A DNA stretch of 64,000 bases, taken from Fuerstiella sp. (GTDB lineage Bacteria; Planctomycetota; Planctomycetia; Planctomycetales; Planctomycetaceae). A model generated the notes under the pieces. The model ran no database searches. It saw only the letters and a list, made by a program, of their open reading frames with translations, and was not told where the DNA came from. Position 1 is the stretch's first letter, and each line of letters opens with the position of its first letter. Position numbers and translations under genes: made by a program. Of the stretch, positions 1-64,000 are shown one piece after another. The stretch lies in assembly GCA_022447225.1 (NCBI GenBank), contig JAKVAZ010000001.1, positions 527,824 to 591,823 of the forward strand, given 5' to 3'.

Positions 1-56
1 ATCGTATTCGGACGCCAACGATTTTGTTTCTGCTGAATTCGTATGACGATTGTGTA

Positions 57-1175
57 TCAGGAAATTTGATGTTGCCGGACGAGATCCCAGTCCACGTCGA
101 CCCCCAGTCCCGGTCTGTCTGACAGAGTGGTGAATGGTCCGTCGATAATCAGAGGATCCCGGACAACTGAAAATTCGTGATACGAAGGTCCCAGACAATC
201 GCCGGGGATCGATTCAATCTGCACATTTGGAGTCGACACAACAAAGTGCATCATGGCGGCTGCGCCAACATCCCACTCCAGATTGGAACCGATTGTGCAG
301 GGGATGTTGTGTTCTTCTGCCAGGCAGGCCATTGCATGTGCCCGCTGAATACCTCCCTGTTTACCGGGGTACAGCGTTACGGCATCACAGCAGTTGTGCA
401 GGATCAGTTCCTGCAGCTGCACCTCGTCAAAACAGCTTTCATCGGCCAGGATCCTGATGCCCAGATCAGAACGTAAATTGCTCAGTTGTGTGTAGTTGCC
501 GCGACACAGCGGCTGTTCGACCAGGGCAATGTTGCAATCTGTCATCTGTTTCAGGCATGCACGCGCTGACGGATCAGCCCATCCTCCATTAGCGTCAATT
601 GTGAGTTCTATGTCCGGACCAATTGCCTGGCGGACTGCCTGGACTCGAGCCACGTCCTGCTCATCGCCTGTACCAACTTTAACTTTGATTGTCTGAAATC
701 CTGCCTTGACCCGCTGTGTCGCTCGTTCGGCTGCGATCTCCGGTGAATAAGCTCCCAAAGAAAACCGGTTACGTATGCTTAGCGGTCGAACTGCACCCCC
801 GAACAACTCATAGACCGGCTTGTTTTCCTCCTGACCGACCGCATCCCAGCAGGCCATTTCGATGGCAGATTTTGCGAACCAATTTCCCACAGCAACCGCA
901 TCCATGCGACCCATGATTGCGGAGATGTCACGCGGATTACATTCTTCCACAATACCAGCAAAGGTGTTTTTGATGATCGCAGCTGCTCCCCAGACGGTTT
1001 CACCACTCCAGCCGGCTGTCACGGTCGCTTCACCGGCGGCCGTGATGCCGTTGTCCGTTTGTAGTCTGACCAGAACAAATTCTGAGACATCATGACGCCC
1101 CAGAGCCGAAATCATGCGATAATCCGGCTTGAGCGGAATTCGAACGGGGATGGCTTCAATACGCGAAATTTTCAT
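57..1175 (-). CDS. Mandelate racemase/muconate lactonizing enzyme family protein (enolase superfamily)
   Basis: Enolase-superfamily enzyme of 372 residues, with an N-terminal capping domain followed by a modified TIM barrel. The barrel residues of the muconate-lactonizing subgroup are visible: a KxK pair (K164, K166), metal ligands D194 (IDANGG), E220 (VEQP) and D245 (ADES), and K271 on a later strand (YPGKQGG). These support proton abstraction next to a carboxylate with Mg2+ stabilising the enolate. The substrate cannot be read from sequence; dipeptide epimerase, cycloisomerase and o-succinylbenzoate synthase relatives share this layout. The ATG at 1175 has a GGGGA ribosome site about 9 bases upstream. 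It stands alone on the minus strand, divergent from the catabolic genes beginning at 2105, so a related substrate is possible but unproven. Confidence 0.88.
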   Translation of the reverse strand: MKISRIEAIPVRIPLKPDYRMISALGRHDVSEFVLVRLQTDNGITAAGEATVTAGWSGETVWGAAAIIKNTFAGIVEECNPRDISAIMGRMDAVAVGNWFAKSAIEMACWDAVGQEENKPVYELFGGAVRPLSIRNRFSLGAYSPEIAAERATQRVKAGFQTIKVKVGTGDEQDVARVQAVRQAIGPDIELTIDANGGWADPSARACLKQMTDCNIALVEQPLCRGNYTQLSNLRSDLGIRILADESCFDEVQLQELILHNCCDAVTLYPGKQGGIQRAHAMACLAEEHNIPCTIGSNLEWDVGAAAMMHFVVSTPNVQIESIPGDCLGPSYHEFSVVRDPLIIDGPFTTLSDRPGLGVDVDWDLVRQHQIS

Positions 1176-1512
1176 TTGTTACATATCCCCACTAAGTCTT
1201 ATTCGGCTGCTGCGCCAAGAGTACCGAAAATCCATCGCAGCGACACGGCACCGGTTCGCCAAAGTTTGTCACTTTACATTGGACCGCTGCAGCCGGCCGT
1301 GGTCCGGATGGACCCGCTGACGCGTGTTGTATCTCTGCTATTTTGATTGTCTTGCGTCAACGATTGGAGTGCACTATCGTCAGAGTCGGAATTTGTCAGC
1401 ACCTCTCAGGTGCATCATTCACATTGGCTGTCGATCGACGGTCTTCCCTGAAAAATCCGACTTCGTTCCGCGAACGTTTTGTTGTTATTTGAATCCACCA
1501 GGATTTCAATCA

Positions 1513-1920
1513 ATGGATTCCGCGACCGTCTTCCGTCCTCTGATACGTCCACCCACGGCGCTTCTGGACGATGGTATGAGTATGAGTACAGGTGAGACGT
1601 TTCGACTGCGTGCTGACATTACAACGGTCGGTCGAGCCGGGGCGGATATTAACAGTGCCGCACGACATGCAGATATCCAGTCAGCATTATTCGTCGTCAG
1701 TTAGAAGGCGAGTGGCAATGGTATCTCCGAGATCTCGACAGCAAAAACGGAACGTTTCTCAGAGTCTTCAAATGTTCTGTTGGGGCGCAAACAACCGTTC
1801 TGATAGGAGCGTATCGATAACAATACATTACTTCCTTCTTCGCAACAGCAGCCTCGGACCAACCCGGGTTCATTACTCGACATTATAATTCGTCATCCTA
1901 ATGTGGTTTCCCGGGTACCG
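1513..1920 (+). pseudogene. Decayed FHA-domain gene (frameshifted)
   Basis: Three reading frames joined end to end spell one forkhead-associated phosphopeptide-binding domain. Frame 1 from ATG 1513 gives ETFRLRADITTVGRAG (the GR core of FHA), frame 2 near 1650-1690 gives PHDMQISSQH (the SxxH motif), and frame 3 from about 1692 gives RRQLEGEWQWYLRDLDSKNG followed by TF (the NG motif with the preceding strand). Each change is +1, near 1650 and near 1690, and a third change near 1820 restores a short open stretch containing IIIRHPNVVSR. No single frame spans the domain, so the gene cannot make an intact protein unless the assembly is wrong at several points. FHA domains bind phosphothreonine peptides and are abundant in planctomycetes. 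The exact ends are uncertain. The rest of 1176-2104 shows no other gene. Confidence 0.65.
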
Positions 1921-2104
1921 GTTTTTCTGTAACACTCTTAGGTGATCGGTTTCTTCGGATCGTATGAAGTCTTCAATGAAAAATCGGCCAGTGTGAAGTT
2001 CTGGGGACGAACACTGTCAGATTCACTTAAGTCGTTCGGTTGCATGCAAAAACCTGAAATTCAAGAGATTCGGGTTTGTGCATTGGACCAGATGGGAAAT
2101 ATAT

Positions 2105-3043
2105 ATGTCAGAACCATTCGTCTATCTCAACGGAGAATTCGTCCCTGCATCGCAGGCTCATATCGCAATTTACGATGCCTCCGTTGTCCTGGGTGCAACC
2201 GTCACGGATATGACTCGGACGTTCGGTAAGGTTCCGTTTCGACTGGAAGATCACGTCGCCAGATTCTATCGGTCATGCCGGTACGCTCGAATCTCACCAA
2301 CGATCACCGCGGCAGAGACAACCGAAATCGCTCAGGAACTGATTCGTCGGAATTCTGAACTCCTTCACCCGCACCAGGATCTGGCACTGGTGAAGTTCAT
2401 CAGTCCCGGAGAACTACGTGTCTATACGGGTGCGGCGGGCCGGGCCGGAGATATGCCCCCAACGTACTGCATGCATACGTTTCCACTCCCGTTTAATTTT
2501 TGGCGGCACTACTTCACTGAGGGTGTGCATGTTGTGACACCATCAGTTCGGCACGTCCCGCCACAGTGCGTCGATCCAAAGATCAAATGTCGAAGTCGTA
2601 TGCACTGGTGGCTTGCGGATCAGGAAACACGCCTCGTTGATCCGAATGCAATCAGCCTGTGTCTGGATCTTGACGGAAACGTCACCGAAACCTCCGGTTC
2701 CAATTTTCTGATCTATACGGGCGATGAAATCGTGAGTCCAGGCCGCCGAAATGTCCTGCGCGGAGTCAGTGTACAAACGGTCTCGGAGTTGTGTCAGGAA
2801 CTGAATGTTTCGTTCGTGGAACGTGATTTCCAGATCCATGATGTCATCAACGCACGCGAAGCATTTCTTGCCAGCACTCCGTACTGTCTGGCTCCGGTGA
2901 CACAGGTGAACGGGATCCCTGTTGGAAACGGTCAACCTGGTACGATGCTTCACCGTTTGCTGGATCGGTGGAGCCAGCGTGTGGGAGTTAACATCATCGA
3001 ACAAATAACATCTACAGCACACGAGGCGGAGGCAGCGCGATGA
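2105..3043 (+). CDS. Class IV PLP-dependent aminotransferase (branched-chain aminotransferase / aminodeoxychorismate lyase fold)
   Basis: Fold type IV aminotransferase of 312 residues. The probable Schiff-base lysine is K161 in PKIKCRSRMHWWLAD, which aligns with the K-x3-NYLxxxLA signature of the family, and the cofactor-phosphate loop TETSGSN lies near residue 195. These enzymes transaminate branched-chain or D-amino acids or release pyruvate from aminodeoxychorismate; which applies here is not readable from sequence. A longer in-frame start exists at 2078, but the ATG at 2105 follows GGGAA and begins directly with the family N-terminus (MSEPFVYLNGEFVP). The stop overlaps the next start as ATGA at 3040-3043, so translation is probably coupled to the amidohydrolase. 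Confidence 0.87.
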   Translation: MSEPFVYLNGEFVPASQAHIAIYDASVVLGATVTDMTRTFGKVPFRLEDHVARFYRSCRYARISPTITAAETTEIAQELIRRNSELLHPHQDLALVKFISPGELRVYTGAAGRAGDMPPTYCMHTFPLPFNFWRHYFTEGVHVVTPSVRHVPPQCVDPKIKCRSRMHWWLADQETRLVDPNAISLCLDLDGNVTETSGSNFLIYTGDEIVSPGRRNVLRGVSVQTVSELCQELNVSFVERDFQIHDVINAREAFLASTPYCLAPVTQVNGIPVGNGQPGTMLHRLLDRWSQRVGVNIIEQITSTAHEAEAAR

Positions 3044-3999
3044 ATCGAGGACCGGACCGCAGGAGATGGATTGTTGCCTGTATGATTGTTCTGGCAGGCC
3101 GGAACTACGGTCACGTGATGGCTGACGACACAAAGCCCGATCTGGACATCATCGACTGCCACACTCATTTTTATGACCCGACTCGCCCGGAAGGCATTCC
3201 CTGGCCTGGAAAAGGATCGTCTCTCTATCGAACCGTTCTGCCAAAACATTTGCGCACTTTGAAGCATTTTCGCAGGGTGACCGGGACTGTCATCGTCGAA
3301 GCCAGCCCGCGTGTTGAGGACAATGCATGGCTGCTGGACGTAGCCAGGGATGATCCGTTCGTCGTTGGAATTGTCGGCAATCTGACGCCCGGTACACCGG
3401 AATTTGCGAATCAACTCAATCGATTTGCGGCCAATGAGCTGTTCCGGGGTATTCGAGTGTCATCCGGTTTGGTGCGGGAATTGATGGCAGAGAGCGATGT
3501 GACAGATCTAAAACTTCTGGCCGATCACGATCTGGCGCTGGATGTCAACGGCGGCCCCGACACACCGGCTGTGGTTGCAGAACTCGCTGCCCGTCTGCCC
3601 GAACTGCGGATCGTTCAGAATCACATTGGCAACGTTGCCATTACGTCTGCGTCGCCTCCTCGGGAGTGGCAGCAGGGGATTGAAGCTGCGGCAAAGCATC
3701 CCAATGTCTTCTGCAAGATTTCAGCACTTGTGGAAGGTGCGGCCCGTGACGGGAAAACGGCGCCGGTTGATCTGACATTTTACAGGCCGTATATCGATGT
3801 GGTCTGGAACGCGTTTGGCGATGATCGGGTCATTTACGGGAGTAACTGGCCGGTTTCAGAGTACGCGGCAGATTATCAAACCCTGCAGCGCCTCGTGATG
3901 GAATATGCGGCGGAAAAAGGCGACGAAGCCACCGCCAAATTTTTCTCACTGAATGCCGGACGCGCCTACAAATGGATCGAACGAACGGGACGTCGCTGA
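3040..3999 (+). CDS. Amidohydrolase family 2 protein (TIM-barrel lactonase/decarboxylase type), probably exported
   Basis: Amidohydrolase-2 superfamily metal hydrolase of 319 residues, related to L-fuconolactonase and 2-pyrone-4,6-dicarboxylate lactonase types. The strand-1 motif is DCHTHF (H41, H43), a barrel histidine sits in VQNHIGN (H195), and the strand-8 motif reads YGSNWP, with N269 where most relatives have aspartate. Residues 1-28 look like a signal peptide: an Arg-rich start, a hydrophobic stretch WIVACMIVLAG, and a possible cleavage after VMA. Family members hydrolyse lactones or decarboxylate small carboxylic acids. Its start overlaps the aminotransferase stop (ATGA), and the symporter follows 40 bases later, so the three probably serve uptake and breakdown of one substrate. 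The Asp-to-Asn change may alter metal use. Confidence 0.82.
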   Translation: MNRGPDRRRWIVACMIVLAGRNYGHVMADDTKPDLDIIDCHTHFYDPTRPEGIPWPGKGSSLYRTVLPKHLRTLKHFRRVTGTVIVEASPRVEDNAWLLDVARDDPFVVGIVGNLTPGTPEFANQLNRFAANELFRGIRVSSGLVRELMAESDVTDLKLLADHDLALDVNGGPDTPAVVAELAARLPELRIVQNHIGNVAITSASPPREWQQGIEAAAKHPNVFCKISALVEGAARDGKTAPVDLTFYRPYIDVVWNAFGDDRVIYGSNWPVSEYAADYQTLQRLVMEYAAEKGDEATAKFFSLNAGRAYKWIERTGRR

Positions 4000-4039
4000 T
4001 TTCTTCTCCATTGATTGTACCTGTCCTGCATACGTCACC

Positions 4040-5551
4040 ATGCACACACTCGATTACATCACCATTGTTTTGTACCTGCTGTTGGTGCTCGGTCTGGGAC
4101 TTGCCTTCCGACAGAATCAGTCGCGGCGGGAGTTCTTTGTAGCGAGCGGGTCGATGGGCTGGCTGCCTGTCGGGCTAAGTGTCATGGCGACGCTGTTCTC
4201 TTCCAACAGTTTCGTATTTTACCCTTCAGCAGCTTTTGGTAACAGTTTGCGGATTGGTCTCTCGCTGATCGCGTTTTCACTGATGATTCCGGTGGTGATC
4301 TGGGTGTTCATCCCGGCATATGCCCGACTTAAAGTGGAAACGGCATACGAATATCTGGAGCTGCGGTTTCACGTATCCGTTCGCACGCTTGCCAGCGGAC
4401 TGTTCGTGCTGTTGCGGATCGGCTGGATGGCTTCGGCGACTTATGCGGCATCTTTGGTCGTCTCGAGTGTGATGGGAGTTCCCGAGACGGCCGTGATTAT
4501 TGGCCTCGGAGTGGTGTCCATCGGTTACACAATGCTTGGTGGACTGCGAGCTGTGATGTGGACCGATGTGATTCAGTTCTTTGTGTTCGCCGCCACGATC
4601 CTGCTGACACTGGGTCTGATTCTGAACCTGACCGATTCCGGCATTGATGAGATCGTGGATTCCTACTTTGACGGGCGTGATGGTCTGATTATTGATTTTT
4701 CGCCGTCCATGGTTTTGCCCTACGGCAGCTGGGTGATGTTGATTGGCGTGTTTCTGGAGGGACTTTCGGCCTATGGTGTCGACCAGGTTGCGGTTCAGCG
4801 TTTTCTTTCTTCGCGATCAGAGCGAGCGTCACAACTGGGAGCTGCGATGAGTCTGGCCGCCACGTGGATCGTGGTTCCCGGTTTATTGATGATCGGCGTT
4901 GGGCTCTATTCCTGGTTCACTCAGCATCCGGCCGAACTGGGAGAAGGAACACTGTCCGAAATTCTGGCTGGTGATTCCAAAATTGCGGATCACGCCATGC
5001 CCGAATTTGTGCGTCTTCATTTTCCACCTGGGTTAGCGGGTTTGTTTCTTGCGGCATTGATGGCGGCCATCATGTCGAGTATCGATTCGGGAGTTCATTC
5101 CGTCACCACCGCACTGATAGTGGATTTTCGAGACAGACTGTTACCCGAACTTCGTCCAAAAGATGATGGTACTGAGGTGCTGTGGATTCGAATTTTGGTG
5201 GTTGTTGTCGGAACCATGGCCATTACGCTCGCCTGTTATGTGGAGCCGCTTGGCGACGTGTTTGATATCGGAAAGAAACTGACGGCTGCTTTTGGCGGAC
5301 CACTGCTGGCGATCTTTATTCTGGCTCTGTTTTCCCGTCGAGCGACTTCACTCGCGGTGTTAGTCAGTGTTTCGCTGTCCACCACACTGACGTTGTACCT
5401 GATGTCCACACAGGATTGGTTTTCCGTTTGGTACTGGCCGATTGGGTTTAGCACCACACTGATTCTGGGATACATCATGAGCTTTGCACAAACCGCCAGA
5501 CCTACCGAATACACGTTCTCTCAGATCATCCGCAATCACCCCGGACGTTGA
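4040..5551 (+). CDS. Sodium:solute symporter (SSS family)
   Basis: Multi-pass inner-membrane transporter of 503 residues with about 13 hydrophobic segments, beginning with DYITIVLYLLLVLGLGLAF and ending after SVWYWPIGFSTTLILGYIM. The family core motif around the sixth segment is present (GVDQVAVQRFLSSRS), as are the TM1 region with its LFSSNSF stretch and the MAAIMSSIDSG segment near the sodium site. SSS proteins couple Na+ entry to uptake of sugars, amino acids, proline, pantothenate or sialic acid; the substrate is not determined. The reading frame is open upstream to 3953, but that would overlap the previous gene, and MHTLDYITIV at 4040 is the natural N-terminus. It is third in the probable operon with the aminotransferase and amidohydrolase. 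Confidence 0.9.
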   Translation: MHTLDYITIVLYLLLVLGLGLAFRQNQSRREFFVASGSMGWLPVGLSVMATLFSSNSFVFYPSAAFGNSLRIGLSLIAFSLMIPVVIWVFIPAYARLKVETAYEYLELRFHVSVRTLASGLFVLLRIGWMASATYAASLVVSSVMGVPETAVIIGLGVVSIGYTMLGGLRAVMWTDVIQFFVFAATILLTLGLILNLTDSGIDEIVDSYFDGRDGLIIDFSPSMVLPYGSWVMLIGVFLEGLSAYGVDQVAVQRFLSSRSERASQLGAAMSLAATWIVVPGLLMIGVGLYSWFTQHPAELGEGTLSEILAGDSKIADHAMPEFVRLHFPPGLAGLFLAALMAAIMSSIDSGVHSVTTALIVDFRDRLLPELRPKDDGTEVLWIRILVVVVGTMAITLACYVEPLGDVFDIGKKLTAAFGGPLLAIFILALFSRRATSLAVLVSVSLSTTLTLYLMSTQDWFSVWYWPIGFSTTLILGYIMSFAQTARPTEYTFSQIIRNHPGR

Positions 5552-6065
5552 ACTGTTCTGAACGAACGGTTTGGTCCTCAGCGGAGCCAGGGACAGAAAA
5601 GTGCGGCGGCCGGGCGGCAGTAGATGCCTCTGGTTTGATTTCTGATTCAGGACCGCAGGACGAATATCTTTTGCGGGCCTGACAATACCAGGAGCTCCAC
5701 AGCGCGGTGTCTTCCGCGTCAGGATCGTCATGTGACAGGTTGAGTGATCCGCTGGTCCGTTTGAAAGAGTGGGCCATGTTTTCTCAACGGCCACCGACAT
5801 CTTCCGGACTTTAGTCGGCACTCAGACGGCCGCCGGGCTGATGTCCCGGGAGAATTTCGCTGAGAGTTCGGTGAATGACTTCCCGTCGTCTCTGACAATA
5901 TTCAAACGCTGACAGCGACAGCAATTCGATGTATGGTGGCTGGGTGTGACAAATGAGTCACGACCGATTTAGTACTATAGAAATCCGACTGCCGCGCTGA
6001 CAACAGCCACGAAAACATATCAGTGAAAGGTGTTGTGAAGCGGGACTCTGTGAGCCCATTCAATA
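5552..6065. other. Intergenic region, no gene recognised
   Basis: About 510 bases between the convergent symporter gene and the repeat-protein gene. Only short overlapping open frames without family resemblance or ribosome sites are present. I saw no convincing terminator with a T-tract and no RNA gene. Confidence 0.5.
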
Positions 6066-8198
6066 TTAATTTGCGAAGCTGGCCGGGGCGTTCCAAAACA
6101 TTTGCATTGTTTCTCTTGAGCAAAATAGATACAGCCGGTCCTGATACCACAGGGCGAATTCAAGCGAACCGGCATGTAGTTCACCGGAATTCACCAGTGA
6201 TACGATGTCTGCTCCGCCGATGGCCGGTGCGTACCGAGTTGGATTGGCTTCGAATCGATCTCGAGCGATCGCGGAACTGAAGTGATATGTGTTAGGTCCA
6301 AACCTGGATTCATGAGACACGGAACCTTCCGTCAGCTGTTTTGCTTCTCGCAACTGGACCGGACAGAAACCCATGAAACCGGTCATGTGTCGGCGGGCTT
6401 CAATTTTTTCACGTCGGGACTGTTGTTCGTCCGATGACTCACCGACACTCAGAGCGTGTTGTTGCCAGACATCAAATGGATGTTCTTCGGCGACGTCTGC
6501 TTGCAGGTGGGGGGCTTCAGCTGTTATGTGTTCTGTTTCTGCGACGTTGGTTGTTTCCTGCAACTCCTCATCATCTGTTTCATTCCGCATTTGGAACGGA
6601 TTGTCGAATTCTTCTTCAGAATATAATCGCACACCGGTAAAGGGATTCCGATGCTGTTCTGTCGATGAAACTTCCTGTTCCTCTTCTGTTGCAGGCTGCT
6701 TCGATGTTGACTGTTCTGCTGGAAACGCGTCCTGATCGGGGACCGTCGGTGTTTCATCGACAGTATCCAGATCCACATCCCAATCCAGATTGGGAATATC
6801 CTGGGAAACGGAGTCGGCCGTTTCGAACGGATTTACAAATTCGTCGGGTGGAAGTTTGTCGATGGGGGGAGCGGCAGGACGGATTGTGTCCGGAGTCTTC
6901 GGCTGAGACGCCGGACGGACGAGAACGGCTGGTTGATTTCCGGTGACTGCACGCGACAGCTGTCCCGGGACGGGTTGTATTGCGGGATTACGCTTGTGCG
7001 GTCCTGACGCACGATCCTGTCGCGAAACAATGGGCGTAGTTTTCTGTGCCCCGGTTTTGTTGCGGCGAAAACGGCCAAAAATCCTGGGCAGCAGGCCCTT
7101 TTTCCTCACAGCGGTTACTGATTTGGACTGAGACGGAGTTAATGTGTCTTTGCTGATGACTTTGGAAATTTGACCGAAGTGTTCCGGTTCCGAATTTGGA
7201 ACATCGTTGGAAACCGGTTCAGTACGTTCGAACGGATTTGCAAATCCGTTGGGTGAAATTCTGTCGACGGGAGTCGTCGCGGGGCGAGTTTTGCCTGAAG
7301 TATTCGGCTGAGATTTCGGACGGACGAGCCGAGCCGTCTGTTTTTGGGCGATCGCACGCGACTGTTGTTTCGGGACAGGTTGTGCTGTCCGACTGCGATT
7401 GCGCGGAGTTGACTGAGCGTGCCTGGGATCAACGGACCCAGCATTCTGTGTCACAGTTTTGTCGCGGCGAAAGCGGCTGAAAATCCCGGGCAGCAGTCGC
7501 TTTATCCTGGCAGGGGCTGTTGACTTCGATTCTGCCGGCGGCAACGTGCCCTTGTTGGATACCGAGCGAATTATGGCATCAGGCTTCTGGATGTCTTTGG
7601 AAACAGATTCCCCAGGTTGGAACAGGTCCACAATTCCTTCCGCCGGAATCATATTTTCGCCTGGACTTGAGGGGTGACCTGTATTTGGTGTCTTTGGTTG
7701 AGATACCGGGCGGACGAGACCGGTCGGATGATTGCTGGTGACCGCACGCGACTGTGATTGCGGGACAGACTGTGATGTGTGCTTGGGCGGGGCTAATGCA
7801 TGAGCGTCGCCGTGGACAACAGGCGGAGCTTGCTGAGCCGCGGTTTTGTTACGGCGAAAACGGCCGAAATTTCCGGGGATCGCTCGTTTTTCCATAGCTG
7901 GTGCAGGGGATGTTGCTTCGCGTTTTTTGACTCGGTCCATCCTTGGCGTCTTCGCATATGGAAGATCAGCCATCTTCATGGAAGGCATCTCCACGCCGGA
8001 TTCCCTGAACAGTTTTTGCAACTCCCTGTTGACGGACGATGTTCCGGACGACCTTGAGGGTGACGTTTGCCCATGAACGGCGACCGGAGAGGCAGCCTTG
8101 TCGGTACCATAGACGTAGCCGGTGGAAAGACTCACGACAGTCATTGTAAAGATACACAGTCTGCGTGCGTCGCGGAAATAAACACAGGGTTTGATCAT
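6066..8198 (-). CDS. Exported Pro/Ser-rich protein with three long internal repeats and a C-terminal YHS-like domain
   Basis: A 710-residue protein. Residues 1-32 resemble a signal peptide (Arg-containing start, CIFTMTVVSLSTGYVYG). Three degenerate copies of a roughly 130-residue unit follow, near 106-205, 234-336 and 367-470. Each opens with a basic block (FGRFRRNKT at 111, FSRFRRDKT at 240, FGRFRRNKT at 374), continues through LVRPxSQP, and ends with NPFE-type acidic residues and a DIPN-like motif. A Glu-rich linker (480-600) leads to a compact domain at about 605-680: GFMGFCPVQLR, SRFGPNTYHFSS and RYAPAIGGAD. That resembles the YHS-like domain of many planctomycete exported proteins, possibly metal-binding through C612. 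The repeats look disordered. Function is unknown. It is divergent from the S49 peptidase gene. Confidence 0.72.
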   Translation of the reverse strand: MIKPCVYFRDARRLCIFTMTVVSLSTGYVYGTDKAASPVAVHGQTSPSRSSGTSSVNRELQKLFRESGVEMPSMKMADLPYAKTPRMDRVKKREATSPAPAMEKRAIPGNFGRFRRNKTAAQQAPPVVHGDAHALAPPKHTSQSVPQSQSRAVTSNHPTGLVRPVSQPKTPNTGHPSSPGENMIPAEGIVDLFQPGESVSKDIQKPDAIIRSVSNKGTLPPAESKSTAPARIKRLLPGIFSRFRRDKTVTQNAGSVDPRHAQSTPRNRSRTAQPVPKQQSRAIAQKQTARLVRPKSQPNTSGKTRPATTPVDRISPNGFANPFERTEPVSNDVPNSEPEHFGQISKVISKDTLTPSQSKSVTAVRKKGLLPRIFGRFRRNKTGAQKTTPIVSRQDRASGPHKRNPAIQPVPGQLSRAVTGNQPAVLVRPASQPKTPDTIRPAAPPIDKLPPDEFVNPFETADSVSQDIPNLDWDVDLDTVDETPTVPDQDAFPAEQSTSKQPATEEEQEVSSTEQHRNPFTGVRLYSEEEFDNPFQMRNETDDEELQETTNVAETEHITAEAPHLQADVAEEHPFDVWQQHALSVGESSDEQQSRREKIEARRHMTGFMGFCPVQLREAKQLTEGSVSHESRFGPNTYHFSSAIARDRFEANPTRYAPAIGGADIVSLVNSGELHAGSLEFALWYQDRLYLFCSRETMQMFWNAPASFAN

Positions 8199-8490
8199 GA
8201 TCTGATTCTCTGTCGTCCGTGAACGTTCAAGTCATGGCCGCACCGGGTTCGTGAGCGGCAATAACGTGGAGTTGGCAGCGATTCTTGAAATCGGGCTGTC
8301 ACACGGTGTACCTATCGACAGTTCCGATTGTTCGGATACTCGGGCAAGTAACGGTTTTTGCCTCTGTATAAAGGAGAATACGTGCAGGAACTGCATAATC
8401 TGAATACCCGGCAGACTTGAACCGAACCCCCTGTTTTCACAAAGTCCGCAGTGACAAGTCACTGAACGCGTATTCAAAAAGAGTGAATCG

Positions 8491-9537
8491 ATGAATCGAG
8501 ATAACACAGTTTCAGCAGGAGAATCGGCGACGATGTCCGGCGGAACCATCGTGGTCAGGGTCGAATCAGATCGGTCGCACGCCCGCAGAAATCTGGGAAG
8601 TCTGATTCTGTTAGGGTTGTTGGCGGCTTCCGTGATGATGAACCTCGCATTGATTGCCGGATCGGCAGTGAGTGACTCGTCACTGAACACTGTGCGGCAG
8701 GTTCATCGTGACGGCAGTCTTGACTCGCAGAACAAAATAGCGGTCATTCGGTTTTCCGGCACGATTATGCCTCCGTTCACCGATCGATGGATTAAGCAGA
8801 TACGTCACGCTGCTGAGGACGACGTGGTTCAGGGAGTGTTACTGGAAATTGACAGTCCAGGCGGCCTGGTCGCTGACAGTCATCAGATCTACCACGAATT
8901 ACAGAAACTGCGGGTCATCAAACCTGTTTATGTTGCCATGAAACGGATGGCAGCGTCAGGTGGATATTATGTTGCGATGGGGGCGGGCCCGGACGGTCTG
9001 GTCTTTGCGGAACCTACCACCTGGACCGGTTCGATTGGTGTCATTCTCCCTCGATACAACGCCGCTGAACTGGCGTCGAATTTAGGCGTTAAAACCGAGC
9101 CACTGGTGACCGGACCACTCAAGGGCAGTTTAAGTCCGTTTCGGGATCTGCGGGAAGATGAACGAGTGGTTTGGGAAACCATCATTGATGATTCCTTCCG
9201 GCGATTTATTGCAGTGATTGCTGACAACCGAAAGAGTCTCGATACGGAATCTGTCAAAAAACTGGCGACCGGTCAGGTGTATACCACGACTCAGGCTATA
9301 CAGAACGGACTGGTGGATGAAACGGGATTCGTGGATGATGCGATTACTGCACTGGCGGAATCACTGAATCTCGCTGACTATGAAGTTGTCGACTACACGT
9401 CGCCGACGGGACTGATTGAAGTCTTACTTGGCAGTCAGGAATCACCGCCCGGCATTCTGGACCGATTGCTGCAAGCGGGGGTACCGCGAGCGTTCTACTA
9501 TTGCTCCTGGAATCCCGTGATTCCGGTGCGTCGTTAG
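8491..9537 (+). CDS. sppA: Membrane-anchored S49 family peptidase (SppA-like signal peptide peptidase)
   Basis: Short-form SppA-like serine protease of 348 residues with one N-terminal membrane anchor (about 30-52, LILLGLLAASVMMNLALIAG) and the catalytic domain outside the cytoplasm. The Ser/Lys dyad is visible: nucleophile S156 in MAASGGYYVA and general base K211 in GPLKGSLSPF. The ClpP-like strand VLLEIDSPGG is also present. Members degrade cleaved signal peptides within the membrane. It lies directly upstream of the lipoprotein N-acyltransferase gene (68-base gap to the chosen start), so both probably belong to an envelope-protein maturation unit. No strong ribosome site is seen before ATG 8491 (AAGAG about 6 bases upstream). 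Confidence 0.88.
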   Translation: MNRDNTVSAGESATMSGGTIVVRVESDRSHARRNLGSLILLGLLAASVMMNLALIAGSAVSDSSLNTVRQVHRDGSLDSQNKIAVIRFSGTIMPPFTDRWIKQIRHAAEDDVVQGVLLEIDSPGGLVADSHQIYHELQKLRVIKPVYVAMKRMAASGGYYVAMGAGPDGLVFAEPTTWTGSIGVILPRYNAAELASNLGVKTEPLVTGPLKGSLSPFRDLREDERVVWETIIDDSFRRFIAVIADNRKSLDTESVKKLATGQVYTTTQAIQNGLVDETGFVDDAITALAESLNLADYEVVDYTSPTGLIEVLLGSQESPPGILDRLLQAGVPRAFYYCSWNPVIPVRR

Positions 9538-9605
9538 TCCATTCTCGGCAGACTGGAGACGCGTATCCAGGTACGAGCTGTTCATTGAATAAAGGGTCTG
9601 TGGAC

Positions 9606-11426
9606 GTGACTCAGTCGGCTGACACTGAAATTGACAGAATTATTTCGGCCGGACGAATCAGCTTCCGACATCATGGTCCTCTTCAGCCAGTCGTGTGGCT
9701 GAGTCTTCTGTCGATGTCGCTCCTGTGGTTGTGTTTCACTCCATTGGAATTTGCCGCAGCTGCATGGATATCACTTACACCGGCCTGTGTTCTTCTCCGT
9801 ACACCCGTACTCTCGCGTCGGCAGTATGCTGTTATAACTGTCTGTGGCTGGATCTGGGCACTTTGCACCCTGCAATGGATGCGACTTGGTGACCCGACAA
9901 TGTATCCGGCGCTGCTTGCAATGGCGTTCTATGTGGGACTCTACATTCCCGCATTCATTGGTGTCAGTCACAGGCTGATCCGACACCGATTTCCGCTGTG
10001 GCTGACTGTTCCGATTGTCTGGACGTCACTGGAGTTTCTGCGGGCGCGGCTGATGACCGGGTTCGGATGGTATTTTCTGGGACATTCACAGTATCGCTGG
10101 ATCGAACTGATTCAGATTGCAGACATTACCGGTGTGTACGGGATCTCTTTTCTCACGGCAATGTCATCGGCCGTACTGGCAGAATTCATTCCGGAATCCT
10201 CATTCGCAAAGCCCGGATTCGAAACTCCGAAATTGATGTCCGCAGGACAGCGACTGTCTGCAGCCGCGACCTGTGCACTGCTGGTTGGTATGTGTGTGGT
10301 TTACGGCTGGCAGCGCAAGCAGTCACTGGATGTCACCCACGGTCCTGTTGTTGCGTTGGTTCAGGGGTATTTTCCGCCCGACGTCAAACATGATCCGAAC
10401 CGGGCGCAGGAACTGATTAACACACACGATCTGTTGTCACGTCGCGCGGGTGAACTCCAGCCCGACCTGATCGTATGGCCGGAAACAATGTGGCCGGTTC
10501 CCGACTGGAACGAAGATCCGCGTCTTACGGATGAACAGGTGAAACAGTTCCTTGAGACGATGCTGCACGTCCCTCCGGAACGAAGTGCCGAAGCTCTTCT
10601 GTTCTATCGGAGGCTCAGCGTCCGAGAAAGTCTTGTTAACCGCAGCCAGGAGATCGGAACTCCTATGTTATTCGGGATCCAGACGCTCGACGTCTCAGCG
10701 TCCGGAATAAAAAATTATAACTCTGCTGCGTTTGTGCGGCCGGACCTGGGTTATATGGGGCGCTACGACAAGATGCACTGTGTCATCTTTGGCGAATATA
10801 CGCCGTTGAAGTCGATCGTTCCGTTTCTGGCAGACCTTCGACCACCCGGGATGCCGGAACTGGATGCCGGAATGGCACCGCAGATTTTTGAATCCGGCGG
10901 CGTCCGTTATGCGCCGGTTATCTGCTTTGAAGACACGGTGCCTCGTGTGGTTCGACGCATTGTTAATCATCATGAAGATTCAGCGGTTCGTCCCGATGTT
11001 TTGGTGAATATGACGAACGACGGCTGGTTTCGCGGATCCAGTGAACTGGATCAGCATTTGATAACATCCTCGTTTCGCTGTGTGGAAACGCGACGACCGA
11101 TGGTGCGGGCGGTTAATGGAGGGATTTCTGCATTCATCGATTCCAGTGGCCGAATTCGCGATCCGGAACATTTTCTGATCATGACATCGTCCAAAGGGAT
11201 CGATGGAGAATTCAAACAGGTCGACAGCATGATCGATGAGGACACGGGACGCTGGTTTCGTGAGTGTTCCGGAGTACTGACGGGGCAGTTACCACTGGAC
11301 GGTCGACACTCGATTTATTTGCAGTATGGAGACTGGTTCGCCATGCTGTGCAGTGGCTTGGTACTGGCTCTGTGCATCCGCAGTTTTGTGAAACCCCGTA
11401 ACCCGAATAGGGAGATGAATCCATGA
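9606..11426 (+). CDS. lnt: Apolipoprotein N-acyltransferase
   Basis: Transfers the third acyl chain from phospholipid onto the N-terminal cysteine of lipoproteins, in the inner membrane. About six membrane segments in the first 210 residues and a final one near 590 flank a periplasmic nitrilase domain. The E-K-C triad is present: E293 (VWPETMW), K389 (YDKMHC) and C440 (VICFED). The open frame reaches back to 9501, but that would overlap the peptidase gene; I chose GTG 9606, 9 bases after an AAAGGG ribosome site, giving 606 residues. The family is usually 500-600 residues. An insertion around 10500-10680 lengthens the nitrilase domain. The stop overlaps the next start as ATGA at 11423. A start at 9501 is less likely but not excluded. 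Confidence 0.88.
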   Translation: MTQSADTEIDRIISAGRISFRHHGPLQPVVWLSLLSMSLLWLCFTPLEFAAAAWISLTPACVLLRTPVLSRRQYAVITVCGWIWALCTLQWMRLGDPTMYPALLAMAFYVGLYIPAFIGVSHRLIRHRFPLWLTVPIVWTSLEFLRARLMTGFGWYFLGHSQYRWIELIQIADITGVYGISFLTAMSSAVLAEFIPESSFAKPGFETPKLMSAGQRLSAAATCALLVGMCVVYGWQRKQSLDVTHGPVVALVQGYFPPDVKHDPNRAQELINTHDLLSRRAGELQPDLIVWPETMWPVPDWNEDPRLTDEQVKQFLETMLHVPPERSAEALLFYRRLSVRESLVNRSQEIGTPMLFGIQTLDVSASGIKNYNSAAFVRPDLGYMGRYDKMHCVIFGEYTPLKSIVPFLADLRPPGMPELDAGMAPQIFESGGVRYAPVICFEDTVPRVVRRIVNHHEDSAVRPDVLVNMTNDGWFRGSSELDQHLITSSFRCVETRRPMVRAVNGGISAFIDSSGRIRDPEHFLIMTSSKGIDGEFKQVDSMIDEDTGRWFRECSGVLTGQLPLDGRHSIYLQYGDWFAMLCSGLVLALCIRSFVKPRNPNREMNP

Positions 11427-11836
11427 AGCTCCTCTTGCCAGTCGTTTTATGTTTGCCGACCGGTTGTATGGACGGGTCGGTGTCGACGGATTCCTCCCGC
11501 AGTGAGAAGCCGCTTCGGGTTAAGACGACCGATAATATCGGTGAGTTCAAAGGTGACAAACGAGTGGTTGAGCCTAAGGTGAAGGCCACGAATCCGATCA
11601 CGGCGCCGCTGCAGGCTTACGAGCCGATGAAACAGCGAATTGCCGGTTTGGGTATCGAGCACGCTGTGAATCTGTTTCATGCTTTGGAGGGGCGTTATCC
11701 GAAAGATCATGAAGAGTTTATGCAGCGGATCATCAAAGAGAACAATATGCAGCTGCCCGAACCGGCCAGAGGGTTCAGTTACGAATATGATGTCCAAAAC
11801 CACAAATTGGTTGTGGTCAAAGACGCCGAGGATTGA
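11423..11836 (+). CDS. Small lipoprotein of unknown function
   Basis: A 137-residue predicted lipoprotein. The signal sequence MKLLLPVVLCLPTGC ends in a lipobox-like LPTGC with C15 as the lipidation site. The mature part is charged, with a helical conserved-looking segment (GIEHAVNLFHALEGRYPKD, then FMQRIIKENN) and a short beta end (FSYEYDVQNHKLVVVKD). I do not recognise a named family; the segment is reminiscent of the pilin-like or GspG-like domains often annotated in planctomycetes, which is only a suggestion. Its ATG overlaps the lnt stop, so it is translated with the enzyme that would acylate it. Confidence 0.72.
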   Translation: MKLLLPVVLCLPTGCMDGSVSTDSSRSEKPLRVKTTDNIGEFKGDKRVVEPKVKATNPITAPLQAYEPMKQRIAGLGIEHAVNLFHALEGRYPKDHEEFMQRIIKENNMQLPEPARGFSYEYDVQNHKLVVVKDAED

Positions 11837-12029
11837 CCGGTAGCCGACTAAGACAAATAACCAACGCCCAGCGACGACTGAGCACACGGGCCCTGTAGCG
11901 TCTGTTCCGGTGTCCACTTGCCGAATTGAACAGGAATTTTGGGCCCTTTTTTGCAAATGTCACGTTTTTTGTGCCTATAGTTGCCGCGGTCTCATACCTT
12001 TGCCTAGGTCTTTGAGTCTTGCATCTCAC

Positions 12030-12569
12030 ATGTGGCGTCGATTATTCATTCTTTGCTCCGGCCCGAGAGCCTTTCTGCGTCAGATTCTGGCGCTCGACGA
12101 TACTCCGCATGCCGTTGCACTGGGAGCTGCGGTCGGAATGCTTTTCGGTATGACTCCGACTGTCGGTCTGCAAACTGTTGAAGTGATCGTGTTTGCTCTG
12201 TTGACTCGACGTTTGTTCTATTTCAATCGAACGGCTGCCCTGGTACTGATATACGTTTCTAATCCAGTTACTGTTGCCCCGATTTATTACGCTCTTTACA
12301 AAGCCGGCACCTGTTTTGTTCCTGGTGAGGCTACGTTGCAGCAATTTCGGGAGATCCTGGCGTTTCGGGGATTTGCCGGCTGGTGGCAATCGCTAAACCA
12401 GCTTGCGACTGACGTCGGCCTGCCACTTGTGGTCGGAACGGCTGTTGTCGCGCCTGCGGCCGCGGTGGTTACATATCCCGTGACCCGATTTCTTATTCAG
12501 TGGTATCGCGGAAATCGCCTGTCGAAGAAAGAACGTAAGGCGATGAGTCAGGGACCGCCGGACCAGTAG
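12030..12569 (+). CDS. DUF2062 family membrane protein
   Basis: A 179-residue protein with the DUF2062 pattern: an N-terminal amphipathic stretch (RAFLRQILALDDTPHAVALG), the glycine-rich membrane entry AAVGMLFGMTPTVGLQT, and two or three further hydrophobic segments with VSNPVTVAPIYY between them, then a basic tail (RLSKKERKAM). Family members are inner-membrane proteins of unknown role, sometimes beside glycosyltransferases. The frame is open from 11910, but MWRRLFILC at 12030 fits the family start much better. It stands alone, 193 bases after the small lipoprotein. Confidence 0.8.
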   Translation: MWRRLFILCSGPRAFLRQILALDDTPHAVALGAAVGMLFGMTPTVGLQTVEVIVFALLTRRLFYFNRTAALVLIYVSNPVTVAPIYYALYKAGTCFVPGEATLQQFREILAFRGFAGWWQSLNQLATDVGLPLVVGTAVVAPAAAVVTYPVTRFLIQWYRGNRLSKKERKAMSQGPPDQ

Positions 12570-12998
12570 ATGGCAGGAAAAGACCACGGATCTGTAAATT
12601 CTCCGCATGCGACCATCACGCAGTCACAGGATTCACAGTCGGTTTAGTCTGCCCCGTACTGTCCGCTGACAACACGGATTCCTGCGAGTCTGCTGAAATT
12701 CCGGTCCGTGCCGGTCGATCGGCGACGTCTGGCGGGATCAGCACGGCCGGGGCAGATGCCTGACTAATCACCTGTACGGATTGTCGGTCATTCGACATTC
12801 GGGACTCTGCATTAGTAGACTCTGACGAATCAGTAACTCCGGCCATGCGTGCTGTTGCTTCTCGGTGCCATGGTAATCGGTTGGTTGCTCTGAAAATTCG
12901 ACTCAGCTTGAACAGGTTTGACGAACATATGCCGGGCTAACGTGGTCGCGGTCACAGCTGAGCCGATTTAAGTCGTGTCAGGTCAGAGATTTCTCTTT
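12570..12998. other. Intergenic region with one doubtful small ORF
   Basis: About 430 bases before the enzyme I gene. A 76-codon Ser/Ala/Thr-rich open frame lies on the minus strand (12846 to 12616), without a ribosome site or recognisable domain; I regard it as probably non-coding. No terminator or RNA gene was recognised. Confidence 0.4.
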
Positions 12999-14747
12999 AT
13001 GCAGGTTCGAAATGGAATAGCCGTCTCTCCTGGAGTCGTCGTCGGTCCTGCGCTGGTGCTGGGTACCGAGAACTTCCGCATTCCGCGGAAATATGTTGGC
13101 CGTGATGCTGTGGAAGTTGAACTGGGCCGATTTCACTCAGCACTTGAGCAGGTGTGTACAGAGATCGAGAGTAATGAAGTATTGGTGGCCGACAAACTGG
13201 GTACAGAGTACGCTGCGATTTTCTCTGCTCACCTCCAGATGGCTCGTGACCCCCGGATGCTGGGTGAGGTGGAAAGTCTGATTCGGGAGCGAAGTTATTC
13301 GCCCGAGTACGCCGTCAGCCGCTTTCTGCGCCAGCATGCTGAGCAGATGCAAAACCTGGGAGATAAATATCTGGCTGAGCGGGCGCTGGACATTTTTGAT
13401 CTTGAAAAGCGTCTGCTGGGATGTCTGTTGGGGGAAAGCCGAGAAGAGCTCAGCAGCCTTACAGCACCAGTCATCATTCTCGCTCACGATCTGACTCCAA
13501 GCGAGACGGCTCAACTGGACACCGAATTTGTATTGGGATTTGCCACGGAAGTTGGTGGTCATACGAGCCATACTGCGATTTTGGCAGGAGCCCTGGGAAT
13601 TCCGGCTGTCGTCGGACTTGGAAGATGTTTGGCAGGTATTTCCGGAAGTGAAACCGTCATTCTGGACGGAGATCACGGTCAGGTCCTGATCGATCCTGAT
13701 GAAGGGTCCATTGCAAATTTTCGTACGTCCGAAGCGCACAATCTCAAAATTCGCGAACGATTGCTGTCGCTTGAGGATTTGCAGGCGGAAACACCGGATG
13801 GTGAGCGGATTCACATCTACGGAAATATCGAGTTTCCCAGTGAAGTTGAACAGTGTATCAAACGGGGTGCTGAAGGAGTTGGACTCTACCGCACAGAGTT
13901 TCTGTACCTGGGTGGCAGGATTGAGCCGTCCGAAGAGGACCATTATCAGGCCTACTGCCGGGTGATTGAAGCCTGTGGCGATCGGCCGGTCGTTATTCGG
14001 ACGATGGATATCGGTGCTGACAAGATTCCTCAGCGTTTACAGGAGCGATTCGATGAGACTCACAACCCAATGCTCGGCCTGCGAAGTATCAGATTGAGCC
14101 TGCAGAGTACCCCGGTTTTTAAAACCCAGCTTCGTGCCCTGCTGAGAGCGGCCGTGAAGGGCAATGTGCGCATCATGTTCCCGCTTGTGGCAACACTGCT
14201 GGAATATCGTCAGGCGAAAATGATCCTGATGGACGTGATGGAAGATCTGGAGGACGAAGGAATCGAGTTCAATAGGGATATTCCGGTTGGAATGATGGTT
14301 GAAGTTCCCTCTGCTGTTATGCTGGTGGAACAATTTGCACAGGAAGTCGACTTCTTCTCGATTGGTACCAACGACCTGATTCAGTACACTCTTGCCTGTG
14401 ATCGTTCGGACCCTTCAGTAGCCAGTCTGTACCGTGCCGGTGATCCGGCGATTTTGCGTTTGATTCGAATGGTTCTGGCGGCGGCAAAAAAACACAACCG
14501 CCCCGTGACCGTTTGTGGGCAAATGAGTTCTGACGTACGGTTTGTTCCGTTATTACTGGGGTTGGGGTTGCGCCACCTGAGCGCGACTCCTCATTCGATT
14601 CCCCGACTAAAGGAAGTTGTCAGACACGTATCAATTCTGGATGCGGAACGAATTGCGGAGCACGCAATGTCGTTCGATCTTGCTCGTGATGTGGAACATT
14701 ATTTGCTTGGAGAACTTGGACGACTGTGTCCGGATCTCGTTGTTTGA
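12999..14747 (+). CDS. ptsI: Phosphoenolpyruvate-protein phosphotransferase (PTS enzyme I)
   Basis: Enzyme I takes phosphate from PEP onto a histidine and passes it to HPr. The domains are in order: an N-terminal HPr-interacting region, the swivelling phosphohistidine domain with GGHTSHTAI (catalytic H191), and the PEP-binding TIM barrel with GLYRTEFLY, FSIGTNDLIQYTLA and active-site C506 in VCGQMSSD. I chose ATG 12999 (MQVRNGIAVSPG), which gives 582 residues, close to the family's usual 570-580; GTG 12975 is an alternative 8 codons upstream. No GAF domain is present, so it is the ptsI rather than the ptsP layout. HPr and an EIIA-Ntr protein are encoded at 56971-57873, and no sugar permease is seen, so a regulatory phosphotransfer role is plausible. 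Confidence 0.93.
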   Translation: MQVRNGIAVSPGVVVGPALVLGTENFRIPRKYVGRDAVEVELGRFHSALEQVCTEIESNEVLVADKLGTEYAAIFSAHLQMARDPRMLGEVESLIRERSYSPEYAVSRFLRQHAEQMQNLGDKYLAERALDIFDLEKRLLGCLLGESREELSSLTAPVIILAHDLTPSETAQLDTEFVLGFATEVGGHTSHTAILAGALGIPAVVGLGRCLAGISGSETVILDGDHGQVLIDPDEGSIANFRTSEAHNLKIRERLLSLEDLQAETPDGERIHIYGNIEFPSEVEQCIKRGAEGVGLYRTEFLYLGGRIEPSEEDHYQAYCRVIEACGDRPVVIRTMDIGADKIPQRLQERFDETHNPMLGLRSIRLSLQSTPVFKTQLRALLRAAVKGNVRIMFPLVATLLEYRQAKMILMDVMEDLEDEGIEFNRDIPVGMMVEVPSAVMLVEQFAQEVDFFSIGTNDLIQYTLACDRSDPSVASLYRAGDPAILRLIRMVLAAAKKHNRPVTVCGQMSSDVRFVPLLLGLGLRHLSATPHSIPRLKEVVRHVSILDAERIAEHAMSFDLARDVEHYLLGELGRLCPDLVV

Positions 14748-15172
14748 AATGACCCGTTTCGGGGGCGTTGCAGGTCGTCTCCGATTGACAAAACACTTTG
14801 CCTTTGATTTGAAACAGGAACGAACAACCCGTCATAACGAATTCAGCCGACATCCATCGTTCGCGAGGCCGTTGCGGCTTTCGACGAACCAGTCAGTACA
14901 TGATCGGAACCGTCAAGTTGCGATCGCTTCGGATATTATCATATCCGGCAGGAGGCCGTTGTTGCACCCATGAAAACAGACCGGATTTCAGTCGACAGTT
15001 CGTGTCATTTCGAACGAACGGGCCGAAACCGGAATGTCTGAACCTGCAGGAGGATCTGTTTCGGCAGGAGACTGGTGTGCCGGCACACATGCTGCTTATG
15101 CAGCAGACTGTTGAGATTGTCGGAGTACTTTGACCAGACACGTTGTTCGTTCGCAGGAACGAAAGTCGTGTA
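14748..15172. other. Intergenic region upstream of the RNase G/E gene
   Basis: About 425 bases with no convincing gene. An open frame of 77 codons (14900-15133) has no family resemblance. A 7-bp hairpin with a TATC loop (CGGATAT/ATATCCG) sits at 14930-14947; RNase E genes are often autoregulated through leader structure in other bacteria, but nothing here shows that. Confidence 0.4.
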
Positions 15173-16723
15173 ATGAAAAAAGAAATGTTAATCAACGTAC
15201 TGCAGCCGGAAGAAAGCCGGATTGCAATCGTTGAAGATGGCGTGCTGGAGGAACTGTACGTCGAACGCAGCAGTGCTGAGAACTACGTCGGCAATGTCTA
15301 CAAGGGACGCGTGGTCAATATTGAGCCAAGTATTCAGGCCGCGTTTGTCGATTTCGGTGTCGGTCGTAACGGGTTTTTGCACGTCAGTGATGTCGAATAC
15401 CAGTACTACAAACATCTGGTGGAAGACGAAGCCGGCGACGGCAAACGGCCGCCAAAACATCTCAATGAACGTAATGCCCGCAACAAGCCGCCGATCCAGC
15501 GCATTCTTCAGCGCGGAAGCGAAGTGCTTGTTCAGGTCATCAAGGAGGGCCTTGGAAACAAGGGGCCCACACTGTCGACGTACGTATCAATTCCCGGTCG
15601 CTATCTGGTTCTGATGCCGGGGCTGCAGCGAGTTGGAATCAGTCGAAAGATCCAGGATGAAAAAACTCGCCGGGAACTGAGGCAAAGTATGAAGAGTCTG
15701 CGCCCGCCGGAGGGTATTGGATTCATCGTACGAACGGCCGGGGTTGATCGTGATCAGGAGGATCTGAAACGGGACCTGAACTACCTGCTTCGACTGTGGG
15801 AAACCATTGTCAGCCGACTCAAAAAAGTACCGGCGCCGGCCACGATCTACGAAGAAAGTGACATGATGATCCGGACGATCCGGGACATCTACACGGCTGA
15901 AATTGATAATGTGTGGATCGATTCGGACGAAGCCTGCGATCGAGCGCGTGATTTTATGAAAATTGTCATGCCTCAGCATCAGAAGCGTGTGCGTCGTTTT
16001 GACGGCACAGAGCCTTTGTTTCACAGTTACGGCATCGAAGATGAAATCCTGCGTATTCAGGACCGCAACGTTCCCATGAAGGGTGGTGGGTCGCTGGTGA
16101 TTGATCAGACGGAGGCACTTGTTGCCATTGATGTCAACAGCGGGAATTTTCGCGCTGATGATGATGCAGAAACATCGGCTTTCCATATGAATATGCGGGC
16201 CGCGAATGAAATTGCGCGTCAGGTCCGTCTTCGGGACTTGGGGGGAGTCATCGTCAATGACTTCATTGATATGCGGGATGAACGACATCGTCGAAAGGTG
16301 GAACAGGCCATGAGGCTGGCCGTGCAGCGAGACCGGGCCCGGACCCGGGTTCTCCGCATCAGTCCGTTTGGTCTGATTGAGATGACTCGACAGCGTGTTC
16401 GACCATCACTCCGACGAAGTGTTTACGAAGACTGTCCCTGCTGCACCGGTGTGGGGCAGGTGAAGACCGCCGAAAGCATGTCGATTGAAGTGATGCGGCT
16501 GGTAATGGCAGCGGCCAGTCAGAAAAACGTTGCCGAAATTGCCATCGAAGTCCATGACCGTGTCGCGAACGACTTCAATAATCGGAAACGTAAAGAGCTC
16601 ATTGACATCGAAGACGATCGAGACGTACGGGTTGTCATTGGGTCCAGAGCTGACGTTGCTCCGGAACATCTGACGGTGGCCTGCAAGGATGACGACGGTC
16701 GTTCGATTGCTTTGAAGACCTGA
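15173..16723 (+). CDS. rng: Ribonuclease G/E family endoribonuclease
   Basis: Single-strand-specific endoribonuclease that initiates mRNA decay and rRNA processing; 516 residues, so RNase G-like in length without the RNase E C-terminal scaffold. It has an N-terminal S1 RNA-binding domain (NVYKGRVVNIEPSIQAAFVD and GRNGFLHVSDV), a 5'-sensor/RNase H-like region, and the DNase I-like catalytic domain with metal ligands D320 (AIDVNSG) and D363 (NDFIDMRD). The zinc-link cysteines follow near residue 420 (DCPCCTG). The open frame begins 10 codons earlier, but MKKEMLINV at 15173 matches the family start. The gene for ribosomal protein L21 follows 262 bases downstream in the same direction, an association common in many bacteria. 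Confidence 0.93.
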   Translation: MKKEMLINVLQPEESRIAIVEDGVLEELYVERSSAENYVGNVYKGRVVNIEPSIQAAFVDFGVGRNGFLHVSDVEYQYYKHLVEDEAGDGKRPPKHLNERNARNKPPIQRILQRGSEVLVQVIKEGLGNKGPTLSTYVSIPGRYLVLMPGLQRVGISRKIQDEKTRRELRQSMKSLRPPEGIGFIVRTAGVDRDQEDLKRDLNYLLRLWETIVSRLKKVPAPATIYEESDMMIRTIRDIYTAEIDNVWIDSDEACDRARDFMKIVMPQHQKRVRRFDGTEPLFHSYGIEDEILRIQDRNVPMKGGGSLVIDQTEALVAIDVNSGNFRADDDAETSAFHMNMRAANEIARQVRLRDLGGVIVNDFIDMRDERHRRKVEQAMRLAVQRDRARTRVLRISPFGLIEMTRQRVRPSLRRSVYEDCPCCTGVGQVKTAESMSIEVMRLVMAAASQKNVAEIAIEVHDRVANDFNNRKRKELIDIEDDRDVRVVIGSRADVAPEHLTVACKDDDGRSIALKT

Positions 16724-16985
16724 TGAGCGGCTTTTCGTCAGACTTGAACAGAATTAACACGGGCTAAATCAGTGACAGGCTGTGTAGATTTCGCAGTTCT
16801 GCCGGATGTGGTCGATGTTGTAACTCATTTTCAGGATTCCCTCCCGGATCCTGGTATCGGGTTGTGATTCCGGCTCGATCTCATGACTTTGGACGTTATA
16901 CTGCCGAAAATTACTGATCAACGCCGGAAATTTCAGGCGTCTCTACAGCTTGTTTGCGGTCAGCCGCAACAACCCGGGTGAGCTC

Positions 16986-17363
16986 ATGTTTGCCGTAATT
17001 GAAGATGGAAGCCGTCAACATCGAGTCCAGGAAGGCGATTTGCTGTCAGTTGACTATCGAGCTGACGCCGAAATCGGTGCTGCTCTGGCATTTGAACGGG
17101 TTCTGCTGGCTAACGCCGGCGGTGCCAGTGTTATTGGTAAGCCGTTAATTGACGGAGCGTCGGTGACGGCAGAGGTTGTTAATGACGAGGAAAAGGGTCC
17201 CAAGTTGGAGATTCAGAAGATTCGTCGCAGAAAAAACAGTCGGCGGCACAACGGACACCGCCAGAAGTACACTCGGGTGAAAATTACCGAAATCAGGATC
17301 CCTGACTTGGTGGTTGTTGTAGATGCAGATGCGTCTGCGGATGGCGAGGACAACAGCGAATAA
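16986..17363 (+). CDS. rplU: Large-subunit ribosomal protein L21
   Basis: Component of the 50S subunit that binds 23S rRNA; 125 residues against about 103 in E. coli. It shows the bL21 pattern: FAVIEDGSRQHRVQEGD at the start, a beta barrel, then the basic RNA-binding stretch KIRRRKNSRRHNGHRQKY. The extra length is an acidic C-terminal tail (DADASADGEDNSE). The ATG at 16986 has GGTGAG a few bases upstream; the frame is open 12 codons further but MFAVIEDG is the family start. The usual partner rpmA (L27) does not follow; a glycosyltransferase gene does. Confidence 0.92.
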   Translation: MFAVIEDGSRQHRVQEGDLLSVDYRADAEIGAALAFERVLLANAGGASVIGKPLIDGASVTAEVVNDEEKGPKLEIQKIRRRKNSRRHNGHRQKYTRVKITEIRIPDLVVVVDADASADGEDNSE

Positions 17364-17627
17364 CTTGTCGGTCTGGTCGTGACTCATGGCCCTTCCCGGG
17401 TGGTGGTCCGACGCGGGAGAGGACCGTTGTCGGTCTCAAATTATAGCCGGCGGCCGTGAGCAGGTGGTTGTCGATTCCGGGGCACTCTATTTCAGCAAAG
17501 TGTGTTCGTTTTGAATCGATTTGCTGTCGTTGAGTAAACAGACTGTCTGATAAATGTCGTTCGTGGCAGTGCGTGACGAACCGGTTGCTCTCAAATTCGG
17601 TTGCGACCCGAAGCACAAGGCGAGCCG

Positions 17628-18389
17628 ATGAATCACAGCAAATGTACTAAAGTGATTGCCGTCATGCCGGCCTATAATGCGGCCACGACACTGGAGCGGA
17701 CGATCGCCGATATTCCGGAAGGCAGCGTCGAAGAAATCATTCTGGTTGACGACTGCAGCACGGATAACACAGTTGAACTGGCTCGTTCTTTGGGGCTCAC
17801 GGTCATTGCACATGAAAGCAATACCGGGTATGGCGGCAACCAAAAGACATGCTATACCCGGGCGCTGGAACTCGGGGCAGACATTGTGGTGATGATTCAC
17901 CCCGACTATCAGTACGACAGTCGAGTGATTCCGGTGGCAGCTGAGCTGATCCGTCTCGATAACTGTGACATTATTCTTGGATCCCGCATTCGAACCCGAG
18001 CCGAAGCACTGGCTGGTGGTATGCCGGTCTGGAAATACATTGCAAACCGATTTCTGACGATGTTCGAAAACGTTGCCCTCGGCCAGAATCTCGGTGACTT
18101 CCACAGTGGTTTTCGTGCATATCGCCGCGAGGTTCTCGAATCAGTTTCGTGGCAAAACAACTCGGATGACTTCGTGTTCGACACGCAGTTTTTGGCTCAA
18201 TCGGTTGCTGGCGGTTTTCGGCTTGCCGATATCCCGGTTCCAGTGCGGTACTTTGAGGACGCCTCCAGCATCAATTTCCGGCGGAGCTTCCGATACGGAC
18301 TGCTGACCGTATGGGTCATGCTGCTGTTCTGGATGAATCGCCTGGGCATCTACCGGTCGGTGATTTTTCAGTCGGAGTCGGATGGGTGA
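17628..18389 (+). CDS. Family 2 glycosyltransferase (dolichol-phosphate mannosyltransferase-like)
   Basis: GT-A fold glycosyltransferase of 253 residues. The nucleotide-binding start [18 protein letters not shown] and the VDDCSTDNT motif (D41-D42) are typical of family 2, as are the central [12 protein letters not shown] and DIILGSR. A single hydrophobic segment near 222-240 ([17 protein letters not shown]) would anchor the C-terminus in the membrane. The family uses nucleotide sugars to glycosylate lipid carriers or surface glycans; the acceptor is unknown. ATG 17628 follows AAGGCGAG, which favours it over the TTG at 17601. A hairpin with a T-tract follows about 85 bases after the stop. Confidence 0.87.
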
Positions 18390-18473
18390 CGCCGTGTGCG
18401 TTTCCGCCAGCTCTACCGGTTTCAGGTGAAGCTCCACAGGTGCTGCAAAAAAATCTGCCCAGCTTAGAAGCCC

Positions 18474-18499
18474 CGGCTTTCGATAAAGCCGAGCTTTTT
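18474..18499 (+). terminator. Rho-independent terminator after the glycosyltransferase gene
   Basis: Perfect 7-bp stem CGGCTTT/AAAGCCG with a CGAT loop (18474-18491), followed after four bases by TTTTT. It lies 85 bases beyond the glycosyltransferase stop on the same strand. Confidence 0.7.
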
Positions 18500-18752
18500 C
18501 GAGATCGTTTTCGTTCGGTTCTTGTTATGCGGTGCCGGGCTGTGGCAGCTGGCAGGTCGATTGCTCTGCACAGCAGACTGTGAAAGATTCGGCCAAAATA
18601 TTTTACGTGCGGTCGTTACACCGGCCGCCGGAGATTTAGCTGGAGTCTTCAATTCAATTATCGAACCGGATTAAGGGCTGGCGAGAAAAAATTTAAAACG
18701 GTGTTCGTGATGAACTAAAAACACGCTTAGTCTGTGAACAAAACCTTTCAGT

Positions 18753-19612
18753 ATGAGACAAGTAAAAGTTGCTGTAATTCAGTCATGTCCTGTGCTCTTT
18801 GACAGCGAGGCGACAATCGCGAAAGTCAAAGACCTGACCGCCCGTGCAGTCAATGAAGGTGGACTGATTGTACTTTTTCCTGAGGCGTTTGTTTCAGGCT
18901 ATCCGAAAGGTCTCGACGTTGGGGCACGTATTGGATCCCGTACTGATAGCGGACGCGAAACGTTTCGCCGGTATTGGGACAGTGCAATCGACGTGCCTGG
19001 TTCCGGCACCGAAAAACTTGGTCAGATCGCTCGTGAGGCCATGTATACCTTGTCATCGGGGTGATTGAACGAAGCTCCGGCACTCTGTACTGCACGGTTT
19101 TATTCTTTGCAGCGACTGGCCGGTTATTGGGCAAGCATCGAAAGCTCATGCCAACCGCGATGGAGCGGATTATCTGGGGGTTTGGTGATGGATCCACGAT
19201 GCCCGTATTTGACACCCCGCATGGAAAAATCGGAGCAGTGATTTGCTGGGAAAACTACATGCCTCTTTTACGAACGCACATGTACGAAAAGGGCATACAG
19301 ATATACTGGGCTCCAACGGTTGATGACCGAGAGAACTGGCTGTCCAGTATGCGTCATCTCGCAGTGGAGGGCCGCTGTTTTGTACTGTCCGCCAATCAAT
19401 ACCTGCGACGCGCTGATTGTCCGGAACAGTATGAGGGTTTTGAAGACGTACCTCCCAAGGCAGTACTCATCAAGGGAGGGAGTTGTATCATCGCTCCAAC
19501 AGGCAGGATCCTTGCCGGCCCGTCTGTAAAAGGCCCGGAGATACTCACAGCTGAGCTGGATCTCGATGAAATAATACGAGGCAAATATGATTTAGATGTG
19601 GTTGGCCATTAG
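18753..19612 (+). pseudogene. Frameshifted nitrilase (carbon-nitrogen hydrolase)
   Basis: Two adjacent frames make one nitrilase of about 285 residues. The first (18753-19064) runs from MRQVKVAVIQSCPVLFD and holds catalytic E44 (FPEAFVSGYPKG). The second continues from about 19046 as [10 protein letters not shown] and holds the lysine (GKHRKLMPT) and the nucleophile cysteine (AVICWENYM). Reading gcc-(n)at-gta-tac near 19038-19046 would give A-H-V-Y-L-V-I-G, so a single base appears to be missing. All three catalytic residues are intact and the rest of the gene is open, so this could be a recent mutation, an assembly error or, less likely, a programmed shift; there is no slippery run at the junction. 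Nitrilases hydrolyse nitriles to acids and ammonia. Confidence 0.8.
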
Positions 19613-19891
19613 GCTCGCCCTGATGTTTTTCAGCTGAGCGTCAACGAAGCTGCTCAGTTAGTAACTGTGTGTTTCCGGCAGCCCCAAAAAGACGAATGAT
19701 CTACCCCGAAACGCTGCTGGTATCCGCTCGACGCGGGCGCAAAACCATCCACGCTGCCGTTGCTTGTGGACGTTGCCGGCCGCACCTGACAGCTTACGGA
19801 ACCGGCTGCTCTGAGTGATTCCGTGGTGGCCTTCGGACGAACGTCGTTCCGGGCGTCCGTTCACTTCGGTTTGGTCCCGCCGCTTAGTGAG

Positions 19892-20272
19892 TTACTTTGC
19901 TTCCACGATTTCATCAATTGAAAAGGGACCGTGTTCCTGGTCGCCAATCAGCACCAGTTGACCTTTCAGACTGCGTCGACCATCGGGAAACCCTGTCGCT
20001 GTACTTCCGTTTTTAAGTGTAATGGTCACTTCGTGAGTTTCGTTCACACCGGCCAGATCCTCATGGACCAGCGACGGATGCCTTTCCCACGCCCATGTCC
20101 ACAAAGTTGCCTGAGCATCAACACGACCCGCAAACTCGTGCCATTCTGCATCCGCCTGTCTGAGCTGTTTGAGATCTGCCTGCCGGCACCAGGGCCGCAG
20201 GACTTCTTCAATCCAGCAGCGTCGTGATGCCGCCAGATCGTCGAAGCTCTTCGGGATATCCGAAATTGACAT
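19892..20272 (-). CDS. Conserved-looking hypothetical protein
   Basis: A 126-residue soluble protein that I do not recognise. It has a Trp-rich helical N-terminal half (RRCWIEEVLRPWCRQADLKQ, then LWTWAWERHPSL) and a beta-rich C-terminal half (HEVTITLKNGSTATG, GQLVLIGDQEHGPFSIDEI). A strong ribosome site, GGGAG 7 bases before ATG 20272, supports it as real. It lies just downstream of serC on the same strand, 84 bases after the serC stop, and may be cotranscribed with it. No signal peptide or membrane segment is visible. Confidence 0.72.
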   Translation of the reverse strand: MSISDIPKSFDDLAASRRCWIEEVLRPWCRQADLKQLRQADAEWHEFAGRVDAQATLWTWAWERHPSLVHEDLAGVNETHEVTITLKNGSTATGFPDGRRSLKGQLVLIGDQEHGPFSIDEIVEAK

Positions 20273-20356
20273 GTCTTTCTCCCGCGACTGAAGCGTTCAC
20301 CGTCCGTGACTTATGAACCGGACTCGGCCGGCACTGTGTTCAATCATTCGCTGTGC

Positions 20357-21442
20357 TCAAATGTCGGCGTTCTCAAAGTCTGCCATAAACTGAATCAGGG
20401 CATGGACACCTTCGATCGGAAACGCATTGTAGATACTGGCTCGCATTCCGCCGACACTCCGGTGTCCTTTGAGCGAGTTAAAGCCTGCAGCGGTTGCTTG
20501 CTGAACAAACCGGGCATCTCTGTCAGCATGATCTGTGACAAATGTTACGTTCATGTGTGAACGGGATGATGCTTCCGCGGTGCCGTGAAACATCGAGCTG
20601 GAATCGATGGCCTCATACAGCAGTCGGGCTTTTTTGCGGTTCCGCGCTTCCATTGCGGCCAGACCGCCGTTGTCACGAATCCAGCGGAAGACAAGCATCA
20701 TGAGATAAATGCCAAATGTTGGCGGAGTGTTGTACATCGAGTGTGTATCAGCATGCGTTCGATACTGCATCATTGAAGCCGGCTGATCACTGCCGGATTC
20801 GATGAGGTCGTTCCGAATAATCACCAGAGTGACTCCGGCTGGTCCCAGATTCTTTTGTGCACCGGCGTAGATCAGTCCGTATTTTGAGACGTCGATCGGC
20901 CGGCTGAACAGGTCGCTGCTGGCATCACAGACCAGGAACGTATCACCATCAATTCCCTCCGGTTCCGTTCTGAACTGTGTTCCAAAGATCGTGTTGTTTG
21001 AGGTGAAGTGCACGTACCGGCTCTGCTGACTGAACGAATGGCCGGCAGGAATACTGTTGAAATTAGTGGCTTCACTTGTGGAAGCCACATTCACCCGGCC
21101 AAACAATTTTGCCTGGGTAACCGCCTTTTTAGCCCAGGAACCGGTGACAATGTAATCAGCAGTCGTCTCAGGATTCAGAAAGCTCATTGGCACCATAGCG
21201 AACTGTGTCGAGGCACCGCCCTGTAGAAACAGCACACGATAATTATCCGGAATACCGGCCAGTTGGCGACAAAGTGAATCGGCCTCTTCCGCCACTTCAG
21301 TGAATGCAGTACCGCGATGTGAGTGTTCGCAGATGCCGACTCCGGTGTTTCCGAATGACAGCAGAGATTCCTGTGCTTCCAGAAGAACTGTTTTCGGCAG
21401 AACAGCCGGGCCGGCTGACAGGTTCCAGATACGGTGGGTCAT
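20357..21442 (-). CDS. serC: Phosphoserine aminotransferase
   Basis: PLP enzyme that makes 3-phosphoserine from 3-phosphohydroxypyruvate and glutamate, in serine synthesis and also in pyridoxine synthesis. At 361 residues it matches the family length. It has the family start ([11 protein letters not shown]), [16 protein letters not shown] in the cofactor region and the Schiff-base lysine in [13 protein letters not shown]. The frame is open 33 codons further upstream, but ATG 21442 ([13 protein letters not shown]) is the standard N-terminus. It ends close to the hypothetical gene at 19892-20272, transcribed in the same direction. Confidence 0.94.
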
Positions 21443-21918
21443 GGCAGATCTGCCTTCGATTATTTGGAATAACAACTGCAGTTGTGATGGTGGAAAACGG
21501 TTGGAAATACCTGACCTGCAGAACATCGAGAACTGAACCAAACGGTCAGTTCAATGTCACTGGATTGTGTGACGCGGGCCCCGCAGCGGATGCCGGTCCC
21601 TCCAGCGAACCAGGGAAACCGCAGCGGGACGGCATGCGATTTTCAAATTCTAATTCGAAACGGACTGAATTCATTCGAACGAGCCGATGAAACACCAGGT
21701 ATTCCCGTGATGTGGACACACCGGCCGGACTCGGTCAACTGCCTGGCCCGAAAGCGGACCGTACGTTAATCTGAGACGGTCTCGAATTGTCAATCTTTCG
21801 GTCAGGCGACCATCCAGGACGGGTAAACGGAAGGAGCTGACACGACTTTCAGGTCGGTTCTCTGTTACTGAGACAATCTTCCCGGTCCGCTTCTTTCATT
21901 TCCGGCGAATCCACTCCT
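21443..21918. other. Divergent intergenic region between serC and prs
   Basis: About 475 bases that should hold promoters for both genes. Open frames on the plus strand here have no family resemblance. I could not pick out convincing -35/-10 pairs. Confidence 0.4.
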
Positions 21919-22938
21919 ATGAATCAGGATTCAGAATCTTTATCGCACCGCCCGGGGCCGCGTATTCAGCAGTTTCAGGCACCCCAGGGTGATCTGGCCA
22001 TTCTTGCGGGGTCCGGCAATCCTGTGTTCGCGCAGGCAATCGCCACAGAGCTGGGAGTTCCGCTGACCCCGTGTCAGGCCCAGGTGTTTAGCGAAGGCAA
22101 TGTGTTTGTCCGTATACTGGAAAACGTCCGGGGCCGGGACACTTTCATTGTGCAGGGGGTCCATCATCCGGTCAACGACAACTTTGTCGAGCTGCTGTTC
22201 TGGGTGGATGCACTGAAACGCGCAAGTGCTCAGCACATAACGGCCGTCATTCCGTATTTCAGCTACGCCAAGGGTGACAAAAAAGACGAGCCTCGAGTAT
22301 CGATTCGAGCCCGGGTTTGCGCAGATGCCCTGGAGGCGGCCGGAGCCGATCGCGTCCTCACCATGGACCTGCACAGCCCGCAGATTCAGGGATTCTTCAG
22401 TGTCCCTGTTGATCATCTTTATGCCCGAGCTGTGATTTGCGAGTATATGCAGCAGATGGAAATTGAGGATCTTGTTGTCTGCAGTCCGGACGCCGGATTC
22501 GCAAAATCCGCGGCGGCCTTCGCCAATCTGTTGGGGGTTCCTGTGGTTATCGGGAATAAAGCCCGACCCGACCACAGTGAACAGGCTGAGATTCTGGAGG
22601 TCATCGGAAACGTCGATGGTAAAAACGTTTTGCTGGTGGACGACTTTACGATCACCGGCGGATCGCTGTGCAGCATGGCCAAATTACTCAGGGAACGAGG
22701 AGCCGGACAGATTTATGCAGCGGTATCGCACGGTGTTCTGGCAAAAGGCGCGGCGGACCGAATCCAGAACAGTCTGATCGAAAAACTGTTTATGACGGAC
22801 ACGATTGAAGCTGTCGTTGAGCCGCCGTGTCCAAAAATTGAAGTGCTTTCTGTGGCACCGGTTTTTGCCCGGGCGATACGATCTATCCACGACCGTACCA
22901 GTGTCAGCATGCTGTTTCCCGACGAAAAATCGTTGTAA
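21919..22938 (+). CDS. prs: Ribose-phosphate pyrophosphokinase
   Basis: Makes PRPP from ribose 5-phosphate and ATP for nucleotide, histidine and tryptophan synthesis. It has 339 residues. The characteristic segments are present: AILAGSGNPVFAQAIATELG at the start, VIPYFSYAKGDKKDEPR, VLTMDLHSPQIQGFF and the PRPP-binding loop VLLVDDFTITGGSL. It is longer than the E. coli enzyme (315) through a 20-residue N-terminal extension, MNQDSESLSHRPGPRIQQF. The segment around AYAKGD differs slightly from the classic PRSSP1 pattern, so it is a divergent class member. It lies 163 bases before mutS on the same strand. Confidence 0.9.
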   Translation: MNQDSESLSHRPGPRIQQFQAPQGDLAILAGSGNPVFAQAIATELGVPLTPCQAQVFSEGNVFVRILENVRGRDTFIVQGVHHPVNDNFVELLFWVDALKRASAQHITAVIPYFSYAKGDKKDEPRVSIRARVCADALEAAGADRVLTMDLHSPQIQGFFSVPVDHLYARAVICEYMQQMEIEDLVVCSPDAGFAKSAAAFANLLGVPVVIGNKARPDHSEQAEILEVIGNVDGKNVLLVDDFTITGGSLCSMAKLLRERGAGQIYAAVSHGVLAKGAADRIQNSLIEKLFMTDTIEAVVEPPCPKIEVLSVAPVFARAIRSIHDRTSVSMLFPDEKSL

Positions 22939-23101
22939 GCTGAACGGGCGGAATGAATACACCAGTGTCGTCTGGAAACGGAGCAGCGGTGTGATGGCTG
23001 CCGGTTCCCGTCCTTCGTCGACTCGTATTTCTTAATCGACCGCTTACCTGTTTCGTTCGAGTACGTCCCTTCGACTCAATCAATGTCATCAGCAATACGT
23101 C

Positions 23102-25738
23102 ATGGCCAAAATGTCCCCGATGATGGAACGATATCAGGAAGTGAAGTCCGAAAATCCGGGCACGCTTCTGTTGTTTCGCATGGGTGATTTCTATGAGCTG
23201 TTTTACAATGACGCCGAAGTCGCATCCGAAGTGCTTGGTCTCACGCTGACCAGTCGCGACAGGAACTCGCCAAATCCCGTTGCCATGGCCGGGTTTCCGT
23301 ATCATCAGCTGGACAATTATCTTCAAAAGCTGATTCATGCCGGGTTCCGAGTCGCGATCTGTGACCAGGTTGAAGATCCCAAGAAGGCCAAAGGACTCGT
23401 TCGCCGCGAAGTCACCCGCGTCGTCACACCCGGTACCATCACCGAAGATGAATTACTCGATCCTCGGGCGAGCAATTTCATTGCGTGTGTGGCGCCTTCG
23501 GGGACAGTATTGGGACTTGCCTGGCTGGAGTTATCCACCGGACGATTCCTGGTCAGTGACATCGAGCCCGCTCTGCTCCAGGATGAACTGGCCCGTATTC
23601 ACGCGGCCGAATGTATCATCCCTGAGGATGATGCGGACAGTACACAGCAATGTGTGGCAAGAACGGACCTGGGTGGCCCTGTTCTGACGTCCCGTCCGTC
23701 GTGGTGTTTTGCTTATGATGAAACTCGTCGTGTTCTGCGCGAACATTTCGGTACCAAAACGCTGGAAGGTTTCGATGCCGACGAGAATTCTCCTGCGGTG
23801 ACCGCGGCGGGTGCACTTCTTGAATACATTCGGGAAACACAGCGATCTGCACTTGGACATATTACTCGTCTGGAAACTTGGCGACGGCATCGGTTTATGA
23901 TCGTCGATGAAGCGACTCGACGCAGCCTGGAGCTCACCAGCACGATACGGGAGGGTCGTCGGGAGCAAAGCCTGCTGGGTGTCATCGACGAAACCAAAAC
24001 GCCGATGGGAGCCCGACTGCTGGCGGACTGGCTTTCCAGTCCGCTCACAGATATCGAACAAATCACTCAACGTCTGGACGCAGTGGAAGACTTTTTCCAC
24101 GATGTTGCTCTGCGTGACGATCTGCGCACATCTTTAAGACAGATCCATGATCTGCAAAGGCTGACGTCGCGGGTGGCAACCGGACGCTGCAGTCCCCGGG
24201 ACCTCAGCAGCCTCGCTGTGACTCTGGGGCATCTGCCGGGTGTCAAAGCCCGGCTGGCCGGTCGGGCCGCTCATCGACTGCACACTCTGGAAGAACGTTT
24301 GGACCTGTGTCCCGAGGTGCGAACTGCAATCGAAGATGCCTTAATCGCAGATCCGCCTGCAGGAGTAGCTGATGGAGGAGTCATCCGTCCTGGTTTTCAC
24401 GGACAACTGGATGAACTCAGAGACCTTGCCAAAGGAGGAAAACAGTGGATTGCGGCGTATCAGGCGGCGGAAAGTGAACGTACGGGAATCCCAGGTCTCA
24501 AGATCGGCTTCAACAGGGTTTTTGGGTACTACCTGGAGGTGACCGGGGCCCATCTGAGCAAAGTTCCCGAAGACTACATCCGCAAACAAACACTCAAGAA
24601 TCAGGAACGCTTCATTACTCCGCAACTCAAAGAATATGAAGACAAGGTTCTGCGAGCAGAAGAGCAAAGCAAAGCACTGGAGCACGAACTGTATGGTGTG
24701 CTGAAGGAAGAAGTCGCAGGATATGTGGCTCGTCTGCTGACCACCGCCGAATCTTTGGCCGAAATAGATGTACTCACTGGTCTGGCGGCACTGGCGGAAA
24801 CAGCCGGGTACTGCCGTCCGGAACTAACCAGTGAGCCCACACTCGACATTCGGGAAGGACGCCATCCTGTGCTGGATCGTCTGATGCCCGCAGGAGAATT
24901 CGTTCCCAATGACGTGCTATTGGGGGTGTCGAACTCCAGCGCGAATTCGGAGCTTTCTGCCGGTCGTCTGCAAATTATCACGGGTCCGAACATGGCGGGC
25001 AAAAGTACGTATATCCGCCAGGCTGCACTGATCACATTGATGGCACAAATGGGATCGTTTGTGCCGGCGAGCGGTGCGCGAATCGGTATTGCCGACCGAA
25101 TCTTCGCCCGCGTGGGGGCCAGCGATGAACTTGGCCGGGGTCAGAGCACGTTCATGGTTGAAATGACCGAAACGGCCCGGATTCTGAACAGTGCCACATC
25201 AGCGAGCCTGGTAATTCTGGACGAAATCGGTCGAGGCACAAGTACCTATGACGGAATCTCACTGGCCTGGAGCATTACCGAATACCTCCACGATGAAACG
25301 CTGTGCCGCACGATGTTTGCCACGCACTATCACGAGCTTTCTGTACTCACTCAAACCCTTAAACAGGCATCCAACTGGAATGTGGCCGTTCAGGAGAACA
25401 ATGATGATGTTATCTTTCTGCACCGCATCGTGCAGGGCGCTGCGGGACGTAGTTATGGCATCCATGTCGCAAAGCTTGCCGGCGTACCCCGTTCGGTGAC
25501 AGATCGCGCTCGTACAATTCTGGATACCCTCGAAAACGACCACATTAACCAGGACGGCCGGCCCAGTGTGCCTCGACGCGAAACAGGTCGGCAGAAGTCT
25601 CGGCAACTCAGTTTGTTCGAACTGCCCGAAGACCCGTTGCTCGATGAGATCCGAAAGATGGAAGTCGATAGTATGACACCGCTGGAAGCCATGCAGGAAC
25701 TGCATCGACTGAGAAAGCAACTGACCGATCGCAATTAA
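23102..25738 (+). CDS. mutS: DNA mismatch repair protein MutS
   Basis: Recognises mismatches and starts repair with MutL. It has 878 residues, standard for MutS1. The mismatch-contacting motif is GDFYELF near residues 27-33 (the Phe and Glu that touch the mispair), followed by connector, core lever and clamp domains. The ATPase has Walker [10 protein letters not shown] (628-636), the signature region [13 protein letters not shown] and Walker [14 protein letters not shown], and a helix-turn-helix dimerisation region. The tail [14 protein letters not shown] is the usual C-terminal end. ATG 23102 has no obvious ribosome site; MSPMMERY 9 bases later is an alternative start. Confidence 0.96.
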
Positions 25739-25747
25739 AGCCTTTCA

Positions 25748-26842
25748 ATGACGCGCGGCGGGGTCTTTGTGATGCAAAACAAAAAATGCAGGAATCAGGA
25801 TCAGGCTGATCGATTGAACCGATCAGGGCCGGCCTGGCGGTTCAGCCGTTTTGATGCTCCGGAAACAAATGACACATGCACCCGAACACGATTGTACGCA
25901 ATTTGCCGATTCATGATCGTGTGTTCGTCCCTTATTATCTTTGCAACATCTGACTTTCTGCCTGCGCAGGCTGCTGACGTCGATTCATCGACTTCCCGAT
26001 CTGTCCTTGTCGATGCTGCCTGGATTATGGATCACGTTGATTCACCTCATGTCAGTGTTCTTGAACTCGGTCCGGACATTCGGAAATACAGAGACGGCCA
26101 TATTCCGGGCGCTCATTTTGTGCACTGGATCGATGACATTACTGCACCATCCGATCGGGCGATGTATACGGTGGCTCCGCCCGAAATGATCCAGATGATG
26201 CTGCGGCGACTGGGGATCGAAAACAGTACGACGATTGTTTTGTACGACGACCTCAGTAACCGAGTGTCCGCAAGGATGTTCTGGACGCTGAGATACTATG
26301 GACACACAGCGATCCGGATTCTGGACGGAGGCCGGTCGGCATGGTCGGTTGCCGGCCATGAATTTGTTTCGGAGACGCCGGTCGCGGAACGGAGTGAGTA
26401 CAACATTACCAGGACACTCGAAAAGCACCGGATTCGGATGAATCGAATTCGTAAGTACCTTGGCAGGTCTGACATTGCAATTGTTGACGGACGCTCACCG
26501 GCGCAGTACGCAGGCGAAACACCCGGGACGGTTTACCATACCGGCAGACCCCACGATCAGTCCGGTCATATTCCAGGGGCGGTGAATATCCTGTGGCAGG
26601 ACAACTTTCGGGCGGACGGTACCTTCAAATCTTCTGAGCAACTGCGTCGGCTTTATGAAGACCGCGGTGTAATTCCGGACCGAGAAGTTATCACCTACTG
26701 CAACGAAGGTCTGCACGCAGCGTCTCCCTGGTTCGTACTGACTGAACTGCTGGGATACCACAGCGTCTGCCTGTACGACGAGTCTATGGCCGAATGGGCC
26801 AACAAATCTGAAATGCCTGTCATGACGGGTGACCTGCCCTAG
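25748..26842 (+). CDS. Exported sulfurtransferase with two rhodanese domains
   Basis: Tandem rhodanese protein of 364 residues. The first domain (about 80-195, VDAAWIMDHVDSPHVSVLE to LDGGRSAWSVAG) lacks a catalytic cysteine. The second (about 225-355) has the active-site loop TYCNEGLHAASPW, with the persulfide-forming cysteine. Such enzymes move sulfur from thiosulfate or 3-mercaptopyruvate to a thiol acceptor. A hydrophobic segment MIVCSSLIIFATSDFLPAQA at residues 56-75 looks like a signal peptide, so the true start may be internal, for example ATG 25913; the given start leaves a long Arg-rich extension before it. The gene starts 10 bases after the mutS stop. Confidence 0.82.
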   Translation: MTRGGVFVMQNKKCRNQDQADRLNRSGPAWRFSRFDAPETNDTCTRTRLYAICRFMIVCSSLIIFATSDFLPAQAADVDSSTSRSVLVDAAWIMDHVDSPHVSVLELGPDIRKYRDGHIPGAHFVHWIDDITAPSDRAMYTVAPPEMIQMMLRRLGIENSTTIVLYDDLSNRVSARMFWTLRYYGHTAIRILDGGRSAWSVAGHEFVSETPVAERSEYNITRTLEKHRIRMNRIRKYLGRSDIAIVDGRSPAQYAGETPGTVYHTGRPHDQSGHIPGAVNILWQDNFRADGTFKSSEQLRRLYEDRGVIPDREVITYCNEGLHAASPWFVLTELLGYHSVCLYDESMAEWANKSEMPVMTGDLP

Positions 26843-26963
26843 CGTCCTCCAGTCAACATCTCAAAACCCTGTCACGGTTCACACGACTAAGTAAAACGCT
26901 GTGGCTGATTCCGTCGACCAATCGGAACCGTGTTCCCTCTGTATTTTGCCGTAATCAACAGGA

Positions 26964-26988
26964 TTTTCCGGAGCAACATTCCGGAAAA
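26964..26988. terminator. Candidate transcription-terminating hairpin after the sulfurtransferase gene
   Basis: Perfect 9-bp inverted repeat TTTTCCGGA/TCCGGAAAA with a seven-base loop, about 120 bases after the sulfurtransferase stop. The A/T ends of the stem could work on either strand, but no separate T-tract follows. The rest of 26843-27142 shows no gene. Confidence 0.4.
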
Positions 26989-27142
26989 GCGGGCTGATGG
27001 ATCTGATTGATTTTTCCGTGTTAATTTGGCGGCACATGAACACGGAGAAATTTATCTTAGGCGTGCTGGTATGCAGTACGAGTCAACGATGCAGGTACCG
27101 GCTGAGGTCATACAATCGGAATTCCTTAGGCGGTAGAAACGC

Positions 27143-28060
27143 ATGAAGAGCGAAGATCATTCACCAAAGTCTTCGAAACAGCAGCGATCCATTCGGCAAC
27201 GAGTTTTTCGGGCATGCGGGATCTATGTCGTTGTTCCGTATCTGGCTGTCACGGTGATCATTGCGGGACTGCAGCGTCGACTCATTTACAAACCCACGGT
27301 TGCTGACAGTCTTGCCCTCAGTACCGTTGGTCTGGACCACGAATTTGGTCGTGACGTCGAACTAATCACGACCGATGGCAATACGATACGAGGCTGGTTG
27401 GTATACGGCAGCGAAGAACATCGGTCCGGCGACGGTGTGCGCTCACTGGTGCTGTATTTTCCTGGTAATTCTCGTAACCGTCGTGAACGCGTCAGCGATC
27501 TTCGCGAATTCGCATCAGGTGGATTCGATGTGCTGATATTCGACTACCGAGGTTTTGGAGACAGTACAGGATCGCCGGACGAATCTTCGCTCTCTGATGA
27601 CGCATTGCTTGTATGGAAGTACGCTCACGAGCACCTTGGGTACGATGAAGGACGGATCATTGTGTATGGTGAGTCGCTTGGTGGTGCGGTTGCGCTTTCA
27701 ATGTGGTCCGGTACAAATCCACAGCTTCCGCAACCTGCCGCATTGATTCTCAATTCGACATTCGCCTCCATGCCGCAGACGGTCCGATGGCATTACCCGC
27801 TGTTTCCGTTTCATATTTTGTTGTTTGATCGCTGGCCGTCAATCGAACGAATCGACCGTGTTCAGACACCAATTATCGTATTCCATGGTACAGACGATCA
27901 AATAGTACCCGTTGCCCACGGCCGGTATCTGGCACAGGCTTCCCCGCATGCTCGATTCATTGAGATTGGGGGTGCAACTCACAACGAGATTCCGATGCCC
28001 CCATTACGTAAAGAACTGGATTCGCTTATGGCCGGGCTTCATGCCTCAAACTCTGAATAG
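27143..28060 (+). CDS. Alpha/beta hydrolase (BEM46-like), membrane-anchored
   Basis: Serine hydrolase of 305 residues with one N-terminal membrane segment (about 26-44, IYVVVPYLAVTVIIAG) and a catalytic domain of the alpha/beta fold. The catalytic triad is readable: nucleophile S178 in YGESLGG, D251 in GTDDQIVP and H280 in GATHNE. The oxyanion region YFPGNSRNR and the FDYRGFGDSTG segment fit the BEM46/ABHD13 group of uncharacterised hydrolases. Substrate unknown. ATG 27143 has AGGCGG upstream. No cotranscribed partner is evident. Confidence 0.85.
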   Translation: MKSEDHSPKSSKQQRSIRQRVFRACGIYVVVPYLAVTVIIAGLQRRLIYKPTVADSLALSTVGLDHEFGRDVELITTDGNTIRGWLVYGSEEHRSGDGVRSLVLYFPGNSRNRRERVSDLREFASGGFDVLIFDYRGFGDSTGSPDESSLSDDALLVWKYAHEHLGYDEGRIIVYGESLGGAVALSMWSGTNPQLPQPAALILNSTFASMPQTVRWHYPLFPFHILLFDRWPSIERIDRVQTPIIVFHGTDDQIVPVAHGRYLAQASPHARFIEIGGATHNEIPMPPLRKELDSLMAGLHASNSE

Positions 28061-28269
28061 AGGACGGAAACGGATAATACCTCAGCTTTTGATTTTGCGG
28101 GCACAGACTGTCAACCAGCAATAAATGGCCTGAGTTGAGAGCTCCGGTGGTGAGCGTTATGGAAATGGTGAGACTTGATTTCTTAAGGGACACGGAAAGA
28201 CGAACGCACACGAACCACTGATAATTCGTCGAAAACGCAGGAATGACTTCAAAACCTGCAGTCGTTCAG

Positions 28270-29073
28270 TTATCCCTGAAACGGACTTCCATCCAGTCGA
28301 GTACCAAACCACCGCCGGAGCACTGCATCCCCGGTCCAGGTCAGTGCTGCGAACACGCCAACACCCAGTGAGGTGGACGCCACAATGGTCGCATACAGTG
28401 CCGGGAGGTCGGCACTTGCCGTTTTGCGCTGAATCCATGCGCCCAGTCCAGGTTGGCTGGATCCCACGAAAAATTCGCCAACGATTGCTCCAACCACAGC
28501 GACTCCGCCCGCTATTCGAATTCCACTGATCATCCATGGAAGTGCCGAAGGCAATCTCAGTTTCCAATGCGTCTGCCACCAGGTGGCACCGTGCAGCCGA
28601 AACAATTCATGCAGTTGGCTGTCGATCTGCAGAAGTCCGGTTGTGGTGTTCGTCACGACGGGGAAAAGGCTGATGACGACGGCAACCAGCGTCACACTGT
28701 GAAAACCCCGTCCGAACGTGAGGATGATCAGTGGGGCAATGGCGATTACGGGTATGGTCTGGAACAGAATTGCGTAGGGATAAAATGCACGGCGAATGAC
28801 CACAGACTGAGCGAATGCAAACGCAACCGCCGTGCCGACCACCGTACTGACTGCAAGGCCGCTGACCGCGGCGATGGCCGTCCTGACAGTTGCTTCCGTC
28901 AGTTCCACACGCATCGTTCTGAGGGATTCAAGCACAGAAAGCGGGCGAGGCACGATATACGGGGGAATATCAAAGACTTCAATGGCCAGATGCCATGCTG
29001 TGGCTGCGGCCACAAGTACCAGCAGCGGCAGCAGACCACTGCCCAGTATGATGAATGTACGTGCCCGACTCAT
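28270..29073 (-). CDS. ABC transporter permease (NitT/TauT type)
   Basis: Inner-membrane permease of 267 residues with six or seven hydrophobic segments and the binding-protein-dependent transport motif (GATWWQTHWKLRLPSALPWMISG, the EAA-loop region that contacts the ATPase). The nearest known families move nitrate, taurine, sulfonates or thiamine precursors. Its ATG overlaps the ATPase stop (ATGA, 29070-29073), so the two are translationally coupled. No substrate-binding protein gene lies beside it, so the substrate cannot be inferred from context. Confidence 0.88.
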   Translation of the reverse strand: MSRARTFIILGSGLLPLLVLVAAATAWHLAIEVFDIPPYIVPRPLSVLESLRTMRVELTEATVRTAIAAVSGLAVSTVVGTAVAFAFAQSVVIRRAFYPYAILFQTIPVIAIAPLIILTFGRGFHSVTLVAVVISLFPVVTNTTTGLLQIDSQLHELFRLHGATWWQTHWKLRLPSALPWMISGIRIAGGVAVVGAIVGEFFVGSSQPGLGAWIQRKTASADLPALYATIVASTSLGVGVFAALTWTGDAVLRRWFGTRLDGSPFQG

Positions 29074-29861
29074 GACTCGTTCGTGGAACAGTGGGGAGAT
29101 TGAAGTGCCTGAAGAACCCGGCCAACGGTAGCGGCGAATACGGGGGTGCTGCGCATTTCGGACGACCGATCAAGCTGTACCGTGGTGACACTGGTAATGC
29201 TGGCGGGAGCCCCCCCAAGTGTAATAACACGGTCGCTCATGCAGACGGCTTCAGTCACATTGTGTGTAACCATCACGGTGGTCACACCAAGATTTTTCTG
29301 AATTCGAAATACGTCCGCCTGCAACTGCTGACGCAGCAGGTCGTCGACTGCTGCAAACGGTTCATCGAGCAACAAAAGATCCGGTTGCAGCGCCAGTGCT
29401 CTGGCGAGTGAAACCCGCATCTTCATTCCGCCGGACAGGGCCCCCGGCCGCTTCTGTAAATCGTGCGGTGACAGTCCCACGAGGTCAGCCAGTTCATGGA
29501 CCCGGGAATTCGACACGATTGACTGTTCCAGTTCACCAGGGAGACGGATGTTGGCTGCTGCCGTTCGCCACGGTAGCAGCGTCGCATCCTGAAATACGAA
29601 CCCGGTACGAACAGCCGGCCGATCTGTGGGTTGCGAAATTTCAAGTTCCCCTGAGACCGGCGCCAGCAATTGCGCAATGATTCTCAACAGAGTCGACTTG
29701 CCACAGCCTGACGGGCCGACCAGCGATACGAATTCTCCGCGGGCGATTTCCAGGGAATCGATTTGAACGACGGTGGTACCGTCGAATCCTGCACACAGAT
29801 TCGTCAAACGTATCTGAGGTCGACCGGCGTGCTCAGTATGTTCGTTGGATGAATGGTTCAC
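29070..29861 (-). CDS. ABC transporter ATP-binding protein (NitT/TauT type)
   Basis: ATPase of 263 residues that powers the adjacent permease. It has Walker A GPSGCGKST (49-57), a Q-loop in FQDATLLPW, the signature LSGGM (143-147) and Walker B LLLLDEP (163-169), followed by the H-loop VTHNVTEAV. The sequence class is the nitrate/sulfonate/taurine group. It is the first gene of the two-gene unit; the DUF6807 gene ends 10 bases upstream in the same direction, so the three could share a transcript. Confidence 0.9.
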   Translation of the reverse strand: MNHSSNEHTEHAGRPQIRLTNLCAGFDGTTVVQIDSLEIARGEFVSLVGPSGCGKSTLLRIIAQLLAPVSGELEISQPTDRPAVRTGFVFQDATLLPWRTAAANIRLPGELEQSIVSNSRVHELADLVGLSPHDLQKRPGALSGGMKMRVSLARALALQPDLLLLDEPFAAVDDLLRQQLQADVFRIQKNLGVTTVMVTHNVTEAVCMSDRVITLGGAPASITSVTTVQLDRSSEMRSTPVFAATVGRVLQALQSPHCSTNES

Positions 29862-29870
29862 ACCCGATAA

Positions 29871-30800
29871 CTACTGTGCGGCCACCGTTGAAATCGCAGT
29901 GAACTGCTCATACGCCTGTTTCACTTTGCCCTGGACAGCGTCACCATCGTGAAAATAGATGGCATATTTCAGCTTCAGATTCTCACCCGGATTCAGATGA
30001 ACCGGTTTTTCCGGCTCTTTACCTTTGGAATAGGCATGCTCTCCAAACGGATTGATGGAAAACAGTCCATAATTTCGAACGTGGTACCGCGACGGTCGAA
30101 AGTTGTCCGGGTGATCCATCAGTGTCACACCGTATGTTCTGCCGCCGACTGTGCCGGAGTAGTCAATCCACGGAAATGAACGTCCCCAGCAGTCAGCCGT
30201 ACCTTTGGTTCCGTCACTGCTGACCACCCTGCCCGTGTTTTTTTCCTTCATTGACGAAACCATCCGATAACCAAACAGACCTTCTTTCGTGTCACGAAAA
30301 TCCACCGGACCGTGCTTGGCAACAAACTGGATTTCGTAGGTCATCAGACGGTTCGCATAAATCGAAATACGGGTCGTTTCCCTGACAGTTGGTTCACCTG
30401 TCTCCGCTTTTTGCCATTCATTTGTCACTGCGAAAACAGCGGGGTTCCCTTCGGCGCACAGAACCGTCACGTCGCGCGTTACGATCAATTCCCGTTCCTT
30501 CCAGTGACGGCCTTCATTAACTTCGTCCACGGCTACCCAGACACCCTTGTGATGGGCATGATCTTTGTCTTCCGGGTCATTCAAAGCACGAGTGAGGATT
30601 GTACCGTCAGCGGCCCTGACGGGCAGAAAGAACGGCTTACGAAACTCAGAGGAGTAGTTATAGGTTGCAAAATCGGCTGCTCCGATCTTCACCTGCAGCT
30701 GGCCGACCTGTTTGATAATCTTCACGTCTGAGTCGGCTGCATACAGCACGCCTTGGCTCACCAGTGGACAAAACAACAGAAACAGAACCGAACGGTTCAT
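29871..30800 (-). CDS. DUF6807 (PmoA-like) exported protein
   Basis: A 309-residue protein of the family once called methane oxygenase PmoA and now DUF6807, common in planctomycetes and Bacteroidetes near carbohydrate genes. It begins with a signal peptide (MNRSVLFLLFCPLVSQGVLYAA). Recognisable segments are YSSEFRKPFFLPVRAADGT, the His-rich DKDHAHHKGVWVAVDEVN, and DHPDNFRPSRYHVRNYGLF near the C-terminus. No catalytic role is established. ATG 30800 has GGGGAG directly upstream, which decides it over the longer frame from 30848. It precedes the ABC ATPase gene by 9 bases. Confidence 0.85.
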   Translation of the reverse strand: MNRSVLFLLFCPLVSQGVLYAADSDVKIIKQVGQLQVKIGAADFATYNYSSEFRKPFFLPVRAADGTILTRALNDPEDKDHAHHKGVWVAVDEVNEGRHWKERELIVTRDVTVLCAEGNPAVFAVTNEWQKAETGEPTVRETTRISIYANRLMTYEIQFVAKHGPVDFRDTKEGLFGYRMVSSMKEKNTGRVVSSDGTKGTADCWGRSFPWIDYSGTVGGRTYGVTLMDHPDNFRPSRYHVRNYGLFSINPFGEHAYSKGKEPEKPVHLNPGENLKLKYAIYFHDGDAVQGKVKQAYEQFTAISTVAAQ

Positions 30801-31407
30801 CAATGACTCCCCTGAAAAACGATATCTAAGTGTAAAAGGTTCCAGCAACCAATTTTAAGATCGAAGACAACAGCTGTGTATACTACACGAGCGGACAGGG
30901 ACCTGCCACGGAATACTGCTGTTGATACGATGTACGCGGATGCTCAATCCGGTCCGATTTTCGCCGGTTGTGTCCGGTTTCGATTTCCAGATGGGGTGGT
31001 TTGAGAGGTTACGCTCGCAATACACCGGCTGTTCTCCTTCGATTTTGTTTGGACTCAGTCTCACGCAGCGTCGGTCAGGAACCTGAGTTGACGCTTCAAA
31101 ATTGAAGAGAGTGTGTTTAGTAAGTCGGCCGGAGCGGAGCGATATTTCCCGGGCGGCGCGGGAGACTCAGCGGGAAATGTCAAATCCACAGATTACGTAT
31201 TTGTTATCCCGCTGACCGCGACTTTATGATAAAGTCGACTCTCTCACGAACAGCCGGTGTGCCGACATTGCTGCGATCACCTGACCATTCTGATTTGAAC
31301 AGTGGAAGTCTGTTCGGCAGGCTGGGAAGAGTTGGGGAACTCCGCGAGCGGCTTATGGCATCAGTACACCAGGTGAACGTATGGGGCGATGGGGGTCAGA
31401 TGATCAG
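30801..31407. other. Divergent intergenic region with two inverted repeats
   Basis: About 600 bases between the minus-strand DUF6807 gene and the plus-strand VKOR fusion. Two short open frames lack any family resemblance. It holds a 10-bp interrupted inverted repeat at 31142-31180 (ATATTTCCCG with CGGGAAATGT, one G-U pair) and a palindrome at 31219-31237, described separately. Confidence 0.45.
31219..31237. promoter_or_regulatory. Operator-like palindrome upstream of the VKOR-thioredoxin fusion
   Basis: Perfect 9-bp inverted repeat around a single base: CGACTTTAT-G-ATAAAGTCG. The symmetry and size suit a dimeric repressor or activator site. It lies about 170 bases before the start chosen for the VKOR fusion. 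No regulator gene is adjacent. Confidence 0.35.
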
Positions 31408-32949
31408 ATGAGTAGTGCCGAATTGAATGCAGGTATGACTGACGATCCATTCACCGCTTTGGGAAGCCGAAAGTGGATTTGGATTCTTCTGAGCCTGACC
31501 AGTGTTGCACTTGGTATCTCCGGTTACCTGATGTGGACAGCACTGACGGCAGGCAGTGTAGCCGGCTGCGGAAGCGGTGAGTTGTTTGATTGTGGGCATG
31601 TACTGAATAGTAAGTGGTCAAAGTTTGGTCCTGTCCCCGTTGGTCTGCTGGCTTTCGTTTTGTATTCCTGTGTGTTTTCGGCGCTGGTGTTCTGCTGCTG
31701 TTCCCCGGTTGCCCAGGTCCGACGTATCAGCTGGATCGGTATCACCGGAGGTGGATTGACGGCTGGTCTGGCGGCTGTGTGGTTCACGTCACTACAGATT
31801 TTTGCTTTGGAGCAACTTTGCTCGTGGTGTCTTGGAGCTCATGCCTGCGGCCTGATCATTTGTGGTCTCGTGCTGTGGAAAAATCCGCTTGGTGCACAAA
31901 CCACTTGGCGGCTTACTTTCGTCGGAATGTTAAGTGTGACTGTTTTGATCACGGGGCAGGTTCTGACCCCGGCGCCTTCCACTCATGAGACTGTTCGTTT
32001 TAACGATCAGTCAACCGCGGTTGGCACCGACGATCCCGGCGATTCTTTGGATGGTGAAATTACGGACGATATCTTCACTGCCCCGGAAAATATTTTTGAA
32101 GCCCCTGCAGAGAATCTGTTTGAGGCTCCCTCGGACGTGTCAGATGTCGAATCTGTCATCAATGCCGATGGGCAGGACGATGAGGCCTCAGCAGGAGACA
32201 CATCGGCCGCCACAGCTGCGTCGTTACTGCTGCTGACGCCGCCGCAGTTGTCCCTGATGATGACTCGTGTTTTGGTTTCGACCGGGGCCGGTGAGGTGGG
32301 TTTAGCTGACGACCAGGGTCGGATTCAGCAAGCCGAATCTGCCAGGCAGGAAGAGACAACTCCTGAACGACGGATCATTGGTGTGAATGGGAACAAATTC
32401 CGTCTGAATATCCGGCAGTGGCCGCTGCTTGGCCAGCCCGACGCGAAATATGTCTTTGTCAAAATGTTCGACTACACCTGTTCGCATTGTCGGAATACGC
32501 ACCGAGCGATTCGCGGGGCATTCGGTCGTTATGGAAACGATCTGGCTGTGGTCGCGTTACCTGTTCCGCTGGAACGAAGCTGTAACCGCTATGCGAGCAG
32601 CAGCGGCGGGACTCACCGTGATTCATGTGAAATCTCGCGGATTGCCGTTGCCGTGTGGCGTATCGACCCGGAAAAATTTTACCAGCTGCATAACTGGCTG
32701 TTTGAAATCAGCAGAACGGCCACTTCCACAAAACGCAAGGCCCAACAGCTTGTCGGCAGAGAACGACTGGTTCGGGAACTCAGCTCTCCGGTCGCCGGTC
32801 AATACATCGGCAAACACGTTGAACTTTACAACATAGTCGGCAGAGGGGCTGTTCCCAAACTGATGTTTCCCAATTCATCCATGATTGGAGAAGTCAGTTC
32901 GACACAAACACTGTGTAATGCGATCGAACGCGAACTGGCCAGCCGTTAG
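31408..32949 (+). CDS. Vitamin K epoxide reductase (VKOR) domain fused to a thioredoxin/DsbA-like domain
   Basis: Disulfide-forming membrane fusion of 513 residues. The VKOR part has four or five membrane segments, the loop cysteines C54 and C62 (CGSGELFDCGH) and the quinone-side pair C138-S-W-C141. A low-complexity acidic linker (about 190-290) leads to a periplasmic thioredoxin-fold domain with C358-S-H-C361 (DYTCSHCRNTHR). By analogy with bacterial VKOR homologues, the first part reoxidises the second using quinone, and the second oxidises secreted proteins. ATGs at 31381, 31408 and 31435 are all possible; I chose 31408 because a G-rich stretch lies about 12 bases upstream. A hairpin-like AGCCGT/ACGGCT repeat follows at the stop. 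Confidence 0.85.
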   Translation: MSSAELNAGMTDDPFTALGSRKWIWILLSLTSVALGISGYLMWTALTAGSVAGCGSGELFDCGHVLNSKWSKFGPVPVGLLAFVLYSCVFSALVFCCCSPVAQVRRISWIGITGGGLTAGLAAVWFTSLQIFALEQLCSWCLGAHACGLIICGLVLWKNPLGAQTTWRLTFVGMLSVTVLITGQVLTPAPSTHETVRFNDQSTAVGTDDPGDSLDGEITDDIFTAPENIFEAPAENLFEAPSDVSDVESVINADGQDDEASAGDTSAATAASLLLLTPPQLSLMMTRVLVSTGAGEVGLADDQGRIQQAESARQEETTPERRIIGVNGNKFRLNIRQWPLLGQPDAKYVFVKMFDYTCSHCRNTHRAIRGAFGRYGNDLAVVALPVPLERSCNRYASSSGGTHRDSCEISRIAVAVWRIDPEKFYQLHNWLFEISRTATSTKRKAQQLVGRERLVRELSSPVAGQYIGKHVELYNIVGRGAVPKLMFPNSSMIGEVSSTQTLCNAIERELASR

Positions 32950-33073
32950 ACCGGACGGCTTCGAATTCCTTCTCTGCTGCTTCCTTCTGTGACCTCGGAA
33001 CGTCTCCGGCTGGTCGTGTTGATCTGAAGGAGAAACCTGTGGGGCTGCTGTCGTTTCAAATACTTCTGATTGT

Positions 33074-33271
33074 CTAACGCCGGTACACGTGTTCCGGAAT
33101 CTCCCGGGAAGCAGGCCAGGTGATGGTCCGGTTGAATTCAACGTCCAGAAAGCCAAACAGCTTCACAAGTGTCGCGGCGGTTTCGCTCACGCTTTCGGCA
33201 CGTTGCTGGTCGCTGGATTCGAATGTTTGGATTCTGAGAAAAACGCAGTCTTGCTGTTCCGAATACCTCAT
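33074..33271 (-). CDS. Small hypothetical protein overlapping the Gfo/Idh stop
   Basis: A 65-codon frame whose ATG overlaps the stop of the upstream oxidoreductase as ATGA (33268-33271), the arrangement expected for translational coupling. The peptide has an even composition ([18 protein letters not shown] in the middle) and no signal or membrane segment. I recognise no family. It may be a genuine small partner or a chance frame. Confidence 0.35.
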
Positions 33272-34458
33272 TTCGTCTGCTGAATAATGCGGCCCGTTTC
33301 TTTATGGCGCAGGATGATTCTGAGAGTACCGTCCGGCATCTTTTCTTCTTTAATCAGCAGATGGTCTGCATCATATTCACGCATCGAGCCTACACGGTCA
33401 GTACCGTTGCTTCCTCGCCAAACCGGCAACTGAACGGTTTCCCAGCATTTACTGTTTGCGGACCGGTATGCGGCATCGACAATTGCGTTGACCACGTAGC
33501 CGTCGTAAAAGTCTTCCATGGGAGAACGTGATTCCTCAATCGCCGACAACACGTCTGCAAACATATCGACATAACCGAGAGCCACAGGCTCATCGCCAAC
33601 AGGGAACATCCAGCCGGATTCAGATTCGGTCTTTTCGGCCACATAGCCGGACTGTCCCTGTGAGGAGAACATTTCGAACCCGGTCCTCAGCCAGTGGTTC
33701 AGCCAGATAGTCCCTTCCGTTCCCGAGATCTCGTCACGCAGATCCATGCCGCCGCGAAATGCCCAGCTCACTTCGAACTGACCAATCGCGCTGTTCTCGT
33801 ACCGTACCAGGCCAACAGCATGATCCTCCGATTCGACGGGATGTACGAGAGTGTCCGCCCAGCACATGACCTCTGCGGGGCGAATGTTTTTTCCAATGAA
33901 ATTGCGGGCAATCTCGATGCAGTGGCAGCCCATGTCCACGATTGCACCCCCGCCTGACAGGTCCTGATTCCAGAACCATTCGCTGTGAGGACCCGGATGG
34001 GTCTCTCGTGAACGAACCCACAGTACATCGCCGATAGTCCCGGCACGTACGGCTGCCAGCGACTTCTGAGTCCTCGGTGTGTAGACCAGATCTTCCAGAT
34101 ATGCATGGAAGACGCCCGCATTTTCGACAGTACGGAGCATTCTGAGAGCTTCTTCGGCATTGCGTCCCAGCGGCTTGGTGCAAAGCACGGCCTTTCCTGC
34201 CTCTGCTGCTGCTGTGACCGCGTTTTCGTGCAAATGGTTCGGAAGTCCGATAATCACGGCATCGACATCATCGGCGGCCACTGTTTCGTTTACATCGGTT
34301 GAGAAACGGGGGATCTGATGTTGTTCAGCAAATGCCTTTGCATGTTCGGCATCCCGGCCGTACACAATCTGAACCTGATCGCGCGACCGGGTTCGGTGAA
34401 GCGCTTCCGTGTAAAACCGTGCGATGAAGCCGGTTCCCAGCATCGCGATCCGAAGCAT
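33268..34458 (-). CDS. Gfo/Idh/MocA family oxidoreductase
   Basis: NAD(P)-dependent oxidoreductase of 396 residues. The Rossmann start is [16 protein letters not shown], with the nucleotide-binding glycines, followed by the family lysine-proline motif in VLCTKPLG. The C-terminal half is the alpha/beta domain that binds the substrate ([27 protein letters not shown]). The family oxidises or reduces sugars, inositols and related polyols; planctomycetes have very many copies and the substrate is not readable. ATG 34458 has GGAAA upstream. It faces away from ahcY. Confidence 0.88.
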
Positions 34459-34660
34459 GATTGTTTCCGTTTAAAAAATTTTGGTTAAACGCTGGCCGTC
34501 TTCTGCCTGCCATTGCAGGGGTTCGATACATACGGGGCACGCATGATCATCAGTCAAGAGGTCCGCAGCCGAACAGTTGAATGTCTTCCGTTCTGATGGA
34601 CTGAAATACTCAGGGAATTCTTCGGAAGACGAAAAATGAAGGATCGCCAGTATTGGGTCT

Positions 34661-34737
34661 GCCTGCTAGTATCTTATAGTAGGCGTGTCCGGTTCCTGAC
34701 TGACTCAAACAGAGTTTTGCCGCAGCCTGTCAGGAAC
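34661..34737 (+). promoter_or_regulatory. Two hairpins in the region upstream of ahcY
   Basis: The first is an 8-bp stem GCCTGCTA/TAGTAGGC with an eight-base loop and one G-U pair (34661-34684). The second is a perfect 9-bp stem GTTCCTGAC/GTCAGGAAC with a 28-base loop (34692-34737). They end 60 bases before the ahcY start. The known SAH riboswitch core was not seen, so any regulatory role is a guess. Confidence 0.35.
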
Positions 34738-34797
34738 GTGTTGAAAATGGTCTGTTAGCGTCACCGGCCGGTGTTATAGAGCGGATATTGTTTCATT

Positions 34798-36126
34798 ATG
34801 AGTGCAACGTTGTCACATCCACATAAGGTCGCTGATCTGTCACTGGCAGAGCTGGGCCGCAAAGAAATTGAAATCGCAGAAATTGAAATGCCGGGCCTGA
34901 TGGCTCTGCGTGAAAAATATGGTCCGACGAAGCCGCTGGCGGGAGCTCGAATTGCCGGCTGCCTTCACATGACGATTCAGACGGCCGTACTGATTGAGAC
35001 TCTGGTTGAACTGGGTGCAGACGTCACGTGGTCCAGCTGCAACATTTTTTCCACCCAGGATCATGCGGCTGCCGCGATTGCGGCGGCAGGCGTTCCCGTC
35101 TACGCCTGGAAGGGCATGAGCGAGGAAGAATTTGACTGGTGTATTGAACAGACGCTGACGTTTCCTGACGGTCAGCCGTTAAACATGATCCTGGACGACG
35201 GTGGCGATCTTACTCTGATGGTTCACGAGAAATTTCCGGAGCTTCTCAAAAACATCAGAGGACTGTCTGAAGAGACGACAACCGGCGTTCACCGTCTCCA
35301 TCAGATGCATGCGGTTGGAAAGCTGGCAGTGCCTGCCATCAACGTGAACGATTCTGTCACGAAAAGTAAGTTCGATAATCTCTACGGCTGTCGTGAATCA
35401 CTGGCCGACGGTATCAAGCGGGCAACCGACGTGATGGTTGCCGGTAAAGTTGTTGTCGTCTGTGGTTACGGAGATGTTGGAAAAGGCTGTGCCGCGGCGA
35501 TGAAGGGCCTGGGTGCTCGCGTTATCGTGACCGAAATCGATCCCATTTGTGCTCTGCAGGCGACCATGGAAGGTTATCAGGTAACCAACATGGCGGAGGC
35601 AGCTGTTGAGGGTGACATTTTCGTCACCACCACCGGAAACAAAGACGTCATCTGTGGTGAGCACATGGATCAGATGAAGCACCAGGCAATCGTCTGTAAC
35701 ATTGGACACTTCGACAGCGAAGTTCAGATCGCTTATCTGAATGATCGTAGTGACATCGAAAAGGTGAACATCAAAACTCCGGCCGACGAAGGCGGACCGG
35801 TTGATAAGTACGTTTACCCGGACGGTAAAGCACTGATTGTGCTGGCCGAAGGTCGCCTGGTAAATCTGGGATGTGCCACCGGCCATCCGTCCTTCGTGAT
35901 GAGCAACAGTTTTACGAATCAGGTGATGGCTCAGCTGGCATTGTGGCAGGATCCCGATAATTACGAAATCGGCGTTCATATGCTGCCAAAACACCTGGAC
36001 GAAGAAGTCGCACGACTGCATCTGGAAAAGCTGGGCGTGAGACTTGAAGTGTTGTCACAGGAGCAGGCGGAATACATCGGCGTTCCCGTCAATGGTCCGT
36101 TTAAACCGGATCATTACCGTTATTAG
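34798..36126 (+). CDS. ahcY: Adenosylhomocysteinase (S-adenosylhomocysteine hydrolase)
   Basis: Splits S-adenosylhomocysteine into adenosine and homocysteine, relieving product inhibition of methyltransferases. It has 442 residues. It shows the substrate-region [13 protein letters not shown] and [14 protein letters not shown], the NAD-binding Rossmann [12 protein letters not shown] (from residue 223), [12 protein letters not shown], and a C-terminus ending in [10 protein letters not shown], the family's conserved lysine/tyrosine tail. This is the short form without the roughly 40-residue insert found in several bacterial enzymes. The upstream 330 bases contain two hairpins. It converges with the CPBP protease gene, 27 bases away. 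Confidence 0.96.
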
Positions 36127-36153
36127 AGCACATCCGGTATCAGCCAGGGTTTC

Positions 36154-37344
36154 TTACAGCATTGTCAGACCGGCGACTGCGATGTTGAAACCATTGAACA
36201 GAACGTGCACCAGTACCACCGTCCGATAGCTGCGCCGCTGACAGTATGTCCAGCCGATAGCAGCGGCGAGCGGCAGAAGCGCGATACTGTCCGGAAATCC
36301 GTGAGCGAATGCAAACAGGAGTGAGGTCACGCATATTGCCAGTGGTACCGGCAGCCGGAACGGACTGCGGTGATTTAAGAATCCGCCCAAAATGACGACA
36401 CGGTACAGAAGCTCTTCCATCAGTGGTGCGAGGACCACTGCAGTTACGGCAATCAAAAGCAACGATTCCGTACTCACACCATTCATGATCATTTCCAGAA
36501 ACGGATGCTGGTCCTGTGCCGGAAGCAGCAGGGCCAGCGTTAGTTTCAGGAGTGCAGTGGGCAGCCAGGCCACCAGACAGATCTCTGTGGCAAACTGCAA
36601 CTCCGGTTTCCATTGCCATTCTTCAGCCGGAGTTTCATTCCGGGAGATGTCGTCATCAGAAACTAAGGATGAAGGGCCTGTTACGTTTAAGTGAACCAGG
36701 CTGAGATTCTGATCATCAACGGTTTGGGTTTGACCGGTCTGCGCCTCGTCATTGTGCTGACTGGTTTCAGGAGAATTCAGGAACGGCAGCTGTCGCCAAT
36801 TCAGGAGTAAAACAGGTATTCCCAGCAGGAGGATCAGGACAATGTCGTAGATCACAGCCTGACGAAGTTTTTTAGCCAGATTGGGGGAATCCGGTCGATC
36901 CGCTGCGGTTGAGTCTCCGGTCAGCGATGTTGTCGGAATGCTTTGTTGTGTCCGGCGATCATCCGGTAACCTCAGGCCGGAGGAGTCCGTATCGGATACA
37001 GGGGGCTGTCCGCGGTCTGATTTGATGCTGTCAGTGAGGGCGGTTGACGTTTGCCGGTCCGGGTTGATATCTGTGGATGAAACCGCAAGTGCAAGACCGG
37101 CCATCATCAGGGCCATCAGCAGTCCGGAGATGAGCAGCGGTGCCGTAATCTGTAACAATGGTCGACTGGCTGCGGGCATTACTGAAGTGCCGCGTGAATA
37201 TCGATTCCACCAAAATGCAAGGATGCACAGACTTCCTGTCAGAGCGGCCATCACACAGGACCCTGCCAGGATTTCACCGATGCGGAACTCCCGTTCTGTC
37301 ACCGCAGAATCAGCCAGCAGCCGTGGCAGGTCAGATAAATTCAT
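36154..37344 (-). CDS. CPBP family intramembrane metalloprotease
   Basis: Membrane protease of the CaaX protease/bacteriocin-processing group, 396 residues. The conserved motifs of the group are in the last third: EELLYR (about 310-315, the EExxxR motif), FAFAHG (about 345) and the final VHVLFNGFN (about 378-386). About seven hydrophobic segments are spread along the chain, separated by a long polar insert near 105-160 (DRQTSTALTDSIKSDRGQPP). Substrates are unknown. ATG 37344 follows GGAAGAAA by 8 bases; the longer frame from 37392 lacks a site. Confidence 0.85.
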   Translation of the reverse strand: MNLSDLPRLLADSAVTEREFRIGEILAGSCVMAALTGSLCILAFWWNRYSRGTSVMPAASRPLLQITAPLLISGLLMALMMAGLALAVSSTDINPDRQTSTALTDSIKSDRGQPPVSDTDSSGLRLPDDRRTQQSIPTTSLTGDSTAADRPDSPNLAKKLRQAVIYDIVLILLLGIPVLLLNWRQLPFLNSPETSQHNDEAQTGQTQTVDDQNLSLVHLNVTGPSSLVSDDDISRNETPAEEWQWKPELQFATEICLVAWLPTALLKLTLALLLPAQDQHPFLEMIMNGVSTESLLLIAVTAVVLAPLMEELLYRVVILGGFLNHRSPFRLPVPLAICVTSLLFAFAHGFPDSIALLPLAAAIGWTYCQRRSYRTVVLVHVLFNGFNIAVAGLTML

Positions 37345-37555
37345 GTAAATTTCTTCCGCTGAAATTCCGGCTGTAGACAAATGTACGGGCACAGCAAGTC
37401 TCTGATGCCGGTAACAGAGCCAGGAAACTGGCGTTGAGACTGATCAGCAGTATGATCCTTACCAGCTGTTGTCTGAATGGGGTAAACCAATTGTTTTTTT
37501 TACCCACGTTCGACTGAGTTTGTACAACGCTTTATTTCTACGGAGCTGCATCGTT

Positions 37556-38359
37556 TTGTCGAGCCTGCTGTCTGATATCGTACGTCATAAGCGAACTGAA
37601 ATAGCGGCTGCACGGCGGCGAACACCGGAAAAACAGCTGTGGCAACGGGCAGAATCGGCACCACCCGTCCGGGATTTCCACAATGCCCTGTCGGGCAGCA
37701 GGCCTGGGCTGATCGCTGAAGTCAAAAAAGCATCACCTTCCGCCGGAATTATTCGAGCTGATTTTGATCCTGTGGACATTGCCCGCACTTACGAAGCTGC
37801 CGGAGCCCGGTGTCTGAGTGTTTTAACGGATGAAAAGTTTTTCCAGGGACACCTGAAGTTTCTGCAGCAGATTCGGTCTCAGGTGAGCCTGCCGGTGATG
37901 CGAAAAGAATTTATCCTTGATCGCTATCAGGTTCTTGAGGCCAGAGCCTCGGGAGCTGACTGTGTTTTGCTGATAGCCGAATGCCTCAGCCAGGATGAAC
38001 TCAATGATCTTCACCGGTTTGCCGGGGAGTTGGGAATGCAGACGTTGATCGAACTTTACGATGCCACCAATCTGCAAAGTGTTCTGAATACCGGGACACG
38101 GCTGGTTGGCATCAATAACCGCGATCTGCGAACCTTTGCGACGTCTCTGGACCACACATTCGATTTAATGGATCAGATTCCACCTGAGGTTTTGCTGGTG
38201 AGTGAAAGCGGAATTCGAACTCATGGCGACGTCCTCAGACTGGCTGCTGCCGGGGTTGGTGGAATTCTGGTGGGTGAGTCACTCATGCGTCAGCCGGATA
38301 TTGGTTCCGCAGTGCGTCAACTGATGGAGGGGCCGTCAGCGCAGTTGGATGCTTCTTAA
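37556..38359 (+). CDS. trpC: Indole-3-glycerol phosphate synthase
   Basis: TIM-barrel enzyme that makes indole-3-glycerol phosphate in tryptophan synthesis; 267 residues, the normal length. The phosphate and catalytic segments are present: LIAEVKKASPSAGII, LSVLTDEKFFQGHL, VMRKEFILDRYQVLEARASGAD-type strand, INNRDLRTF and VSESGI. The start appears to be TTG at 37556 (giving SSLLSDIVRHKR), 10 bases after GGAG; the open frame from TTG 37469 would add a 29-residue hydrophobic extension not found in the family. No other trp genes are adjacent. A NUDIX gene follows 47 bases later. Confidence 0.92.
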   Translation: MSSLLSDIVRHKRTEIAAARRRTPEKQLWQRAESAPPVRDFHNALSGSRPGLIAEVKKASPSAGIIRADFDPVDIARTYEAAGARCLSVLTDEKFFQGHLKFLQQIRSQVSLPVMRKEFILDRYQVLEARASGADCVLLIAECLSQDELNDLHRFAGELGMQTLIELYDATNLQSVLNTGTRLVGINNRDLRTFATSLDHTFDLMDQIPPEVLLVSESGIRTHGDVLRLAAAGVGGILVGESLMRQPDIGSAVRQLMEGPSAQLDAS

Positions 38360-38406
38360 TGATGTATTTCAGGTTTAACCTGCCAAATTAATGAAGGAGT
38401 AAAATC

Positions 38407-39015
38407 ATGTCTCAAACTCATACGGCAGTCGAACATGTGCTTGTGATCCCGACGAGTGTCTTTCATGAAATTGGTCATTTCCAGGGATTCTGTAGCGATA
38501 CTGATCGCTATCTGGATGTGATTCTTGATCCCGCTTATGCCAGTTACCGCCCACGTCCGGACATGGAGGAAGATCCGTCCTTCAAACAGTTGATTCCCTA
38601 CTGCATTTTTCAGTATGACGATCAGGTGTTTGAATACCGTCGAGGAAACGGCCAGGGGGAAGCGCGTCTGCACGCAAAACGGTCAGTAGGTGTTGGCGGG
38701 CATGTGTCGACAGTTGACGTGGGTGGCGACCGGACCCCTTACCTGGAAGGTATGAAACGCGAGATTGAAGAGGAAGTTGATTTGCAGGGCGGATGGACTG
38801 AATCGTGTGTCGGACTGATCAATGACGACGAATCCGACGTGGGAAAAGTCCATTTGGGCATTGTGCACATTTTCAATCTGGACAAACCCAAAGTTGTGCC
38901 ACGTGAACAGTCGATGATAGACGCAGGATTCGCGCCACCGGAACGTTTGGCAGGCGAATTAGAAGAGTTTGAAACTTGGTCACAAATTTGTCTCAAGCAT
39001 CTTTACGGGTGCTGA
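38407..39015 (+). CDS. NUDIX-type phosphohydrolase-like protein
   Basis: A 202-residue protein of a group often annotated as phosphoesterase. The NUDIX box is visible in modified form: GGHVS, then [13 protein letters not shown] (the REUxEExGU-like helix) at about residues 116-128, which binds the metal for hydrolysis of nucleoside diphosphate-linked compounds. The opening [16 protein letters not shown] and the C-terminal [12 protein letters not shown] are not from any family I can name. A strong ribosome site, AAGGAG 9 bases before ATG 38407, supports the start. It follows trpC closely and may be cotranscribed. Confidence 0.8.
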
Positions 39016-39159
39016 AGTCCAAAAACGGCAGATTTTGCGACCTTAAGCAGCTCACAGTGAATACTAGCCGCTATTGAGGACGGGGCCCGAGTGGAACTTC
39101 TCCCCTTGCCCGCAGCGCCGGACAGCACAATGACAGTCATTGCCAGGAGGGCAATTCCG

Positions 39160-39822
39160 ATGAGACGTTTCAATCTGTTTCTGTTGACGGGTCTCCTGGT
39201 GGCTGCCGGAGCAGGTGCGGTCATTGCTCAGCAGGTTGATGACCGTCCTCAAAGACCACCGGGACAGCTTTCCGAAGAAAAGCTGGGCAGCGCTCTGAGA
39301 GCTATTGGTCTGAAGCCGGCGAAAACAGAAAAACGTTATGATTTTGTGTTCAAGACCAGCATTCAGGGTGAAGAGTGGAAATTCAGCATGTCTGCAGTGC
39401 TGAGCCGCAACGAAGAATCGGTGTGGGTCATGGCCTGGCTGGATCAGCTTCCCCGAAGTTCAAGTGCAGTGCCCCGGACCGCACTCCTCAGACTGCTGGC
39501 AGCTAATGATCGCCTTGGGAATGGAAAATTCTTTGCCTATATTCCGACCAACAAACGGTTTGTGCTGCAGCGAGTGGTTGCCAACGAAAAGATGACATCA
39601 CGCAAATTACGGGCAACGCTTCAGGATCTGGCGATCAGTGTGGCAGACGAGTATCCAACCTGGGCTACTGCCGGCTGGAACCCGCAGAAAGCGGGTCCGC
39701 GAGTGGCAAGCGATTCCTCAGGCGGCCAGTCTGTTCCTGTAAACCGGGAAGAATCCGGTCTGTCCAGACGAATTCGTGCGTCCGAATCGGCAACGAAATT
39801 TAGTGATCGAAGTGTGAACTAG
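39160..39822 (+). CDS. Exported YbjN/CesT-like protein of unknown function
   Basis: A 220-residue protein with a clear signal peptide (MRRFNLFLLTGLLVAAGAGAVIA). The mature domain (about 40-165) has the alpha-beta pattern of the YbjN or type III chaperone (CesT) fold: GSALRAIGLKPAKTEKRYDF, VWVMAWLDQLPR, LLRLLAANDRLGNGKFFAY. This assignment is by pattern only. The tail is polar and Ser/Arg-rich. AGGAGG lies 8-9 bases before ATG 39160, so I prefer it over the longer frame from 39091. A perfect terminator follows 130 bases after the stop. Confidence 0.75.
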   Translation: MRRFNLFLLTGLLVAAGAGAVIAQQVDDRPQRPPGQLSEEKLGSALRAIGLKPAKTEKRYDFVFKTSIQGEEWKFSMSAVLSRNEESVWVMAWLDQLPRSSSAVPRTALLRLLAANDRLGNGKFFAYIPTNKRFVLQRVVANEKMTSRKLRATLQDLAISVADEYPTWATAGWNPQKAGPRVASDSSGGQSVPVNREESGLSRRIRASESATKFSDRSVN

Positions 39823-39953
39823 AAAAACTCTGATCGGGCAGAATTGAGGGCGGAGACGTCTGTTCTGCGCCGACGGAACTGCCAAATCGCTATTTCACGT
39901 TCGTACAATCACTGCCAGTACGAAGATGACATCGTTCAGAGACGCTTTTGAAG

Positions 39954-39986
39954 GCCGAATTACAGCATTGTAATTCGGCTCTTTTT
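39954..39986 (+). terminator. Rho-independent terminator
   Basis: Perfect 11-bp stem GCCGAATTACA/TGTAATTCGGC with a GCAT loop, followed by TCTTTTT. It lies about 130 bases after the YbjN-like gene and is one of the two strongest terminators in the window. Confidence 0.85.
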
Positions 39987-40323
39987 GTATGAACTGGCAG
40001 CAGCATTCGAATGATCCGGAATATATTTGTATGAGGTTTCAGATTCCCGGTTCGCAGAAAGAGGTCTTCCGGCGTTCGTCGGCCACGTCAATTCATTTTT
40101 CTGTGTCTTAAGTGATGTGTGGATTGTTTATCTCTGCAACGCGTCACGAATCAGCGTGTATGTTTGCTGCATGTCGTCAAACCGGACTTTGGGAACAGAA
40201 GAATCTGGGACGATCCGGTACTTCAAACAATCTGTGAAACCGGTACACTTTTCATTCGGATTGTGACTTTGATTACATCTGTTTCCGCTCATCCCTGCCT
40301 CTGTCATTCGCTGCCGTTCGCTC
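39987..40323. other. Intergenic region upstream of the proline catabolic gene
   Basis: About 340 bases between the terminator and the putA-like start. No gene is recognised; it should hold the promoter of the downstream gene, but no clear -35/-10 pair was found. Confidence 0.4.
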
Positions 40324-43314
40324 ATGGCAAAACGCTCTCGAATCGAAGATCGCGTTGAACGACGTACGCAGGAGATCGGGCAGGACCTGCTGGACCGACT
40401 GGAACATGGTACTCCATCCATGTTCCACGGACGCTGGTGGGAGGACCAGTTGCTGAACTGGGCCATGGAAGACGAAGCCATTAAGTTACAGATGTTTCGC
40501 TTTGTCGATGTCCTGCCGATGCTCAGGGACCACCGATCGATTGCCCGGCACCTGGAAGAATACTTTCAGGAGGTTCGTGAACGGTTGCCGTTTGCAGCTC
40601 GTTTGGGTCTGGATCTGTCGACGGGTAACAGTATTTTGAGTCGGGCGTTAGCCTGGAACGCCCGCACGAATGTGTCGAGGATGGCACGACGGTTTATCGC
40701 GGGTGAAACAGTCTGTCAGGTCCTGGATTCGGTTGAGGAGCTGCGTCGGTCCGGCTATGCGTTTACGCTGGATCTGCTGGGTGAAGCCGTTATCAGCGAA
40801 AAAGAAGCGGACCGTTATCAACAGACATACATGGATCTGATTGTCGGTATGTCCGAACCAGTCGGAAGCTGGTCCGAAGTCAACCGCATTGACCGTGATA
40901 GTGCCGGTGCACTGCCGCGACTCAATCTCTCACTTAAGCTGTCTGCTCTGGACAGTCGATTTTCGACCATCGACCCCATCGGTACCACCGAACGTGTGTG
41001 TTCACGTCTGCGTCCCATCCTGAGGCTGGCTCAGGAACACCATGTTTTTGTCAACTTCGATATGGAACAGCGTGACTACCGCAGTCTGACGTCCGGGATC
41101 TTCAGACAGATCCTTATGGAAGATGAATTTCGTGAATTCCCTGATGCCGGGATCGCAGTACAGGCCTATCTGCAGGACACCGCAACCGAACTCAAAAGTC
41201 TGCTGAAGTGGGTTAGAAAACGAAAAACGCCCGTTACAGTGCGACTGGTTAAGGGGGCCTACTGGGACTATGAAACCACCATGGCCGAATCCCGCGGCTG
41301 GCCGTGTCCTGTTTTTCAGCGGAAGTGGCAGTCGGATGACAGCTTTGAGAAACAGGTCCGGTTCATCCTGAAGCACCACCAGTGGCTGCGCCCGGCCCTG
41401 GGCAGCCACAATCTGCGCAGTCTGGCTCATGGACTTGCCTGGGCCGAAGAATACGGTGTGCCGGAACAAAATCTGGAAATTCAGATGCTGTACGGCATGG
41501 GTGACGAACAGGCACACCTGTTTTCGGAAATGGGATATCGTGTCCGAATTTATACGCCGTTTGGCCAACTGATTCCCGGCATGGCCTACCTGGTTCGTCG
41601 CCTGCTTGAAAATACGTCCAACGATTCGTTTCTGCGTCAAAGTCTTACAGAACACCGACGTCCGGAATTGCTGCTTATGAAACCGTCCGAACATGCTGCC
41701 GAGGAACCTGTTACTGAATCTGTCACTGCGACAGGATTTTCGAATGAGCCTCCGACCGACTTCAGTATCGAAGACAATCGCAGCGCAATGCAACAGGCGC
41801 TGGAAGACGTCCGGTCCGAATTTTCACGTGAATATCCACTTGTTATTGGCGGCAAGTCGTGTGACAGCCGCAGCATCCTGGTGTCGCGGAATCCATCTGA
41901 TACCTCACAGGTTGTCGGGCGAGTTGCGAGTGCCAGTTCGGATCAGGCTGCCGACGCCGTTCGGGAAGCCGAACGTGCGTTTCCGCAATGGGCGTCGACC
42001 GATGCCGGACGACGGGCTGATTGTCTGGAACTGATTGCTGCAGAGATCCGAACACGACGGTTTGAACTGGCGGCGTGGATCATCAGTGAAGTTGGCAAGC
42101 CTTGGGTGGAAGCTGATGCAGAGGTGTCTGAGGCTGTCGATTTTTGCATGTACTATGCGCAGGAAATGAGACGTCTGCATCAACCACAGGAGTGTCACCT
42201 CAAAGGCGAAGAAAATACGTACTGCTATCGACCTCGGGGTGTAGCGGTTGTGATCGCGCCCTGGAACTTTCCTTTGGCAATCCTCACCGGTATGACGGCA
42301 GCTGCCATGGTGGCGGGTAATACGGTGATTATGAAGCCGGCCGAACAATCGTCGGTCGTGGCGTCGAAGCTGATGGATATCATACAGAATTCCGACGTTC
42401 CGGACGGCGTTGTCAATCTGGTTTCCGGTGTCGGTGAAACCATTGGTCCCGAACTTGTCTGCAGCCCGGATGTCGACCTTATCTGTTTTACCGGTTCCCG
42501 CAGTGTTGGCCTTGAAATCAACCGCCTGGCAGCGGAAACGGACGATCGTCAGCTGAACGTGCGACGAGTGATTGCAGAAATGGGAGGCAAGAACGCAATT
42601 ATTGTTGACGAGGATGCCGACCTGGATGAGGCCATTCCCGGTATTCTCCGCAGCGCGTTTGCCTACGCCGGCCAAAAGTGTTCTGCCTGCTCGCGAGTTA
42701 TTGTTCTGGGCGGAATTTATGACCGGTTTATGCAGCGGCTTGTGGAAGCGACAGAGTGTCTGAAGCTGGGACCGGCTGACGATCCGGAGACTCAGATCGG
42801 TCCGGTGATCGACGATGATGCACGCAAACGTATTCTGGCCACAATCGCCGGTCTGGATCCGGAACATGACGGAACACTGGTCTGGGAAGGTTCATCAGAA
42901 GAACTAGCCAACCAGGGGACATTTGTCGGGCCACACGTTATAGCGGATGCCCGGTCGGACTCTCCGATTTGTCAGCAGGAATTATTTGGTCCCGTACTGC
43001 CCGTGATTCGGGCCAGAACTCTGGACGATGCGTTTGCTCTGGCCAACGACACTCGTTTTGCGCTGACGGGCGGTGTCTACAGCCGTAGTCCCGTTACTCT
43101 CAAACGCGCTCGCAGTGAATTTGAAGTTGGCAATCTGTATCTCAACCGGGAAATCACCGGAGCGATGGTACAGCGTCATCCGTTTGGCGGGTATCGCATG
43201 AGCGGGACCGGCAGTAAGGCAGGTGGTCCGGATTACCTTCTACAGTTTCTTGTTCCTGTGAATATCACGGAGAACACAATGCGCAACGGGTTTGCACCTG
43301 CGTCCGTCGAATAA
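40324..43314 (+). CDS. putA: Bifunctional proline dehydrogenase / L-glutamate gamma-semialdehyde dehydrogenase
   Basis: Oxidises proline to glutamate in two steps on one chain of 996 residues. Residues 1 to about 470 are the FAD-dependent proline dehydrogenase barrel (LSLKLSALDSRF, VFVNFDMEQRDYR, VRLVKGAYWDYE, and the RRLLENTSND end motif). Residues 515-990 are the NAD-dependent aldehyde dehydrogenase, with IAPWNFPLAI, TGSRSVGLEI, general base E752 (AEMGGKN) and nucleophile C786 (GQKCSACSR). The N-terminus has no ribbon-helix-helix domain, so it should be enzymatic only, unlike trifunctional PutA. This is the compact PutA type. No permease or regulator lies next to it. Confidence 0.92.
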   Translation: MAKRSRIEDRVERRTQEIGQDLLDRLEHGTPSMFHGRWWEDQLLNWAMEDEAIKLQMFRFVDVLPMLRDHRSIARHLEEYFQEVRERLPFAARLGLDLSTGNSILSRALAWNARTNVSRMARRFIAGETVCQVLDSVEELRRSGYAFTLDLLGEAVISEKEADRYQQTYMDLIVGMSEPVGSWSEVNRIDRDSAGALPRLNLSLKLSALDSRFSTIDPIGTTERVCSRLRPILRLAQEHHVFVNFDMEQRDYRSLTSGIFRQILMEDEFREFPDAGIAVQAYLQDTATELKSLLKWVRKRKTPVTVRLVKGAYWDYETTMAESRGWPCPVFQRKWQSDDSFEKQVRFILKHHQWLRPALGSHNLRSLAHGLAWAEEYGVPEQNLEIQMLYGMGDEQAHLFSEMGYRVRIYTPFGQLIPGMAYLVRRLLENTSNDSFLRQSLTEHRRPELLLMKPSEHAAEEPVTESVTATGFSNEPPTDFSIEDNRSAMQQALEDVRSEFSREYPLVIGGKSCDSRSILVSRNPSDTSQVVGRVASASSDQAADAVREAERAFPQWASTDAGRRADCLELIAAEIRTRRFELAAWIISEVGKPWVEADAEVSEAVDFCMYYAQEMRRLHQPQECHLKGEENTYCYRPRGVAVVIAPWNFPLAILTGMTAAAMVAGNTVIMKPAEQSSVVASKLMDIIQNSDVPDGVVNLVSGVGETIGPELVCSPDVDLICFTGSRSVGLEINRLAAETDDRQLNVRRVIAEMGGKNAIIVDEDADLDEAIPGILRSAFAYAGQKCSACSRVIVLGGIYDRFMQRLVEATECLKLGPADDPETQIGPVIDDDARKRILATIAGLDPEHDGTLVWEGSSEELANQGTFVGPHVIADARSDSPICQQELFGPVLPVIRARTLDDAFALANDTRFALTGGVYSRSPVTLKRARSEFEVGNLYLNREITGAMVQRHPFGGYRMSGTGSKAGGPDYLLQFLVPVNITENTMRNGFAPASVE

Positions 43315-43487
43315 CCATTAGGTAGAACAGGACCGGTCAGACAGTCTGATACTGCAAAAATCTGTAGCGAGACGGATTCCGCCGTGCGTCAACATGTTTT
43401 TCAGCCTGACGGACATGCCGAATAAGGTCACTGTGGTCATCGGCTGCATCCCCCTGGATGCTTCGCCGGTTGGAATTCGATGATTTG

Positions 43488-44093
43488 CTATCGAACCACG
43501 GAATTCGGCTGAGCAGCAACCCGTGTTTCCGGACGTAATTCGTTCTCGTACACATTCATTACCAGATCAATCCAGTCAGATGGTACGAGTTGAGGAAAAC
43601 GGGTTCGCAGGTACCAGCTGGTGTATTCTTCTTCATGGATTGCCGACAGCAGCATTTGACGTTTAAGTTGCTCGTCGTCTTCCGTTTTGCCGTGTTTCGT
43701 TTCCAGCGCTTTGCGGAGAGCCGGTTGATTCAAAACAGTTTCGTACCCCGACATCTGATGCCTGATCAGCTTTGTTTGGCGAAATGCCTTACGGCGCAAA
43801 AGTTCCTCCATCAGGGGACTTCCCAGTTCACGATCAATCTCAACCAATTCGTCGGACTTTTGAGACATGACAATGGAGAATGCCCGCCGACGAACATCAT
43901 CGCCAGCTTCAGGACGGAAGAGATCAATTCCTGCGGTTGTAACAATTGCCGCTTCAGTAATCTTACCCGGGAACGTGGTAACTTCCGGCATCTTCCACGA
44001 ATATCGGACATACACGAACGTCATGACGATGCCCAGCAGGACTCCTCCGATGAATTTCATGATCGATGGTGACTCGTCAGATGACCGGATCAT
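43488..44093 (-). CDS. Membrane-anchored hypothetical protein
   Basis: A 201-residue protein with one N-terminal hydrophobic segment (about 12-30, MKFIGGVLLGIVMTFVYV) and a charged, mostly helical remainder (RRRAFSIVMSQKSDELVEID, SAIHEEEYTSWYLRTRFPQL). No family recognised. ATG 44093 follows GGGAGGA by 8 bases, which decides it over the longer frame from 44129 and over ATG 44060. It is monocistronic between the putA-like gene (convergent) and the peroxidase gene. Confidence 0.68.
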   Translation of the reverse strand: MIRSSDESPSIMKFIGGVLLGIVMTFVYVRYSWKMPEVTTFPGKITEAAIVTTAGIDLFRPEAGDDVRRRAFSIVMSQKSDELVEIDRELGSPLMEELLRRKAFRQTKLIRHQMSGYETVLNQPALRKALETKHGKTEDDEQLKRQMLLSAIHEEEYTSWYLRTRFPQLVPSDWIDLVMNVYENELRPETRVAAQPNSVVR

Positions 44094-44518
44094 GCAGCAT
44101 CCTCCCTTACAGGACATGTGATCAATCAATACAGCAGCCTAGCACGAACGTTATCGAAGGGGCTACATTGATTTTTTGTCATTGCCGGTGTTCGCAGCCC
44201 GGTCAGGATTCCTCAGGGGACTGCCGACGCATGATACGCTTCAGCAGACACGGGGCACCCCGCACAGCCCGGATCATTCACAGGCTGCGGAGGAAGCAGA
44301 AACCGGACCAGGACGGTTTCGCTAAGTCAAACAATTGCTGTGCCGGCGGGCACGGTGTCTGACGTTTTTGGGGAGACCTCCTGCTGGCCGGAGGAGCTCG
44401 GGGACAGACACATGACTCAACAGGTTAAAGTGTTTGTGCCCGTTCACTTATGGCAGTGAGCCAGTCCCTGTTTGTCGTGGATAATCGGTTAGAGACCGGT
44501 CGCACTGCAGCAGGACCA
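44094..44518. other. Intergenic region, no gene recognised
   Basis: About 425 bases upstream of the hypothetical membrane protein and downstream of the peroxidase gene. Open frames on the plus strand have no family resemblance. A short CCTC/GAGG repeat near 44376 is the only structure seen. Confidence 0.4.
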
Positions 44519-45745
44519 CTATTCCGGCAATCGTCCGGAAGCAATTTTCGGATAACGGCCTGTGACAGATCGCATGAAGGCCACCAGGTCATTCTTTTGT
44601 TGTTTGGTGATCTTGAGTGGTTTCATTTTTTCACTCAACCAGCGATTTTTTGTGCCTCCTTTGACGTAGTGTTCAACTACTTCTTCAAGTGTCTTCAGGC
44701 TGCCATCATGCATGTACGGAGCGGACAGGGCCACGTTGCGAATGGTTGGAGTTTTGAAAGCCCCTTTGTCCTTTTCGTCTTTGGTCTCCGCAAAACGGCC
44801 CAAGTCTGGCATGCTGGAATCCATTCCGATACCAAGATTGTGATACTTTTCATCCGAAAGGTTGGCTCCCACATGACAGTTACTGCAGCCGATTTCTTTA
44901 CTGAAAAAGAGTGCCTCTCCACGGACGGCGCTCTCTGACATCGGATTGTTCCTGGCACCCTTCTGCAGATTCAGGTACTTATGCCAGGTTTCCGGATCAT
45001 CTTCCCTGAGATCTTTCAGGTCTTCGTCTTCCAGTGAGGTAAATGGTTTCAGTGCATCGCGATAGTCAAACGGAGTGGCACCGGTAACGATCGTTCGTTC
45101 AAAAGATGCGATGGCCTTGCCCACATTGTCAATCGTTACACCGGACTTTGGAAACACGGCCCTGAATTCTGCTACATAGACAGGAATTTGCTTTAGTGTT
45201 GACACCGCTCCGTCGTGCGTGTTGCCCATTTCGATTGGACTGGCGATGGGGCCGACGGCCTGAGCTTCCAGAGAACCGGCTCGACCGTCCCAAAACTGTG
45301 CATCACTCAGAATTCGGTTGTAACTGACAGGAGAATTCCGGCCACCCTTCAGCCCCTCGATGCCGACTCCAAACTGTGTATGCCGCCCAAAGCCTTCCTG
45401 CGGATGATGACAACTTGCACAGCTGACTGTGTTGTCAGCCGACAATCGGGTATCAAAATACAGCTGGCGGCCAAGTTCAATTTTAGCCCGGGTGAGTGGA
45501 TTTGCTTTGATGCCCCGCATATCCCGCTCACCGGCACTTAGGCCCAGCGGAAGTTTCACGTCGAGCGCCTCATGATTAGCCGGAACAGCCAGCCATTCTC
45601 TGGCCTGTTGCAGCGTTAGCTCGCCAGTGCCAGGAATTCCCGAGGTGAGATCATCCATGCCCAGAGTAACTAATTCTTCTGCGCTCAGCAGAGATCCCCA
45701 GTTCGCCGCTGCAACAGCTGCCAGACACAGAATGGTCTTCTTCAT
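44519..45745 (-). CDS. Di-heme cytochrome c peroxidase
   Basis: Periplasmic enzyme that reduces hydrogen peroxide using electrons from cytochromes; 408 residues. It has a signal peptide (MKKTILCLAAVAAANWGSLLSA) and two heme c sites, CASCH at 109-113 and CSNCH at 287-291. The flanking motifs fit the MauG/CCP group (GRQLYFDTRLSADNTVSCASC, AKIELG, TPTIRNVALSAPYMHDGS). The heme-ligand methionine region (APYMHDGSLKTL) is present near the C-terminus. It is monocistronic, with no partner electron donor gene adjacent. Confidence 0.93.
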   Translation of the reverse strand: MKKTILCLAAVAAANWGSLLSAEELVTLGMDDLTSGIPGTGELTLQQAREWLAVPANHEALDVKLPLGLSAGERDMRGIKANPLTRAKIELGRQLYFDTRLSADNTVSCASCHHPQEGFGRHTQFGVGIEGLKGGRNSPVSYNRILSDAQFWDGRAGSLEAQAVGPIASPIEMGNTHDGAVSTLKQIPVYVAEFRAVFPKSGVTIDNVGKAIASFERTIVTGATPFDYRDALKPFTSLEDEDLKDLREDDPETWHKYLNLQKGARNNPMSESAVRGEALFFSKEIGCSNCHVGANLSDEKYHNLGIGMDSSMPDLGRFAETKDEKDKGAFKTPTIRNVALSAPYMHDGSLKTLEEVVEHYVKGGTKNRWLSEKMKPLKITKQQKNDLVAFMRSVTGRYPKIASGRLPE

Positions 45746-45939
45746 CGTTGTTCTCCACAGACTGTTTTATTTGTTTTACCCTGTTGTCGTGAATTGACAG
45801 CTTACAGATGTGGAAAGGAAGTGTCGCGATCGGATAACGATTCCCGGCGAAATGTTCTGATCGGGAACCAGCGTTCCCGACCGTGGTCTGATTGGTGTCT
45901 GAGATTGTCCACATAAACTCAGCGGGATTCTTCGGCGTT

Positions 45940-47070
45940 TTACCAGGACTGTGAATTCAGCCATTGAGATATCCTGTCCTGAAGCAGGTTTAGCGATTCG
46001 CCTCGCCTAAGCTGATTCAGATTCTCGTAACAAAGATTCGCGACACCAGCGACCGGCAGTGCGGTCTTCAGTGTTGGTTCGTTGGGGATTAGTTTTGACG
46101 GGATCCATTCTGTTAATTTTCGAATTCCGTCTCCCTGATCAGCCGATGTTGACAGCAAACTCAGTTCTTCCGGAGGTGTCTTACCTGACATTGGCAGATC
46201 ATTTTTGCAATACACGACTGCCCGCTGACGGTCCTTTGGAATTTCCCGCACGATATCGTGATGATCGCTGGTCCAGCCAACGCTGCTGTCGACTGCAATC
46301 AGGATCAGGTCGGCTGCGGTAATCCGATCGTGGGCGTGCGAAATTCCGTGCACTTCAACTGGATCTCTGGAGTCTCGTCGAATGCCGGCAGTATCGACAA
46401 TACAAAACGGCCATCCGTTGAGCACCAGTTCTGTCTCAACCGCATCGCGTGTTGTCCCCGGCTGATCGAAGACAATGGCACGTTCATACCCCGAAATTGC
46501 ATTCAGCAGACTGGACTTACCAACATTGGGTGGTCCGGCAATAACGACACCCCAGGGGTCCACCAGATGATTGGCAACGCTTTCCCAGCGCAACAGGTTG
46601 TTGAGTTGCAGACGGAACGCATCAGCAGTGCCAGCCTGTATTGCGGCAACCAGCGCATCCCTAAGAACGCCGCTGGATTGCGCCAGAACGAGGCGGGCTG
46701 TTTTGGCGGTACGCGTCTGGAGCAACAACTGTTCGAGTGTTGACGGCAAAGTGATCTCCCGCGAATCCTCCCGGGAGAATTCCTCCAGGATTCGGGTGAC
46801 CGCCGCTTCGCCGCCGTGGCAGTGAACTTCCCACTCTGTTTCTCCGGTTCGGACGACAACCACGTCTTCCCCTCGCCACGATCCGAACAACACACGATCA
46901 ATTGGAGCAGTTGAAGCCGGCATGCCGTTCGCGGCGCAAAAGGCCATGTCAATGGCCTCAGTGCGTTCTGTTAATGGGCCTGACAGTCGAATACTCGCCA
47001 CGGCACCGCGTCCGGGAGCCGTAAGTCGACATGCTGACATATTGTTTGAGGATGTCTGTGAATTGTTCAC
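45940..47070 (-). CDS. MnmE/TrmE-like GTPase lacking the C-terminal cysteine motif
   Basis: A 376-residue relative of tRNA-modification GTPase MnmE (usually about 450). It keeps an N-terminal folate-type domain (CRLTAPGRGAVASIRLSG, EVHCHGG), a helical linker, and the G domain: G1 GPPNVGKSS (179-187), G2 TTRDAV (206-211), G3 DTAGIR (226-231). G4 is degraded to CKND (288-291) instead of NKxD, and the chain ends at LNSQSW without the CxGK signature whose cysteine is needed for uridine modification. No mnmG is adjacent. It is therefore probably a divergent paralogue with a different task, or a GTPase with altered nucleotide preference. Confidence 0.8.
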   Translation of the reverse strand: MNNSQTSSNNMSACRLTAPGRGAVASIRLSGPLTERTEAIDMAFCAANGMPASTAPIDRVLFGSWRGEDVVVVRTGETEWEVHCHGGEAAVTRILEEFSREDSREITLPSTLEQLLLQTRTAKTARLVLAQSSGVLRDALVAAIQAGTADAFRLQLNNLLRWESVANHLVDPWGVVIAGPPNVGKSSLLNAISGYERAIVFDQPGTTRDAVETELVLNGWPFCIVDTAGIRRDSRDPVEVHGISHAHDRITAADLILIAVDSSVGWTSDHHDIVREIPKDRQRAVVYCKNDLPMSGKTPPEELSLLSTSADQGDGIRKLTEWIPSKLIPNEPTLKTALPVAGVANLCYENLNQLRRGESLNLLQDRISQWLNSQSW

Positions 47071-47465
47071 AAGGCTGTGTGTGTCTTCGCAAAACCTATC
47101 GATCTCAAAAGATTCTGACTCGGTAGTTTCTGATCTACTTTGCGTCCTGGCGACTCAGGGTTTTTTGGACTGAAACTCGAACTGCCCCTGAAAAAATCTC
47201 ACTGTCTGTTTTTGGATTTCTCCCGAAACCTGTCAGTGCAGGATTTGCTCACTAAGAACCTGCCCGAGAGGGCCGTGCTGTATTAAACCAACCGTCACTG
47301 TTCGGAAAATGTCCTGACCCACACGTTCTGTTGTACCCTGACAGTGATGCAGTGACAAATGGACACACGAGGACGGTGTGTGGCAGGTTCAGCGCATGAG
47401 AAAACGAGGCTGGTACAGGGCCAGCCTCGTTTTGAGTCTTCAGTTGCGTATGCTGAGTATCGGGA
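47071..47465. other. Intergenic region containing a bidirectional terminator
   Basis: About 395 bases with no recognisable gene; the strong hairpin at 47401-47433 is described separately. Confidence 0.45.
47401..47433. terminator. Bidirectional rho-independent terminator
   Basis: Perfect 13-bp stem AAAACGAGGCTGG/CCAGCCTCGTTTT with a seven-base loop. The A run on one side and T run on the other give a U-tract in either direction. It lies 32 bases beyond the stop of the minus-strand gene at 47466-47978. Confidence 0.85.
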
Positions 47466-47978
47466 CTAGCTGGCATCGTCGTCAGCAGCGATAGCGATTG
47501 CCGTGATACCACCGGCAAGCAGCAGCAGGCCCAGCCACTGGGCACTTGTTAGACCGGCCAGCATGCCATCTCCGTCTTGTCCGCGGACAACGGTAATCGG
47601 CTCGTTGACCACAGTGAATTGTCTCAGAGACTTCGGTGGAGCTGTTCCCTGTGTCCAGAGGCGGGCACCGTATTTAGCATCATCAACCTGTATCGCACAA
47701 ACGCCGCCACGGAAGCCGGTAAGTGTGAATTGTCCTCTTTCGTTGGTCTCAACGGCACGTTTGCCGTCTTTGGTCGAAATCTCAACCACTGTACCGGCAA
47801 CGGGTTGACCGTGGATGTCGAGAACGCGTCCGATGACAGCACCATCTTGCCCCAACTCAACGTTTCGCAGTTTTGGCCTGGCAGGAGATTGCGTTGTCGA
47901 GCCAGCAATGAGGTTTGCCGGCAACACGAACAATACTGCCATAAAAAGGGCAGTGATTTGTTTGAAGGAGAAATGCAT
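47466..47978 (-). CDS. Small exported protein with a carboxypeptidase-regulatory-like (Ig-like) domain
   Basis: A 170-residue protein. It has a signal peptide (MHFSFKQITALFMAVLFVLPANLIAG), a short beta-sandwich domain of the carboxypeptidase regulatory-like type (GAVIGRVLDIHGQPVAGTVV, NERGQFTLTGFRGG), then a C-terminal hydrophobic segment (LGLLLLAGGITAIAIA) ending in acidic residues DDDAS. Such domains are structural or ligand-binding parts of surface proteins. ATG 47978 has AAAGGA 7 bases upstream. The bidirectional terminator follows. Planctomycetes have many such proteins; the substrate or partner is unknown. Confidence 0.78.
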   Translation of the reverse strand: MHFSFKQITALFMAVLFVLPANLIAGSTTQSPARPKLRNVELGQDGAVIGRVLDIHGQPVAGTVVEISTKDGKRAVETNERGQFTLTGFRGGVCAIQVDDAKYGARLWTQGTAPPKSLRQFTVVNEPITVVRGQDGDGMLAGLTSAQWLGLLLLAGGITAIAIAADDDAS

Positions 47979-48771
47979 TCGTGTTCCTTTCGTGGATTCG
48001 AACAATGATCAGAATTTCCGAAACACTGCCGGATGAATTGCACAAAGTATCTGTCTGTTCATCGCATTCTCACAAGAGTGATGAACATTGTTATTCTCAA
48101 GGACGCTCTGTGTGTTTCGTAATGGGGCACCAACACCGGCAAAAATTGCTGGTTGCTTCAACGTGAATATGAGTTTCCCCGTGTGTGGTGCATGTCTGCT
48201 CAGTTGAACGCATTACCCGGTGATATTCGAAGTGCCCTGCCCTGCCCCTGCTTCACACCGTCTGTGGAAAATATTCGGGTCTCGCCATGACACAGGCCTG
48301 TAAATTGAGTGCACCGGGTATTCGCAGCAAAAGTGATCCAGGATTGAGCCCGGCTGTTGCATGTTCCTTAAATTGCCCAATTACTCAGTTTTGCTTTTTC
48401 GATTTGACGGATACCTGCCGAATCTGCCGATTCAGTAGGATTCGGTATTCTTCATTCCGTCGGCTGCGTGAACTTAGGCAAAAAATGCAGATCGTGGCTG
48501 ACAAATGGGGGTTGCTGCCGAGAAGCAGTCTGCGATATCAATCTGCGTTAACTCTTCCGTCTCTCTCATCTCTTTAAGGAAGAGTAAGACCGAACCGGGC
48601 GACTCCACCCGTTCGTGAATACGGGCGTCTGTGAACTGAAAGAACTGCACAGTGATTCTCCGCCTTCCGGATTCACATACAGCGATTTTCGCGCCTGTGG
48701 TTACACGAGACCTTGAGGAATTCAATGGTTTCGCCGACCGGGCGAGTCGGGAACGGGAACCGCGGGGCGGC
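47979..48771. other. Long divergent intergenic region upstream of the exopolysaccharide genes
   Basis: About 790 bases that should carry the promoters of both flanking genes. Open frames here (for example 48287-48577) lack ribosome sites and family resemblance. Two repeats are visible: GTTCATC/GATGAAC at 48057-48086, with an inner CTC-ACAA-GAG stem, and a perfect 8-bp ACTCTTCC/GGAAGAGT with a 19-base loop at 48551-48585. Confidence 0.45.
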
Positions 48772-49827
48772 ATGCCGGCCGGCTTTGTCGTCGTGGCTTC
48801 CATCGTCAGCTGTCTGTTCCTGACCGGTTGCGCCCACAACACGTATTCCGTTAGTTCAATGCCGAAGAAATATGCTGCTCGACCGGTTTCCGACTATTCC
48901 TTACTGAATCTCACGGCGTATGCCCGCCCAATCGCCGGACCGAACGAGATTCGTGAAGGAGATCGACTGGAGGTCTCGCTGCATTCGGGTTTTGGTAACG
49001 CAGACGGCGTTGAGAAGTGGCCGGTTGGCGTGAATGATGAAGGTGTCGCTCATTTGCCGAATATCGGTCCGATCAGACTCGTGGGCCTCACCCGTGCCCA
49101 GGCGGAACAGACAATTGTGAAAGAGAGCATCGCCCGAGACGTTTATCTCACGCCTGCTGTCGACCTGAAACTGGAGGGCCGCAGACTCAACTCCGTTGTT
49201 GTCTCAGGTGGTATCGATGCTCCGGGAATTCTCGAATTTCCTGAGTCGAGTCTGACGCTGGCGGACGTGATTGTCCGGTCCGGTGGTCTCACGAAAGCTG
49301 CGACGGGGCAGGTGACTGTGAATCGGGCGGAGTCACACTGGGATAGAGGAGACCACCTGACGACGGTGAGTCAAACGGAAAACGTTGGTGAATCTATTAG
49401 TGTCAATCTGGCAACCACGTCTGCTGCAGAACTGGCAGCCACACAAATCCCGCCGGGTGCCACGATTACATTTGAGCAGGTACCTGCACGAACTATTCGG
49501 ATCATTGGCGTTATAAGAGACCGCGAACTGGAGATTCCGCCCGGACGAAATATCCGGCTGCTTGATGCGCTGGCGCTCGCGGGAGGTCCAACCTATTCAT
49601 CCTGGGTTTCAAACCGGGTCGACATCATTCGGCGGGTACCGGGCAAAGATGAAACCATACGTATCCGGGCTTTGATCCGTCAGGCAAAGAAACACGACGA
49701 ACAGAATCTATTACTGGCTCCCGATGACATTGTGAGCGTGGAAGAAAATCTGATCACGTTTACGTTGTCGACACTGGGCGGTCTTACCGGTCTTGCAAAC
49801 ACAGCGCGCGTAGCCACATTGCCGTAA
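48772..49827 (+). CDS. Polysaccharide biosynthesis/export lipoprotein (Wza-like)
   Basis: Outer-membrane polysaccharide export protein of 351 residues from the chosen start. Signal sequence MPAGFVVVASIVSCLFLTGC carries a lipobox with C20. Next is the export domain (NEIREGDRLEVSLHSGFG, VNDEGVAHLPNIGPIRLVGL) and two SLBB-type domains (VVVSGGIDAPGILEF; TIRIIGVIRDRELEIPPG). The signal sequence lacks basic residues, so a start further upstream (GTG 48652) remains possible. It is first in the probable operon with the tyrosine kinase, polymerase/ligase and sugar transferase genes and should form the outer-membrane exit channel. Confidence 0.86.
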   Translation: MPAGFVVVASIVSCLFLTGCAHNTYSVSSMPKKYAARPVSDYSLLNLTAYARPIAGPNEIREGDRLEVSLHSGFGNADGVEKWPVGVNDEGVAHLPNIGPIRLVGLTRAQAEQTIVKESIARDVYLTPAVDLKLEGRRLNSVVVSGGIDAPGILEFPESSLTLADVIVRSGGLTKAATGQVTVNRAESHWDRGDHLTTVSQTENVGESISVNLATTSAAELAATQIPPGATITFEQVPARTIRIIGVIRDRELEIPPGRNIRLLDALALAGGPTYSSWVSNRVDIIRRVPGKDETIRIRALIRQAKKHDEQNLLLAPDDIVSVEENLITFTLSTLGGLTGLANTARVATLP

Positions 49828-49870
49828 TCTGCCCCAATCACAATTCGACCAGATTTTATTTTCCGCACTC

Positions 49871-52261
49871 ATGTCTGACCGAACTCAGCAAATATTGGAC
49901 AACGAATTCTACGGTTTCGAGCAGTCCGACAGCACATCCGCTCAGCAGACACTGCAGACAGTACTGCGTTTTCTTCGGATGGTAGTGCGGCATCGTGCGA
50001 TTGTCTTTGGATTTGTCGCCGTTGCCGTTTTCATCGGCGTGGTACATTTCAAACGCACGCCGAAAACCTATATGGCGTCGGCTTCGATGATGATTCGTCA
50101 CTTCATGACCGATGGCGACGAACAGGCGATTCTTGCCAGACGTGAGCTGATGAAAGGCTACCGTCAACTGCTCGTCAGTGATTCGGTACTCAGTGATGCG
50201 GTCCGGAATCTGACATCGCTGCCGCCGGAACTTCAGGGAGTGTCCCCGACTGAACTACCGGGGCGATTACGTGAGATGCTGGATGTTAAGTTCGATTCCA
50301 ATCAGAACTTTGTCGAGCTCAGCTATCATTCGCAGGATCCCGAATCGACCGCCGCTGTGATTGAAGCAGTCATTGCAGCGTCGCAAAGCTTCATCTCACG
50401 TGACCGCGGTGAACTCGCGAATGAACTGATGGTTCGTCTGGAGGCACAAAGCAGGGATGTAGCCGGGCAATTGCAGTTAAAGGGGCAACAGCTTCTTGCT
50501 GCTCGTAAGGCATCCGGAGACATCAGCACTGTTAACGGCACCGAAGAATCTCATCCAACCGTCAAAAGGGTGAACGAGTTAAGTAGTCAGCTGACAACGT
50601 CGCAAAGTCGTATTGTGAAACTGAAATCCACCATGCGCACGATCCGGTCACTGGCGTCAAACTCTCAGGATCTGTCGCCGGTGATGCCGATGCTGCAGGA
50701 GCTGGTTGGCCCGGAGCTCATCAAACAGATTCCTGGAATGCAGGGAGTTCCGCCGGAAACGATCAGAGAACTTGAAAATTCACTGCATGACGTCGAGGCT
50801 GAAATATCAGTACGCAGGGTCAACCTGGGGCTGAATCATCCGGAAATCAGACAGCGTATTGTCAAACGGGACCAATTGCAGAAACGCCTAAACGCAACAC
50901 ATCAAACAAACAGAAATCGTCTTGAAGGTCGAGGCAATGATCCACAGGTGGCCCAATGGATGGTCAATACTATATACGCTGAGCTCAACAGTACTCTGGA
51001 GCTGAAGAGAGGGCTGGAAAGCGAGTACTCCACTGCAGCGGAGGCTGCGCAGAAACTCAATGCGGATCTTGCTGATGTCCGCATGGCGGAACATGAGGTC
51101 AAGACCCTTCACGAGCAGCTTTCAACTTTGCAAAGTCGTCTGAAGTCGATCGATGTCTCGAAATCTGACGAAGACTTTCGTGTTGTGGTGTTAACGGACC
51201 CTTTGGTTCCTGCTAAGCCGGTGGCCCCGGTGTTGTCTCGTAGTCTGGCAATCAGCATCATTTTTGGACTCTTCGCATCGTTTGCCGTGATCTACGTGAT
51301 TGATCTGGTCGACGACCGACTTCGATCTCCCGAGGATGTTCAAAGTCAGCTGGGGCTGCCTCTGCTGGGGATCATCCGACCGCTGCCCGAGGACCAGGTT
51401 GCAGAACACCCGATTTACGTTCATGCGTATCCGCTTACGGTCCAGACAGAATGTTTTCGAACGGTTCGTACGTCGATCAGTCTTGCCGAACCCGAAACGA
51501 AGTGTCTGGCCATTACCAGCAGTGAGCAAAGTGAGGGTAAGACAACATTCACAGCCAATCTGGCGGCGACGTTTACTCAGACCGGCAGTCGTACGTTGCT
51601 GATAGACGCTGATATGCGACGCCCCGGTCTGTCGAAGCTGCTGGAAATTCGGGGCAAAGGAGGCCTCTCTGAAATTTTGCGGGCCGGCGAAAATGTTCCG
51701 GAAATGTGCAGGGAACGAATCATTCCCACCGAAGCTCCGGGTCTGGATGTTCTTCCCTGCGGTCCACGAATGATGAATGCAGGTGTACTACTTTCGAGGC
51801 CATCTCTGGCCGCAATACTGGACTGGGCTGTGTCAGAATACGATCAGGTTTTAGTTGACTGTCCGCCTACGTTACCTGTCAGTGATGCATCGATTGTTGG
51901 TAATTATGTCGACGGTATGCTGTTTCTGCTGAATCCGGACAAAACACACCGCCGCAGTGCACTCAGAGCCGTCGATCAACTGCGTTCCGTAGGGATGAAT
52001 CTCGTTGGTGTTATCACCAATACTTCCAGCGAAGTACATGCCGGTGCCTACGAATACGGATACGGATACGGTCAGGAATACACATACGGGCATGATGAAC
52101 ACGACGACGAAAATTTTTCCGAAGTTGAAGACGACGTCGTGGCCGGGGCAAGCTTTAAAGTGATGGACACCAGTCCGAAAGCCTACTCGTTATTGTCTGG
52201 TTCCATGCGAGAGGATTCCGGCCGGGAAACTCTCGGGGACCCCGAGAGAAAGGCTGCCTGA
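49871..52261 (+). CDS. Polysaccharide co-polymerase / tyrosine kinase (Wzc-like)
   Basis: Inner-membrane BY-kinase of 796 residues. The Wzz part has two membrane segments (about 36-55 and 456-476) around a long coiled-coil periplasmic region rich in Leu, Glu and Gln (residues 180-440). The cytoplasmic kinase has Walker A SSEQSEGKTTF (about 548-558), Walker A' LLIDADMRRPG and Walker B VLVDCPP. After it comes a tyrosine cluster (about 727-740, YEYGYGYGQEYTYG) typical of autophosphorylation tails. It controls chain length and export together with the Wza-like protein whose gene ends 43 bases upstream. Confidence 0.9.
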   Translation: MSDRTQQILDNEFYGFEQSDSTSAQQTLQTVLRFLRMVVRHRAIVFGFVAVAVFIGVVHFKRTPKTYMASASMMIRHFMTDGDEQAILARRELMKGYRQLLVSDSVLSDAVRNLTSLPPELQGVSPTELPGRLREMLDVKFDSNQNFVELSYHSQDPESTAAVIEAVIAASQSFISRDRGELANELMVRLEAQSRDVAGQLQLKGQQLLAARKASGDISTVNGTEESHPTVKRVNELSSQLTTSQSRIVKLKSTMRTIRSLASNSQDLSPVMPMLQELVGPELIKQIPGMQGVPPETIRELENSLHDVEAEISVRRVNLGLNHPEIRQRIVKRDQLQKRLNATHQTNRNRLEGRGNDPQVAQWMVNTIYAELNSTLELKRGLESEYSTAAEAAQKLNADLADVRMAEHEVKTLHEQLSTLQSRLKSIDVSKSDEDFRVVVLTDPLVPAKPVAPVLSRSLAISIIFGLFASFAVIYVIDLVDDRLRSPEDVQSQLGLPLLGIIRPLPEDQVAEHPIYVHAYPLTVQTECFRTVRTSISLAEPETKCLAITSSEQSEGKTTFTANLAATFTQTGSRTLLIDADMRRPGLSKLLEIRGKGGLSEILRAGENVPEMCRERIIPTEAPGLDVLPCGPRMMNAGVLLSRPSLAAILDWAVSEYDQVLVDCPPTLPVSDASIVGNYVDGMLFLLNPDKTHRRSALRAVDQLRSVGMNLVGVITNTSSEVHAGAYEYGYGYGQEYTYGHDEHDDENFSEVEDDVVAGASFKVMDTSPKAYSLLSGSMREDSGRETLGDPERKAA

Positions 52262-52264
52262 CAA

Positions 52265-55129
52265 ATGAGTGCCGGAGCTGCCATACATTCCGGTCGCCGG
52301 AGTCGAGTCCCGACCCCGGCTCTTAACCCTCACGAGTTGCTGCAGGTCAGGCTGCAACAGCTCTGTGATGCCGGGATTGCGATGAGCATATTTGTTGTGC
52401 CCCTTACCATGGCAGGACTTCGTGAATACGGCGTGGCGTTGTTCGTATTTTGCAGTTTTGTCGCGGGAATTGCCTGGGCTTCGCAACAATTGCTGTCTCC
52501 AGCATCGAATTCACCGGCTGCTGCGGCAGCTTCCATTGCGGCGCTGGCAATCGGGCTGGTCTGGCTGCAGTTCCAGCCGCTCCCCGATCATCTGTTAAGC
52601 AGATTATCTCCATTCAGTTTCCGTTTCCTGCCACTGTGGGGCTCTGCTGAAGGACGGATTTTGCATAGCCACGGATGGAATCGGATCTCCATGACCCCCG
52701 AGGCAACTCGATCGGGGTTCGTCCTGTTGCTGGCATACACCATTTTCTTCTTAACACTTTTGCAGCGTCTGCGCATTCAGCAAGATGTTGACCGTCTCAT
52801 CAAGATGATCGGGCTTTCTGCAGTGGCCATGGGAATCATCGGTATTGCCCAACTGGCGATCGGTGACGATCGTTTTCTGTGGATGATCGACCACCCAACG
52901 CGAACGGCCAGCTGGCCGGCCAAAGGAACGTTCACCAACCAAAACCACTTTGCGCACTTTCTGTCACTGGGAATCGGACCCCTGCTGTGGTGGTGGCAGT
53001 CCTTCGACCAGGAGAGCGAGCAAACGCACTCGCGGAAACGATCTCGCGGTGGCTCATCCATCCGAAACCGGTTATCCCGGCCGAACACGCGTTTTCCAGG
53101 AACAGAGTCCCGATGGCCCCGGCTTCTTATCGGCGTTGGGGTGGCCGTTCTTACCATTGGTGTTCTGTACAGCCTTTCCAGGGGTGGCATTGTTGTGTTT
53201 CTGATGGCAGCCACCATTGCGATGTTTGCGGCTGGTTGTAGCTGGAGATCTGTACTGCGACTGTTTGTCTCGCTATCTGTCTTTCTCGCGTTCGTGATCC
53301 TGGCATTTGGATTGGAACAAACCACGACTCGCTGGAATCAGGTTGTTCAGGCCGGCTCGATTGACGAACTCTCGCACGGACGCTGGGTACTCTGGTCGGC
53401 GCTGTCTCAGGCTGTTTCAGAATTCTGGCCGTCCGGTTCAGGTGTTGGCAGTCATGCCGACATCTACCCGATCTGGATGTCGGAACAATTCCATTTGCGA
53501 TTTTCACATGCCGAGTGTGGCTACCTGCAGATTCTGGTGGAAACGGGACTGCCCGGCTTGATGCTGCTTCTGGCGGGAATTGGACTGTGTGTGGCATGGT
53601 GCGTGCGCGGCTGGTCTGCGGGCACCACTCATCAGCGCCGGCGAATTCTTGCCCTGGCGGCAGGACTTACAGCCAGTGTTTTGCACTCGCTGGTTGATTT
53701 TGTCTGGTATATTCCTGGCTGCATGGTTCTGACTCTGGCGATTCTGGCGTGTGTTAGTCGCTGTAGTCACCTGGCGAGATCCGCGAAGCGACCTGGTATG
53801 CTTTCGCAAACACGCTTTGCCACCTTGCTGGCTGGAACCTTAATTGTGTGTGTACTTCCGGTCGGACATTTGTTTGCGGACACGATTCACAGAGATCTTA
53901 GTGCGACGCAGCACTGGAAATCATTTCACAACAGCATGAGAGAAATAGCCAAAGATTTCCGCCATGACAGAACGCTGACGCTGGATGATCGTCTGGAATT
54001 CCTGATTGGCACACTCGAACAATGCATACTGAAAAATCCATTTCATCACGAAGCACATGCGGCCCTCGCTCCTTTGTATCTGCAGCGGTTTGAAAAACGG
54101 AGCAAAGCCGGTGCAAATCAGATGACCCTGCAGGACGTTCGGGACACGGTACAGCAGGCCGAATTCCAATCGCACAGCGAGATACACGAATGGCTGGTTC
54201 GGGCTTTCGGCGACGATGTCAGGGATCTGCACAGAGCCACACAGGCAGCTCGCCTGGCACTTCAAAAACGTCCGTTGCGCGGCGAGTGCTACATTGTCCT
54301 GTCGGAAACCGCGTTTCTTGCCGGAGCTTCGCGGGAGGAACCGGAGGCCGTTGTTGATCAGGCGGTCCGGGTGAGGCCTCATGAACCCCGAGTACTGTAT
54401 GCGGCCGGGCTGCTGGAAAATGATTCGAATAATGAAAAATCTGCGTGGAAATTTTGGCGACACGCAGCTGCTCTTGATTCCGGAATCGCACGGCGGATTG
54501 TGAGTCGTTTCGTTGACCGAATGCCGCTTGACCGGCTAATCAAACGATTATCACCGGACAGAATGACTTACCGGATTGTCTACGACGTATTCCGTCGCAA
54601 CAAGCGCTCAGAGCAGCAGAAGATAATTGCCACTGCCTTTGCAAATGATCATCTGAAATTACTCAGGCAGGACGAAGAGGGCACGGCAGCTGATTTCAGA
54701 TTCTATGCGACAATGCTGGATGATGCTGAATATTATCGGGATGCTCTCTGGTGCCTCAGACAGGCTGTAAGAAAGCAGCCGGAATACCTGCCGACAAGAC
54801 GCCTGCTGGTCCGGGCCCTTATCACCCAGGGACTACTCGAAGATGCACAACGTGAACTAAACTGGCTGCGTGTGCGCCGGCCCAAAGATCAGCAAATTAC
54901 AAAATTGGTCAATGATGTTGAATCCCGACTGACGACGCGGCGCTCATCACCGGGTCGGACCAGTCACGTACGAATTCCCACACCCTTAAGTTTCGAGACA
55001 GTGCCAGGCACGGCGGTGTCTCACACGGGTTTCGCGTCGCCTGAATCTTTACGCCCTGCCACACCTGCGATTACGTCACAATTTATAGTTCCCCGGTCAC
55101 CAGGTGACTCCATCAACCGTCAAAACTGA
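52265..55129 (+). CDS. O-antigen ligase/polymerase-like membrane protein with C-terminal repeat region
   Basis: A 954-residue protein. The first half has about 11-12 hydrophobic segments with the Wzy/WaaL pattern: TNQNHFAHFLSLGIGP, YSLSRGGIVVFLMA, and the large periplasmic loop with GRWVLWSALSQAV and GVGSHADIYP that holds the conserved Arg/His residues. The second half (about 560-930) is helical with tetratricopeptide-like spacing (EAHAALAPLYLQRF, LPTRRLLVRALITQGLLEDAQ). Members ligate or polymerise glycan repeats on the periplasmic face. The gene starts 3 bases after the kinase stop, so it is translated with the kinase. The TPR tail may recruit partners. Confidence 0.86.
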   Translation: MSAGAAIHSGRRSRVPTPALNPHELLQVRLQQLCDAGIAMSIFVVPLTMAGLREYGVALFVFCSFVAGIAWASQQLLSPASNSPAAAAASIAALAIGLVWLQFQPLPDHLLSRLSPFSFRFLPLWGSAEGRILHSHGWNRISMTPEATRSGFVLLLAYTIFFLTLLQRLRIQQDVDRLIKMIGLSAVAMGIIGIAQLAIGDDRFLWMIDHPTRTASWPAKGTFTNQNHFAHFLSLGIGPLLWWWQSFDQESEQTHSRKRSRGGSSIRNRLSRPNTRFPGTESRWPRLLIGVGVAVLTIGVLYSLSRGGIVVFLMAATIAMFAAGCSWRSVLRLFVSLSVFLAFVILAFGLEQTTTRWNQVVQAGSIDELSHGRWVLWSALSQAVSEFWPSGSGVGSHADIYPIWMSEQFHLRFSHAECGYLQILVETGLPGLMLLLAGIGLCVAWCVRGWSAGTTHQRRRILALAAGLTASVLHSLVDFVWYIPGCMVLTLAILACVSRCSHLARSAKRPGMLSQTRFATLLAGTLIVCVLPVGHLFADTIHRDLSATQHWKSFHNSMREIAKDFRHDRTLTLDDRLEFLIGTLEQCILKNPFHHEAHAALAPLYLQRFEKRSKAGANQMTLQDVRDTVQQAEFQSHSEIHEWLVRAFGDDVRDLHRATQAARLALQKRPLRGECYIVLSETAFLAGASREEPEAVVDQAVRVRPHEPRVLYAAGLLENDSNNEKSAWKFWRHAAALDSGIARRIVSRFVDRMPLDRLIKRLSPDRMTYRIVYDVFRRNKRSEQQKIIATAFANDHLKLLRQDEEGTAADFRFYATMLDDAEYYRDALWCLRQAVRKQPEYLPTRRLLVRALITQGLLEDAQRELNWLRVRRPKDQQITKLVNDVESRLTTRRSSPGRTSHVRIPTPLSFETVPGTAVSHTGFASPESLRPATPAITSQFIVPRSPGDSINRQN

Positions 55130-55268
55130 CCGTCCGTTCAAGGCTTCAGTTCCTGAAAACCGACCGAATTCAACCGGATCGCCAACAGTCAAAACCGAAA
55201 ACATATTTCAGCCTGGAGTCTGCCTGATATGAGATCCGGCAGGGGCCAGGAATTGAAAAGGATGAATC

Positions 55269-56828
55269 ATGCTCACGGATCGCGCAGAAGGATTGATGCG
55301 ATTTTGCCGTGTCATCAAATATGCTGTGGTTGCGGTCAGTTGCCTGGCAACGGCCTGTCTGACAGCAACGAATGTTGATTTCATGACAGCGATCCACGCA
55401 GCTTTGCTGCCGACGTTGATGATGTTTTTTGCACAACTCGGGTGTGGTCCATCGTGGTTCACATGGAGTCGTATGCATTTTCAGCGGCCCTTCTCGGCTT
55501 CTGTTGGAATGACAGCACTGGATACTGTTCCCGTCGGGCTGGTCCTCCTTGCTGTATGGTCTCTGATGCCGACACAATCCGGTCGTATCGTTCCTTTCTG
55601 GCCCTGCTTTCTGAGCGCCGTTACGACCCTGCTGTTACTCAACCGGTTTCTGCCCGTAGTTCTGTCAATGCTGATGTTTCGCAGAATCCGGCGTCCGCGG
55701 ATTCTGGTCCTGGGGCCGGTCGGTGCCAGACAGGTCGTTCGTCGTCAGTTGGATCCGGCTCAGTTCGTTGGGCTCGAAATCATTGAAAGGGAAGCTGTCG
55801 ACGAGACCGGCGGTCTGCGTCTTTTTAACCCTGAAGAAGAAGTCACGGTCTGTGAATCAAAGGTCATTCCCATTCACAGTCGCATCGATCAGCCTGGGTC
55901 GCCTCATGCCGTTGATCGAGTGATTTTAGTATGCAGGGACGCCGGTAATGAGTCGATGAAGCTGCAAAATAAGATTCATCGTCGCTGTGAAGCCGCAGGA
56001 CTGCCACTTGCGGTTTATACTCTGCATCAATCGACTCTGCATCAATTCATGATACCGATTTCCGGTGATTCGCTGTCGACGTTACCCGCCGGTCAGGAGC
56101 CGCTGCAGAATCCGGTCAACCAGGCAATCAAACGCGGCCTGGACATTCTGATTTCTGTCCCCTTCGCTGTTTTGGCGCTGCCGCTACTGTGTCTCCTGGT
56201 TCGACTTATCCATCGGGTTCAGTCGCCGGGACCTTTATTTTACCGGCAGGAACGTTGCGGGAAAAACGGCTCCCCCTTTCACATTTTTAAGTTTCGGACG
56301 ATGCATGTTCCCAAACCTGGACAGACGGATCTGGAAGACAATCCATCGCCCCGAATCTTTCAGCTTGGTGCTATTCTGCGGGACTCCCGACTGGACGAAA
56401 TCCCTCAGTTTCTCAATGTGCTGGCCGGCACGATGAGTATCGTGGGACCTCGGGCTCACCATGCACAGGACCGCATCAAATTCAGCCAGCAGGTTCCGCG
56501 GTATCCGATGAGAATGCAGGTCAAACCTGGAATTACAGGACCGGCTCAATACAGGGAATACTGCGGTGTATTTCGGCGTGACAACGTGGAATCACGCGTT
56601 GTCTGCGACCTTGAATACATCAATCAGTGGTCCATCCAGTCTGACTTAGGACTGATATTTAAGACTGGCAGGGTGATTGCTGAATCGCTGATGCTTGCCA
56701 TCGTCCGCAAATTTGAGGATCGAGTCACAACATCGGCACCGTTAGCTGTGCCCGGTCATCCCGTCATTGATGCGGTCAGTGAAGGTGACTCGTTCCAAAA
56801 AACGTCCTCACAGCGGTCGGCTGCTTGA
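55269..56828 (+). CDS. Polyprenyl-phosphate sugar-1-phosphate transferase (exopolysaccharide initiating enzyme)
   Basis: Bacterial sugar transferase of 519 residues that loads the first sugar on undecaprenyl phosphate. The first part has four hydrophobic segments (YAVVAVSCLATACLTATN to LLLLNRFLPVVLSM), a CoA-binding-like middle domain, then the catalytic module: the reentrant segment LDILISVPFAVLALPLLCLL, FYRQERCGKNG, FKFRTMH (near 340), and the DEIPQFLNVLAGTMSIVGPRA region, with the conserved Asp-Glu and Arg. It is the last gene of the exopolysaccharide unit, 139 bases after the polymerase/ligase. Confidence 0.9.
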   Translation: MLTDRAEGLMRFCRVIKYAVVAVSCLATACLTATNVDFMTAIHAALLPTLMMFFAQLGCGPSWFTWSRMHFQRPFSASVGMTALDTVPVGLVLLAVWSLMPTQSGRIVPFWPCFLSAVTTLLLLNRFLPVVLSMLMFRRIRRPRILVLGPVGARQVVRRQLDPAQFVGLEIIEREAVDETGGLRLFNPEEEVTVCESKVIPIHSRIDQPGSPHAVDRVILVCRDAGNESMKLQNKIHRRCEAAGLPLAVYTLHQSTLHQFMIPISGDSLSTLPAGQEPLQNPVNQAIKRGLDILISVPFAVLALPLLCLLVRLIHRVQSPGPLFYRQERCGKNGSPFHIFKFRTMHVPKPGQTDLEDNPSPRIFQLGAILRDSRLDEIPQFLNVLAGTMSIVGPRAHHAQDRIKFSQQVPRYPMRMQVKPGITGPAQYREYCGVFRRDNVESRVVCDLEYINQWSIQSDLGLIFKTGRVIAESLMLAIVRKFEDRVTTSAPLAVPGHPVIDAVSEGDSFQKTSSQRSAA

Positions 56829-56970
56829 TTCCGGCTGTCAGTAAAGAACCCGTTCGTACAGCCAGCATGGGAAGAAGACGGCTTTAGTTTGTACAGCCGA
56901 TATGTGATGCACTGTGTTTGCCTGTGCAGCCGACGGGGGATTGGATGAGTACCCGGCGATCCCGCCGGGT

Positions 56971-57288
56971 TTAACCTGGGTTCAGCGGTGTCTGTCGCGG
57001 CGGTTCGGGAGATTCCAGGATTGCAACCACGGTTTCGACAGCAGTTTTGGCATCTTTCCCCTGTGCCAACAGTGTCAGCGGGGCTCCGTGAGTCGCTGCA
57101 AGCAGCATCAGATCAGAGGCTGATCGTGCATCTGCCGGACGTCCATTGAACTCAATTTGAAACTGACAATCCAGATCACTGAGTGATTTTACAATGCGGG
57201 AAATGGGCGCAAGGTGTAACCCGTTGACGATGCCCAGCGTGATTTTACGAGTCACTTCTGACACAGTCTCCATCCTGACTATATTCAT
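56971..57288 (-). CDS. ptsH: Phosphocarrier protein HPr
   Basis: Small phosphocarrier of 105 residues. The phosphorylated histidine is H25 in NGLHLAPISRIV, and a serine-containing region ARSASDLMLLAA (S56-S58) lies where HPr kinase targets Ser46 in other bacteria. The N-terminus could be either M1 or M6 (MNIVR or METVSEV); the longer gives about 15 residues more than the usual 85-90. It is the last gene of an hpf-ptsN-ptsH group on the minus strand (about 100 and 66 base gaps). Enzyme I is encoded far away at 12999. Confidence 0.85.
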   Translation of the reverse strand: MNIVRMETVSEVTRKITLGIVNGLHLAPISRIVKSLSDLDCQFQIEFNGRPADARSASDLMLLAATHGAPLTLLAQGKDAKTAVETVVAILESPEPPRQTPLNPG

Positions 57289-57387
57289 ACCTGTATCTGT
57301 TAAGACTCAGCGAACCGTCCGCCAAAACCCGCTGCAGATGGTTCGCACGCCAGCATGAACACACAGAAGGATGAGACAGCGGAGGAG

Positions 57388-57873
57388 TTACTCTTCGGAA
57401 TCGTCGCCGTTGTCAATGTCGGCTTCTTCGAGATTGCTCCAGATTGCGGATGCCGTTTTAGCCTGACGCAGAAAACTGCAAAAATCCTGACCTCGGAGAT
57501 GGCGGGAAATATTTTCCAGTCCTCGCAGATGATCCCCGGGACGGTCCAGCGGTGATATCAGCAAAAACAGGATAAAGACCGACTCGCCATCCAGGCTGGC
57601 AAAATCGACACCGTCTTCACTGACAGCAACTGTTGCTACAAGTTCATTCACCGCCGGATGCTTGGTGTGAGGAACCGCAACACCGTTTCCGATTCCTGTC
57701 GACCCAAGCTCCTCCCGCTTCAGAACTGCAGCCACGACTTCATCTTCATCCTCCGATTTGATGGCACCGTTCATTTTCAGGCTGGCCACCATTTCTCGAA
57801 TCACGTCCTCTTTTGAGGACGCTTTGAGCTTTGGAATAATTGCGTCTTTGATAACGAATTCTGTCAGTTTCAT
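57388..57873 (-). CDS. ptsN: PTS IIA component, EIIA-Ntr type
   Basis: A 161-residue mannitol/fructose-type EIIA domain. The phosphohistidine is H69 in [10 protein letters not shown]. The pattern [14 protein letters not shown] before it and the C-terminal [18 protein letters not shown] are typical of nitrogen-PTS and fructose EIIA proteins. It stands alone without EIIB/EIIC membrane parts, as regulatory EIIA-Ntr does. By family knowledge it would receive phosphate from HPr and regulate partners rather than transport sugar. GGA lies 5-6 bases before ATG 57873. The tail ends acidic ([10 protein letters not shown]). Confidence 0.88.
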
Positions 57874-57939
57874 TTCGTTCCAGCTCTACGGCAGTCCCGG
57901 TTGTACATGTGTAGTGAATAGTTTGTCCCAAAGCTTCTT

Positions 57940-58314
57940 TCAGACCTCTTCGTTCACCGGGTCTGATTCCGCCGGGTCATCTGTTTCGTCAGAATGAACA
58001 ATTTCGCTCACGGATCTGTCACGACGATGATCCTTGAGTTTCTCCTTGTATCGATGGACCTGATGTTCCATTTTTTGCAACGTTCTGTCGAAGGTTGCTC
58101 CTGCATCTTCGCCTTCGACATGCGCCACGATGGTGTGATAACCCTCAATTTCCACCAGCATTTCGACGTTGACTCGTTCTGCTTCAAACTCGAATGTCAC
58201 ATTGATTTCACTTACCTGGCCCAGATAACGAACCAGTTTTTCTGATTTTCGAGTCACATATTCGTTTAGATCCGGCTTGATATTGCCGTGTCTGGCAGTA
58301 ATCGCAACCTGCAT
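57940..58314 (-). CDS. hpf: Ribosome hibernation promoting factor (short form)
   Basis: Ribosome-associated hibernation factor of 124 residues, short HPF/YfiA type without the long C-terminal dimerisation domain. The beta-alpha-beta-beta-beta-alpha fold reads MQVAITARHGNIKPDLNEYV, LVRYLGQVSEINVTFE, NVEMLVEIEGYHTIVAHVEG and ATFDRTLQKMEHQVHRYKEK. The tail is polar and acidic. ATG 58314 is the family start; the frame is open 28 codons upstream. Grouping with ptsN and ptsH is a common arrangement around rpoN in other bacteria, and here rpoN itself is absent. Confidence 0.9.
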   Translation of the reverse strand: MQVAITARHGNIKPDLNEYVTRKSEKLVRYLGQVSEINVTFEFEAERVNVEMLVEIEGYHTIVAHVEGEDAGATFDRTLQKMEHQVHRYKEKLKDHRRDRSVSEIVHSDETDDPAESDPVNEEV

Positions 58315-58617
58315 CGAATGTCTTTCTGCCGAAACTCTGCACCGAATCCCCGGGGGGACTCCCAAAGATGTCGCACAAGGCCACCGGGAGCTGAACACTC
58401 ATCGACGACAAATTGATTTTAGCCACGGGCCCAGTCGAAGGAAAGTGCCGCCCTGTGGTTCCCGGCGGAAAGAACTTCGGCAGAACGGTCCGAATACGCA
58501 TAACCCGCTGTCATCTCGGTGATTCATTGTTGACAGATCGGTTCTCTCGTCGTTCAATCGCGCTTCGCTTTGTTCTCATACGTTCGCGGCCGGTATGCCG
58601 TTCCTTTCGCCTCTGAC

Positions 58618-59772
58618 ATGGCTATGCCGCAATTCGATTTTATTGCCACCGCCACCTTTGGTCTGGAAAATGTGGTTGCACGGGAGCTACAGGACCTCGG
58701 ATACACGAATTGTCAGGTTTCTGACGGACGGGTCCTGTTTTCCGGAAATGAACAGGACATTGCCCGCTGCAACCTGTGGCTGAGGTCGGCCGACCGTCTG
58801 TTGATTCGGGTGGGTGAATTTTCTGCCGGTGATTTTGGAGCACTTTTCGACAAAACAATTGATCTGCCGTGGAATGAACTCCTGCCGGTCGATGCGGAAT
58901 TCCCGGTCAGCGGCCGTTCTGTCCGGTCCAGACTCAAGAGCGTTCCCAGCGTGCAGGGCTGCGTGAAAAAAGCGATCGTGGAAAATCTGAAACGCCGATA
59001 CAACCGTTTCCGGTTCGACGAGTCCGGTACAAAATATCCCATTGAAATTTCCCTGCTGAAAGACGTGGCCACTTTAACTATTGATACTTCCGGTCCCGGA
59101 TTACACAAACGCGGCTATCGACAGTTAGCGGGGCGAGCTCCTCTGCGGGAAACAATGGCAGCCGGTCTGGTACAGTTGAGCTACTGGAATCGTGAGCGGC
59201 TGTTGATCGATCCCTTCTGTGGCAGCGGAACAATTCCCATAGAAGCGGCCCTCCTGGGACGTAATATGGCGCCTGGTCTGGGACGTTCGTTTCTGTGTGA
59301 AGACTGGCACTGGATAGATCGGAGTGTCTTTCGCGAAGCACGCACTGCCGCCAGAGATGCCCGTCTGCCAAAGCTGCCCGAAACAATTCTGGCCTATGAC
59401 CACGATCCGGCTGCCATTCGCCTTTCAGAACGCGGTGCCACGGACGCCGGTGTGGCTGTCGACATTCAGTTTCGTCGCCAGGAAGTCAGTGACCTTAAAT
59501 CGAAGCGAGAGTACGGCTGCATTGTCACCAATCCGCCGTACGGGGAGCGACTGGGTGAAACCGATGAAGTTGAGGCCGTGTATCGCGAACTGGGGCGAGT
59601 TTTTGCTCCACTGAGCACATGGAGTATCTATGTGCTCACGTCGAACCGCTGGTTCGAAAAGCATTATGGTTGTCGAGCATCTCGGCGCCGTAAACTGTAC
59701 AACGGTCGACTGGAGTGCCAGTACTACCAGTACCCTGGACCCCGGCCGCCGGATCCGCAATCATTTGAGTAA
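58618..59772 (+). CDS. THUMP-domain class I RNA methyltransferase (RlmL/RlmK N-terminal type)
   Basis: A 384-residue methyltransferase probably acting on 23S rRNA guanine N2. The N-terminal ferredoxin-like and THUMP domains (FDFIATATFGLENVVAREL, VVSDG-type turn, SVQGCVKKAIVENLKRRY) lead into the Rossmann domain with the SAM site LLIDPFCGSGTIPIEAAL and the catalytic motif NPPY (N305-Y308, IVTNPPYGERLG). It lacks the second methyltransferase half of E. coli RlmKL, so it resembles the RlmL part alone. ATG 58618 (MAMPQFDFIATATFG) is preferred over the longer frame from 58570; ATG 58624 is an alternative. It is divergent from hpf. Confidence 0.9.
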   Translation: MAMPQFDFIATATFGLENVVARELQDLGYTNCQVSDGRVLFSGNEQDIARCNLWLRSADRLLIRVGEFSAGDFGALFDKTIDLPWNELLPVDAEFPVSGRSVRSRLKSVPSVQGCVKKAIVENLKRRYNRFRFDESGTKYPIEISLLKDVATLTIDTSGPGLHKRGYRQLAGRAPLRETMAAGLVQLSYWNRERLLIDPFCGSGTIPIEAALLGRNMAPGLGRSFLCEDWHWIDRSVFREARTAARDARLPKLPETILAYDHDPAAIRLSERGATDAGVAVDIQFRRQEVSDLKSKREYGCIVTNPPYGERLGETDEVEAVYRELGRVFAPLSTWSIYVLTSNRWFEKHYGCRASRRRKLYNGRLECQYYQYPGPRPPDPQSFE

Positions 59773-59939
59773 TTCGTTTTTCTCAACCAGCTTTCGAAGA
59801 CGGATGACTCACCGCTCTCATCATCGATTCGGGTTTGGACGGACATCAAACTTTTGGTCATGGTTAAACTAAACCGGCATTCGAGTTTACAATTCCGCAA
59901 CGGAAACCCATACGTCAGTCAGGCAGCAGGAATCAAAAT

Positions 59940-60161
59940 ATGAAGATTTCAATCACCTATTGTGTGATGTGAAACTACACACCACAGGCTGTCGGTCTGG
60001 CAGCAGCAATTAAAGAATCGACTGGCGTCGAAGCTGAGCTCATTGAAAGCTCGGGCGGAATATTTGATGTAAAAGTCGACGACAGAATGATTTACAGCAA
60101 ACATGAGACGAATCGATTTCCGGAACACTCGGAAATACTAAGCCAGCTGCAAACGTCGTAA
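59940..60161 (+). CDS. SelW/Rdx-family selenoprotein (in-frame UGA as selenocysteine)
   Basis: A 73-residue thioredoxin-like protein read through a UGA at 59970-59972. The start is MKISITYCVM, then selenocysteine U11, then NYTPQAVGLAAAIKE, giving a C8-x-x-U11 redox motif at the end of the first strand as in Rdx (SelW/SelT/SelH) proteins. The second half has the family pattern AELIESSGGIFDVKVDD, then MIYSKHETNRFP, then SEILSQL. AGGA lies 8 bases before ATG 59940. Without UGA recoding the product would be only 10 residues, yet the frame stays open for 62 further codons and matches the family. A SECIS-like hairpin lies at 59988-60004. Rdx proteins are probably thiol oxidoreductases, but their partners are unclear. 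selA-selD are not in the window. Confidence 0.9.
59988..60004 (+). promoter_or_regulatory. Bacterial SECIS element of the selenoprotein gene
   Basis: Stem GCTGTC/GGCAGC (6 bp, one G-U) with the five-base apical loop GGTCT. The loop starts 21 bases after the UGA at 59970-59972. The E. coli fdhF element also has a GGUCU loop, 18 bases after its UGA, where SelB binds. The hairpin lies inside the coding region, as bacterial SECIS elements do. Confidence 0.8.
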
Positions 60162-60276
60162 GACTGCAACTCCATGTTGCTGACGCTGTATGTGGTCAGA
60201 ATCCTGTCCCGTATGCGTAGAGTCGGACAGCTCAGCGTCGCTGTGTCACTGCAGGAACGGGAACAGTGATGGCCTG

Positions 60277-61116
60277 TCAGCAGCGGAAGACCTCAATCGT
60301 TTGTGATTCCGGCAGCACACCGGCCTGTTTTGCCCGCTGAGAAAGCTGGTCGAGTGCGTCACTCCCGGTTTGACCCAGATCGACCGTCCATTCGTTGACA
60401 TACAGGTCGACGTGCTGCATCAGCACGTCATCGTCGAATTCCTGGGCGAAGCGTCTCATCGTTGGGAGCGCCGCCTGTCGGTCTGACATTGCATACAGCA
60501 GGGAATCATAAATTGTTGCCTGTACGGCGCTGATCACGTCTGTTGGCAGCGAACGGCGAGCTACGATCCCTCCCAGCGGAAGCGGACAGGTGGTTTCCGT
60601 TTCCCAGCGGGTACCCAGGTCCTCGACCAGAGAAAGTCCGGCCTGTTTCCAGGTAAAACGGCCTTCGTGAATACAGACTCCGAAGTCAGCCTGATTGCGT
60701 TCCAGCGCCGGCATGATTTCGGAAAAAACAACGTGACGGACGCGAGTCGTCTGATGATGAAACAGCTGAAACAGCAGTGCCGCAGTAGTGTCTTCACCTG
60801 GGCAGAGTGTTATCTGGCTTTCGTCGAGCGGAACGATGTCCGGGCGAGTCGCCAGCAGCAACGGACCGACCTGATAGCCCAGTGCCGATCCGGACGGCAA
60901 AACAATGGTTTCATCGGTCATTTTCAGTGCTGCATGAAAGCTCGTTTTTGCAGCATCAAAGTCACCGGCAAACAGGCGGTCATTGAGTTGCTGGATATCC
61001 AGCAACTCCAGCCGAAACTCCAGACCTCGCCAGTCAACGGCTTTGGTCATCAAAGCATGGAATGCAAATGTGTCATTGGGACACGTGGAAATTGCCAGAT
61101 GAATCGGCCTCGCCAC
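60277..61116 (-). CDS. mqnD: 1,4-dihydroxy-6-naphthoate synthase
   Basis: Enzyme of the futalosine route to menaquinone, converting cyclic de-hypoxanthine futalosine to dihydroxynaphthoate; periplasmic-binding-protein-like fold of about 279 residues. The start LAISTCPNDTFAFHALM is the MqnD signature, followed by DIQQLNDRLFAGDFDAAKTSF, SALGYQVGPLL and the GGIVARRSLP segment. I placed the start at GTG 61116 (VARPIHLAIS), which avoids overlap with the upstream SirB1 gene and matches the family length; the open frame extends to 61263. GAAGAGA lies about 9 bases upstream. Other menaquinone genes are not in the window. Confidence 0.88.
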   Translation of the reverse strand: MARPIHLAISTCPNDTFAFHALMTKAVDWRGLEFRLELLDIQQLNDRLFAGDFDAAKTSFHAALKMTDETIVLPSGSALGYQVGPLLLATRPDIVPLDESQITLCPGEDTTAALLFQLFHHQTTRVRHVVFSEIMPALERNQADFGVCIHEGRFTWKQAGLSLVEDLGTRWETETTCPLPLGGIVARRSLPTDVISAVQATIYDSLLYAMSDRQAALPTMRRFAQEFDDDVLMQHVDLYVNEWTVDLGQTGSDALDQLSQRAKQAGVLPESQTIEVFRC

Positions 61117-61135
61117 AATCTGCTGTCTCTTCAGT

Positions 61136-61996
61136 TCAGTTGTACTGAGGAATTTGTTTTTGTGCTTCTCGCAAATGGTGCTGCAGCACAGGGCGTTCCT
61201 GAATTGTACAGACGCTGACGCAGTGTTCCAGCAGGTCTGCTGCCTCACCCGGCCGCCCGGCACGCAAAGTCAGAATGGCCAGATCACGTCTTTCCCGCCA
61301 GGAACCTGGCTTGAGGCAGGCCAGGCGACGCTGCACTTTCAACGCAGACTTCCACTGTTCTTTGGAACCGAACAGTGTCTTGAGGTTATTGAGCATGCGA
61401 ATAATGATGACGCGTTCGCTGACCGGCTTCAGAATTGGATAAATTTCAGCAGTTGGTAACTCAGTCACTTCATGCAGCCACTCCACGCATTCCATTTCGT
61501 CCATGATGTGTCCGCCTCGAAACGGATCAACATAGATGATTCCTGCATCACTGTTGAGTCGCGTGATGAAGTGGGATGGTGCAGAGATACCTTCCAGAGG
61601 AATGCCCAGTTCACTGGCAATGGCCATATAAACGACCGACAGCGTAATCGGCAAACCCCGTCCGGTTTCCAGTACCCGATTCAGATAACAGGCGTCCGGC
61701 TGTTCAAAGCAACTTTCGTCACCACACAGATTCAGGTCAGTTGTCAGATGACTGATGAGCAGTTTGAGTTCGTTGAAATCGTCACCGGCCAGAGCGACAG
61801 GGCGGGTCAACGCGGCCACCGACGAACGAAGAGTTTTTAACGTGGGTGCAAAGTCCAGATCCGGCTGTTCGTCTCGAGAAATTTCCAGGGCGGCCACTAC
61901 CAGATCGATATCAGATTCCCGGCGAACCATTCGCTGGAACTGTGTATCGTCTTTGAATGACCGGGTTGCAGACATCAGGATATCAGCAGCAGACAA
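61136..61996 (-). CDS. SirB1 family protein (transglutaminase-like with TPR)
   Basis: A 286-residue cytosolic protein of the SirB1 group. The transglutaminase-like core includes CYLNRVLETGRGLPITLSVVY and the stretch GIPLEGISAPSHFITRL with the family histidine, then DPFRGGHIMD. The C-terminal part (about 200-280) holds tetratricopeptide-like helices (MLNNLKTLFGSKEQWKSALK, LAILTLRAGRPGEAADLLEH). The biochemical role is not established; relatives are often found near peptide release factor methyltransferase genes. Its stop is 20 bases upstream of the mqnD start, so the two are probably cotranscribed. Confidence 0.85.
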   Translation of the reverse strand: MSAADILMSATRSFKDDTQFQRMVRRESDIDLVVAALEISRDEQPDLDFAPTLKTLRSSVAALTRPVALAGDDFNELKLLISHLTTDLNLCGDESCFEQPDACYLNRVLETGRGLPITLSVVYMAIASELGIPLEGISAPSHFITRLNSDAGIIYVDPFRGGHIMDEMECVEWLHEVTELPTAEIYPILKPVSERVIIIRMLNNLKTLFGSKEQWKSALKVQRRLACLKPGSWRERRDLAILTLRAGRPGEAADLLEHCVSVCTIQERPVLQHHLREAQKQIPQYN

Positions 61997-62321
61997 ACGG
62001 TAGTACCTCGGGGAACTGACGCAGTTTCAACCGCGGGACCATGACTATAGTCACGTAACAGAATTGTCACAATGGCGAGATCTTCGTTTGATTATCAGCA
62101 GAAACCGCTGATTGACTATCATTGACGATTGACAGGGATTCGTTGAAGCGGTGCGCCGGTGGCTCGTGTTGATCAGAAAAGTTTACTCATGATTCACGGT
62201 CCTGCGGCCGTTCATTTGACCGGGTTGTTGTCGCGTCGTAAGGTGACCGTACTTAACCCAAACGGGTTTTGATGAGGACACTTTGTCACATGTGCTTTCT
62301 GATGTCTGCGGATTCCCAATT
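61997..62321. other. Divergent intergenic region upstream of the sugar ABC operon
   Basis: About 325 bases with no gene. It holds a 6-bp inverted repeat ATCAGC/GCTGAT (62094-62112) followed by three ATTGAC copies starting at 62111, 62121 and 62128, and a small AACCC/GGGTT hairpin near 62255-62270. Regulation of the transporter operon is plausible here. Confidence 0.4.
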
Positions 62322-63473
62322 ATGAACTGTCTGAATCGCAAGTCGCTGATTCTTCTTTGTTGTCTGGTTTGGATTTGTGGCTGTGCGTCCGGCGATTCGT
62401 CCTCCGAATCAGGTGAGACACCGGAAAATGGCGGAGCAGCATCATCAGACGATCAACCGAATGTGGCTTACGTCACAAATGGAATCGCTTCTTTCTGGGT
62501 CATCGCAGAAAAAGGAGCGCTTGACGGTGGTAAAGAATTTGGTGCACAAGTCCAGGTGTTGATGCCTGGCACCGACGGTGTGGGGGATCAAAAACGCATG
62601 TGTCAGGACTTGCTGGCGCAGGGAATTGAGGGCATTGCCATCAGCCCCATCGACCCCGAAAATCAGGGAGATCTTCTCAACGAGATCTCGCAGAACACGA
62701 ACATGATCACTCACGATTCCGATGCGCCGAATAGTGAACGGCATTGTTACGTCGGAATGGACAACTACGCTGCCGGTCGGATGTGCGGAGAACTGGTAAA
62801 GGAAGCAATGCCCGAAGGCGGGAGCGTGATGATCTTTGTTGGCCGCCTGGGTCAGGCCAACGCCAGACAGCGGCGACAGGGAGTGATCGACGAGCTGCTT
62901 GATCGCCCGGCGGATCCCAATCGGTACGACGATCCAAATGACGGCGAACAGAAGAATGAAAAATACACAATCCTTGACACGCGCACAGATGGTTTTGATT
63001 TCTCCAAAGCCAAAGAACAGGCACAGGACGCTATCGCACGTTATCCCGACCTTGGCTGCATGGTCGGTTTATTCGCTTACAACCCACCACTGATTTTGGA
63101 TTCAGTTCGCGACGCCGGAAAGATTGGTCAAATCAAAATCATCGGCTTTGACGAAGACGAGGCCTGTCTCAAGGGAATCGCCGATGGAGAAATCCATGGA
63201 ACGACGGTTCAGAATCCCTATGAGTACGGTCGCAGATCCGTTGAAATACTCACAGGCCTCGCAAAAGGTGATCAGTCGGTACTCCCGGAAGGGGGCGTTT
63301 TGCATATTCCGGCTCGTAATATTCGGGCAGACACCGTGGCCGACTTCCACCAGAATCTGAAAACGCTGCTGGCAGAAGGCAGTCGTGCGACAACCGGTAA
63401 GGTCAACGATGAATCAGTCGCCGAACCGAACCCGGAAGGAGACGCGGCTGAGTCGTCGTCGGCCGAGGAATGA
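62322..63473 (+). CDS. Sugar ABC transporter substrate-binding lipoprotein
   Basis: Periplasmic binding protein of the ribose/galactose (PBP type I) group, 384 residues. The signal sequence [21 protein letters not shown] ends in a lipobox with C21, so it is membrane-anchored. The mature protein has the type I fold: [55 protein letters not shown] and [20 protein letters not shown]. The frame is open from TTG 62283 but ATG 62322 begins the lipoprotein signal directly. Its stop overlaps the ATPase start (ATGA at 63470-63473). The exact sugar is unknown. Confidence 0.9.
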
Positions 63474-64000
63474 CAACCCAAACGCCTGAACCACTACTGC
63501 TTGAGGTTCGCACCGTTACCAAACGCTTTCCCGGCGTAACGGCATTGCTTGATGTCAGTCTGAAGTTGCATCGTGGCGAGGTGCTTGCGCTGATCGGGGA
63601 AAACGGTGCCGGCAAAAGCACGCTCATGAAAATTCTCGCGGGCGTGCAGGGGCCCGATGCGGGACGTATTCTGATTGATGGGCAGGATGTGACCATCAAC
63701 AGTGTACAGGCAGCACAAGCTCTTGGTATTGCGCTCATCCATCAGGAACTCAATCTGTCCGACAACCTGGACATCGGGGCCAATATTTTCCTGGGGCGCG
63801 AACCTCGACGCTATGGCCTGATCGATTCCCGTGCAATTCGTCAAAAGTGTGTCGAGTTACTGGGCCGAGTCGGCCTGGATGTTCCACCGGAGACGATCGT
63901 CCATCGTCTGCCTATTGGTCAACAACAACTCGTAGAAATCGCCCGCGCACTTTCCATCGATGCTCGGGTGTTGATCATGGACGAACCCACTTCAAGCCTT
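63470..64000 (+). CDS. Sugar ABC transporter ATP-binding protein (RbsA-like), truncated by the window end
   Basis: The first 177 codons of a double-ATPase of the simple-sugar transport group (CUT2). Walker A is GENGAGKST (43-51), the Q-loop is HQELNLSDN, the signature-region [15 protein letters not shown] is a normal variant for this group, and Walker B is [11 protein letters not shown] at the very end of the window. The start ATG overlaps the stop of the binding-protein gene, so the operon is translated as a unit. The second ATPase half and the permease must lie beyond 64000. Confidence 0.92.

Follow-up and report, generated by a model that had tools for sequence, protein, structure and literature searches.

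A very probable SelW-like selenoprotein gene with an in-frame UGA codon and a SECIS-type hairpin in a Fuerstiella genome

In the 64,000-nt stretch of Fuerstiella sp. DNA analysed here (the window; G000:C1:527824-591823), the interval 59773-60276 holds a short forward-strand frame interrupted by TGA. The question it raises is whether this TGA ends a fortuitous or decayed frame, or is read as selenocysteine (Sec) in a gene of the SelW/Rdx family, as the original prediction had it. The limits of the interval are those predicted: a gene for an RlmL-like rRNA methyltransferase (THUMP domain; 58570-59772, +) ends immediately before it, and a convergent menaquinone biosynthesis gene (PF02621; 60277-61263, -) occupies the sequence immediately after it. 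Both neighbours are kept, upstream and downstream respectively, in the nearest relative (G001, of the same genus), and neither is part of the SelW system. The selW-like frame (59940-60161, +) also reads as described: it comprises 74 codons including the stop (73 residues, with one Sec codon), from ATG at 59940 through the in-frame TGA at 59970-59972 to TAA at 60159-60161, with 62 codons following the UGA and a read-through product of MKISITYCVM-U-NYTPQAVGLAAAIKESTGVEAELIESSGGIFDVKVDDRMIYSKHETNRFPEHSEILSQLQTS. The ribosome-binding site placed 8 bases 5′ of the ATG was located by direct reading, probably AGGA at 59928-59931. Frame reading and alignment of relatives put the codons of the redox motif, C-V-M-U (C8, U11), at 59961-59972. 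Sec had been predicted in a C-x-x-U motif, which is correct, and at its second position, which is not, Sec being the fourth residue, i.e. the second redox residue.

Open stretches of 62 codons beyond a stop are probably not in themselves rare, and the frame might extend past its stop codon by chance, with no gene present. Profile searches with the read-through translation bore out the predicted family, with matches over cut-off to Pfam Rdx (PF10262; 65.4 bits, cut-off 22.6, E 5.5e-18) and, in NCBIfam, to NF041051 ('SelT/SelW/SelH family (seleno)protein'; 90.5 bits, cut-off 88) and TIGR02174 (CXXU_selWTH; 54.4 bits, cut-off 34.2). Since the two NCBIfam models match above their cut-offs, a selenoprotein-aware pipeline could call the gene. 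An AlphaFold model of the protein is confident (pLDDT 93.9, pTM 0.81) and, when used in a fold search, is matched foremost by SelW-family structures, the top PDB structure being 2fa8, a SelW-related protein (TM by query 0.92, rmsd 1.1). In the predicted model C8 closes the strand spanning residues 3-8 and U11 follows the strand, giving the C-x-x-U of a thioredoxin-like fold. A profile of 33 UGA-type genes searched against PDB returned 8 sequences at E <=1, including SelW-related proteins, C17orf37 and mouse selenoprotein W; in the alignment used for this search and for the AlphaFold model (A2), each row whose stop codon is TGA has a surplus C at its end, the stop having been translated by the same code as the internal codon. 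Between the window and G001, the 39 differences within the frame cluster at third codon positions (7, 5 and 27 at positions 1, 2 and 3). The Rdx E-value, the structural matches and this clustering all argue against a chance frame, whose probability we regard as negligible; that the SelW-like frame with its UGA is more than a product of chance is confirmed.

A genuine Rdx gene could instead have been inactivated when a sense codon mutated to TGA, and the in-frame stop itself, together with a frameshift in the copy of one relative (G083), is what such a pseudogene might display. Comparison with G001 points the other way: the frame is conserved (87% identity before the UGA and 82% after it, gap-free, the G001 frame ending three codons sooner), the flanks much less so (64% and 57%, gapped). 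Over 59 codons after the UGA dN is 0.09 against a dS of 0.77; dN/dS is informative for this pair only, and in most other pairs dS is saturated or not computable.

The TGA codon itself is also retained. Relatives were gathered with scan patterns taken 3′ of the UGA, i.e. with no selection for UGA, giving 300 confirmed relatives of which the best 80 were kept; one of these (L151) ends before the site, leaving 79 readable. In 79/79 the codon is TGA, with Cys three codons earlier. Forty of the titles among these best 80 of 300 are planctomycete groups and the others span several phyla, including Deltaproteobacteria, Myxococcota, Gammaproteobacteria, Krumholzibacteriia, Zixibacteria, Acidobacteria and further bacteria, these labels being titles of metagenome-assembled genomes in which binning errors are possible; the closest of the 80 bears the title Fuerstiella sp. 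(L089). The original prediction had named a frameshift or a different codon in close relatives, together with a lack of conservation past the UGA, as evidence against it. No codon other than TGA was found in the 79, and the frameshift occurs in one case, G083, which belongs to the same class, but UGA and hairpin are kept there. In that genome the UGA-type selW (L079:1357-1595), its DNA read by eye, is frameshifted further on, through assembly error or decay, and because of this frameshift Rdx was matched only after the CxxU site. Given an identical TGA across so many relatives and a frame still under selection, a pseudogene seems very improbable.

If the frame is a functional gene, the UGA must be decoded, and the residue inserted is not readable from sequence alone: tryptophan, or near-cognate read-through to some other residue, would leave the same DNA. 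The decoding apparatus bears on this. The contig that carries the window has a single cluster in which a SelB ORF (629 aa) is followed by one for SelA (483 aa) and then by one for a SelD fusion (752 aa), and the genome has a tRNA-Sec (70.8 bits; called tRNA-SeC by ARAGORN, anticodon tca, UCA). The Sec machinery (selA, selB, selC and selD), which the original prediction had proposed searching for, is therefore complete in this genome. The SelD fusion, located at L071:6042-8300 (+) and adjoining selB and selA, has a pyridine nucleotide-disulphide oxidoreductase part at its N-terminus and a SelD part at its C-terminus, the latter with no stop in its frame. The type is already known: according to passages of PMC4561486, no other SelD fusion is nearly as common as that behind an NADH-dehydrogenase-like domain, and SelDs in fusions are of the Cys type, the one exception being a NifS fusion.

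Across 99 genomes (the window's own, G000, and 98 relatives), Rdx was detected in 43; 33, the window's genome included, have UGA at the CxxU site of an Rdx gene, and in nine the only Rdx genes lack the UGA; G083, with its frameshifted copy, would be a 34th UGA-type genome. selA and selD were each found over cut-off in 33/33 UGA-selW genomes, 18/66 others and 0/9 genomes with non-UGA Rdx only, where the 66 include G083 despite its frameshifted UGA copy. Fisher's test on the 99 genomes gave P 1e-13 for selA and selD against UGA-selW, a value that is too strong because it treats related genomes as independent. tRNA-Sec scored >60 bits in 29/33, 17/66 and 0/9 of the same groups; the four UGA-selW genomes with no tRNA-Sec above this score (G012, G045, G056 and G094) are drafts of 170-600 contigs, and the 52.6-bit match in G094 is a tRNA-Ser according to ARAGORN.

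Within the 99 genomes UGA-type selW thus occurs only together with selA and selD, which speaks against decoding as anything but Sec. The site also corresponds to the second Cys of a CxxC motif in 2fa8 (by alignment) and in the Cys-type relatives G013 and G028, and UGA serves as the genuine stop in 20 of the 33 UGA-type selW genes. It follows from these 20 that UGA would mean Sec only in context and that the code is not simply reassigned. The hairpin described below is conserved as well, and decoding as another residue is left with a very slight probability.

The 33-gene set, which includes the window's gene, was picked by its TGA and is therefore no test of TGA conservation. Two further genes were excluded from it as other paralogues, both genomes being counted by their first copy. 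One (L077; G052:C172:3077-3280, +) is a second, divergent Rdx gene outside the clade studied, with TGA at CxxU (WCTD-U-NL). The other (L078; G036:C190:820-999, -) is a Cys-type Rdx paralogue whose in-frame TGA does not lie at CxxU; related paralogues have Trp there (GFWGTF), and the TGA is likely a nonsense mutation or a sequencing error.

Directly after the UGA the window contains a predicted bacterial-type SECIS hairpin (59988-60004, +), with a 6-bp stem (59988-59993/59999-60004) and a 5-nt apical loop (59994-59998; GGTCT in the DNA, GGUCU in the RNA) that starts 21 nt past the UGA. All six stem pairs are formed in the window's own sequence. A model of the bacterial SECIS given in a passage of PMC13188914 has a loop of 3-9 nt, a stem of 4-16 bp, G in loop positions 1-2 and a UGA-to-loop distance of 16-37 nt, and the window hairpin agrees with it in loop, stem, G and spacing. 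Thermodynamic evidence differs with the length folded: the 45-nt stretch alone is no more stable than its shuffles (z -0.55, 53/200 as good), whereas the 19-nt hairpin alone scores z -2.56 against shuffles (6/200 as good). RNAalifold drew a weak consensus of only 5 pairs (-2.51 kcal/mol), and an Rfam search over the window gave no match at gathering scores. As the stability of the 45-nt stretch is not significant, the case for a SECIS rests on comparison.

Comparison indicates constraint on the structure. For 7 pairs across the 33 sequences, 92.2% of cells are standard pairs, against 20-56% in slid controls, and both sides have changed in 20 cells against a shuffle mean of 1.5. To allow for the coding role of the hairpin, codons were exchanged only between sequences that share the residue (5000 permutations): for 6 pairs, 180/198 cells are paired in the 33 sequences (permuted mean 170.9; 0/5000 as high) and 364/414 in 69 further distinct sequences (permuted mean 336.0; 0/5000 as high), the latter being the 79 readable relatives minus 10 that share the stretch with the 33-gene set. 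To judge from these alignments, hairpin covariation exceeds what coding explains. Pairing is imperfect at two positions: the outermost pair is open in 11/33 and 15/69 sequences and the fourth pair from the outside in 6/33 and 28/69. Codon choice at the apex is strict: in the 33-gene set the apical Ser codon is AGT in 25/25 cases, against 10 of the 99 Ser codons that lie farther 3′ in these genes, and the apical Gly codon is GGT in 8/8, against 33/186 further downstream. In the 69 further sequences AGT accounts for 49/50 Ser and GGT for 18/18 Gly, with one AGG, and GT is absent from the apical loop in 2/69. Between the window and G001, third positions differ at 0/16 sites from the UGA to +45 and at 23/44 beyond. 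The pseudogene, the chance frame and decoding as a residue other than Sec were all rejected on the strength of conservation, third-position bias and the machinery.

We conclude that 59940-60161 is almost certainly a SelW-like selenoprotein gene, in which the hairpin would direct insertion of Sec at codon 11 by way of SelB, SelA and SelD to give a presumably redox-active product; the selenoprotein interpretation of the original prediction is thus supported. Established biology makes selenocysteine the very probable reading of this UGA: SelA and SelD would produce Sec-tRNA(Sec), the hairpin 21 nt past the UGA would hold SelB carrying it, and selenocysteine would be delivered at codon 11 in place of termination. 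The Cys8-x-x-Sec11 pair would then make and break a selenenylsulfide bond in a small thioredoxin-fold protein, and by the same reasoning its most likely role is that of a thiol/selenol oxidoreductase or redox carrier.

To our knowledge no partner or substrate has been assigned to the bacterial SelW-like family. Its function is termed unclear in a passage of PMC1088965. In seven of the 33 UGA-selW genomes (G065, G074, G075, G076, G082, G092 and G094), selW directly adjoins selD (loci L004, L014, L019, L020, L021, L030 and L074), with the start of selB next in L004. These were the only matches of a neighbour search over 118 loci with one SelD query (E 1e-8), all within the 99 genomes; none was found beside selW in the 80 named loci, and the window's own selW is not linked to selD. 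The adjacency, together with the lack of a Cys form in the 79 readable relatives, is the basis for a further suggestion, that this SelW clade is an obligate selenoprotein dedicated to selenium handling, e.g. keeping selenide reduced or carrier-bound for SelD. We consider this unlikely, and the selW-selD adjacency in some relatives to be a small lead on the function of bacterial SelW-like proteins.

Other genes of the same genome also contain an in-frame TGA. L174 (G000:C10:238600-241000, -) has it in GCLT-U-PPF and matches iodothyronine deiodinase (PF00837; 29.5 bits, cut-off 27); it is likely a bacterial deiodinase-like selenoprotein. L173 (G000:C1:477500-480200, +) is an AhpC-TSA/thioredoxin-like gene with the TGA in a U-x-x-C site. 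A molybdopterin-type gene, L175 (G000:C21:8200-11200, -; 24.3 bits, cut-off 24), we take from its sequence to be probably formylmethanofuran dehydrogenase subunit B (FmdB). FmdB is reported as a selenoprotein of planctomycete P2 in a passage of PMC4807772. L176 (G000:C6:284800-287500, -) is a peroxiredoxin gene with TGA at T-G-G-U (AhpC-TSA 116 bits when read through), matching the TxxU layout that a passage of PMC1088965 reports for Prx selenoproteins.

Passages of PMC1088965 rank SelW-like proteins that have CxxU and a bacterial SECIS first in abundance among the selenoprotein families of the Sargasso Sea set (48 genes), and in passages of PMC2398784 the SelW-like family generally leads in abundance across marine GOS samples (427 selenoproteins and 56 Cys homologues); 'Selenoprotein W like' is entered with 35 and 35 in part of PMC5029168, and very few or no Cys homologues of SelW-like proteins among Sec users are reported in part of PMC1794560. 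The biology of the window's gene is not new, because the SelW family, its motif and this SECIS type have long been described: the gene adds to a well-known, widespread bacterial family and is an annotation catch rather than a discovery. It does illustrate that a reading of bare sequence can recover a short selenoprotein gene of the kind that callers recognising UGA solely as a stop would drop, and planctomycetes gain a well-supported SelW.

Among known systems, the Rdx proteins with solved structures (2fa8, 2obk, 3dex and 2p0g) are of the same family and share the fold of the window's protein (TM by query 0.85-0.92); 2fa8, the one of the four in which the residue was compared, has Cys at the site of the UGA. 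Mouse selenoprotein W (2npb) is likewise a family member (E 1.9e-6; TM by query 0.71), with a contrast in the position of the SECIS, which according to a passage of PMC1088965 lies in the 3′ UTR in eukaryotes and which in the window lies inside the coding region. Planctomycetes P1 and P2 from Porphyra possess every component of the Sec machinery and a number of selenoproteins, a Sec form of FmdB among them (passages of PMC4807772), and the words 'SelW' and 'Rdx' are absent from the main text of that paper; a literature search for selenoprotein together with Fuerstiella found none. The closest counterparts are the bacterial SelW-like selenoproteins described in parts of PMC1088965, PMC2398784 and PMC1794560, with which the window's protein has CxxU in common, as its gene has a bacterial SECIS directly after the UGA with G in a small apical loop; the sole difference found is the host lineage, here a planctomycete.
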